Assembly (NCBI GenBank): GCA_022539475.1
Contig: VCMS01000435.1
Span: 1-52,278 of the forward strand
Reading direction: 5' to 3'
DNA: 52,278 nucleotides
Source of the DNA: Gracilaria domingensis
Taxonomy: Eukaryota > Rhodophyta > Florideophyceae > Gracilariales > Gracilariaceae
Shown: in pieces, positions 1 through 52,278 of the stretch
How positions within the stretch are numbered: the stretch's first letter is position 1
Layout of the letters: each line of letters begins with the position of its first letter
Made by a program: the position numbers and the translations under genes
Notes under the pieces: model-generated
What the model saw: only the letters and a program-made list of their open reading frames with translations
The model's database searches: none
What the model was told of the DNA's origin: nothing

Positions 1-2411
1 CAGGAACGTGTTAACATCACCGTCACCCCACGCCAAGAGTGTGTTGCGTGGCATTACGAGCACTGCAATGGTGGTAGTATTTTGTCGATTCGGTTTCCGA
101 AAAGCTTGAGCAGTACGGTATTGAGCATCAGGACTGGCGAACTGTGCCTTGCAATCCACAGCAGCAAGGGCTTTTTGCCAAGAGGTTCACCGCAACACTC
201 ATGGAACTTTGGTTCAGGTAATAGTTGCTACAAGATGGCCCAACCAGCTTTTGGGCTGAGGCTCTGAAGTTTCTGTGTATGTGCGCAACAGATGACTGCA
301 CAGCGCTTCCGAGTGACGTGACGGTGCCGTTTGAGCTGTGGCAATGACGAAGCCTGATCTAGCAATCTGCGTTTTTGGATAGCCGTTGCTGGTACCAAGG
401 TGGTTGTCAAAGTGAAGAAGGCTGAAGAGCGTTGCAGTGGAAGCCATCTCGTTGGGGTAGACTCAGGGCTCCACGGGTAAACAAGTATGTGGGACAGCCA
501 GAAAAAGAAGGTGATTGTGTCACGAGATTGTGAGGTTGACTAGTGCTCTGCACTGAAGTGACGAGCACTCTCGAAGACGAGGACTATGCGGATAATCGAC
601 TTGGTTGAAAGTCGGGACTGCTGAAGCCCCAATCCGACACATCGCCCATCCTTCTGAGATGCCATCTGCACCAGCTTCCATGAGAGTACCACGAATGCCA
701 GTACGGATGAACACACCACACCAGTCCCACAAGATGACCGGAAGTGACAGAGATGCAGCCCATTCGTAGATCCACGCGTCAGAGAAAGACGCCATCTCGT
801 GGTGGCGTGGTGCCAGTGCTTTCCTTACAGCCAGTGATGATACTCCTTCGTCGTACGGTGACGCAGTGTCACGACCTGATTCGAAGCTTGGAAGAAGGCG
901 ATGAAGAGTGAGTACGAGTCATTGTGGAGCATGACACATGGGATCTAGTGCCAAGGCAGCAGACAGCACGTGGATTTCGTCGCAAGTGGTGTATGTAAGA
1001 AGTTGAGGTTCGTCATCTGTGAAACCGACAGTGCGTTAAAAGCTCGTCGGTGGGTTGGCAAGAGGCTTTCTGCCGATCGAGGTGAGGACTTTCATGAGAT
1101 ATAATGCACTGTGCTGAAGTTCACATCCATCTGAATGATCTGTCATCCATGCGTAACGAGACTTCCACTTGCACGCAGATGGATGTAAGACTGCCTTTTC
1201 TGAACGGTGACCTTGACGAGACAGTGCTATGGAGCAGCCAATGGGGGTTCACACCGCAGAGAAAGGAGACTTGGTGTGCCGATGAAGGAAAGCGATTAGG
1301 GCTTTAGACGAAGCACCAAGACCAGTGGCACGCCAAGATATACGCCTTCCTTGTTGGTGAAAAATCATCAAGCCGAAATGACGCAGACGAGTGTGTCTAC
1401 ACCGGCATCATCTGGGTTTTCTTGTTATCATTGCTACTGTAATGAGATGATTCTGATTGCGAGTCCGAGCATGAAAACGTGGAACGTGTGAAGACAGAGC
1501 TGTCAAGGTCGTTTCCGCATGAAGGACTCAAAGAGCTCGCATGGTTCTTGGTTTGAAATCCATCGAGAAAGAACAAGCGAGAGCAGTACTTGACTCAGTC
1601 CGCGTACACGAACAAGGTCCTGGAGCGATTTGGCATGCAGCTGCGAAACCCCGTTGACACTCCTATGGAGTGCGGTGTGGACTTTGTCTGTTGAGGAGGA
1701 AGTGCTCACGCATGTACCGTATCGTCAGGCGATTGGCTGCCTCATGTATCTGTCTGTGGGAACTCGTCCAGACATCTCATATGCTGTGGCTAAGCTGGCC
1801 AAGTATTGTTGAGAAGCCGGGAAACACTCACTGGAAGGCGGTCAAGCGTGTTCTTCGCTACCTCAATGGCACTACCACGTTCGGGTGACGTATGGCTCCA
1901 GCACTGATTTGCAACTGCACGGCTATGTGGACTCTGACTGGGCTGGCGATGTTGCCAACCGCAAGTCCACTAGTGGATACTTGTTCATATGTGCGGTGGT
2001 GCTGTGTCGTGGTCTTCTCGTCAACAGGAGGTAGTTGCTCTGTCGAGTGCAGAGGCTGAGTACTGGCTTGTGCTCTGGCACAAGGAGGCGATCTGGCTTA
2101 GGCGACTTTGGAACGGCATTGGCAGTGTGATTGGCATGGAAGCAGAGGGTCTGTGAAGCTGCTGGTTGAACCAACTCCATGTATGTTGACAACCAGGGCA
2201 GCATTGACCTTGCTCGAAATGGAGTGGTGAACAGGAGAACCAACACATTGAGATTCGGTTCCACTTCACTCGAGAAGCTGTGCAGGCCAAGTCGATGTAC
2301 TGTTCTACTGCCGACGGATTCCATGGTTGCCGACATGCTGAATAAGCCACTTGCGCGAGTGAAGCACGAGAGGTTCTGCGAAGCCGGTGGGTGATCCACA
2401 TAGAAGTTTGA
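1..2411 (+). pseudogene. Family A copia pol fragment (integrase to RNase H), decayed
   Basis: The sequence aligns by eye with the pol of the intact-looking copies, from the middle of integrase through the integrase C-terminus, reverse transcriptase and RNase H to the TGA at 2409-2411. The window edge cuts off the 5' part. Recognisable pieces include the conserved reverse transcriptase stretch near 1180-1220 and the LTR-proximal RNase H block near 1700-1890. The reading frame is broken every few tens of bases by one-base insertions and deletions, while substitutions are few. No long frame survives, so no protein is expected. The RNase H C-terminus near 2240-2270 keeps the base that copies 1, 2 and 4 have lost, so this copy is not derived from their shared defective source. 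The indel-rich decay could be biological or could be unpolished long-read error. Confidence 0.85.
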
Positions 2412-2419
2412 AGTCAGTG

Positions 2420-2431
2420 ACAGAGGGGGGG
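2420..2431 (+). other. Polypurine tract of family A fragment
   Basis: ACAGAGGGGGGG sits directly before the 3' LTR. This is the expected place and composition for the plus-strand primer of an LTR retrotransposon. Confidence 0.75.
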
Positions 2432-3200
2432 TGTGGGATGTTGACCCTGTGCTGTCACTGAAAACCAAAGTGCTGGGGAGCATGGGCTGTTTTGGAGGGT
2501 GCCGTTGGAAAGCGCATATGCGCCTCTGGCGAACTCAACGTGAAACGGGCTTCTGATTTGGCTACTGCAAATGGTCATATGCATTGTGGTTGGTACAAGT
2601 GTTGTGGCGCTAATGGGTTGTGTACGGTGTACACGGTGTAGCTAGTACACTGGGCATACTGTACATGATGCACAGGGTATACACGTATGTACGTGGACAT
2701 GTAGGACAGCTTGATGTAACTTGGCACTATGGTGAAGAGTTGATGCGGGTGTCAAGAGGATTACAGTGTGGTGTTGTTGGTGACGTAGGACTTGGAGTGA
2801 GTTTGCGGTGAAGTGTTGTTGGTGAGCTTGTACGTAACTTTTATGGTGTGGTGTACGGATTACAGTGTGTTGTCACTATGTGAATCTGTGCATGGTCATG
2901 GTTATGTGTAGGCACGTAACTTGTTGTGCACTGTTGTGCACTGTTGTGCTTTGTTGTTGTAAGCTGGCATGATAGTGTGGGAGTGTTACGATGTTATGTT
3001 AGAAGATGATTGGGAGTATTGAGTGTCTCTAGCTAGTGGTTTAGGTATTGCTTGGAGTTGGAGGTTTGCGATGGTTGCGCAAAGTAGTTCTATATAAGCG
3101 GTGACTGGAGCGCCTCCAGTAATTCCGAGCCAGAGCTGGCGAACTTCCTTCATTCCCCATCCTTTCTTCAACCTTCCCTTCTCAGCTTCAACCTCTATCA
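2432..3200 (+). repeat. Family A 3' LTR
   Basis: It starts TGTGGGATG (family consensus TGTTGGATG) and ends CTCTATCA. It follows a purine tract and the end of pol. It contains the GCGCATATGCGC-type palindrome region, the inverted CCAAT box, the GTGCAC-rich repeat zone, a TATATAAG box near 3095 and the shared GCCAGAGCTGGCGAACTTCC block. Several one-base indels distinguish it from the LTRs of copies 1-4. It is followed by the interior of a family B LTR, so this A copy probably inserted into a B LTR. Confidence 0.85.
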
Positions 3201-3702
3201 GTTTACAGGTACTTGTTGATGACGTGGGACTTGTGTGTCTGGTACCTACACTACGTTGTCGTGTGCGGACTACAGCGTGCAAGCAACACGTGAGGTGTAG
3301 TGTGATGTTCCGTAAGCACGGCTGGTCATGATGGTGAGGTTTTGCTTTGTGTGTATGCATGGTCGTGTTACTATGGTGAGCTGTCATATTGTTGACTGCA
3401 TTGATGTGTAGTGTTTGTGGTCTGCTGTCGAAATGTGTCGGTACACTGTCAGGGACGTGCATGGCTACTACATGGTGTGCATTGTTGTGCATTGTTGTGC
3501 ACTGCTGTGCAGTAGTGTACGGAATTTTTGTGCACTGTTTTACACTGTTGTGCGTTGTTGTGCACTGCTGTTGTAAGCAGTTTGGCACTGTTATCGTGTT
3601 ATGTCCGTAGATGATTGGTAGTATTGAGTGTCTCTGGTTAGTGAGTTGCATATTGGTCAGATGTGGAGTCACATGATGGAGTAGCGAAGAAGTGCTATAT
3701 AA
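3201..3702 (+). repeat. Family B LTR fragment (interior to TATA box)
   Basis: It matches the B LTR from the GTTTACAGGTACTTGTTG segment through the GTGCAC repeat zone and stops right after GTGCTATATA, where a second B LTR begins. The U5 end is missing here. The upstream boundary is the end of a family A LTR. Confidence 0.8.
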
Positions 3703-3779
3703 TGTTGGAAGTCATGCTGTCACTGACATCAAGCAGCTGAGATGGGTGAAGTCTAGAATGGTACTTGCTATGTGAAAGC
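3703..3779 (+). repeat. Family B LTR, first 77 bp
   Basis: It starts TGTTGGAAGTCATGCTG, the B LTR 5' end, and runs only 77 bases before a family A LTR start (TGTTGGATG) interrupts it. It abuts the TATA box of the preceding B LTR fragment. The same LTR start is seen at 13616, 44475, 48001 and 51596. Confidence 0.8.
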
Positions 3780-4551
3780 TGTTGGATGTTGACGCTGTGC
3801 TGTCACTGAAAACCAAAAGTGCTGGAGAGCATGGGCTGTTTTGGAGGGTGCCGTTGGAAAAGCGCATATGCGCCTCTGCGAAACTCAACGTGAAACGGGC
3901 TTCTGATTGGCTACTGCAAATGGTCATATGCATTGTGGTTGGTACAAGTGTTGTGGCGCTAATGGGTTGTTTTCGGGGTACACGTGTGTAGCTAGTACAC
4001 TGGGATACTGTACATGATGCACAGGGTACACACGTATGTACGTGGACATGTAGGACAGCTTGATGTAACTTGGGCACTATGGTGAAGAGTTGATGCGGTG
4101 TCAAGAGGATTACAGTGTGGTGTTGTTGGTGACGTAGGACTTGGAGTGAGTTTGCGGTGAAGTGTTGTTGGTGAGCTTGTACGTAACTGTTATGGTGTGG
4201 TGTACGGATTACAGTGTGTTGGCACTATGTGAATCTGTGCATGGTCATGGTTATGTGTAGGCACGTAACTTGTTGTGCACTGTTGTGCACTGTTGTGCTT
4301 TGTTGTTGTAAGCTGGCATGATAGTGTGGGAGTGTTACGATGTTATGTTAGAAGATGATTGGTAGTATTGAGTGTCTCTAGCTAGTGGTTAGGTATTGCT
4401 TGAGTTGGAGTTGTGCGATGGTTGCGCAAAGTAGTTCTATATAAGCGGTGACTGGAGCACCTCCAAGTAAATTCCGAGCCAGAGCTGGCGAACTTCCTTG
4501 CATTCCCCATCCTTCTCTGTCAACTTTCCTATCCAGCTATAACCTCTATCA
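3780..4551 (+). repeat. Hybrid LTR: A-type U3, B-type U5 tail
   Basis: It opens as family A (TGTTGGATG, the GCGCATATGCGC palindrome near 3863 and the A TATA box near 4438). After the shared GCCAGAGCTGG block the last 50 bases follow family B instead (TCAACTTTCC, then CCAGCTATAACC). It is followed directly by a primer site and a B-type leader, so it acts structurally as the 5' LTR of the B element that extends to 21406. The simplest explanation is recombination between A and B sequence within the conserved block. Confidence 0.75.
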
Positions 4552-4566
4552 GGTTATGGGCCCAGC
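4552..4566 (+). other. Primer-binding site (initiator tRNA-Met half type)
   Basis: GGTTATGGGCCCAGC starts at the base after the LTR. It is complementary to the anticodon stem-loop of eukaryotic initiator tRNA-Met (GCTGGGCCCATAACC, CAT anticodon). Drosophila copia is known to prime from this internal part of a cleaved tRNA. Confidence 0.85.
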
Positions 4567-5456
4567 CCCGCTGACCTCTGCCGTTGTCGTTCCTCTGAGG
4601 TTTCCCTTTCGCCGCTCTCCCTCACCGCGCCGTGTTGTTGAACGCCGTTTTTGATGTTTTCGATGTTTGTTTGCCGTCGTGTTTGTTGTCGTTGACCGGT
4701 TGGTGGTGTTGTATTTCCCTTTTGGTTTGCGTTCCTCCCTGAGGGCGTTTGGTGGTAGTGGTTCGACGTTGTTCTACTTTCGTGATTCTGTTTGGTTTCT
4801 CGTTCATTTTCGTTTTCGTCGATCGCTATCCGCTTTGTTTGTTTCTCGCCTCTGTTTTCGTTGTTGTGATCCCCGTGTCGTGTTTGCGGGTTCTGATCCG
4901 AGAGGTTGAGTACCGTTGTCGTTGAAGTCTGTGCACTTGTGTGTTGTGCTCAGCATTCGTTTTTCGTTGAAGTCCGGGCACTGCCTGTGTGCTCGGCATT
5001 TGTGGTGATCACTTGGGTTTCGGTGCGACGAGCGGTTGATCCGAGCAATCGGGGACGTTAGTCTGGCGGCTTGAACCAATTCGGACGCGCTGCGAGCGGC
5101 TCCCACCGGTCCTTCGGGGCAGATAACGGTGTCGGTCGGAAGACCTGGTAGTACCGCGAGGCTGAAGTTGACGGGGTGCCGTGACGTACTGCATCGAACA
5201 GGGGTGGTTCACCTTTGTTGTGTGTGACCTGACTGTGTGTTGGGTTCTTGATCTGTTGGGAAGACAAACTGAAACGAGCTTTTGATCCGTACTGCTGCGG
5301 TGGTGCGGGGAGGCGACGTGTCGTAGGCTGACCTCCTTTTCAGGATCAGGCCGCTTGTGAACTTGATTGTTTGCTTGCTAGAAGCGTACCTCGGTTTGTC
5401 ATAGTACCTGCAGTATCAGGGTCGCGCAAGTTCTTGCAAGAGACCAGAGAGGGTTT

Positions 5457-5640
5457 AACTTGGTGAAGGCATATCTTTGGTCACTAACCATCCTCTGGAC
5501 GTCTCGTAGAGAGCGACGCGCCTTCTCCTGGAACGCAGGAGGAGGTAGACAGAAGAAAGTCGTTTCCTACCCGGAGAGTCTCCGGGGGTCAGGGGTCCGA
5601 CTCCCTAGGGTACCAGGAATCTTAGTTCCTTATGCACCCG
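5457..5640 (+). ncRNA. Conserved structured leader RNA element
   Basis: The block opens with TGGTGAAGGCATATCTTTGG and ACTAACC, followed by CTGGACGTCTCGTA. Three successive hairpins follow: CTCCTG/CAGGAG, CCCGG/CCGGG and AGGGG/CTCCCT. It ends near GGAATCTTAGTTCC and CACCCG. The same block occurs in the leaders of all A, B and C copies. The C version carries paired base changes in the stems (see findings). Its function is unknown; RNA packaging, dimerisation or translation control are candidates. Confidence 0.6.
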
Positions 5641-5672
5641 ATCGCTTGCAGTTTGTTGTTGTTATGCTCGCT

Positions 5673-6342
5673 ACAGTTCAGGAGGTGGAGTGTTTCCTGC
5701 CTGAGACTGTGTGTGTGAGATTCGTTTATGACACTTCCTGGGTGTTTGTTGTTGAACATGTCTGAGCTCTTCTTTGTATCAACTTTGGAAGTTGCGATGT
5801 TACTTGTCCGTTGTTATCGTGACTTCCTTACGCAGGCTCAGAAGGTTGTCGTTATGTATGCCCGGGATGTGTGCTGTGCTCTTCGCTTTACTTATATTGT
5901 ACCGGAAGGTTGCTATTTGTTGCATGTCCGGTGTGTATGGAAGAGCTGTTTGACTCAGGAGGTTGAGTGTTTCATGCCTGAGTGTGTAGGACATCATTTG
6001 TATGGACGGGCCTCGAAGGTTGTCATTTGCAGTCCAGGATGCTGTGTTGCAATTCTCTTTGTGTGTTATTCGGGAAGGTTGCTGTGCTTTTGCATGTCCG
6101 CTGTTTGAAGAGATTTGTTGAGCTGGAAGGTTGCTCTGTTTTGCATGTCCAGCTGTTATGAAGTGATTTGAACGGAAGGTTGCTACTTGTGCATGTCGGT
6201 GTTCAGAAAATAGGTCTGCCATAAGTGCGTGTGTTTGCATGTCTGGTGAAGTACTGTGATTAATGTCTCGAGAGTTGTTATGTGTTACATGCTGAGCAAC
6301 ATTGTTTTCGGTGTCTAGAATGTGGTCACTGTGACGTCTAGA
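5673..6342 (+). repeat. Hairpin array of family B (shortest version)
   Basis: About 11 hairpins follow one another, each a 5-9 bp stem around a loop of roughly 17-22 nt that begins AGGTTG and ends CATG. Clear examples are the ACCGGA/TCCGGT, ACTCAGG/CCTGAGT and AGCTGGA/TCCAGCT stems. Several hairpins here are damaged by one-base losses. The middle units seen in the tandem copies at 46.9-47.2 kb are absent, so unit number varies between copies. Confidence 0.7.
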
Positions 6343-6467
6343 TCTTTTGAAGGACTCTGAGGTGCATTTGGTTCGAGAGAAGTTCAAGCCAGTGAGAGAG
6401 GAGGGTGTCAGAGTACATCCTCAGACTTAGGCTTTCACTGTCTGTTGTTGATATCTGTTGACCGGAA

Positions 6468-6471
6468 GCTG
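6468..6471 (+). other. Target-site duplication, left side of copy 1
   Basis: GCTG here is repeated at 13337-13340 on the other side of copy 1. One extra base can be assigned either to the duplication or to the LTR ends, so it may be 5 bp. The uninterrupted site (GGAAGCTGTTGTCTTCG) is present in the B copies near 47705 and 51298. Confidence 0.7.
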
Positions 6472-7254
6472 TGATAGAGGTTGAAGCTGAAAGGGAAGGT
6501 TGAAGAAAGGATGGGGGAATGAAGGGAAGTTCGCCAGCTCTGGCTCGGAATTTACTTGGAGGCGCTCGAGTCACCGCTTATATAGAACTACTTTGCGCAC
6601 CATCGCACAACTCCAACTCCAAGCAATACCTAAACCACTAGCTAGAGACACTCAATACTACCAATCATCTTCTAACATAACATGGTAACACTGCCACACT
6701 ATCATGACAGCTTACAACAACAAAGCACAACAACGCACAACAGTGCACAACCGTGCACATCAAGTTACGTGCCTACACATAACCATGACCATGCACAGAT
6801 TCACATAGTGCCAACACACTGTAATCCGTACACGCCACCATAACAGTTACGTACAAGCTCACCAACTAACACGTCACCACAAACTCACTCCAAGTCCTAC
6901 GTCACCAACAATACCACAGTGTAAACCTCTTGACAGCGCATCTACTCTTCACCATAGTGCCAAGTCACATGAAGCTGTCCTACATGTCCACGTACATACG
7001 TGTGTACCCTGTGCATCATGTACAGTATGCCCAGTGTACTAGCTACACACGTGTACCCCGGAAACAACCCATTAGCGCCACAACACTTGTACAACCACAA
7101 TGCATATGACCATTTGCAGTAGCCAATCAGAAGCCCGTTTCACGTTGAGTTTGCGCAGAGGCGCATATGCGCTTTTCCAACGGCACCCTCCAAAACAGCC
7201 CATGCTCCCCAGCACTTTTGGTTTTCAGTGACAGCACAGGGTCAACATCCAACA
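6472..7254 (-). repeat. 3' LTR of copy 1
   Basis: Read on the plus strand it runs from TGATAGAGG to CATCCAACA, the reverse complement of TGTTGGATG...CCTCTATCA. It carries the palindrome GCGCATATGCGC, an inverted CCAAT box, the GTGCAC repeat zone and a TATA box. Confidence 0.9.
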
Positions 7255-7266
7255 CCCCCCCTCTGT
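7255..7266 (-). other. Polypurine tract of copy 1
   Basis: In sense orientation it reads ACAGAGGGGGGG, directly before the 3' LTR and 8 bases after the pol stop codon. Confidence 0.8.
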
Positions 7267-7274
7267 CACTGACT

Positions 7275-10200
7275 TCAAACTTCTATGTGGATCACACCAC
7301 CGGCTTCGCGGAACCTCTCGTGCTTCACTCGCGCAAGTGGCTTATTCAGCATGTCGGCAACCATGGAATCCGTCGGGCAGTAGAACAGCACAATCGACTT
7401 GGCCTGCAGAGCTTCTCGAGTGAAGTGGAACCGAATTCAATGTGCTTGGTTCGCCTGTTCACCACTCCATTTCGAGCAAGGTCAATGCTGCCCTGGTTGT
7501 CAACATACATGGGAGTTGGTTCAACCAGCAGCTTCACAGACCCGTCTGCTTCCATGCCAATCACACTGCCAATGCCGTTCCAAAGTCGCCTAAGCCAGAT
7601 CGCCTCCTTGGTGCCAGAGCACAAGCTCACGTACTCAGCCTCTGCACTCGACAGAGCAACTACCTCCTGTTGACGAGACGACCACGACACAGCACCACCG
7701 CACATCATGAACAAGTATCCACTAGTGGACTTGCGGTTGGCAACATCGCCAGCCCAGTCAGAGTCCACATAGCCGTGCAGTTGCAAATCGGTGCTGGAGC
7801 CATACGTCAACCCGAACGTGGTAGTGCCATTGAGGTAGCGAAGAACACGCTTGACCGCCTTCCAGTGAGTGTTTCCCGGCTTCTCAACATACTTGGCCAG
7901 CTTAGCCACAGCATATGAGATGTCTGGACGAGTTCCCACAGAGAGATACATGAGGCAGCCAATCGCCTGACGATACGGTACATGCGTGAGCACTTCCTCC
8001 TCAACAGACAAGTCCACACCGCACTCCATAGGAGTGTCAACGGGTTTCGACAGCTGCATGCCAAATCGCTCCAGGACCTTGTTCGTGTACGCTGACTGAG
8101 TCAAGTACAGCTCTCGCTTGGTTCTGTCTCGATGGATTTCAAATCCAAGAACCATGCGAGCTTCTTTGAGGTCCTTCATGCGGAAACGACTTGACAGCTC
8201 TGCCTTCACACGTTCCACGGTTTTCATGCTCGGACTCGCAATCAGCAAGTCGTCAACATACAGAGCAATGATAACCAAGAAACCCAGTATGATCCCGGTG
8301 TAGACACACTCGTCTGCGTCATTCGGCTTGAGGTGCATTTCACCAACAAGGAAGGCGTATATCTTGGCGTGCCACTGTCTTGGTGCTTGTCTAAGCCCAT
8401 AGATCGCTTTCTTCAGTCGGCACACCAAGTCCTCCTTTCCCTGCTGTGTGAATCCCATTGGCTGCTCCATGTACACTGTCTCGTCAAGGTCACCGTTCAG
8501 AAAGGCAGTCTTCACATCCATCTGGTGCAAGTGGAAGTCTCGTACGGCAGTCACTGACAGGATCATTCTGATGGATGTGAACTTCACCACAGGTGCATAT
8601 GTCTCTGAGAAGTCCACACCCTCGATCTGCAGGAAGCCTCTTGCAACCACACGAGCCTTGTAACGCACTGTCGGTTCACCAGATGACGAAGCCTCATACT
8701 TCTGTACATACACCCACTTGGACGAAATCACGTTGCTGTCTGCTGGCCTTGGCACTAGATCCCATGTGTCATGCTCCATCAATGACTCGTACTCACTCTT
8801 CATCGCCTTCTTCCAAGCTTCGGAATCAGGACGTGACACTGCGTCACCGTACGACGAAGGAGTATCATCACTGGCTGTAAGGAAAGCACTGGCACCACGC
8901 CACCACGAGGATGGCGTCTTTCTCTGACGTGTGGATCTACGAAGGGGCTGCGTCTCTGTCACTTCCGGCTCATCTTGTGGAACTGGTGTGGTGTCTTCAT
9001 CCGTACTGGCATTCGTGGTACTCTCATGAGAAGCTGGTGCAGAAGGATCATCTTCAGAATGATCGGCGGATGTGTCGGAGGTTGGGGCTTCAGCAGATAC
9101 CGACTTGTCGACCAAGTCGATATCCGCATAGTCCTCGTCTTCAGAGTGCTCGTCACTTTCAGTTGCAGAGCACTCGTCAAACCTCACATCTCGTGACACA
9201 ATCACCTTCTTCTTCTGGCTGTCCCACAACTTGTACCCGTGGGAGCCTGAAGTGTACCCAATGAAGATGGCCTCCACTGCACGCTCTTCCAGCTTCTTCA
9301 ACTTGTGATCAACCACCTTGTACCAGCAACGGCTACCAAACACACGCAGATTGCTCAGATCAGGCTTCTGTCCATGCCACAGCTCAAACGGCGTCACGTC
9401 ACTCGGAAGCGCTTTGCAGGTCACTCTGTTGCGCACATACACAGAAACATTCAGAGCCTCAGCCCAAAAGCTTTTTGGCACATTCTTGTGATGCAACATT
9501 GACCTGACCAAGTCCATGAGTGTGCGGTTGAACCTCTCGGCAAGCCCGTTCTGCTGTGGATTATAAGGCACAGTTCGCTGATGCTCAATACCGTACTGCT
9601 CAAGCTTTTCGGAGAACCGATTGGACAAGTACTCACCACCATTGTCAGTGCGTAATGCACGCAACACACTCTTGCGAGCGGTGATGGTTAACACTTTCCT
9701 GCCCATCTGGTTCTCCACAAACCTGAGCCACTTGATGAACATCCGGAACACCTCATCCTTCGTCTTGAGCATGTACAAGAAGCAGTAGCGGCTGTGGTCA
9801 TCGATGAATGTGACAAAGTAGTGCGAGCCTCCCAAGGACTTCACGTTCACTGGACCCGATATATCAGAGTGTACCAGGTCCAGTACGTGTTCAGCTCGTT
9901 CCCCCCCTTGCTTGGGAGTCGGAGCACGGGTTGCTTTGCCCACTACACAAGAGCCACACACATCCAGCTTCTGAGCCACATCCACATTCAGACCTGACAC
10001 AACACCGTTTCGAGCCATCTGCTTGATGCCTTCCACATTCACATGAGCCATTCGAGCATGCCAAAGAGACAAGTCTGACACAAGCGCACTGTCCGTGTCC
10101 GTGAACTGATCTGCAGCAGTGCAAAGGTAGTACAGGTCTTTGACGCGGCGCCCAACGGCAACCACTTTTGACCCCTTGTACACACATACCTTTTCTTTGT

Positions 10201-11307
10201 CAAACACTACCGTGCAGCCCAGATCACAAATCTGTGACACAGACAACAAATGGTACCGTAAGTTGGGCACGTGTACCACCTGCTTTAGCTTGCACTTACG
10301 CTTGGACCCTTCAACTGTCAGATCGAGCTCCACACTTCCGTGACCAACAGACTGCAACTTGGAATCATTGCCGATACTCACACCCGACGACACCTTTGTC
10401 TCGTACGTTTGGAACATTGAGTCATCATAAGTCATGTGCGCAGTAGCTCCAGAGTCAACAATCCAGTCACTGTTAGTGGCCTTGTCGGCACCATTCGCAA
10501 TGAGGCATACAAAGTCAGAATCGCTGCCGCCCGTACCTTGCTCATCGTTGAGCGCGGTATGTACACTTGGGTGAGCAGCATCGATCTGATCCTTGTTAGC
10601 CCCATCACGTTGCTTTTTGAAACAGTTCTTCTGGATATGACCCTTTATGCCACAATAGTAACACACAACCGACTTCAATGACTTCCTACGAAACTGGCGT
10701 CCCAAGAGTGCAGCATCAACACCGGACTCCTCCTTGGCACGATCACTCATACGTTGCTCTTCTTGCAATAGACGGCTCTTCACAAACTCCATGGTGAGTT
10801 GGCGATCTCCGATCGTGGTGTCAATTGCAACAATGAGGTGCTCAAAACGATCCGGAAGTCCACATAGAGCAGCCATAGCAATGTCCTCTTCTTCAACGTT
10901 GACGTCCATACTCTTGAGGTCGGAGGCCAAGTGCCGAACACGATTGATGAATTGCAACATCTTCTCGTCCTCGCGCATTTTGACAGAGTAGAAGCACGTC
11001 TGGCGTTGATTCGGTTAAGAAGAGTCTTACGTTGAAACACATTGCAAATGGCCTTCCATGCGTCAGCAGCAGTCTCGATGTCTCGAATGTGATCCAAGTG
11101 CTCGTCGGCAAGCGTGAGTCCAATGATAGCTCTAGCCCTTTCGTCGCGGATTTGCCACTTTACCAGTTCCTCTTCATCCGTGGGTGCAGAAGTGGTGAGA
11201 TGGTTCTTGAGGTCTTTCAGTGCAAGTACATACTGAATCTTCTGCTTCCAAGTATGGAAGTTATCCTCACCCAACTTCTCGATCTTGAGCCCACTAAACG
11301 AGTCCAT
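7275..11307 (-). pseudogene. Copia Gag-Pol polyprotein, copy 1 (two frameshifts)
   Basis: Copia elements make one polyprotein: capsid/nucleocapsid, aspartic protease, integrase, reverse transcriptase and RNase H, used for reverse transcription in virus-like particles and integration in the nucleus. The start is the ATG at 11307 (MDSFSGLK). Approximate residue positions: zinc knuckle CX2CX4HX4C at 216-229, protease DSGA at 285-288, integrase HHCC (H417, H422, C451, C454), catalytic D482, D555 and E591, reverse transcriptase YVDD at 1017-1020, then RNase H. A one-base loss near 10991 breaks gag; the main 1,210-codon frame opens downstream at 10978. A second loss near 7435, in the RNase H C-terminus, replaces the last 60 or so residues. 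Both are shared with copy 2, so they predate this insertion. No full-length protein is expected. Confidence 0.92.
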
Positions 11308-12538
11308 GATGTAAGAGAGGAACTGCAGCGAACCAGATAATGCGGTGGCAGACAGGCGGCAATAGCAAACGACAGCGGTAAACAACAACAGCAAACAACA
11401 ACAACAAACAACAACAAACAACAATAACAACAAACAACAACAACAATAAAGATGAATAGTCGGGTGCAAAAGGAACTAAGATTCCTGGTACCCTAGGGAG
11501 TCGGACCCCTGACCCCCGGAGACTCTCCGGGTAAGAAACGACTTCTGCAGTCTACCTCCTCCTGCGTTCTAGGAGAAGGTGCGTCGCTCTCTACGAGACT
11601 TCCAGAGGATGGTTAATGACCGAAGATATGCCTTCACCAAGTAAAACCCTCTCTGGTCTCTTGCAAGAACTTGCGCGACCCTGAAACTGCAGGTACTATG
11701 ACAAACCGAGGTACGCTTCTAGCAAGCAAACAATGAAGTTCACAAGCGGCCTGATCCTAAAAAGGAGGTCAGCCTACGACACGTCGCCTCCCCGCACCAC
11801 CGAAGCAGTACGGATCAAAAGCTCGTTTCAGTTTGCCTTCGCCACAGATCAAGAACCCAACACAAAGTCAGGTCAGCAACAATAAAGGTGGACCACCTCC
11901 TGTCCAGTGCAGTACGTCACGGCACCCCGTCCACAAATGCCCCCGCGAAGAATACCAGGTCTTTCGACCGACACCGTTATCTGCCCCTAAGGACCGGTGG
12001 GAAACTCGCAAGACGGAACAAATGCTTTGGTTCAAGCCGCCAGACTAACGTCCCCGATTGCTCGGATCAACCGCTCGTCGCACCGAAACTCAAGTGATCA
12101 CCACACCTGCCGAGCACACACGCAGTGCACGGACTTCAACAGAAACGAATGCTGAGCACAACACACAAGTGCACAGACTTCAACAACACAAGGTCCTCAA
12201 CCTCTCGGATCAGAACCCACAAAGACGACGTGGGGATCCCAACAATAATAACAGAGGGAGACCAAACGAAGCGGATAGCGATCGACAACACGGGCAACAA
12301 CGAGCGCCCAAACACAATCACGATAGAAAGTCAACGTCGAACCACCACCAACAAAACGCCCTCAGGGAGGAACGAACGACCGAAAGAAGAAAGTCAACAC
12401 CGACCAACGATACGGTCAACACACCCGACGCAACGGAGAAGGGAACGAAAGGGAAAACAGCGAAGCGGATGAACGGCGGTGAGGGAGAGCGGCGAGAATC
12501 AGCGGCGAGAGGGAACGATAACGGCAGAGGTCAGCGGG
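11308..12538 (-). other. Leader of family A copy 1
   Basis: This 1.2 kb untranslated leader has three parts in sense order: a pyrimidine-rich stretch after the primer site, the conserved structured block (11461-11642), and a run of TTG/TTTG repeats (about 11383-11449) just before the gag ATG. The translation of the TTG repeats gives a false Cys/Leu/Val-rich extension of Gag. No coding function is supported. Confidence 0.8.
11461..11642 (-). ncRNA. Conserved structured leader RNA element, copy 1
   Basis: This is the same block as at 5457-5640, in minus orientation. Small differences from the B version are CTTCGG for CTTTGG and CATTAACC for CACTAACC. The three hairpins are intact. Confidence 0.6.
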
Positions 12539-12553
12539 GCTGGGCCCATAACC
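12539..12553 (-). other. Primer-binding site, copy 1
   Basis: In sense orientation it reads GGTTATGGGCCCAGC, immediately next to the 5' LTR. It is complementary to the initiator tRNA-Met anticodon arm. Confidence 0.85.
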
Positions 12554-13336
12554 TGATAGAGGTTGAAGCTGAAAGGGAAGGTTGAAGAAAGGATGGGGAA
12601 TGAAGGGAAGTTCGCCAGCTCTGGCTCGGAATTTACTTGGAGGCGCTCGAGTCACCGCTTATATAGAACTACTTTGCGCAACCATCGCACAACTCCAACT
12701 CCAAGCATACCTAAACCACTAGCTAGAGACACTCAATACTACCAATCATCTTCTAACATAACATGGTAACACTGCCACACTATCATGACAGCTTACAACA
12801 ACAAAGCACAACAACGCACAACAGTGCACAACCGTGCACATCAAGTTACGTGCCTACACATAACCATGACCATGCACAGATTCACATAGTGCCAACACAC
12901 TGTAATCCGTACCGCCACCATAACAGTTACGTACAAGCTCACCAACTAACACGTCACCACAAACTCACTCCAAGTCCTACGTCACCAACAATACCACAGT
13001 GTAAACCTCTTGACAGCGCATCTACTCTTCACCATAGTGCCAAAGTCACATGAAGCTGTCCTACATGTCCACGTACATACGTGTGTACCCTGTGCATCAT
13101 GTACAGTATGCCCAGTGTACTAGCTACACACGTGTACCCCGGAAACAACCCATTAGCGCCACAACACTTGTACAACCACAATGCATATGACCATTTGCAG
13201 TAGCCAATCAGAAGCCCGTTTCACGTTGAGTTTGCGCAGAGGCGCATATGCGCTTTTCCAACGGCACCCTCCAAAACAGCCCATGCTCCCCAGCACTTTT
13301 GGTTTTCAGTGACAGCACAGACGTCAACATCCAACA
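12554..13336 (-). repeat. 5' LTR of copy 1
   Basis: The ends are TGATAGAGG and CATCCAACA on the plus strand. The few differences from the 3' LTR are one-base changes, for example at the GTACCGCC site and the GACGTCAACATCC end. The sense-strand TATA box (CTATATAAGCGG) is near 12660. Confidence 0.9.
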
Positions 13337-13615
13337 GCTGTTGCCTTCGTTGCCATACGAAGGATGGTAAGAAGTTCAGAGTGTGTGACAAGAGGTGTTT
13401 CCAGAACATCCGAATCGTACAGAACAGAACTATGATCTTGGTATACTGGTAGAACGGTACACCGTGACTTGGACACACACTAACTGCACTTGATGTGGTT
13501 GTCGCCGTCTGACATTGTCAGGTTCAGTGCGGTACCGTTGTTCTCACCACCATCGTGTACTTGCATGTACTTCGCCAGCAGCGCTGGTTGCTTGAAGTCA
13601 GTAACAGAGGGAGGG
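13337..13615 (+). mobile_element. Family B internal region, 3' end
   Basis: It resumes the B element after copy 1, starting at the second GCTG. It matches 47706-48000 of the tandem B copy, including CCATACGAAGGAT and the end GTCAGTAACAGAGGGAGGG. The short frame that is open here in other B copies (47577-47948) is interrupted in this copy by indels. Confidence 0.8.
13604..13615 (+). other. Polypurine tract of family B
   Basis: ACAGAGGGAGGG directly precedes the B LTR start TGTTGGAAG. It has the same ACAGAGGG core as family A. Confidence 0.75.
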
Positions 13616-14011
13616 TGTTGGAAGTCATGCTGTCACTGACATCAAGCAGTGAGATGGTGAAGTCTAGAATGGTACCTTGCTATGTGAAGCGAGATTGATG
13701 TTGTTCTGTTTGGTATATACGTTGCTGTGTGGTATACTCAGTATGGGTTGAACGTTTACGGCTACATGGAATGCTTCGTCAGCTGGATGACCACAAGTAC
13801 AACGATGACAGGTGTACATGGTCATGAATACAGTGCAAGCTTCATAGACATATGGTACAGTGCAGCACTGTCAGTGTGTGAAGTTTACACCAGTTGAGTG
13901 TGCTACATGCAAATGTGTGTAGGATGAATGGACATGTTGCAGCGATGACTGACGTCATCTGGTTACAGTACTTGTGATGAGTGGACTGGTACATACCGTA
14001 CACATTCGGTG
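13616..14011 (+). repeat. Family B 3' LTR, first part
   Basis: It starts TGTTGGAAGTCATGCTG after the purine tract and runs 396 bases until family A copy 2 interrupts it. The remainder of the same LTR continues at 20876-21406. Many one-base deletions separate it from the B LTR at 44475. Confidence 0.82.
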
Positions 14012-14092
14012 TGTTGGATGTTGACCCTGGCTGTCACTGAAAACCAAAAGTGCTGGGGAGCATGGGCTGTTTTGGAGGGTGCCGTTGGAAAA

Positions 14093-14155
14093 GCGCATAT
14101 GCGCCTCTGCGCAAACTCAACGTGAAACGGGCTTGTGATTGGCTACTGCAAATGG
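14093..14155 (+). promoter_or_regulatory. U3 module: 12-bp palindrome plus inverted CCAAT and octamer-like site
   Basis: GCGCATATGCGC is followed about 30 bases later by TGATTGGCTACTGCAAATG. The same pair, in the same order, occurs in family C LTRs (30028 and, inverted, 43023-43038), whose other LTR sequence differs. This suggests conserved binding sites for transcription factors. ATTGG is the reverse of CCAAT, the NF-Y core. Confidence 0.55.
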
Positions 14156-14681
14156 TCATATGCATTGTGGTTGTACAAGTGTTGTGGCGCTAATGGGTTG
14201 TTTCCGGGGTACACGTGTGTAGCTAGTACACTGGGCATACTGTACATGATGCACAGGGTACACACGTATGTACGTGGACATGTAGGACAGCTTCATGTGA
14301 CTTTGGCACTATGGTGAAGAGTAGATGCGCTGTCAAGAGGTTTACACTGTGGTATTGTTGGTGACGTAGGACTTGGAGTGAGTTTGTGGTGACGTGTTGT
14401 TGGTGAGCTTGTACGTAACTGTTATGGTGGCGTGTACGGATTACAGTGTGTTGGCACTATGTGAATCTGTGCATGGTCATGGTTATGTGTAGGCACGTAA
14501 CTTGATGTGCACGGTTGTGCACTGTTGTGCGTTGTTGTGCTTTGTTGTTGTAAGCTGTCATGATAGTGTGGCAGTGTTACCATGTTATGTTAGAAGATGA
14601 TTGGTAGTATTGAGTGTCTCTAGCTAGTGGTTTAGGTATTGCTTGGAGTTGGAGTTGTGCGATGGTTGCGCAAAGTAGTTC

Positions 14682-14689
14682 TATATAAG
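14682..14689 (+). promoter_or_regulatory. TATA box of family A LTR
   Basis: TATATAAG lies about 110 bases before the LTR end and is conserved in all A copies; B LTRs have TATATA at the same place. A pyrimidine-rich TTCATTCCCCATCC about 60 bases downstream resembles the oomycete initiator. Which of the two sets the transcription start is not decided by the sequence. Confidence 0.6.
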
Positions 14690-14792
14690 CGGTGACTCGA
14701 GCACCTCCAAGTAAATCCGAGCCAGAGCTGGCGAACTTCCCTTCATTCCCCATCCTTTCTTCAACCTTCCCTTTCAGCTTCAACCTCTATCA

Positions 14793-14807
14793 GGTTATGG
14801 GCCCAGC
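14793..14807 (+). other. Primer-binding site, copy 2
   Basis: GGTTATGGGCCCAGC directly follows the LTR. It is complementary to the initiator tRNA-Met anticodon arm, as in Drosophila copia. Confidence 0.87.
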
Positions 14808-16037
14808 CCGCTGACCTCTGCCGTTATCGTTCCCTCTCGCCGCTGATTCTCGCCGCTCTCCCTCACCGCCGTTCATCCGCTTCGCTGTTTTCCCTTTCGT
14901 TCCCTTCTCCGTTGCGTCGGGTGTGTTGACCGTATCGTTGGTCGGTGTTGACTTTCTTCTTTCGGTCGTTCGTTCCTCCCTGAGGGCGTTTTGTTGGTGG
15001 TGGTTCGACGTTGACTTTCTATCGTGATTGTGTTTGGGCGCTCGTTGTTGCCCGTGTTGTCGATCGCTATCCGCTTCGTTTGGTCTCCCTCTGTTATTAT
15101 TGTTGGGATCCCCACGTCGTCTTTGTGGGTTCTGATCCGAGAGGTTGAGGACCTTGTGTTGTTGAAGTCTGTGCACTTGTGTGTTGTGCTCAGCATTCGT
15201 TTCTGTTGAAGTCCGTGCACTGCGTGTGTGCTCGGCAGGTGTGGTGATCACTTGAGTTTCGGTGCGACGAGCGGTTGATCCGAGCAATCGGGGACGTTAG
15301 TCTGGCGGCTTGAACCAAAGCATTTGTTCCGTCTTGCGAGTTTCCCACCGGTCCTTAGGGGCAGATAACGGTGTCGGTCGAAAGACCTGGTATTCTTCGC
15401 GGGGGCATTTGTGGACGGGGTGCCGTGACGTACTGCACTGGACAGGAGGTGGTCCACCTTTATTGTTGCTGACCTGACTTTGTGTTGGGTTCTTGATCTG
15501 TGGCGAAGGCAAACTGAAACGAGCTTTTGATCCGTACTGCTTCGGTGGTGCGGGGAGGCGACGTGTCGTAGGCTGACCTCCTTTTTAGGATCAGGCCGCT
15601 TGTGAACTTCATTGTTTGCTTGCTAGAAGCGTACCTCGGTTTGTCATAGTACCTGCAGTTTCAGGGTCGCGCAAGTTCTTGCAAGAGACCAGAGAGGGTT
15701 TTACTTGGTGAAGGCATATCTTCGGTCATTAACCATCCTCTGGAAGTCTCGTAGAGAGCGACGCACCTTCTCCTAGAACGCAGGAGGAGGTAGACTGCAG
15801 AAGTCGTTTCTTACCCGGAGAGTCTCCGGGGGTCAGGGGTCCGACTCCCTAGGGTACCAGGAATCTTAGTTCCTTTTGCACCCGACTATTCATCTTTATT
15901 GTTGTTGTTGTTTGTTGTTATTGTTGTTTGTTGTTGTTTGTTGTTGTTGTTTGCTGTTGTTGTTTACCGCTGTCGTTTGCTATTGCCGCCTGTCTGCCAC
16001 CGCATTATCTGGTTCGCTGCAGTTCCTCTCTTACATC
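14808..16037 (+). other. Leader of family A copy 2
   Basis: This untranslated leader is about 1.23 kb: a pyrimidine-rich first third, then a 3' third with the structured block (15704-15884) and a TTG/TTTG simple repeat (about 15893-15963) just ahead of the gag ATG. It is nearly identical to the leader of copy 1. Confidence 0.8.
15704..15884 (+). ncRNA. Conserved structured leader RNA element, copy 2
   Basis: Start TTGGTGAAGGCATATCTTCGG; then three hairpins; end CTTAGTTCC and CACCCG. It matches the blocks in the other A and B leaders. Confidence 0.6.
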
Positions 16038-19000
16038 ATGGACTCGTTTAGTGGGCTCAAGATCGAGAAGTTGGGTGAGGATAACTTCCATACTTGGAAG
16101 CAGAAGATTCAGTATGTACTTGCACTGAAAGACCTCAAAAGAACCATCTCACCACTTCTGCACCCACGGATGAAGAGGAACTGGTAAAGTGGCAAATCCG
16201 CGACGAAAGGGCTAGAGCTATCATTGGACTCACGCTTGCCGACGAGCACTTGGATCACATTCGAGACATCGAGACTGCTGCTGACGCATGGAAGGCCATT
16301 TGCAATGTGTTTCAACGTAAGACTCTTCTTAACCGAATCAACGCCAGACGTGCTTCTACTCTGTCAAAATGCGCGAGGACGAGAAGATGTTGCAATTCAT
16401 CAATCGTGTTCGGCACTTGGCCTCCGACCTCAAGAGTATGGACGTCAACGTTGAAGAAGAGGACATTGCTATGGCTGCTCTATGTGGACTTCCGGATCGT
16501 TTTGAGCACCTCATTGTTGCAATTGACACCACGATCGGAGATCGCCAACTCACCATGGAGTTTGTGAAGAGCCGTCTATTGCAAGAAGAGCAACGTATGA
16601 GTGATCGTGCCAAGGAGGAGTCCGGTGTGATGCTGCACTCTTGGGACGCCAGTTTCGTAGGAAGTCATTGAAGTCGGTTGTGTGTTACTATTGTGGCATA
16701 AAGGGTCATATCCAGAAGAACTGTTTCAAAAAGCAACGTGATGGGGCTAACAAGGATCAGATCGATGCTGCTCACCCAAGTGTACATACCGCGCTCAACG
16801 ATGAGCAAGGTACGGGCGGCAGCGATTCTGACTTTGTATGCCTCATTGCGAATGGTGCCGACAAGGCCACTAACAGTGACTGGATTGTTGACTCTGGAGC
16901 TACTGCGCACATGACTTATGATGACTCAATGTTCCAAACGTACGAGACAAAGGTGTCGTCGGGTGTGAGTATCGGCAATGATTCCAAGTTGCAGTCTGTT
17001 GGTCACGGAAGTGTGGAGCTCGATCTGACAGTTGAAGGGTCCAAGCGTAAGTGCAAGCTAAAGCAGGTGGTACACGTGCCCAACTTACGGTACCATTTGT
17101 TGTCTGTGTCACAGATTTGTGATCTGGGCTGCACGGTAGTGTTTGACAAAGAAAAGGTATGTGTGTACAAGGGGTCAAAAGTGGTTGCCGTTGGGCGCCG
17201 CGTCAAAGACCTGTACTACCTTTGCACTGCTGCAGATCAGTTCACGGACACGGACAGTGCGCTTGTGTCAGACTTGTCTCTTTGGCATGCTCGAATGGCT
17301 CATGTGAATGTGGAAGGCATCAAGCAGATGGCTCGAAACGGTGTTGTGTCAGGTCTGAATGTGGATGTGGCTCAGAAGCTGGATGTGTGTGGCTCTTGTG
17401 TAGTGGGCAAAGCAACCCGTGCTCCGACTCCCAAGCAAGGGGGGGAACGAGCTGAACACGTACTGGACCTGGTACACTCTGATATATCGGGTCCAGTGAA
17501 CGTGAAGTCCTTGGGAGGCTCGCACTACTTTGTCACATTCATCGATGACCACAGCCGCTACTGCTTCTTGTACATGCTCAAGACGAAGGATGAGGTGTTC
17601 CGGATGTTCATCAAGTGGCTCAGGTTTGTGGAGAACCAGATGGGCAGGAAAGTGTTAACCATCACCGCTCGCAAGAGTGTGTTGCGTGCATTACGCACTG
17701 ACAATGGTGGTGAGTACTTGTCCAATCGGTTCTCCGAAAAGCTTGAGCAGTACGGTATTGAGCATCAGCGAACTGTGCCTTATAATCCACAGCAGAACGG
17801 GCTTGCCGAGAGGTTCAACCGCACACTCATGGACTTGGTCAGGTCAATGTTGCATCACAAGAATGTGCCAAAAAGCTTTTGGGCTGAGGCTCTGAATGTT
17901 TCTGTGTATGTGCGCAACAGAGTGACCTGCAAAGCGCTTCCGAGTGACGTGACGCCGTTTGAGCTGTGGCATGGACAGAAGCCTGATCTGAGCAATCTGC
18001 GTGTGTTTGGTAGCCGTTGCTGGTACAAGGTGGTTGATCACAAGTTGAAGAAGCTGGAAGAGCGTGCAGTGGAGGCCATCTTCATTGGGTACACTTCAGG
18101 CTCCCACGGGTACAAGTTGTGGGACAGCCAGAAGAAGAAGGTGATTGTGTCACGAGATGTGAGGTTTGACGAGTGCTCTGCAACTGAAAGTGACGAGCAC
18201 TCTGAACACGAGGACTATGCGGATATCGACTTGGTCGACAAGTCGGTATCTGCTGAAGCCCCAACCTCCGACACATCCGCCGATCATTCTGAAGATGATC
18301 CTTCTGCACCAGCTTCTCATGAGAGTACCACGAATGCCAGTACGGATGAAGACACCACACCAGTTCCACAAGATGAGCCGGAAGTGACAGAGACGCAGCC
18401 CCTTCGTAGATCCACACGTCAGAGAAAGACGCCATCCTCGTGGTGGCGTGGTGCCAGTGCTTTCCTTACAGCCAGTGATGATACTCCTTCGTCGTACGGT
18501 GACGCAGTGTCACGTCCTGATTCCGAAGCTTGGAAGAAGGCGATGAAGAGTGAGTACGAGTCATTGATGGAGCATGACACATGGGATCTAGTGCCAAGGC
18601 CAGCAGACAGCAACGTGATTTCGTCCAAGTGGGTGTATGTACAGAAGTATGAGGCTTCGTCATCTGGTGAACCGACAGTGCGTTACAAGGCTCGTGTAGT
18701 TGCAAGAGGCTTCCTGCAGATCGAGGGTGTGGACTTCTCAGAGACATTATGCACCTGTGGTGAAGTTCACATCCATCAGAATGATCCTGTCAGTGACTGC
18801 CGTACGAGACTTCCACTTGCACCAGATGGATGTGAAGACTGCCTTTCTGAACGGTGACCTTGACGAGACAGTGTACATGGAGCAGCCAATGGGATTCACA
18901 CAGCAGGGAAAGGAGGACTTGGTGTGCCGACTGAAGAAAGCGATCTATGGGCTTAGACAAGCACCAAGACAGTGGCACGCCAAGATATACGCCTTCCTTG

Positions 19001-20072
19001 TTGGTGAAATGCACCTCAAGCCGAATGACGCAGACGAGTGTGTCTACACCGGGATCATACTGGGTTTCTTGGTTATCATTGCTCTGTATGTTGACGACTT
19101 GCTGATTGCGAGTCCGAGCATGAAAACCGTGGAACGTGTGAAGGCAGAGCTGTCAAGTCGTTTCCGCATGAAGGACCTCAAAGAAGCTCGCATGGTTCTT
19201 GGATTTGAAATCCATCGAGACAGAACCAAGCGAGAGCTGTACTTGACTCAGTCAGCGTACACGAACAAGGTCCTGGAGCGATTTGGCATGCAGCTGTCGA
19301 AACCCGTTGACACTCCTATGGAGTGCGGTGTGGACTTGTCTGTTGAGGAGGAAGTGCTCACGCATGTACCGTATCGTCAGGCGATTGGCTGCCTCATGTA
19401 TCTGTCTGTGGGAACTCGTCCAGACATCTCATATGCTGTGGCTAAGCTGGCCAAGTATGTTGAGAAGCCGGGAAACACTCACTGGAAGGCGGTCAAGCGT
19501 GTTCTTCGCTACCTCAATGGCACTACCACGTTCGGGTTGACGTATGGCTCCAGCACCGATTTGCAACTGCACGGCTATGTGGACTCTGACTGGGCTGGCG
19601 ATGTTGCCAACCGCAAGTCCACTAGTGGATACTTGTTCATGATGTGCGGTGGTGCTGTGTCGTGGTCGTCTCGTCAACAGGAGGTAGTTGCTCTGTCGAG
19701 TGCAGAGGCTGAGTACGTGAGCTTGTGCTCTGGCACCAAGGAGGCGATCTGGCTTAGGCGACTTTGGAACGGCATTGGCAGTGTGATTGGCATGGAAGCA
19801 GACGGGTCTGTGAAGCTGCTGGTTGAACCAACTCCCATGTATGTTGACAACCAGGGCAGCATTGACCTTGCTCGAAATGGAGTGGTGAACAGGCGAACCA
19901 AGCACATTGAATTCGGTTCCACTTCACTCGAGAAGCTCTGCAGGCCAAGTCGATTGTGCTGTTCTACTGCCCGACGGATTCCATGGTTGCCGACATGCTG
20001 AATAAGCCACTTGCGCGAGTGAAGCACGAGAAGTTCCGCGAAGCCGGTGGTGTGATCCACATAGAAGTTTGA
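16038..20072 (+). pseudogene. Copia Gag-Pol polyprotein, copy 2 (five frameshifts)
   Basis: It is the same polyprotein as copy 1, with start ATG at 16038 and the family stop TGA at 20070-20072. Domains run in copia order (Gag with CYYC zinc knuckle, DSGA protease, HHCC and DD35E integrase, YVDD reverse transcriptase, RNase H). Breaks: an extra A near 16137, a lost T near 16356, a lost base near 16628, an extra T near 18748 and the RNase H loss near 19908. The largest intact pieces are 16641-18857 and 18700-20001. The losses near 16356 and 19908 are shared with copy 1; the others are private and could be sequence error. Confidence 0.9.
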
Positions 20073-20080
20073 AGTCAGTG

Positions 20081-20092
20081 ACAGAGGGGGGG
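20081..20092 (+). other. Polypurine tract, copy 2
   Basis: ACAGAGGGGGGG directly precedes the 3' LTR. Confidence 0.82.
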
Positions 20093-20875
20093 TGTTGGAT
20101 GTTGACCCTGCGCTGTCACTGAAAACCAAAAGTGCTGGGGAGCATGGGCTGTTTTGGAGGGTGCCGTTGGAAAAGCGCATATGCGCCTCTGCGCAAACTC
20201 AACGTGAAACGGGCTTCTGATTGGCTACTGCAAATGGTCATATGCATTGTGGTTGTACAAGTGTTGTGGCGCTAATGGGTTGTTTCCGGGGTACACGTGT
20301 GTAGCTAGTACACTGGGCATACTGTACATGATGCACAGGGTACACACGTATGTACGTGGACATGTAGGACAGCTTCATGTGACTTTGGCACTATGGTGAA
20401 GAGTAGATGCGCTGTCAAGAGGTTTACACTGTGGTATTGTTGGTGACGTAGGACTTGGAGTGAGTTTGTGGTGACGTGTTAGTTGGTGAGCTTGTACGTA
20501 ACTGTTATGGTGGCGTGTACGGATTACAGTGTGTTGGCACTATGTGAATCTGTGCATGGTCATGGTTATGTGTAGGCACGTAACTTGATGTGCACGGTTG
20601 TGCACTGTTGTGCGTTGTTGTGCTTTGTTGTTGTAAGCTGTCATGATAGTGTGGCAGTGTTACCATGTTATGTTAGAAGATGATTGGTAGTATTGGTGTC
20701 TCTAGCTAGTGGTTTAGGTATTGCTTGGAGTTGGAGTTGTGCGATGGTTGCGCAAAGTAGTTCTATATAAGCGGTGACTCGAGCACCTCCAAGTAAATCC
20801 GTGCCAGAGCTGGCGAACTTCCCTTCATTCCCCTATCCTTTCTTCAACCTTCCCTTTCAGCTTCAACCTCTATCA
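20093..20875 (+). repeat. 3' LTR of copy 2
   Basis: It runs from TGTTGGATG to CTCTATCA. Differences from the 5' LTR include an extra A in GTGTTAGTTGG, a lost AG in ATTGGTGTC and CCGTGCC for CCGAGCC. The next base returns to the interrupted family B LTR. Confidence 0.92.
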
Positions 20876-21406
20876 TCGTGTACGGATACAGAGTGCAAGC
20901 AACACGTGAAGTGTGGTGTTATGTTCGTAAGTATGTCTGGTCATAATGGTGAGGTGCATTGTGTGTATGCATGGTCGCGTTGCTATGGTCTGCTGTCATA
21001 TTGTTGACTGCATTGATGTGTGGTGCTTGTGTGTCCTGTCGAAATGTGTCGTACACTGTCAGGACGTGTACGGCTACAACATGGTGTGCATGTTGTGCAT
21101 TGTGTGCACTGCTGTGCAGTAGTGTACGGAATTGTTGTGCACTGTTGTACACTGGTGCGTTGTTGTGCACTGCTGTTGTAAGCAGTTGGCACTGTTACCA
21201 TGTTATGTCCGTAGATGATTGGTAGTATTGAGTGTCTCTGGTTAGTGATTGCATGTGGTCAGAGTGGGTCGCATGATAGAGTAGCGAAGAAGTGGTATAT
21301 AAGTGTGACCAGCACTCCAAGTAATCTGAGCCAGAGCTGGCGAACTTCCTTGCATCTCCCATCCTTCCTCATGTCAACTTTCCGATCCCAGCTATAAGCT
21401 CTAACA
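20876..21406 (+). repeat. Family B 3' LTR, second part
   Basis: It continues the B LTR interrupted at 14011: GTGCAC repeat zone, GTATATAAGTG box near 21296 and the end AGCTATAAGCTCTAACA. It then joins family A pol sequence in the protease region. No duplication matches the left side near 3702, so the B element's flanks have been rearranged. Confidence 0.8.
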
Positions 21407-22828
21407 GTGTCGTCGGGTGTGAGTATCGGCAATGATTCCAAGTTGCAGTCTGTTGGTCACGGAAGTGTGGAGCTCGATCTGACAGTTGAAGGGTCCAACG
21501 TAAGTGCAAGCTAAAGCAGGTGGTACACGTGCCCAACTTACGGTACCACTTGTTGTCTGTGTCACAGATTTGTGATCTGGGATGCACGGTAGTGTTTGAT
21601 AAAGAAAAGGTATGTGTGTACAAGGGGTCAAAAGTGGTTGCCGTTGGGCGCGCGTCAAAGACCTGTACTACCTTTGCACTGCTGCAGACAGTTCACGGAC
21701 ACGGACAGTGCGCTTGTGTCAGACTTGTCTCTTTGGCATGCTCGAATGGCTCATGTGAATGTGGAAGGCATCAAGCAGATGGCTCGAAATGGGTTTTGTC
21801 AGGTCTGAATGTGGATGTGGCTCAGAAGGTGGATGTGTGTGGCTCATGTGTAGTGGGCAAAGCAACCCGTGCTCCGACTCCCAAGCAAGGGGGGAACGAG
21901 CTGAACACGTACTGGACCTGGTACACTCTGATATATCGGGTCCAGTGAACGTGAAGTCCTTGGGAGGCTCGCACTACTTTGTCACATTCATCGATGACCA
22001 CAGCCGTTACTGCTTCTTGTACATGCTCAAGACGAAGGATGAGGTGTTCCGGATGTTCATCAAGTGGCTCAGGTTTGTGGAGAACCAGATGGGCAGGAAG
22101 TGTTAACCATCACCGCTCGCAAAGTGTGTTGCGTGCATTGCGCACTGACAACGGTGGTGAGTACTTGTCCAATCGGTTTCCCGAAACTGGAGCAGTACGG
22201 TATTGAGCATCAGCGAACTGTGCCTACAATCCACAGCAGAACGGGCTTGCCGAGAGGTTCAATCGCACACTCATGGACTTGGTCAGGTCAATGTTGCATC
22301 ACAAGAATGTGCCAAAAAGCTTTTGGGCTGAGGCTCTGAATGTTTCTGTGTATGTGCGCAACAGAGTGACCTGCAAGCGCTTCCGAGTGACGTGACTCCG
22401 TTTGAGCTGTGGCATGGACAGAAGCCTGATCTGAGCAATCTGCGTGTGTTTGGTAGCCGTTGCTGGTACAAGGTGGTTGATCACAAGTTGAAGAAGCTGG
22501 AAGAGCGTGCAGTGGAAGCCATCTTCATTGGGTACACTTCAGGCTCCCACGGATACAAGTTGTGGGACAGCCAGAAAAGAAGGTGATTGTGTCACGAGAT
22601 GTGAGGTTTGACGAGTGCTCTGGAACTGAAAGTGACTAGCACTCTGAACACGAGGACTACGCGGATATCGACTTGGTCGACAAGTCGGAGCTGCTGAAGC
22701 CTCAACCTCTGACACATCCACCCATGATTCTGAAGATGACCTTCTGCACCAGCTTCTCACGAGAGTACCACGAATGCCAGTACGGATGAACACACCACAC
22801 CAGACGCCCATGATGAGCCAGGAGTGCC
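21407..22828 (+). pseudogene. Family A copia pol fragment (protease to integrase C-terminus)
   Basis: It begins inside the protease domain (VSSGVSIGND) and continues through the HHCC finger, the integrase core and the acidic Ser/Asp-rich linker, ending near the QDE stretch. Many one-base losses break the frame (for example near 21499, 21651, 21690, 22101 and 22374). It is a different copy from the fragment at 1-2411 because both contain integrase. Its 5' edge is a B LTR end; its 3' edge switches to an inverted leader at a short shared sequence, AGTG. Confidence 0.85.
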
Positions 22829-23268
22829 AAAGATATGCCTTCACCACTTAACCCAATCTGGCCTCTTGCAAGAACTTGCGCGACCTCGAAACTGCAGCTA
22901 CTATGACAAACCAAGGTACGCTCCTAACGAGCAGACAATAATGCCCACACGCGGCCTGATCCTGAAAAGGAGGTCAGTCTTCGGTACGTCGCCTTCCCGC
23001 TCAACCGAAGTTGCACGGATCAAAAGCTCGTTTCGGTTTGCCTTCACCACAGATCAAGAACCCGACACAAAGTCAGGTCAACAACAACAAGGGTGAGCCA
23101 CCCAAGTCCAACAGTGCGTCACGGCACCCCGTCCACTTCAGCACTCGCGGTACTACCAGGTCTTCCGACCGACACCGTTATCCGCCACGAGGGACCGGTG
23201 GGAGCCCGATAGAGAGCACGTCCGCTTTGGTTCAAGTCGCAAGACTAACGTCCCGGATTGCTCGGATC
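22829..23268 (-). repeat. Diverged A/B-type leader fragment, inverted
   Basis: In minus sense this is the leader section from near the LTR (GATCCGAGCAATCC) to TGAAGGCATATCTTT at the start of the structured block. It is more diverged from the A and B leaders than they are from each other in places, and may represent another subfamily. It lacks the first 180 or so bases after the primer site, so it joins the LTR fragment at 23269 without a primer site. Confidence 0.65.
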
Positions 23269-23470
23269 TGATAGAGGTTATACCTGGAAAGGGAAGGTTG
23301 AGAGAAAAGATGGGGGGAATGAAAGGAAGTTCGCCAGCTCTGGCTCGGAATTTACTTGGAGGTGCTCGAGTCACCGCTTATATAGAACTACTTTGCGCAA
23401 CCATCGCAAACCTCCAACTCCAAGCAATACCTAAACCACTAGCTAGAGACACTCGATACTACCAATCATC
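23269..23470 (-). repeat. Family A-like LTR fragment (U5 to U3 edge)
   Basis: It starts TGATAGAGG on the plus strand (the LTR 3' end in minus sense) and runs through the TATA box to CCAATCATC. There it switches into RNase H with the bases ATC shared. The LTR end is slightly diverged (TGATAGAGGTTATACCTGG). Confidence 0.8.
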
Positions 23471-26400
23471 GCCTCCTTGGTGCCAGAGCACAAGCTCACG
23501 TACTCAGCCTCTGCACTCGACAGAGCAACTACCTCCTGTTGACGAGACGACCACGACACAGCACCACCGCACATCATGAACAAGTATCCACTAGTGGACT
23601 TGCGGTTGGTAACGTCGCCAGCCCAGTCAGAGTCCACATAGCCGTGCAGTTGCAAATCAGTGCTGGAGCCATACGTCAACCCGAACGTGTAGTGCCATTG
23701 AGGTAGCGAAGAACACGCTTGACCGCCTTCCAGTGAGTGTTCCCGGCTTCTCAACATACTTGGCCAGCTTAGCCACAGCATATGAGATGTCTGGACGAGT
23801 TCCCACAGAAGATACATGAGGCAGCCAATCGCCTGACGATACGGTACATGCGTGAGCACTTCCTCTTCAACAGACAAGTCNNNNNNNNNNNNNNNNNNNN
23901 NNNNNNNNNNNNNNNNNNNNNNNNNNNNNNNNNNNNNNNNNNNNNNNNNNNNNNNNNNNNNNNNNNNNNNNNNNNNNNNNNNNNNNNNNNNNNNNNNNNN
24001 NNNNNNNNNNNNNNNNNNNNNNNNNNNNNNNNNNNNNNNNNNNNNNNNNNNNNNNNNNNNNNNNNNNNNNNNNNNNNNNNNNNNNNNNNNNNNNNNNNNN
24101 NNNNNNNNNNNNNNNNNNNNNNNNNNNNNNNNNNNNNNNNNNNNNNNNNNNNNNNNNNNNNNNNNNNNNNNNNNNNNNNNNNNNNNNNNNNNNNNNNNNN
24201 NNNNNNNNNNNNNNNNNNNNNNNNNNNNNNNNNNNNNNNNNNNNNNNNNNNNNNNNNNNNNNNNNNNNNNNNNNNNNNNNNNNNNNAGTCAAGTACAGCT
24301 CTCGCTTGGTTCTGTCTCGATGGATTTCAAATCCAAGAACCATGCGAGCTTCTTTGAGGTCCTTCATGCGGAAACGACTTGACAGCTCTGCCTTCACACG
24401 TTCCACGGTTTTCATGCTCGGACTCGCAATCAGCAAGTCGTCAACATACAGAGCAATGATAACCAAGAAACCCAGTATGATCCCGGTGTAGACACACTCG
24501 TCTGCGTCATTCGGCTTGAGGTGCATTTCACCAACAAGGAAGGCGTATATCTTGGCGTGCCACTGTCTTGGTGCTTGTCTAAGCCCATAGATCGCTTTCT
24601 TCAGTCGGCACACCAAGTCCTCCTTTCCCTGCTGTGTGAATCCCATTGGCTGCTCCATGTACACTGTCTCGTCAAGGTCACCGTTCAGAAAGGCAGTCTT
24701 CACATCCATCTGGTGCAAGTGGAAGTCTCGTACGGCAGTCACTGACAGGATCATTCTGATGGATGTGAACTTCACCACAGGTGCATAAGTCTCTGAGAAG
24801 TCCACACCCTCGATCTGCAGGAAGCCTCTTGCAACCACACGAGCCTTGTAACGCACTGTCGGTTCACCAGATGACGAAGCCTCATACTTTTGTACATACA
24901 CCCACTTGGACGAAATCACGTTGCTGTCTGCTGGCCTTGGCACTAGATCCCATGTGTCATGCTCCATCAATGACTCGTACTCACTCTTCATCGCCTTCTT
25001 CCAAGCTTCGGAATCAGGACGTGACACTGCGTCACCGTACGACGAAGGAGTATCATCACTGGCTGTAAGGAAAGCACTGGCACCACGCCACCACGAGGAT
25101 GGCGTCTTTCTCTGACGTGTGGATCTACGAAGGGGCTGCGTCTCTGTCACTTCCGGCTCATCTTGTGGAACTGGTGTGGTGTCTTCATCCGTACTGGCAT
25201 TCGTGGTACTCTCATGAGAAGCTGGTGCAGAAGGATCATCTTCAGAATGATCGGCGGATGTGTCGGAGGTTGGGGCTTCAGCAGATACCGACTTGTCGAC
25301 CAAGTCGATATCCGCATAGTCCTCGTCTTCAGAGTGCTCGTCACTTTCAGTTGCAGAGCACTCGTCAAACCTCACATCTCGTGACACAATCACCTTCTTC
25401 TTCTGGCTGTCCCACAACTTGTACCCGTGGGAGCCTGAAGTGTACCCAATGAAGATGGCCTCCACTGCACGCTCTTCCAGCTTCTTCAACTTGTGATCAA
25501 CCACCTTGTACCAGCAACGGCTACCAAACACACGCAGATTGCTCAGATCAGGCTTCTGTCCATGCCACAGCTCAAACGGAGTCACGTCACTCGGAAGCGC
25601 TTTGCAGGTCACTCTGTTGCGCACATACACAGAAACATTCAGAGCCTCAGCCCAAAAGCTTTTTGGCACATTCTTGTGATGCAACATTGACCTGACCAAG
25701 TCCATGAGTGTGCGGTTGAACCTCTCGGCAAGCCCGTTCTGCTGTGGATTATAAGGCACAGTTCGCTGATGCTCAATACCGTACTGCTCAAGCTTTTCGG
25801 AGAACCGATTGGACAAGTACTCACCACCATTGTCAGTGCGTAATGCACGCAACACACTCTTGCGAGCGGTGATGGTTAACACTTTCCTGCCCATCTGGTT
25901 CTCCACAAACCTGAGCCACTTGATGAACATCCGGAACACCTCATCCTTCGTCTTGAGCATGTACAAGAAGCAGTAGCGGCTGTGGTCATCGATGAATGTG
26001 ACAAAGTAGTGCGAGCCTCCCAAGGACTTCACGTTCACTGGACCCGATATATCAGAGTGTACCAGGTCCAGTACGTGTTCAGCTCGTTCCCCCCCTTGCT
26101 TGGGAGTCGGAGCACGGGTTGCTTTGCCCACTACACAAGAGCCACACACATCCAGCTTCTGAGCCACATCCACATTCAGACCTGACACAACACCGTTTCG
26201 AGCCATCTGCTTGATGCCTTCCACATTCACATGAGCCATTCGAGCATGCCAAAGAGACAAGTCTGACACAAGCGCACTGTCCGTGTCCGTGAACTGATCT
26301 GCAGCAGTGCAAAGGTAGTACAGGTCTTTGACGCGGCGCCCAACGGCAACCACTTTTGACCCCTTGTACACACATACCTTTTCTTTGTCAAACACTACCG

Positions 26401-27496
26401 TGCAGCCCAGATCACAAATCTGTGACACAGACAACAAATGGTACCGTAAGTTGGGCACGTGTACCACCTGCTTTAGCTTGCACTTACGCTTGGACCCTTC
26501 AACTGTCAGATCGAGCTCCACACTTCCGTGACCAACAGACTGCAACTTGGAATCATTGCCGATGCTCACACCCGACGACACCTTTGTCTCGTACGTTTGG
26601 AACATTGAGTCATCATAAGTCATGTGCGCAGTAGCTCCAGAGTCAACAATCCAGTCACTGTTAGTGGCCTTGTCGGCACCATTCGCAATGAGGCATACAA
26701 AGTCAGAATCGCTGCCGCCCGTACCTTGCTCATCGTTGAGCGCGGTATGTACACTTGGGTGAGCAGCATCGATCTGATCCTTGTTAGCCCCATCACGTTG
26801 CTTTTTGAAACAGTTCTTCTGGATATGACCCTTTATGCCACAATAGTAACACACAACCGACTTCAATGACTTCCTACGAAACTGGCGTCCCAAGAGTGCA
26901 GCATCACCACCGGACTCCTCCTTGGCACGATCACTCATACGTTGCTCTTCTTGCAATAGACGGCTCTTCACAAACTCCATGGTGAGTTCGCGATCTCCGA
27001 TCGTGGTGTCAATTGCAACAATGAGGTGCTCAAAACGATCCGGAAGTCCACATAGAGCAGCCATAGCAATGTCCTCTTCTTCAACGTTGACGTCCATACT
27101 CTTGAGGTCGGAGGCCAAGTGCCGAACACGATTGATGAATTGCAACATCTTCTCGTCCTCGCGCATTTTGACAGAGTAGAAAGCACGTCTGGCGTTGATT
27201 CGGTTCAGAAGAGTCTTACGTTGAAACACATTGCAAATGGCCTTCCATGCGTCAGCAGCAGTCTCGATGTCTCGAATGTGATCCAAGTGCTCGTCGGCAA
27301 GCGTGAGTCCAATGATAGCTCTAGCCCTTTCGTCGCGGATTTGCCACTTTACCAGTTCCTCTTCATCCGTGGGTGCAGAAGTGGTGAGATGGTTCTTGAG
27401 GTCTTTCAGTGCAAGTACATACTGAATCTTCTGCTTCCAAGTATGGAAGTTATCCTCACCCAACTTCTCGATCTTGAGCCCACTAAACGAGTCCAT
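23468..27496 (-). pseudogene. Copia Gag-Pol polyprotein, copy 3 (3' truncated, gapped)
   Basis: This is the best-preserved gag and 5' pol in the window. From the ATG at 27496 the frame is open without a break through Gag (zinc knuckle CX2CX4HX4C, residues 216-229), protease (DSGA), integrase (HHCC, D482/D555/E591) and reverse transcriptase (YVDD at 1017-1020), until the run of N at 24286. Gag keeps the base lost in copies 1 and 2. After the gap, RNase H resumes with small indels and stops at the GAGGC codons near 23471, where a deletion joins it to an LTR fragment. The RNase H end, purine tract and most of U3 are gone. This copy could make Gag and perhaps protease and integrase, but not a complete replication set. 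Confidence 0.9.
23881..24286. other. Assembly gap (406 N)
   Basis: The flanking sequence matches copy 4 at 33685 and 33770, where only 84 bases separate the two edges. The gap is therefore about 320 bases longer than needed for an uninterrupted copy. It is either a placeholder size or hides an insertion. Confidence 0.95.
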
Positions 27497-28724
27497 GATG
27501 TAAGAGAGGAACTGCAGCGAACCAGATAATGCGGTGGCAGACAGGCGGCAATAGCAAACGACAGCGGTAAACAACAACAGCAAACAACAACAAACAACAA
27601 CAAACAACAATAACAACAAACAACAACAACAATAAAGATGAATAGTCGGGTGCAAAAGGAACTAAGATTCCTGGTACCCTAGGGAGTCGGACCCCTGACC
27701 CCCGGAGACTCTCCGGGTAAGAAACGACTTCTGCAGTCTACCTCCTCCTGCGTTCTAGGAGAAGGTGCGTCGCTCTCTACGAGACTTCCAGAGGATGGTT
27801 AATGACCGAAGATATGCCTTCACCAAGTAAAACCCTCTCTGGTCTCTTGCAAGAACTTGCGCGACCCTGAAACTGCAGGTACTATGACAAACCGAGGTAC
27901 GCTTCTAGCAAGCAAACAATGAAGTTCACAAGCGGCCTGATCCTAAAAAGGAGGTCAGCCTACGACACGTCGCCTCCCCGCACCACCGAAGCAGTACGGA
28001 TCAAAAGCTCGTTTCAGTTTGCCTTCGCCACAGATCAAGAACCCAACACAAAGTCAGGTCAGCAACAATAAAGGTGGACCACCTCCTGTCCAGTGCAGTA
28101 CGTCACGGCACCCCGTCCACAAATGCCCCCGCGAAGAATACCAGGTCTTTCGACCGACACCGTTATCTGCCCCTAAGGACCGGTGGGAAACTCGCAAGAC
28201 GGAACAAATGCTTTGGTTCAAGCCGCCAGACTAACGTCCCCGATTGCTCGGATCAACCGCTCGTCGCACCGAAACTCAAGTGATCACCACACCTGCCGAG
28301 CACACACGCAGTGCACGGACTTCAACAGAAACGAATGCTGAGCACAACACACAAGTGCACAGACTTCAACAACACAAGGTCCTCAACCTCTCGGATCAGA
28401 ACCCACAAAGACGACGTGGGGATCCCAACAATAATAACAGAGGGAGACCAAACGAAGCGGATAGCGATCGACAACACGGGCAACAACGAGCGCCCAAACA
28501 CAATCACGATAGAAAGTCAACGTCGAACCACCACCAACAAAACGCCCTCAGGGAGGAACGAACGACCGAAAGAAGAAAGTCAACACCGACCAACGATACG
28601 GTCAACACACCCGACGCAACGGAGAAGGGAACGAAAGGGAAAACAGCGAAGCGGATGAACGGCGGTGAGGGAGAGCGGCGAGAATCAGCGGCGAGAGGGA
28701 ACGATAACGGCAGAGGTCAGCGGG
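27497..28724 (-). other. Leader of family A copy 3
   Basis: It is nearly identical to the leaders of copies 1 and 2: TTG/TTTG repeat before gag, structured block at 27647-27829, then the pyrimidine-rich section (as read in sense) to the primer site. Confidence 0.8.
27647..27829 (-). ncRNA. Conserved structured leader RNA element, copy 3
   Basis: Same block and hairpins as in copies 1 and 2, minus orientation. Confidence 0.6.
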
Positions 28725-28739
28725 GCTGGGCCCATAACC
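28725..28739 (-). other. Primer-binding site, copy 3
   Basis: In sense it reads GGTTATGGGCCCAGC, next to the 5' LTR. Confidence 0.85.
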
Positions 28740-29522
28740 TGATAGAGGTTGAAGCTGAAAGGGAAGGTTGAAGAAAGGATGGGGAATGAAGGGAAGTTCG
28801 CCAGCTCTGGCTCGGAATTTACTTGGAGGCGCTCGAGTCACCGCTTATATAGAACTACTTTGCGCAACCATCGCACAACTCCAACTCCAAGCAATACCTA
28901 AACCACTAGCTAGAGACACTCAATACTACCAATCATCTTCTAACATAACATGGTAACACTGCCACACTATCATGACAGCTTACAACAACAAAGCACAACA
29001 ACGCACAACAGTGCACAACCGTGCACATCAAGTTACGTGCCTACACATAACCATGACCATGCACAGATTCACATAGTGCCAACACACTGTAATCCGTACA
29101 CGCCACCATAACAGTTACGTACAAGCTCACCAACTAACACGTCACCACAAACTCACTCCAAGTCCTACGTCACCAACAATACCACAGTGTAAACCTCTTG
29201 ACAGCGCATCTACTCTTCACCATAGTGCCAAAGTCACATGAAGCTGTCCTACATGTCCACGTACATACGTGTGTACCCTGTGCATCATGTACAGTATGCC
29301 CAGTGTACTAGCTACACACGTGTACCCCGGAAACAACCCATTAGCGCCACAACACTTGTACAACCACAATGCATATGACCATTTGCAGTAGCCAATCAGA
29401 AGCCCGTTTCACGTTGAGTTTGCGCAGAGGCGCATATGCGCTTTTCCAACGGCACCCTCCAAAACAGCCCATGCTCCCCAGCACTTTGGTTTTCAGTGAC
29501 AGCACAGGGTCAACATCCAACA
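28740..29522 (-). repeat. 5' LTR of copy 3
   Basis: It runs from TGATAGAGG to CATCCAACA on the plus strand and is almost identical to the other A LTRs. The bases beyond it (TCCCC) do not match the bases before the left LTR fragment at 23268, so no target duplication is preserved. Confidence 0.9.
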
Positions 29523-29934
29523 TCCCCAACACCAGTCAGTCACATCAACAGGTGAACCACCCCTGTTCGATGCGTACGTCACGGCACCCGTCACTTCAGC
29601 ACTCGCGTAACCAGGTCTCGACGACACGTTATCTGCCCGAAGGACCGTGGAGCCGCTCGACAGCGCGTCCGAATGTTCAAGCCGCCAGACTACGTCCCGA
29701 TTGCTCGGATCAACTGATCGTCGCACGACCAGTGATCACCACACTGCGAGCACCAGGCAGTGCCGACTTCAACGAAACGAATGCTGGCACAACACACAGT
29801 GCACAGACTTCAACGACAACGGTACTCACCCTCGGATCAGAACCGCAAACACGAACGGGATCACAAAACGAAACAGAGGCAAACCAAGCGGATAGCGATC
29901 GACGAAACGAAATGAACTAGAACCAACAGTGTGA
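29523..29934 (-). repeat. Decayed family B leader fragment
   Basis: It matches the inverted B leader at 40270-40710 (GGTGAACCACCCCTGTTCGATG, then GATAGCGATCGACGAAA). About one base in fifteen is missing, mostly one of a repeated pair, with almost no substitutions. It ends at the start of a family C LTR. There is no coding capacity. Confidence 0.75.
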
Positions 29935-30611
29935 TGTTGGATGGTGTCGATGCCTGCAGTCCTTGAATTGCTCCAAGTACCTGGAACCAAGTTGCAGGGA
30001 CATGCACTTGGGTACCCTCGCGCGAAAGCGCATATGCGCCTCTCCGTAACCCACGTGATACTGCAATATGATTGGCTACTGCAAATGCGTATATGCAACG
30101 TAGTGTGGACAAGTGACCTGGCTGTATGGGCAGGAGTGGCGGATGCACAAGTGTGCGCTGTGATTGCTGAAGTGTGCTAGTGCTGGCCAGTTATGCAGTA
30201 GCTGAGAATGTGCGAATACAGGCTATCAGGCGCTTTGCTCTATGTGCGATTCTAGGCTAGTACGAAGGATTTGGAGCGAATGTGCGATTCTGAGCTGCGC
30301 GAGGGGTTTGTTGCGCCAGATGGAAATGTTGATTTTAGAGCGATTTGGATCATGGAGTTGCATTGGATTTGGCGCGGTTGATTAGTTGTTTGAATTCGTA
30401 TGTGATTTGCGCGCGCTTCGTGTCAAGGTGTACACTTGACAGCGTGTGCTGTTATGTCTCATTCAGCGACGGCGGCGGTGCGCGTTAGTACTAGTAGGTT
30501 GCGATCGTCCCGTTCACTAAACTCGGTTGAAGGTGGCTACCCCTTTGTTTGTCTTACCTATCTTGTTCACATCTTTTCCTTTCTACTGTCTAACCTGCGT
30601 TCGTTACGTTA
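29935..30611 (+). repeat. Family C 5' LTR
   Basis: It starts TGTTGGATGGTG and ends CGTTCGTTACGTTA, just before a variant primer site. It is homologous to the inverted solo LTR at 42421-43149, which fixes both ends. It shares with family A the palindrome GCGCATATGCGC (30028-30039) and TGATTGGCTACTGCAAATG, but little else. Unlike most LTRs it ends TA rather than CA. Confidence 0.8.
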
Positions 30612-30626
30612 GGTATGGCCCAGAGC
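30612..30626 (+). other. Primer-binding site of family C (variant or damaged)
   Basis: GGTATGGCCCAGAGC aligns with GGTTATGGGCCCAGC of families A and B with two one-base losses. The position directly after the LTR is correct. The losses may be decay or sequence error, because this region has other deletions. Confidence 0.6.
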
Positions 30627-31303
30627 GTCGACTCTTCGCAGACGTCACGCTCTTCTACTAATTCTCGTTGGATTCTACGAAGTTTTGTTTCTTGCGACAG
30701 GTACGCGTTGCGAGCGAGCGAGCGAGCGAGCGAGCAGAAGGACCCGCTGATTTCCGCAAGCGACTAGCAGGGCTAACTGGTGAACGCATATCTTTGGCTA
30801 CTAACCTCCTGGACGTCTCGTACGGATTGTAAGCCCCTCGCTCTGAAGTACGCAGAGCAGGGTAGGTAAGAAGAATTCGTGCCTACCTGGAGAGAGTAAC
30901 CAGGGACCAGAGGTTCGGACCTCTAGGGTAACCGGATATTAGATCCTGCCAGTGGACCCGCTGCTTCTCTTCTTCTTCTTCTTGTTTCCGGGTTGAGTTC
31001 TGTCTCACCCGTGAGTATACTCAGGCGTCGAGTACCCGAACTCCGCCTGTGATCGCGTACGGGACGCGTCCGACGAGCGTGTAGACCTGGTTACACGGTC
31101 TCCGCTGGCGCCCTCGCTGTTGAGTGTTGAGAATACTCCACTCCAGCCTTTACCTCTTGTGTAACTGAAGCGTTGATTCCTCTTCCGCTTCTTTGTTTGT
31201 TTCTTTGAGCTTTGCTTTTCACTTCCGAGCTGGTTCTCTACTTTCTTGGCTTGGTTACTACCTGGTTTGCCGATTCCGACTGTGTTCCTCAGGCTCTTTT
31301 GTC
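30627..31303 (+). other. Leader of family C
   Basis: It holds a (GCGA)n microsatellite (about 30711-30735), the conserved structured block (30777-30960), a TTC run (about 30969-30985) and a pyrimidine-rich stretch up to the gag ATG. There is no sign of coding function. Confidence 0.7.
30777..30960 (+). ncRNA. Conserved structured leader RNA element, family C version
   Basis: It starts CTGGTGAACGCATATCTTTGG with ACTAACC and CTGGACGTCTCGTA. It then has the hairpins GCTCTG/CAGAGC, CCTGG/CCAGG and AGAGGT/ACCTCT, and ends with CTAGGGTAACCGGATATTAG and GGACCCG. The stems differ in sequence from A/B but keep pairing, which supports a conserved RNA fold. Confidence 0.6.
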
Positions 31304-32151
31304 ATGTCTGACTCCGAAAAGGAAACGGATACCACTCTGGTGTGAAGATTCCTCGCTTCCATGGCAAGCGTGGTGAGGATTACGCACTCTGGAGGCATCG
31401 ACTTCGTGCCGCCTGTCGCATCAAAGGTGTCTGGAATGTGGTTAACACAGATACTGAGCAGTCTATTTCAACTGAGACGACCGCTACTGATGGTCAGGGA
31501 TCCTCTGTGATGCCATTCGCACGTTATCCAAACGCGAGAAGGCTTGCGGAATCATCATCTGTGCACTTGGTGATGCTCCTTTACGTGTGGTTATGGACGT
31601 GGATGACGATCCGGCAAAGATGATCAAGTTGCTGGATGCACGCTATGCTTCGAATCGCACGGTGTCTAGGATTGCTGTTCAGACCCAACTATTCCGTATG
31701 ACATACAATGGGCAGAACATGTCCGAATACGTTGACCAATTCACGGCTCTGTTCTCGCAGTTGGATCGTATGGGCAAGGATGCTGCCATCCCGAATCTCA
31801 CAAAGCTCCAATGTTGTTGGCTTCTATTGATCCGCAGAGCTCACTGGAGTCCACGGCTGCAGCATTACGTACCAAGGAGATCTCTGAGTTAACGTGGGAC
31901 TATGTTGCTACCACCCTCATTGATGAATACAATGCACGTCACATGACTACTGGTCGCAGTCGCAGCCGAAAGAAAGGAAAGGGAAGAGGTTCCAACAAGT
32001 CTCATGGTACCTCCTCTATCACACATCATCGAGACGGTAATGATTCGGATGATGTCTGGCACATGACTTCAGCAGCAGTGACGTACGATTGTCAATGCAA
32101 AGATCGTGCTTGAAGACATCCTGACCATTGCTCAGGCACTCCGTCTGAGGC
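31304..32151 (+). pseudogene. Family C copia gag fragment
   Basis: The ATG at 31304 (MSDSEKET) follows a leader, but a stop interrupts after 13 codons and the frame shifts again near 31345, 31540, 31600 and 31810. The pieces together resemble copia Gag: KIPRFHGKRGEDYALWRHRL near the start, LLDARYASNRTVSRIAVQTQ in the middle, and a basic Lys/Arg/Ser/Gly-rich C-terminal part near 31960-32000. No zinc knuckle is present before the sequence ends at the inserted or recombined LTR of copy 4 at 32152. Family C pol is not in this window. Confidence 0.75.
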
Positions 32152-32926
32152 TGATAGAGGTTGAAGCTGAAAGGGAAGGTTGAAGAAAGGATAGGGGAAT
32201 GAAGGGAAGTTCGCCAGCTCTGGCTCGGAGTTTACTTGGAGGCGCTCGAGTCACCGCTTATATAGAACTACTTTGCGCAACCATCGCACAAGTCCAACTC
32301 CAAGCAATACCTAAACCACTAGCTAGAGACACTCAATACTACCAATCATCTTCTAACATGACATGGTAACACTCCCACACTATCATGGCAGCTTACAACA
32401 ACAAAACACAACAGTGCACAACAGTGCACAACAACTTACGTGCCTACACATAACCATGACCATGCACAGATTCACATAGTGCCAACACACTGTAATCCGT
32501 ACACGCCACCATAACAGTTACGTACAAGCTCACCAACTAACACGTCACCACAAACTCACTCCAAGTCCTACGTCACCAACAATACCACAGTGTAAACCTC
32601 TTGACAGCGCATCTACTCTTCACCATAGTGCCAAAGTCACATGAAGCTGTCCTACATGTCCACGTACATACGTGTGTACCCTGTGCATCATGTACAGTAT
32701 GCCCAGTGTACTAGCTACACACGTGTACCCCGGAAACAACCCATTAGCGCCACAACACTTGTACAACCACAATGCATATGACCATTTGCAGTAGCCAATC
32801 AGAAGCCCGTTTCACGTTGAGTTTGCGCAGAGGCGCATATGCGCTTTTCCAACGGCACCCTCCAAAACAGCCCATGCTCCCCAGCACTTTTGGTTTTCAG
32901 TGACAGCACAGGGTCAACATCCAACA
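32152..32926 (-). repeat. 3' LTR of copy 4
   Basis: It runs from TGATAGAGG to CATCCAACA on the plus strand. It differs from the right LTR by small changes, including a lost ACAACGCACAAC section in the GTGCAC zone near 32400. Confidence 0.9.
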
Positions 32927-32938
32927 CCCCCCCTCTGT
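32927..32938 (-). other. Polypurine tract, copy 4
   Basis: ACAGAGGGGGGG in sense orientation, next to the 3' LTR. Confidence 0.82.
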
Positions 32939-32946
32939 CACTGACT

Positions 32947-35900
32947 TCAAACTTCTATGTGGATCACACCACCGGCTTCGCGGAACCTCTCGTGCTTCAC
33001 TCGCGCAAGCGGCTTATTCAGCATGTCGGCAACCATGGAATCCGTCGGGCAGTAGAACAGCACAATCGACTTGGCCTGCAGAGCTTCTCGAGTGAAGTGG
33101 AACCGAATTCAATATGCTTGGTTCGCCTGTTCACCACTCCATTTCGAGCAAGGTCAATGCTGCCCTGGTTGTCAACATACATGGGAGTTGGTTCAACCAG
33201 CAGCTTACAGACCCGTCTGCTTCCATGCCAATCACACTGCCAATGCCGTTCCAAAGTCGCCTAAGCCAGATCGCCTCCTTGGTGCCAGAGCACAAGCTCA
33301 CGTACTCAGCCTCTGCACTCGACAGAGCAACTACCTCCTGTTGACGAGACGACCACGACACAGCACCACCGCACATCATGAACAAGTATCCACTAGTGGA
33401 CTTGCGGTTGGCAACATCGCCAGCCCAGTCAGAGTCCACATAGCCGTGCAGTTGCAAATCGGTGCTGGAGCCATACGTCAACCCGAACGTGGTAGTGCCA
33501 TTGAGGTAGCGAAGAACACGCTTGACCGCCTTCCAGTGAGTGTTTCCCGGCTTCTCAACATACTTGGCCAGCTTAGCCACAGCATATGAGATGTCTGGAC
33601 GAGTTCCCACAGACAGATACATGAGGCAGCCAATCGCCTGACGATACGGTACATGCGTGAGCACTTCCTCCTCAACAGACAAGTCCACACCGCACTCCAT
33701 AGGAGTGTCAACGGGTTTCGACAGCTGCATGCCAAATCGCTCCAGGACCTTGTTCGTGTACGCTGACTGAGTCAAGTACAGCTCTCGCTTGGTTCTGTCT
33801 CGATGGATTTCAAATCCAAGAACCATGCGAGCTTCTTTGAGGTCCTTCATGCGGAAACGACTTGACAGCTCTGCCTTCACACGTTCCACGGTTTTCATGC
33901 TCGGACTCGCAATCAGCAAGTCGTCAACATACAGAGCAATGATAACCAAGAAACCCAGTATGATCCCGGTGTAGACACACTCGTCTGCGTCATTCGGCTT
34001 GAGGTGCATTTCACCAACAAGGAAGGCGTATATCTTGGCGTGCCACTGTCTTGGTGCTTGTCTAAGCCCATAGATCGCTTTCTTCAGTCGGCACACCAAG
34101 TCCTCCTTTCCCTGCTGTGTGAATCCCATTGGCTGCTCCATGTACACTGTCTCGTCAAGGTCACCGTTCAGAAAGGCAGTCTTCACATCCATCTGGTGCA
34201 AGTGGAAGTCTCGTACGGCAGTCACTGACAGGATCATTCTGATGGATGTGAACTTCACCACAGGTGCATATGTCTCTGAGAAGTCCACACCCTCGATCTG
34301 CAGGAAGCCTCTTGCAACCACACGAGCCTTGTAACGCACTGTCGGTTCACCAGATGACGAAGCCTCATACTTCTGTACATACACCCACTTGGACGAAATC
34401 ACGTTGCTGTCTGCTGGCCTTGGCACTAGATCCCATGTGTCATGCTCCATCAATGACTCGTACTCACTCTTCATCGCCTTCTTCCAAGCTTCGGAATCAG
34501 GACGTGACACTGCGTCACTGTACGACGAAGGAGTATCATCACTGGCTGTAAGGAAAGCACTGGCACCACGCCACCACGAGGATGGCGTCTTTTCTGACGT
34601 GTGGATCTACGAAGGGGCTATGTCTCTGTCACTTCCGGCTCATCTTGTGGAACTGGTGTGGTGTCTTCATCCGTAGTGGCATTCGTGGTACTCTCATGAG
34701 AAGCTGGTGCAGAAGGATCATCTTCAGAATGATCGGCGGATGTGTCGGAGGTTGGGGCTTCAGCAGATACCGACTTGTCGACCAAGTCGATATCCGCATA
34801 GTCCTCGTGTTCAGAGTGCTCGTCACTTTCAGTTGCAGAGCACTCGTCAAACCTCACATCTCGTGACACAATCACCTTCTTCTTCTGGCTGTCCCACAAC
34901 TTGTACCCGTGGGAGCCTGAAGTGTACCCAATGAAGATGGCCTCCACTGCACGCTCTTCCAGCTTCTTCAACTTGTGATCAACCACCTTGTACCAGCAAC
35001 GGCTACCAAACACACGCAGATTGCTCAGATCAGGCTTCTGTCCATGCCACAGCTCAAACGGCGTCACGTCACTCGGAAGCGCTTTGCAGGTCACTCTGTT
35101 GCGCACATACACAGAAACATTCAGACCCTCAGCCCAAAAGCTTTTTGGCACATTCTTGTGATGCAACATTGACCTGACCAAGTCCATGAGTGTGCGGTTG
35201 AACCTCTCGGCAAGCTCGTTCTGCTGTGGATTATAAGGCACAGTTCGCTGATGCTCAATACCGTACTGCTCAAGCTTTTCGGAGAACCGATTGGACAAGT
35301 ACTCACCACCATTGTCAGTGCGTAATGCACGCAACACACTCTTGCGAGCGGTGACGGTTAACACTTTCCTGCCCATCTGGTTCTCCACAAACCTGAGCCA
35401 CTTGATGAACATCCGGAACACCTCATCCTTCGTCTTGAGCATGTACAAGAAGCAGTAGCGGCTGTGGTCATCGATGAATGTGACAAAGTAGTGCGAGCCT
35501 CCCAAGGACTTCACGTTCACTGGACCCGATATATCAGAGTGTACCAGGTCCAGTACGTGTTCAGCTCGTTCCCCCCCTTGCTTGGGAGTCGGAGCACGGG
35601 TTGCTTTGCCCACTACACAAGAGCCACACACATCCAGCTTCTGAGCCACATCCACATTCAGACCTGACACAACACCGTTTCGAGCCATCTGCTTGATGCC
35701 TTCCACATTCACATGAGCCATTCGAGCATGCCAAAGAGACAAGTCTGACACAAGCGCACTGTCCGTGTCCGTGAACTGATCTGCAGCAGTGCAAAGGTAG
35801 TACAGGTCTTTGACGCGGCGCCCAACGGCAACCACTTTTGACCCCTTGTACACACATACCTTTTCTTTGTCAAACACTACCGTGCAGCCCAGATCACAAA

Positions 35901-36978
35901 TCTGTGACACAGACAACAAGTGGTACCGTAAGTTGGGCACGTGTACCACCTGCTTTAGCTTGCACTTACGCTTGGACCCTTCAACTGTCAGATCGAGCTC
36001 CACACTTCCGTGACCAACAGACTGCAACTTGGAATCATTGCCGATGCTCACACCCGACGACACCTTTGTCTCGTACGTTTGGAACATTGAGTCATCATAA
36101 GTCATGTGCGCAGTAGCTCCAGAGTCAACAATCCAGTCACTGTTAGTGGCCTTGTCGGCACCATTCGCAATGAGGCATACAAAGTCAGAATCGCTGCCGC
36201 CCGTACCTTGCTCATCGTTGAGCGCGGTATGTACACTTGGGTGAGCAGCATCGATCTGATCCTTGTTAGCCCCATCACGTTGCTTTTTGAAACAGTTCTT
36301 CTGGATATGACCCTTTATGCCACAATAGTAACACACAACCGACTTCAATGACTTCCTGCGAAACTGGCGTCCCAAGAGTGCAGCATCAACACCGGACTCC
36401 TCCTTGGCACGATCACTCATACGTTGCTCTTCTTGCAATAAACGGCTCTTCACAAACTCCATAGTGAGTTGGCGATCTCCGATCGTGGTGTCAATTGCAA
36501 CAATGAGGCGCTCAAAACGATCCGGAAGTCCACATAGAGCAGCCATAGCAATGTCCTCTTCTTCAACGTTGACGTCCATACTCTTGAGGTCTGAGGCCAA
36601 GTGCCGAACACGATTGATGAATTGCAACATCTTCTCGTCCTCGCGCATTTTGACAGAGTAGAAAGCACGTCTGGCGTTGATTCGGTTAAGAAGAGTCTTA
36701 CGTTGAAACACATTGCAAATGGCCTTCCATGCGTCAGCAGCAGTCTCGATGTCTCGAATGTGATCCAAGTGCTCGTCGGCAAGCGTGAGTCCAATGATAG
36801 CTCTAGCCCTTTCGTCGCGGATTTGCCACTTTACCAGTTCCTCTTCATCCGTGGGTGCAGAAGTGGTGAGATGGTTCTTGAGGTCTTTCAGTGCAAGTAC
36901 ATACTGAATCTTCTGCTTCCAAGTATGGAAGTTATCCTCACCCAACTTCTCGATCTTGAGCCCACTAAACGAGTCCAT
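32947..36978 (-). pseudogene. Copia Gag-Pol polyprotein, copy 4 (frameshifted)
   Basis: Start ATG at 36978, family stop at 32947-32949. The first frame is open from gag through protease and integrase (839 codons including upstream leader translation) to about 34618. A one-base loss near 34590, in the Ser-rich linker before reverse transcriptase, breaks it. A second piece (33131-34510) carries reverse transcriptase with YVDD and most of RNase H. Further losses near 33206 and 33113 disrupt the RNase H end; the latter is shared with copies 1 and 2. Gag keeps the base missing in copies 1 and 2, so copy 4 shares only part of their history. Confidence 0.9.
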
Positions 36979-38205
36979 GATGTACGAGAGGAACTGCAGC
37001 GAACCAGACAATGCGGTGGCAGACAGGCGGCAATAGCAAACGACAGCGGTAAACAACAACAGCAAACAACAACAAACAACAACAAACAACAATAACAACA
37101 AACAACAACAACAATAAAGATGAATAGTCGGGTGCAAAAGGAACTAAGATTCCTGGTACCCTAGGGAGTCGGACCCCTGACCCCCGGAGACTCTCCGGGT
37201 AAGAAACGACTTCTGCAGTCTACCTCCTCCTGCGTTCTAGGAGAAGGTGCGTCGCTCTCTACGAGACTTCCAGAGGATGGTTAATGACCGAAGATATGCC
37301 TTCACCAAGTAAAACCCTCTCTGGTCTCTTGCAAGAACTTGCGCGACCCTGAAACTGCAGGTACTATGACAAACCGAGGTACGCTTCTAGCAAGCAAACA
37401 ATGAAGTTCACAAGCGGCCTGATCCTAAAAAGGAGGTCAGCCTACGACACGTCGCCTCTCCGCACCACCGAAGCAGTACGGATCAAAAGCTCGTTTCAGT
37501 TTGCCTTCGCCACAGATCAAGAACCCAACACAAAGTCAGGTCAGCAACAATAAAGGTGGACCACCTCCTGTCCAGTGCAGTACGTCACGGCACCCCGTCC
37601 ACAAATGCCCCCGCGAAGAATACCAGGTCTTTCGACCGACACCGTTATCTGCCCCTAAGTACCGGTGGGAAACTCGCAAGACGGAACAAATGCTTTGGTT
37701 CAAGCCGCCAGACTAACGTCCCCGATTGCTCGGATCAACCGCTCGTCGCACCGAAACTCAAGTGATCACCACACCTGCCGAGCACACACGCAGTGCACGG
37801 ACTTCAACAGAAACGAATGCTGAGCACAACACACAAGTGCACAGACTTCAACAACACAAGGTCCTCAACCTCTCGGATCAGAACCCACAAAGACGACGTG
37901 GGGATCCCAACATAATAACAGAGGGAGACCAAACGAAGCGGATAGCGATCGACAACACGGGCAACAACGAGCGCCCAAACACAATCACGATAGAAAGTCA
38001 ACGTCGAACCACCACCAACAAAACGCCCTCAGGGAGGAACGAACGACCGAAAGAAGAAAGTCAACACCGACCAACGATACGGTCAACACACCCGACGCAA
38101 CGGAGAAAGGAACGAAAGGGAAAACAGCGAAGCGAATGAACGGCGGTGAGGGAGAGCGGCGAGAATCAGCGGCGAGAGGGAACGATAACGGCAGAGGTCA
38201 GCGGG
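36979..38205 (-). other. Leader of family A copy 4
   Basis: Same layout as the other A leaders: TTG/TTTG repeat (about 37048-37117), structured block (37129-37310), then the section leading to the primer site. A few one-base differences, for example a lost A in AACATAATAAC near 37911. Confidence 0.8.
37129..37310 (-). ncRNA. Conserved structured leader RNA element, copy 4
   Basis: Same block as in copies 1-3, minus orientation, all three hairpins intact. Confidence 0.6.
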
Positions 38206-38220
38206 GCTGGGCCCATAACC
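38206..38220 (-). other. Primer-binding site, copy 4
   Basis: In sense it reads GGTTATGGGCCCAGC, next to the 5' LTR. Confidence 0.85.
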
Positions 38221-39005
38221 TGATAGAGGTTGAAGCTGAAAGGGAAGGTTGAAGAAAGGATAGGGGAATGAAGGGAAGTTCGCCAGCTCTGGCTCGTAAT
38301 TTACTTGGAGGTGCTCGAGTCACCGCTTATATAGAACTACTTTGCGCAACCATCGCACAACTCCAACTCCAAGCAATACCTAAACTACTAGCTAGAGACA
38401 CTCAATACTACCAATCATCTTCCAACATAACATGGTAACACTGCCACACTATCATGACAGCTTACAACAACAAAGCACAACAACGCACAACAGTGCACAA
38501 CCGTGCACATCAAGTTACGTGCCTACACATAACCATGACCATGCACAGATTCACATAGTGCCAACACACTGTAATCCGTACACGCCACCATAACAGTTAC
38601 GTACAAGCTCACCAACTAACACGTCACCACAAACTCACTCCAAGTCCTACGTCACCAACAATACCACAGTGTAAACCTCTTGACAGCGCATCTACTCTTC
38701 ACCATAGTGCCAAAGTCACATGAAGCTGTCCTACATGTCCACGTACATACGTGTGTACCCTGTGCATCATGTACAGCATGCCCAGTGTATTAGCTACACA
38801 CGTGTACCCTGGAAACAACCCATTAGCGCCACAACACTTGTACGAACCACAATGCATATGACCATTTGCAGTAGCCAATCAGAAGCCCGTTTCACGTTGA
38901 GTTTGCGCAGAGGCGCATATGCGCTTTTCAACGGCACCCTCCAAAACAGCCCATGCTCCCCAGCACTTTTGGTTTTCAGTGACAGCACAGGGTCAACATC
39001 CAACA
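38221..39005 (-). repeat. 5' LTR of copy 4
   Basis: It runs from TGATAGAGG to CATCCAACA. The sense TATA box is near 38330. It is followed directly by hairpin-array sequence of an inverted family B element. Confidence 0.9.
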
Positions 39006-39054
39006 ACCGCGACCTTCCGCTAATAACACACAAAGAGAATTGCAACACAGGCAT

Positions 39055-39832
39055 CCTGGACTTGCAAAATGACAACCTTCCAGGCCCTGTCCATACAAAA
39101 TGATATCCTACGCACTCAGGCATGAAATACTCAACCTCCTGAGTCAATTAGCCCTTTCATTCACACCGGACATGCAAACACATAGCAAACTTCCAGTGAC
39201 AACAAACTGAAACAAAGAGCAAAACAAACATCACAAGCAATGAAACAAACACTCAGGCATGAAACACTCAACCTCCTGAATCGAACAGCTCTTCCATAAC
39301 CCAGACATGCATACATGTAACAACCTTCTGGTAACATGAGAACAACATGGAGAGCAAAACACACATCACAAGTGATCAATAATACACTCAGGCATGAAAC
39401 ACTCAACCTCCTGAATCGAACAGCTCTTCCATAACCCAGACATGCATACATGTAACAACCTTCTGGTAACATGAGAACAACATGGAGGGCAAAACACACA
39501 TCACAAGTGATCAATAATACACTCAGGCATGAAACACTCAACCTCCTGAGTCAAACAGCTCTTCCATACACACCGGACAGGCAAACAAATAGCAACCTTC
39601 CGGTACAACAGAAGTAAAGCGAAGAGCACAGCACACATCCCGGGCATACATAACGACAACCTTCTGAGCCTGCGTAAAGAAGTCGCGATAACAACGGACA
39701 AGTAACATCGCAACTTTCCAAAGTTGATACAAGGAAGAGCTCAGACATGTTCAACAACAAACACCCAGGAAGTGTCATAAACGAATCTCACACACACAGT
39801 CTCAGGCAGGAAACACTCCACGTCCTGAACTG
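39055..39832 (-). repeat. Hairpin array of family B with a duplicated 135-bp unit
   Basis: About 12-13 hairpins, read in minus sense, with the loop pattern AGGTTG...CATG. A two-hairpin unit of about 135 bp (stems CCAGA/TCTGG and a CAGG/CCTG type) is repeated almost exactly, with the CCAGA stems at 39301 and 39436. The matching hairpin in the tandem copies has the stem ACCGGG/TCCGGT, so the stem has changed on both sides. Confidence 0.75.
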
Positions 39833-39866
39833 TAGCGAGCATAACAACAACAAACTGCAAGCGATC

Positions 39867-40056
39867 GGGTGCATAAGGAACTAAGATTCCTGGTACCCTA
39901 GGGAGTCGGACCCCTGACCCCCGGAGACCCTCCGGGTAGGAAACGACTTTCTTCTGTCTACCTCCTCCTGCGTTCCAGGAGAAGGCGCGTCGTTCTCTAC
40001 GAGACGTCCAGAGGATGGTTAGTGACCAAAGATATGCCTTCACCAAGTTAAACCCT
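39867..40056 (-). ncRNA. Conserved structured leader RNA element, inverted B copy
   Basis: Same block, B version, minus orientation; the CCCGG/CCGGG hairpin has the GGGT loop variant also seen at 46.5 and 50.0 kb. Confidence 0.6.
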
Positions 40057-40949
40057 CTCTGGTCTCTTGCAAGAACTTGCGCGACCCTGATACTGCAGAA
40101 ACTATGACAAACCGAGGTACGCTTCCAGCAAGCAAACAATCAAGTTCACAAGCGGCCTGATCCTGAAAAGGAGGTCAGCCTACGATACGTCGCCTCCCCG
40201 CACCACCGCAGCAGTACGGATCAAAAGCTCGTTTCAGTTTGTCTTCCCAACAGATCAAGAACCCAACACACAGTCAGGTCACACACAACAAAGGTGAACC
40301 ACCCCTGTTCGATGCAGTACGTCACGGCACCCCGTCAACTTCAGCACTCGCGGTACTACCAGGTCTTCCGACCGACACCGTTATCTGCCCCGAAGGACCG
40401 GTGGGAGCCCGCTCGACAGCGCGTCCGAATTGGTTCAAGCCGCCAGACTAACGTCCCCGATTGCTCGGATCAACCGCTCGTCGCACCGAAACCCAAGTGA
40501 TCACCACAAATGCCGAGCACACAGGCAGTGCCCGGACTTCAACGAAAAAACGAATGCTGAGCACAACACACAAGTGCACAGACTTCAACCGCAACGGTAC
40601 TCAACCCCTCGGATCAGAACCCGCAAACACGACACGGGGATCACAACAACGAAAACAGAGGCGAGAAACCAACAAAACTGATAGCGATCGACGAAAACGA
40701 AAATGAACTAGAAACCAAACAGAATCACGAAAGTAGAACAACGTCGAACAACTACCACCACAACGCCCTCAGAGAGGAACGCAAACCAAAAGGGAAATAC
40801 AACACCACCAAACCGGTCAACGACAAGAAACACAACGAAAAAAAAACATCGAAAACATCAACAACGGCGTTCAACAACACGGACGGCGGTGAGGGAGAGC
40901 GGCGAAAAGGGAAACCTCAAGACGAACGACAACGGCAGAGGTCAGCGGG

Positions 40950-40964
40950 GCTGGGCCCATAACC
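40950..40964 (-). other. Primer-binding site, inverted B copy
   Basis: In sense it reads GGTTATGGGCCCAGC, adjacent to the hybrid LTR. Confidence 0.85.
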
Positions 40965-41955
40965 TGATAGAGGTTGAAGCTGAAAAGGAAGGTTGAAGAA
41001 AGGATAGGGGAATGAAGGGAAGTTCGCCACCTCTGGCTCAGATTTACTTGGAGGTGTTTGAGTCACAACTTATATAGCACTTCCTCCCTACACCATCATG
41101 CGACTCCAACTCTGACCAGCATGCAACTCACTAACCAGAGACACTCAATACTACCAATCATCTACACACATAACATGGTAACAGTGCCAAACTGCTTACA
41201 ACAGCAGTGCACAACAACGCACAACAGTGTACAACAGTGCACAACAATTCCATACACTACTGCACAGCAGTGCACAACAATGCACAACAATGCACACCAA
41301 TATAGTAGCTATCAATACACGTCCCGGACAGTGTACCGACACATTTCGACAGCACACCACAAGCACCACACATCAATGCAGTCAACAATATGACAGCAGA
41401 CCATAGCAACGCGACCATGCATACACACAATGCAACACCTCACCATTATGACCAGACATGCTTACGGAACATCACATCACACTTCACGTGTTGCTTGCAC
41501 GCTGTAATCCCTACACGACACCGTAATGTGTACGTGCCAGGTACCCAAGTCCCACATCATCAACAAGTACCTGTAAACTACATGACGTAAGTCTCTTAGC
41601 TGCAACATGTTCCATTCATCCATACACACACATTTGCATGTAGCACAACTCAAACATGGTGTAAACTTCACAACACTGACAGTGCTGCCACCTGTACCTT
41701 GTGTGCACATACATAGCCTTCAACCCTGTACTTCATGACCACTGTACAACCTTTCATCGTTGTACCTTTTGGTCATCCCAGCTGAACGATAGCGTTCCAG
41801 TGTAGCCATAAACGTTCAACCCATACTGCGTATACCACACGACCACATAGTATACCAAACAGAACAACATCAATCTCGCTTTCACATAGCAAGGTACCAT
41901 TCTAGACTTCACACATCTCAGCTGCTTGATGTCAGTGACAGCATGACTTTCAACA
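40965..41955 (-). repeat. Hybrid LTR: B-type U3, A-type U5 end
   Basis: In minus sense it begins as family B (TGTTGAAAGTCATGCTG) and follows B through the GTGCAC zone and TATA box. Its last 45 or so bases are family A (TTCAACCTTCC...TTCAACCTCTATCA). This is the mirror image of the exchange at 3780-4551 and switches in the same conserved block. It interrupts a family A LTR at ACTCC (41956). Confidence 0.75.
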
Positions 41956-42325
41956 ACTCCAAGTCCTACGTCACCAACAACACCACACTGTAATCCTCTT
42001 GACACCGGATCAACTCTTCACCATAGTGCCCAAGTTACACCAAGCTGTCCTACATGTCCACGTACATACGTGTGTACCTTGTGCATCATGTACAGTATGC
42101 CCAGTGTACTAGCTACACATGTGTACCCCGGAAACAACCCATTAGCGCCACAACACTTGTACCAACCACAATGCATATGACCATTTGCAGTAGCCAATCA
42201 GAAGCCCGTTTCACGTTGAGTTTGCGCAGAGGCGCATATGCGCTTTTCCAACGGCACCCTCCAAAACAGCCCATGCTCCCCAGCACTTTTGGTTTTCAGT
42301 GACAGCACAGGGTCAACATCCAACA
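41956..42325 (-). repeat. Family A 3' LTR fragment (U3 part)
   Basis: It matches the U3 half of the A LTR from ACTCCAAGTCCTACG to CATCCAACA. The rest (R, U5 and the promoter) is missing at the junction with the B LTR. Confidence 0.85.
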
Positions 42326-42337
42326 CCCCCCCTCTGT
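42326..42337 (-). other. Polypurine tract of family A fragment
   Basis: ACAGAGGGGGGG in sense, next to the LTR fragment. Confidence 0.8.
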
Positions 42338-42415
42338 CACTGACTTCAAACTTCTATGTGGATCACTCCACCGGCTTCGCGGAACCTTTCGTGCTTCACT
42401 CGCGCAAGTGGCTTA

Positions 42416-42420
42416 TTCAG
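42416..42420. other. Target-site duplication TTCAG of solo C LTR, left copy
   Basis: TTCAG at 42416-42420 is repeated exactly at 43150-43154. Removing the LTR and one copy restores the RNase H sequence GGCTTATTCAGCATGTCGG seen in the other copies. Confidence 0.9.
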
Positions 42421-43149
42421 TAACGCTGCGTGCGCAGGTTAGACAAAGGGAAATAAGGAAAATGTGAACAAGATGGGTAAGACAAACAAAGGGGGTAGGC
42501 CACCTTCGACCGAGTTTAGTGAACGGGGACGATCGCAACCTTCTAGTACTAGCCGCGCACCGCCGCCGTCGCTGCATGCGACATAACAGCACACGCTGTC
42601 AAAGTGTACACCTTGACAACGAAAGCGCGCGCAAATCACAATACGAATTCAAAACAACTAAATCAAACCGCGCCAAATCCAATGCCAACTCCATGATCCA
42701 TTAGTAGCCCCAAAAAATCAACATTTTCAATCCGGCGCATCAAACCCTCTCGCGCAGCTCAGAATCGCACATTCGCTCCAAAACCCTTCGCGATAGCCTA
42801 GAATCGCACATCTTGCAAAAACCGCCCAGTATAGCCTGTATTCGCACATTCTCAGCTACTGCATAAGTGGCCAACACTAGCAGACTCCAACCAATCACAG
42901 CGCACCACTTGTGCCATCCGCCACTCCTAGCCCATACAGCCAGAACCACTTGTCTAAACTACGTTGCATACACGCATTTGCAGTAGCCAATCATATTGCA
43001 GTATCACGTTGGGTTTGCGTAGAGGCGCATATGCGCCTTTCGCGCGAGGGTGCCCAAAAGTGCCCATGCTCCCCTGCAACTTTGTATTCCAAGTACTTGG
43101 AGCACCCTTGAGGGACTGACAGGCACTCGACCATGACCCAACATCAACA
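42421..43149 (-). repeat. Solo LTR of family C
   Basis: A 729-bp insertion, in sense TGTTGATGTTGGG...GCAGCGTTA, homologous to the LTR at 29935-30611. It carries the 16-bp palindrome AGGCGCATATGCGCCT (43023-43038) and the inverted CCAAT plus CTGCAAATG module. The flanking 5-bp duplication and lack of internal sequence show a solo LTR left by recombination between the two LTRs of a former full element. Confidence 0.9.
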
Positions 43150-43533
43150 TTCAGCATGTCGGCAACCATGGAATCCGTCGGGCAGTAGAACAGTACAATC
43201 GACTTGGCCTGCAGAGCTTCTCGAGTGAAGTGGAACCGAATCTCAATGTGTTTGGTTCTCCTGTTCACCACTCCATTTCGAGCAAGGTCAATGCTGCCCT
43301 GGTTGTCAACATACATGGGAGTTGGTTCAACCAGCAGCTTTACAGACCCGTCTGCTTCCATGCCAATCACACTGCCAATGCCGTTCCAAAGTCGCCTAAG
43401 CCAGATCGCCTCCTTGGTGCCAGAGCACAAGCTCACGTACTCAGCCTCTGCACTCGACAGAGCAACTACCTCCTGTTGACGAGAAGACCACGACACAGCA
43501 CCACCGCACATCATGAACAAGTATCCACTAGTG

Positions 43534-44474
43534 TGTTAGAGGTTATAGCTGGGATCGGAAAGTTGACATGAGGAAGGATGGGGGGAATGAAAGGAAGTTC
43601 GCCAGCTCTGGCTCAGATTTACTTGGAGGTGCTTGAGTCACAACCTATATAGCACTTCTTCGCTACTCCATCATGGGACTCCAACTCTGACCAACATGCA
43701 ACTCACTAACCAGAGACACTCAATACTACCAATCATCTACAGACATAACATGGTAACAGTGCCAAACTGCTTACAACAGCAGTGCACAACAACGCACAAC
43801 AGTGTACAACAGTGCACAACAATTCCGTACACTACTGCACAGCAGTGCACAACAATGCACAACAATGCACACCAATGTAGTAACCATGCACGTCCCTGAC
43901 AGTGTACCGACACATTTCTACAGCACACCACGAGCACCACACATCAACGCAGTCAACAATATGACAGCCCACCATAGTAACACGACCATGCATACACACA
44001 ATGCAACACCTCACCATCATGACCAGCCATGCTTACGGAACATCACATCACACTTCACGTGTTGCTGGCACGCTGTAATCTGTACACCACACCGTAGAGT
44101 GTACGTGCCAGATACCCAAGTCCCACATCATCAACAAGTACCTGTAAACCACATGACGTCAGTCACTTAGCTGCAACATGTTCCATTCATCCATACACAC
44201 ACATTTGCATGTAGCACAACTCAAACATGGTGTAAACTTCACAACACTGACAGTGCTGCCACCTGTACCTTGTGTGCACATACATAGCCTTCAACCCTGT
44301 ACTTCATGACCACTGTACAACCTGTCATCGTTGTACCTTTTGGTCATCCCAGCTGAACGATAGCGTTCCAGTGTAGCCATAAACGTTCAACCCATACTGC
44401 GTATACCACACGACCACCATAGTATACCAAACAGAACAACATCAATCTCGGTTTCACGTATCAAGGTACCATTC
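43534..44474 (-). repeat. Family B LTR, inverted, lacking its first 52 bp
   Basis: It starts TGTTAGAGG on the plus strand (LTR 3' end in minus sense) and runs to GGTACCATTC, where it meets the start of a plus-strand B LTR. The first 52 bp of this LTR are missing. It forms the left arm of the large inverted repeat ending at 45467. Confidence 0.88.
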
Positions 44475-45467
44475 TGTTGGAAGTCATGCTGTCACTGACA
44501 TCAAGCAGTTGAGATGTGTGGAGTCTAGAATGGTACCTTGATACGTGAAACCGAGATTGATGTTGTTCTGTTTGGTATACTACGTTGCTGTGTGGTATAC
44601 TCAGTATGGGTTGAACGTTTATGGCTACACTGGAACGCTATCGTTCAGCTGGGATGACCACAAGGTACAACGATGACAGGTTGTACAGTGGTCATGAAGT
44701 ACAGGGTTGAAGGCTATGTATGTGCACACAAGGTACAGGTGGCAGCACTGTCAGTGTTGTGAAGTTTACACCATGTTTGAGTTGTGCTACATGCAAATGT
44801 GTGTGTATGGATGAATGGAACATGTTGCAGCTAAGTGACTGACGTCATGTGGTTTACAGGTACTTGTTGATGATGTGGGACTTGGGTATCTGGCACGTAC
44901 ACTCTACGGTGTGGTGTACAGATTACAGCGTGCCAGCAACACGTGAAGTGTGATGTGATGTTCCGCAAGCATGGCTGGTCATGATGGTGAGGTGTTGCAT
45001 TGTGTGTATGCATGGTCGTGTTACTATGGTGAGCTGTCATATTGTTGACTGCGTTGATGTGTGGTGCTCGTGGTGTGCTGTAGAAATGTGTCGGTACACT
45101 GTCAGGGACGTGCATGGCTACTACATTGGTGTGCATTGTTGTGCATTGTTGTGCACTGCTGTGCAGTAGTGTACTGAATTGTTGTGCACTGTTGTACACT
45201 GTTGTGCGTTGTTGTGCACTGCTGTTGTAAGCAGTTTGGCACTGTTACCATGTTATGTCTGTAGATGATTGGTAGTATTGAGTGTCTCTGGTTAGTGAGT
45301 TGCATGTTGGTCAGAGTTGGAGTCCCATGATGGAGTAGCGAAGAAGTGCTATATAGGTTGTGACTCAAGCACCTCCAAGTAAATCTGAGCCAGAGCTGGC
45401 GAACTTCCCTTGCATCCCCCCATCCTTCCTCATGTCAACTTTCTGATCCCAGCTATAACCTCTAACA
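44475..45467 (+). repeat. Family B LTR 1 of the tandem array
   Basis: 993 bp, TGTTGGAAG...CTCTAACA. It includes ATGCAAAT (octamer-type) near 44792, the hyphenated palindrome GAACGCTATCGTTC near 44634, a run of TTGTGCACTG-type decamers (about 45130-45230) and GCTATATAGG near 45349. A purine tract is not seen to its left; the neighbour is the inverted B LTR. Confidence 0.9.
45130..45235 (+). repeat. GTGCAC decamer array in B U3
   Basis: About ten imperfect copies of TGTTGTGCAC/TGTTGTGCAT in tandem upstream of the TATA box. GTGCAC is palindromic. A shorter version is present in every A LTR. This could be a cluster of factor binding sites. Confidence 0.6.
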
Positions 45468-45482
45468 GGTTATGGGCCCAGC
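45468..45482 (+). other. Primer-binding site, B tandem unit 1
   Basis: GGTTATGGGCCCAGC directly after the LTR. Confidence 0.87.
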
Positions 45483-46384
45483 CCCGCTGACCTCTGCCGT
45501 TGTCGTTCGTCTTGAGGTTTCCCTTTTCGCCGCTCTCCCTCACCGCCGACCGTGTTGTTGAACGCCGTTGTTGATGTTTTCGATGGTTGTTTGCCGTCGT
45601 GTTTCTTGTCGTTGACTGGTTTGGTGGTGTTGTATTTCCCTTTTGGTATGCGTTCCTCCCTGAGGGCGTTGTGGTGGTAGTTGTTCGACGTTGTTCTACT
45701 TTCGTGATTCTGCTTGGTTTCTCGTTCATTTTCGTTTTCGTCGATCGCTATCCGCTGTTGTTGGTTTCTCGCCTCTGTTTTCGTTGTTGTGATCCCCGTG
45801 TCGTGTTTGCGGGTTCTGATCCGAGGGGTTGAGTACCGTTGTCGTTGAAGTCTGTGCACTTGTGTGTTGTGCTCAGCATTCGTTTTTTCGTTGAAGTCCG
45901 GGCACTGCCTGTGTGCTCGGCATTTGTGGTGATCACTTGGGTTTCGGTGCGACGAGCGGTTGATCCGAGCAATCGGGGACGTTAGTCTGGCGGCTTGAAC
46001 CAATTCGGACGCGCTGTCGAGCGGGCTCCCACCGGTCCTTCGGGGCAGATAACGGTGTCGGTCGGAAGACCTGGTAGTACCGCGAGTGCTGAAGTTGACG
46101 GGGTGCCGTGACGTACTGCATCGAACAGGGGTGGTTCACCTTTGTTGTGTGTGACCTGACTGTGTGTTGGGTTCTTGATCTGTTGGGAAGACAAACTGAA
46201 ACGAGCTTTTGATCCGTACTGCTGCGGTGGTGCGGGGAGGCGACGTGTCGTAGGCTGACCTCCTTTTCAGGATCAGGCCGCTTGTGAACTTGATTGTTTG
46301 CTTGCTGGAAGCGTACCTCGGTTTGTCATAGTACCTGCAGTATCAGGGTCGCGCAAGTTCTTGCAAGAGACCAGAGAGGGTTTA

Positions 46385-46567
46385 ACTTGGTGAAGGCATA
46401 TCTTTGGTCACTAACCATCCTCTGGACGTCTCGTAGAGAACGACGCGCCTTCTCCTGGAACGCAGGAGGAGGTAGACAGAAGAAAGTCGTTTCCTACCCG
46501 GAGGGTCTCCGGGGGTCAGGGGTCCGACTCCCTAGGGTACCAGGAATCTTAGTTCCTTATGCACCCG
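46385..46567 (+). ncRNA. Conserved structured leader RNA element, B unit 1
   Basis: Same block as in the other leaders; CTCCTG/CAGGAG, CCCGG/CCGGG and AGGGG/CTCCCT hairpins present. Confidence 0.62.
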
Positions 46568-46600
46568 ATCGCTTGCAGTTTGTTGTTGTTATGCTCGCTA

Positions 46601-47568
46601 CAGTTCAGGACGTGGAGTGTTTCCTGCCTGAGACTGTGTGTGTGAGATTCGTTTATGACACTTCCTGGGTGTTTGTTGTTGAACATGTCTGAGCTCTTCT
46701 TTGTATCAACTTTGGAAAGTTGCGATGTTACTTGTCCGTTGTTATCGTGACATCCTTATGCAGGCTCAGAAGGTTGTCGTTATGTATGCCCGGGATGTGT
46801 GCTGTGCTCTTCGCTTTACTTCTGTTGTACCGGAAGGTTGCTATTTGTCTGCATGTCCGGTGTGTACGGAAGAGCTGTTTGACTCAGGAGGTTGAGTGTT
46901 TCATGCCTGAGTGTACTATTGATCACTTGTGATGTGTGTTTTGCTCTCCATGTTGTTTTCATGTTACCGGGAGGTTGCTACTTGTATGTATGTCCGGTGT
47001 ATGGAAGAGCTGTTTTGATTCAGGAGGTTGAGTGTTTCATGCCTGAGTGTTTGTTTCATCGCTTGTGATGTTTCTCTTTGCTCTTTGTTTCAATTTGTTG
47101 CCACTGGAAGATTGCTATGTGTCTGCATGTCCGGTGTGAATGAAAGAGCTGTTTGACTCAGCAGTTTAAGTGTTTCATGCCTGAGTGTGTAGGACATCAC
47201 TTTGTATGGACGGGGCCTGGAAGGTTGTCATTTTGCAAGTCCAGGATGCCTGTGTTGCAATTCTCTTTGTGTGTTATTCGCGGAAGGTTGCATTTTGCAT
47301 GTCCGCTGTTTGAAGAGATTTGTTGAGCTGGAAGGTTGCTCTCTTTTGCATGTCCAGCTGTTACGAAGGTGATGTTGAACTGGAAGGTTGCTACTTGTTG
47401 CATGTCCGGTGTTCAGAAAATCGGTCTTGAATCAGAAGGTTGCGTGTGTTTGCATGTCTGGTTGAAGTACTGTGATTAATGGTGCTCCGAGAGGTTGTTA
47501 TGTGTTACATGCTCGGAGCAACATTCGTTTTTCGGTGTCTAGAATGTGGTCACTTGTGGACGTCTAGA
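46601..47568 (+). repeat. Array of 16 hairpins with a conserved loop (family B)
   Basis: Hairpins at 46601-46636, 46708-46742 (weak), 46765-46794 (weak), 46829-46861, 46882-46912, 46966-46998, 47018-47048, 47102-47136, 47156-47186, 47216-47245, 47280-47306, 47326-47359, 47379-47410, 47430-47463, 47484-47519 and 47538-47568 (degenerate loop). The loop opens AGGTTG and closes CATG in most. The stems differ (ACCGGA/TCCGGT, ACTCAGG/CCTGAGT, GCGGA/TCCGC, AGCTGGA/TCCAGCT, AATCAGA/TCTGGTT, GCTCCGAG/CTCGGAGC) yet each is self-complementary. The array occupies the place of gag-pol. Its function is not known. Confidence 0.8.
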
Positions 47569-47576
47569 TCCCTTTT

Positions 47577-47948
47577 GTGAAGGACTCTGAGGTGCATTTT
47601 GGTTCCGAGAGAAGTTCAAAGCCAGTGAGAGAGGGAGGGTGTCAGAGTAACATCCTCAGACTTAGGCTCTCACTGTCTGTTGTTGATATCTGTTTGACCC
47701 CGGAAGCTGTTGTCTTCGTTGCCATACGAAGGATGAGTAAGAAGTTCAGAGTGTGTGACAAAAGAAGGGTGTTTCCAGAACATCCGAATCGTACAGAACA
47801 GAACTATGATCTTGGTATACCGGTAGAACGGTACAGCCGTGGGCTTGGACACACACTAACTGCACTTGATGTTTGGTTGTCACCGTTGGCCATCGTAAGG
47901 TTTATTTGCAGTAACATTGGTTTCTTGACTGCCCGACTTGTTACTTAG
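47577..47948 (+). other. Open frame of 123 codons in B 3' internal region, coding status doubtful
   Basis: An ATG-started frame (MKDSEVHFGS...) runs to the stop at 47946-47948. I recognise no domain; there is no signal peptide or membrane segment. The identical frame in unit 2 (51172-51543) is uninformative because the units are near-identical duplicates. In the older B copy (6350-6471 plus 13337-13510) the frame is broken. It may be chance, or a small protein; the palindromic CTTCG...CGAAG near 47711 suggests RNA structure as an alternative. Confidence 0.25.
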
Positions 47949-47988
47949 CATGTACTTGACCAGGAGCGCTGGTTGCTTGAAGTCAGTA

Positions 47989-48000
47989 ACAGAGGGAGGG
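47989..48000 (+). other. Polypurine tract, B unit 1
   Basis: ACAGAGGGAGGG directly precedes the B LTR at 48001. Confidence 0.82.
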
Positions 48001-48986
48001 TGTTGGAAGTCATGCTGTCACTGACATCAAGCAGTTGAGATGTGTGGAGTCTAGAATGGTACCTTGATACGTGAAACCGAGATTGATGTTGTTCTGTTTG
48101 GTATACTACGTTGCTGTGTGGTATACTCAGTATGGGTTGAACGTTTATGGCTACACTGGAACGCTATCGTTCAGCTGGGATGACCACAAGGTACAACGAT
48201 GACAGGTTGTACAGTGGTCATGAAGTACAGGGTTGAAGGCTATGTATGTGCACACAAGGTACAGGTGGCAGCACTGTCAGTGTTGTGAAGTTTACACCAT
48301 GTTTGAGTTGTGCTACATGCAAATGTGTGTGTATGGATGAATGGAACATGTTGCAGCTAAGTGACTGACGTCATGTGGTTTACAGGTACTTGTTGATGAT
48401 GTGGGACTTGGGTATCTGGCACGTACACTCTACGGTGTGGTGTACAGATTACAGCGTGCCAGCAACACGTGAAGTGTGATGTGATGTTCCGTAAGCATGG
48501 CTGGTCATGATGGTGAGGTGTTGCATTGTGTGTATGCATGGTCGTGTTACTATGGTGAGCTGTCATATTGTTGACTGCGTTGATGTGTGGTGCTCGTGGT
48601 GTGCTGTAGAAATGTGTCGGTACACTGTCAGGACGTGCATGGCTATGGTGTGCATTGTTGTGCATTGTTGTGCACTGCTGTGCAGTAGTGTACTGAATTG
48701 TTGTGCACTGTTGTACACTGTTGTGCGTTGTTGTGCACTGCTGTTGTAAGCAGTTTGGCACTGTTACCATGTTATGTCTGTAGATGATTGGTAGTATTGA
48801 GTGTCTCTGGTTAGTGAGTTGCATGTTGGTCAGAGTTGGAGTCCCATGATGGAGTAGCGAAGAAGTGCTATATAGGTTGTGACTCAAGCACCTCCAAGTA
48901 AATCTGAGCCAGAGCTGGCGAACTTCCCTTGCATCCCCCCATCCTTCCTCATGTCAACTTTCTGATCCCAGCTATAACCTCTAACA
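48001..48986 (+). repeat. Family B LTR 2 of the tandem array (shared)
   Basis: 986 bp, nearly identical to LTR 1; a short stretch near 48645 has lost ACTACATT. It serves as 3' LTR of unit 1 and 5' LTR of unit 2, because purine tract precedes it and primer site follows it. Confidence 0.9.
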
Positions 48987-49001
48987 GGTTATGGGCCCAG
49001 C
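48987..49001 (+). other. Primer-binding site, B tandem unit 2
   Basis: GGTTATGGGCCCAGC directly after the shared LTR. Confidence 0.87.
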
Positions 49002-49903
49002 CCCGCTGACCTCTGCCGTTGTCGTTCGTCTTGAGGTTTCCCTTTTCGCCGCTCTCCCTCACCGCCGACCGTGTTGTTGAACGCCGTTGTTGATGTTTTC
49101 GATGGTTGTTTGCCGTCGTGTTTCTTGTCGTTGACTGGTTTGGTGGTGTTGTATTTCCCTTTTGGTATGCGTTCCTCCCTGAGGGCGTTGTGGTGGTAGT
49201 TGTTCGACGTTGTTCTACTTTCGTGATTCTGCTTGGTTTCTCGTTCATTTTCGTTTTCGTCGATCGCTATCCGCTGTTGTTGGTTTCTCGCCTCTGTTTT
49301 CGTTGTTGTGATCCCCGTGTCGTGTTTGCGGGTTCTGATCCGAGGGGTTGAGTACCGTTGTCGTTGAAGTCTGTGCACTTGTGTGTTGTGCTCAGCATTC
49401 GTTTTTTCGTTGAAGTCCGGGCACTGCCTGTGTGCTCGGCATTTGTGGTGATCACTTGGGTTTCGGTGCGACGAGCGGTTGATCCGAGCAATCGGGGACG
49501 TTAGTCTGGCGGCTTGAACCAATTCGGACGCGCTGTCGAGCGGGCTCCCACCGGTCCTTCGGGGCAGATAACGGTGTCGGTCGGAAGACCTGGTAGTACC
49601 GCGAGTGCTGAAGTTGACGGGGTGCCGTGACGTACTGCATCGAACAGGGGTGGTTCACCTTTGTTGTGTGTGACCTGACTGTGTGTTGGGTTCTTGATCT
49701 GTTGGGAAGACAAACTGAAACGAGCTTTTGATCCGTACTGCTGCGGTGGTGCGGGGAGGCGACGTGTCGTAGGCTGACCTCCTTTTCAGGATCAGGCCGC
49801 TTGTGAACTTGATTGTTTGCTTGCTGGAAGCGTACCTCGGTTTGTCATAGTACCTGCAGTATCAGGGTCGCGCAAGTTCTTGCAAGAGACCAGAGAGGGT
49901 TTA

Positions 49904-50086
49904 ACTTGGTGAAGGCATATCTTTGGTCACTAACCATCCTCTGGACGTCTCGTAGAGAACGACGCGCCTTCTCCTGGAACGCAGGAGGAGGTAGACAGAA
50001 GAAAGTCGTTTCCTACCCGGAGGGTCTCCGGGGGTCAGGGGTCCGACTCCCTAGGGTACCAGGAATCTTAGTTCCTTATGCACCCG
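49904..50086 (+). ncRNA. Conserved structured leader RNA element, B unit 2
   Basis: Identical or nearly so to 46385-46567. Confidence 0.6.
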
Positions 50087-50119
50087 ATCGCTTGCAGTTT
50101 GTTGTTGTTATGCTCGCTA

Positions 50120-51163
50120 CAGTTCAGGACGTGGAGTGTTTCCTGCCTGAGACTGTGTGTGTGAGATTCGTTTATGACACTTCCTGGGTGTTTGTTGTTG
50201 AACATGTCTGAGCTCTTCTTTGTATCAACTTTGGAAAGTTGCGATGTTACTTGTCCGTTGTTATCGTGACATCCTTATGCAGGCTCAGAAGGTTGTCGTT
50301 ATGTATGCCCGGGATGTGTGCTGTGCTCTTCGCTTTACTTCTGTTGTACCGGAAGGTTGCTATTTGTCTGCATGTCCGGTGTGTACGGAAGAGCTGTTTG
50401 ACTCAGGAGGTTGAGTGTTTCATGCCTGAGTGTACTATTGATCACTTGTGATGTGTGTTTTGCTCTCCATGTTGTTTTCATGTTACCGGGAGGTTGCTAC
50501 TTGTATGTATGTCCGGTGTATGGAAGAGCTGTTTTGATTCCAGGAGGTTGAGTGTTTCATGCCTGAGTGTTTGTTTCATCGCTTTGTGTTTTTTTTTTTT
50601 TTTTTTTTTTTTTTTTGGGTTGATGTTTCATGCCTGAGTGTTTGTTTCATCGCTTGTGATGTTTCTCTTTGCTCTTTGTTTCAATTTGTTGCCACTGGAA
50701 GATTGCTATGTGTCTGCATGTCCGGTGTGAATGAAAGAGCTGTTTGACTCAGCAGTTTAAGTGTTTCATGCCTGAGTGTGTAGGACATCACTTTGTATGG
50801 ACGGGGCCTGGAAGGTTGTCATTTTGCAAGTCCAGGATGCCTGTGTTGCAATTCTCTTTGTGTGTTATTCGCGGAAGGTTGCCGTGATTTTGCATGTCCG
50901 CTGTTTGAAGAGATTTGTTGAGCTGGAAGGTTGCTCTCTTTTGCATGTCCAGCTGTTACGAAGGTGATGTTGAACTGGAAGGTTGCTACTTGTTGCATGT
51001 CCGGTGTTCAGAAAATCGGTCTTGAATCAGAAGGTTGCGTGTGTTTGCATGTCTGGTTGAAGTACTGTGATTAATGGTGCTCCGAGAGGTTGTTATGTGT
51101 TACATGCTCGGAGCAACATTCGTTTTTCGGTGTCTAGAATGTGGTCACTTGTGGACGTCTAGA
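50120..51163 (+). repeat. Hairpin array of family B, unit 2
   Basis: Same hairpins as unit 1 in the same order, with the poly-T insertion between the seventh and eighth. One hairpin (GCGGA/TCCGC, near 50872-50902) has a loop four bases longer than in unit 1 (TTGCCGTGATTTTGCATG) with the stem unchanged. Confidence 0.78.
50589..50616 (+). repeat. Run of 28 T flanked by a short direct repeat
   Basis: The T run sits between two copies of GTTTCATGCCTGAGTG plus TTTGTTTCATCGC. Unit 1 has a single copy and no T run. Confidence 0.85.
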
Positions 51164-51583
51164 TCCCTTTTGTGAAGGACTCTGAGGTGCATTTTGGTTC
51201 CGAGAGAAGTTCAAAGCCAGTGAGAGAGGGAGGGTGTCAGAGTAACATCCTCAGACTTAGGCTCTCACTGTCTGTTGTTGATATCTGTTTGACCCCGGAA
51301 GCTGTTGTCTTCGTTGCCATACGAAGGATGAGTAAGAAGTTCAGAGTGTGTGACAAAAGAAGGGTGTTTCCAGAACATCCGAATCGTACAGAACAGAACT
51401 ATGATCTTGGTATACCGGTAGAACGGTACAGCCGTGGGCTTGGACACACACTAACTGCACTTGATGTTTGGTTGTCACCGTTGGCCATCGTAAGGTTTAT
51501 TTGCAGTAACATTGGTTTCTTGACTGCCCGACTTGTTACTTAGCATGTACTTGACCAGGAGCGCTGGTTGCTTGAAGTCAGTA

Positions 51584-51595
51584 ACAGAGGGAGGG
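51584..51595 (+). other. Polypurine tract, B unit 2
   Basis: ACAGAGGGAGGG directly precedes LTR 3. Confidence 0.82.
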
Positions 51596-52278
51596 TGTTG
51601 GAAGTCATGCTGTCACTGACATCAAGCAGTTGAGATGTGTGGAGTCTAGAATGGTACCTTGATACGTGAAACCGAGATTGATGTTGTTCTGTTTGGTATA
51701 CTACGTTGCTGTGTGGTATACTCAGTATGGGTTGAACGTTTATGGCTACACTGGAACGCTATCGTTCAGCTGGGATGACCACAAGGTACAACGATGACAG
51801 GTTGTACAGTGGTCATGAAGTACAGGGTTGAAGGCTATGTATGTGCACACAAGGTACAGGTGGCAGCACTGTCAGTGTTGTGAAGTTTACACCATGTTTG
51901 AGTTGTGCTACATGCAAATGTGTGTGTATGGATGAATGGAACATGTTGCAGCTAAGTGACTGACGTCATGTGGTTTACAGGTACTTGTTGATGATGTGGG
52001 ACTTGGGTATCTGGCACGTACACTCTACGGTGTGGTGTACAGATTACAGCGTGCCAGCAACACGTGAAGTGTGATGTGATGTTCCGTAAGCATGGCTGGT
52101 CATGATGGTGAGGTGTTGCATTGTGTGTATGCATGGTCGTGTTACTATGGTGAGCTGTCATATTGTTGACTGCGTTGATGTGTGGTGCTCGTGTGTGCTG
52201 TAGAAATGTGTCGGTACACTGTCAGGGACGTGCATGGCTACTACATTGGTGTGCATTGTTGTGCATTGTTGTTGCACT
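51596..52278 (+). repeat. Family B LTR 3 of the tandem array, cut by window end
   Basis: It starts TGTTGGAAGTCATGCTG and matches LTRs 1 and 2 through the beginning of the GTGCAC repeat zone, where the window stops. Whether another unit follows cannot be seen. Confidence 0.9.

Follow-up and report, generated by a model that had tools for sequence, protein, structure and literature searches.

A tandem array of covarying hairpins at the gag position of a non-coding LTR retrotransposon, probably of a red alga

Among the described systems compared here, LARDs such as Sukkula come closest to the element reported below, which we call family B. They are plant non-autonomous LTR elements with well-conserved RNA secondary structures, and B resembles them in having LTRs, stretches like a PBS and a PPT, no coding capacity and a structured non-coding internal domain, while mobilisation in trans by a coding partner is presumed (PMC7215508). 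B differs from LARDs in its tandem array of one covarying hairpin, in a leader that it has in common with a copia-type element and in its host, probably a red alga. The TRIMp3 elements (TRIM/Cassandra, Helenus and Ajax), LTR elements too, share with B the lack of coding capacity and the presence of an RNA-related part, but theirs is like 5S or tRNA and sits in the LTR (PMC7215508, PMC10886601), and B, whose array is internal, has no Rfam or tRNA match. Retrozymes, again non-coding LTR elements with a conserved RNA motif, carry a hammerhead ribozyme in each LTR (PMC4918200), whereas the window shows no Rfam match. The way in which B's array would work is that of packaging signals in single-stranded RNA viruses, where many stem-loops have one coat-protein recognition motif; those signals are dispersed in the genome and bound by coat protein (PMC6281560), while B's, which likewise have one recognition-like motif in common, are clustered in a non-coding element and their binding is putative. 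In the literature searched, by titles and the beginnings of abstracts, such an array was not found described, which does not imply its absence from print. LARDs have LTRs of about 4.5 kb and an internal domain of about 3.5 kb; with LTRs of about 0.99 kb and an internal part of about 2.5 kb, B appears LARD-like in its conserved structured non-coding interior, as seen in covariation and stem-blind pairing, without the size of LARDs.

The window, by which we mean the whole stretch of 52,278 nucleotides analysed, is part of contig C435 in a genome searched over 77.9 Mb and 680 contigs, and nested LTR elements crowd it. The gag-bearing relative of B, family A, is by its open frames a Ty1/copia-type element: in a domain search these match Retrotran_gag_2, rve and RVT_2, with a zinc knuckle (CCHC) that is marginal, at 20.4, 20.6, 21.2 and 21.7 bits against a Pfam cut-off of 20.8. 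The best species-named relatives of the A proteins come from Chondrus crispus (39-44% identity), one EukProt transcript record reaches 82%, and these relatives suggest that the host is probably a florideophyte red alga. The genome holds 153 gag matches, several with long open frames, which make up a possible helper lineage.

By its paired LTRs, its PBS- and PPT-like stretches and its lack of gag-pol, B classes as a non-autonomous LTR retrotransposon; its features in the window are collected in Table 1. The two LTRs of copy W3 are 99.2% identical (1 mismatch and 7 gap positions), so that W3 is recent, and its termini, TGTTGG...TAACA, give the TG..CA ends of LTR retrotransposons. W4 follows W3 in tandem; beyond the window (L093) the 3' LTR of W4 is incomplete. 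On its other side W3 borders on a truncated B LTR in inverted orientation (43534-44475). The PBS-like stretch is presumably similar to the complement of the initiator tRNA-Met anticodon arm and suggests priming from an internal (half) initiator tRNA-Met, the mode of Drosophila copia; the sequence that precedes the 3' LTR, GAGGGAGGG, is PPT-like as judged by look only. W2, W3 and W4 are non-coding: a tblastn search with an 841-aa part of the A frame gave no gag-pol match in them at E 0.01, and in W3 no sense reading frame stays free of stops for more than 132 aa. On the fetched loci the sole tblastn match of A gag-pol lies at the edge of L027 and reads as a neighbouring element.

Protein-less itself, B belongs to the Ty1/copia lineage by the LTR end and leader that it has in common with A. 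This part (45179-46590 and its copies) is 83.6-84.4% identical to the window's family A, and homology to the B leader is found in 18 of 20 gag-upstream regions elsewhere, at 79-91% by piece and mostly near 85%; the two exceptions have a short pre-gag stretch only (L075) or no B-leader match (L080). The homology stops at 46590, in a tract rich in TTG; the presumed gag start of A would lie about 130 bases further on, and the hairpin array starts where the homology stops. The proposal in an earlier note on this DNA that the array replaces gag-pol thus holds by position.

Table 1. Position, strand and basis of the family B features in the window
Feature	Position	Strand	Evidence or remark
B copy W1	~3200-6472, continued at 13336	+	split by A insertion at 6472
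Array of W1, 8 model units at E<=0.01	5834..6291	+	covariance model
B copy W2	39006-41955	-	interrupted by A insertion at 39005
Array of W2, 10 model units	39052..39671	-	covariance model
B copy W3, whole	44475-48986	+	LTR pair comparison
5' LTR of W3, starts TGTTGGAAG, ends CTCTAACA	44475..45467	+	993 bp
PBS-like GGTTATGGGCCCAG	45468..45481	+	directly after 5' LTR; by look of sequence
Non-coding leader common to B and family A	45468..46590	+	sequence identity
Hairpin array of W3, 13 model units and three hairpin-like neighbours	46604..47569	+	covariance model, which the neighbours do not match
U1, degenerate, TTCAGG/CCTGAG, AGGTTG lost	46604..46632	+	no covariance-model match
Hairpin-like GATGTTAC/GTGACATC without motif	46724..46754	+	imperfect in most copies
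U2, loop conserved, outer stem broken by two A-C mismatches	46762..46797	+	covariance model
U3, ACCGGA/TCCGGT	46826..46864	+	56.1 bits
U4, ACTCAGG/CCTGAGT, inner helix UGA/UCA	46880..46914	+	42.7 bits
U5, ACCGGG/TCCGGT, variable among copies	46963..47001	+	covariance model
U6, ATTCAGG/CCTGAGT, U-G pair in 39/40 distinct arrays	47016..47050	+	
U7, CACTGGA/TCCGGTG, U-G pair in 42/43 distinct arrays	47100..47138	+	
U8, decayed in W3	47154..47188	+	19.7 bits
U9, CCTGGA/TCCAGG	47213..47248	+	covariance model
U10, GCGGA/TCCGC	47276..47310	+	covariance model
U11, AGCTGGA/TCCAGCT	47324..47361	+	covariance model
U12, ACTGGA/TCCGGT, U-G pair in 35/45 distinct arrays	47376..47413	+	
U13, AATCAGA/TCTGGTT	47428..47465	+	covariance model
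U14, TGCTCCGAG/CTCGGAGCA, inner helix UGU/ACA	47483..47520	+	covariance model
Hairpin GTCTAGA/TCTAGAT, different loop	47537..47569	+	no covariance-model match
PPT-like AACAGAGGGAGGG	47988..48000	+	directly before 3' LTR; by look of sequence
3' LTR of W3 = 5' LTR of W4	48001..48986	+	986 bp; one LTR common to the tandem copies
Array of W4, 13 model units	50281..51115	+	covariance model

The unit of the array consists of a variable outer stem, a 4x2 internal loop 5'AGGU/5'UG, a 3-bp inner helix UGN/N'CA and a variable terminal loop. What the earlier note took for a constant loop is constant in its letters, but these really form the internal loop and the inner helix. The third inner pair takes C-G, U-G, A-U and U-A forms and is unpaired in 2 of 20 units. 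From units of B's own family we built a covariance model of 38 positions, R1, which at E<=0.01 gives the unit counts of Table 1 (those of W3 at 46762-47520), and 45 of its 46 window matches at E<=10 lie inside the four B arrays, all matches in arrays being on the B sense strand. Matches in B arrays arise by construction; it is the absence of matches elsewhere that is informative. The 16 hairpins counted in the earlier note are recovered as 13 R1 units together with U1 and the hairpins at 46724-46754 and 47537-47569, which R1 does not match. When W3 was folded in a 1271-nt context, the minimum free energy structure contained at least 4 of the 5 tested outer pairs in 11 of the 13 units and all three inner pairs in 10, U2 and U8 being left without an outer pair and U5 without an inner one. 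In 10 of the 13 units this fold engages the CA of CATG in pairing, which makes the suggestion of kissing loops through CATG unlikely. Elsewhere U8 is better preserved, with 35 of the 37 copies that satisfy the loop rule pairing at 5 or more of 6 positions, mostly as ACTCAGG/CCTGAGT; the variable pair of U13 is U-G in 22 distinct arrays, C-G in 21 and G-G in 1. The loop of U2 resembles that of U9. Downstream of the array, at 47623-47675, a perfect 9-bp inverted repeat, CAGTGAGAG/CTCTCACTG, encloses a purine-rich tract and lacks the loop motif.

The strongest evidence for a selected fold comes from the comparison of paralogous units, which are older than the copies, the evidence at the level of copies being weaker. 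We chose units blindly with respect to their stems, as AGGTTG, 6-12 bases and CATG with at most one mismatch, a rule that U1 fails. Among the 13 modal units so chosen, 63 of 65 cells at stem positions 2-6 pair, against 31 or 34 when the arms are slid by one base and 19 or 22 when slid by two. Permuting the 3' arms among the 13 units never reached the observed pairing in 200,000 trials (p 5e-6), and permuting them among 8 stem families gives p 7.5e-5. The counts cover 50 arrays, of which 46 were fetched and 4 come from the window; 47 are distinct, the three identical ones being omitted from distinct-array counts, and the arrays of L066 and L067 are left out. In these 50 arrays, 521 of 601 units have at least 5 of their 6 innermost positions paired, or 521 of 553 without U2; three of the 604 units found, in columns 167, 740 and 874, occur in one copy each, none paired at 5 of 6, and are left out. 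Outside the arrays (102 kb), none of 51 distinct motif matches pairs at 5 or more of 6, a control that includes regions fetched for holding the loop motif. The earlier note had the stems varying yet always pairing, and in further copies of B pairing is indeed mostly kept, except that all 48 copies of U2 fall short of 5 of 6 pairs while keeping the loop, that U5 pairs in 31 of 43 copies and is broken in 12, and that U8 has decayed in W3.

Moreover, the stems covary. In 20 picked units, which are modal or common forms including both U2 forms and excluding U5 forms with a shifted 3' arm, 93.0% of 200 cells are paired as against 76.9% after shuffling, and the covariation score of 0.592 exceeds every one of 500 shuffles (mean 0.281) and all slid registers (0.025-0.112). 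Eight of ten pairs, namely all 7 outer pairs and the third inner pair, changed on both sides (shuffled mean 6.2; 8 of 500 as high). A set of 98 distinct units fitted to the model, a fitting that itself favours structure, is 91.1% paired against 73.1% shuffled and scores 0.578 against 0.250, while two of five measures, double-change pairs and pair types, are no higher than in shuffles. With a cruder loop rule, whose 98 distinct flank pairs include mis-set ends and chance matches, the mean stem run is 3.31 against 1.92 permuted (0 of 2000 as high). The stems have diverged into at least 7 paired families with AGGTTG and CATG kept across paralogues, and the array, its constant letters and its compensated stems, as first described, are borne out with the corrections given above. 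Covariation among the paralogous units supports well the reading that a nucleic acid fold, with a constant part that is recognised, was under selection.

Comparison between copies of the same unit supports selection modestly. Private changes, found in one array, are about as frequent in stems (0.396 per site) as in spacers (0.381), which suggests that copies decay freely after insertion. Stems and AGGTTG have few variants common to at least 3 arrays, at 12 of 192 and 4 of 72 sites; such variants are more frequent in spacers (57 of 412), CATG (5 of 48) and terminal loops (12 of 111). On a tree, with U1, U2, U5 and 46724-46754 omitted from the counts, internal and terminal changes number 22:84 in stems against 110:238 in spacers (Fisher p 0.037), as compared with 13:33 in AGGTTG (p 0.74), 11:18 in CATG (p 0.54), 22:35 in terminal loops (p 0.29) and 46:135 in stems and constant letters together (p 0.16), so that on the internal branches no extra constraint on the constant loop letters relative to spacers is detected. 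Among the 84 stem changes on terminal branches, pairing is lost in 51, kept in 25 and gained in 4, where a mismatch becomes a Watson-Crick pair; on internal branches it is lost in 11 of 22 and kept in 9, and 2 create a G-U. Internal branches therefore appear only slightly better at keeping pairs, some of them presumably representing duplications of dead copies. Compensation between copies of one unit is rare, U5 having G-C, A-U and broken forms, and U2 (46762-46797) is the exception in that its loop is kept in 48 copies over a broken stem.

Which molecule would fold? In the sense orientation G-U pairs, and its complement A-C does not. The 31 distinct units present in at least 3 copies, which are related by descent so that their cells are not independent events, contain 23 G-U, 6 A-C and 16 other mismatch cells: at the six innermost outer positions 157 Watson-Crick, 11 G-U, 6 A-C and 12 other, and in the inner helix 77 Watson-Crick, 12 G-U, no A-C and 4 other. 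Four of the 6 A-C cells come from U2, which also adds 4 inner G-U, and 2 from U5 forms. Recent changes, on terminal branches, are evenly divided, with 20 from Watson-Crick to G-U and 20 to A-C. Folding z-scores of -2.41 for the sense and -6.40 for the antisense strand (20 shuffles each) do not inform on the strand, perhaps because the GU-rich sense strand folds well even when shuffled. The inherited excess of G-U over A-C, together with the sense-strand matches, makes sense RNA the likelier folded molecule, ahead of the single-stranded DNA that had been proposed alongside it. Selection on the folded molecule, as originally suggested, is thus upheld among paralogues and modestly between copies, and that it acts on sense RNA is supported but not decisive.

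In the sample examined the hairpin belongs to B alone, with rare occurrence elsewhere possible. R1 finds it in none of 20 gag-upstream regions at E<=1, picked from the 153 gag matches to span 90-100% gag identity, nor in the window's family A copies. Genome searches with the B array scored the best 40 of 57-85 candidate places each, and all those listed match, the copy number of B being a lower bound. The pattern AGGTTGC..GCATG, which covers one inner-pair variant, has 358 matches in the genome against 70 for the reversed control. Eighteen regions fetched from the first 100 or so pattern matches listed included two further B arrays (L066 and L067), and the 16 others gave five R1 matches at E<=1: L056 with 19.5, L058 with 17.7, L060 with 14.9, L055 with 12.9 and L059 with 9.4 bits. 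The last four cover only the loop, the reason for which their regions were picked; L056, with a bulged 4-bp stem, we read as chance in a 78-Mb genome. Rfam has no match in the window at the gathering score and none up to E 5 in 46590-47720, and ARAGORN in its bacterial setting found no tRNA. On these negatives we rejected an origin from a host RNA (5S, tRNA, snRNA or ribozyme).

To our knowledge, little is settled about how LTR elements without coding capacity obtain packaging and reverse transcription in trans. We propose, with a probability of a little under 0.4, that the B RNA offers a protein many binding sites at once and that this multivalent platform most likely serves its capture by the Gag of a helper. 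B is a non-coding, LARD-like derivative of a Ty1/copia lineage whose sense RNA would carry 7-15 hairpins (median 12 among the arrays fetched, some of them truncated) right after the leader and just before the missing gag site. With a constant internal loop on variable stems, the hairpin looks made for protein recognition; the array may dock an RNA-binding protein, our best guess being the Gag, with its zinc knuckle (CCHC), of whichever family mobilises B, and docking would help B RNA, in competition with coding transcripts, to be captured or packaged. Gag is our first choice because the array lies between the leader and the missing gag, because G's are exposed in it and because B needs foreign proteins; the zinc knuckles of retroviral nucleocapsids prefer exposed G's. 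The main argument against Gag is the absence of the hairpin from coding relatives, since a signal that Gag needs would be expected in Gag's own RNA, and the particular candidate of the earlier note, the Gag of family A, is weakened by that absence from the 20 gag-upstream regions and the window's A copies. The earlier note also suggested a decoy for small RNAs; the variable stems and terminal loops argue against decoys that work by sequence complementarity. A bolder version, that a protein-less retrotransposon evolved a dedicated, amplified array of a new recognition motif, the AGGU/UG hairpin, which is missing from its coding relatives and gives it preferential access to a foreign Gag, in effect a parasite's super-packaging signal, we put forward tentatively, as somewhat unlikely. 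The array, which matches no Rfam family, is modular, countable and carried on the partner's leader, and it makes the question of trans-packaging testable: which protein binds, and does the number of units track success?

With the hairpin missing from the coding relatives sampled, a host protein and structured filler stay in play. The first, unlikely though the best placed of the alternatives, is that the hairpins bind a host RNA-binding protein, by which a long non-coding transcript would be exported from the nucleus, stabilised, localised or spared silencing. Presence of the hairpin in B and its absence from the gag-bearing relatives would follow if a coding RNA gets this function otherwise, and a constant internal loop on covarying stems suits any protein; no host RNA with the motif was found, however, in Rfam or at the 16 non-B sites among the pattern matches listed. 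Less probable again is that the array is filler, giving a compact or RNase-resistant RNA of suitable length, with a loop mainly inherited from the duplicated ancestral unit. The units do sit in tandem duplications with 137-bp and 52-bp periods, no higher conservation of the loop letters than of spacers is detected between copies, the downstream 9-bp hairpin has no motif, and LARDs are described with well-conserved RNA secondary structures (PMC7215508). Mere filler, though, would let the loops drift like the stems, whereas in the paralogues AGGTTG and CATG were retained across at least 7 diverged but paired stem families, and there is covariation in the third inner pair.

Quite improbable is a purely mutational origin, in which intrastrand template switching (quasi-palindrome correction) or gene conversion keeps the arms complementary. 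Such a process would be at home in arms that are palindromic in DNA too, in arrays that duplicate and in the mixed alleles of U5, and mismatches did become Watson-Crick pairs in 4 of 84 terminal stem changes (0 of 22 internal). But correction yields Watson-Crick pairs, and U-G prevails in U6, U7 and U12; recent changes break pairs (51 of 84) far more often than they mend them, and both the inherited excess of G-U over A-C and the constant internal-loop letters would be left unexplained. A function at the level of DNA, as palindromic transcription factor sites or cruciforms, is very improbable, for although the same palindromes are present in DNA, the stem letters vary with pairing kept, the prevailing G-T pairs break the DNA palindromes and the constant letters flank the loop asymmetrically.

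Two other repeats were seen along the way. The sequence AGGTTGCAGTTCGGAGCTGCATG (L062:386-408), apparently an unrelated dispersed repeat, recurs often among the pattern matches listed, and its copy in L062 has no stem. In the window, a segment of about 0.7 kb (42420-43149) lies inside a family A fragment and has an 86.7% identical relative in inverse orientation at 29932-30599.
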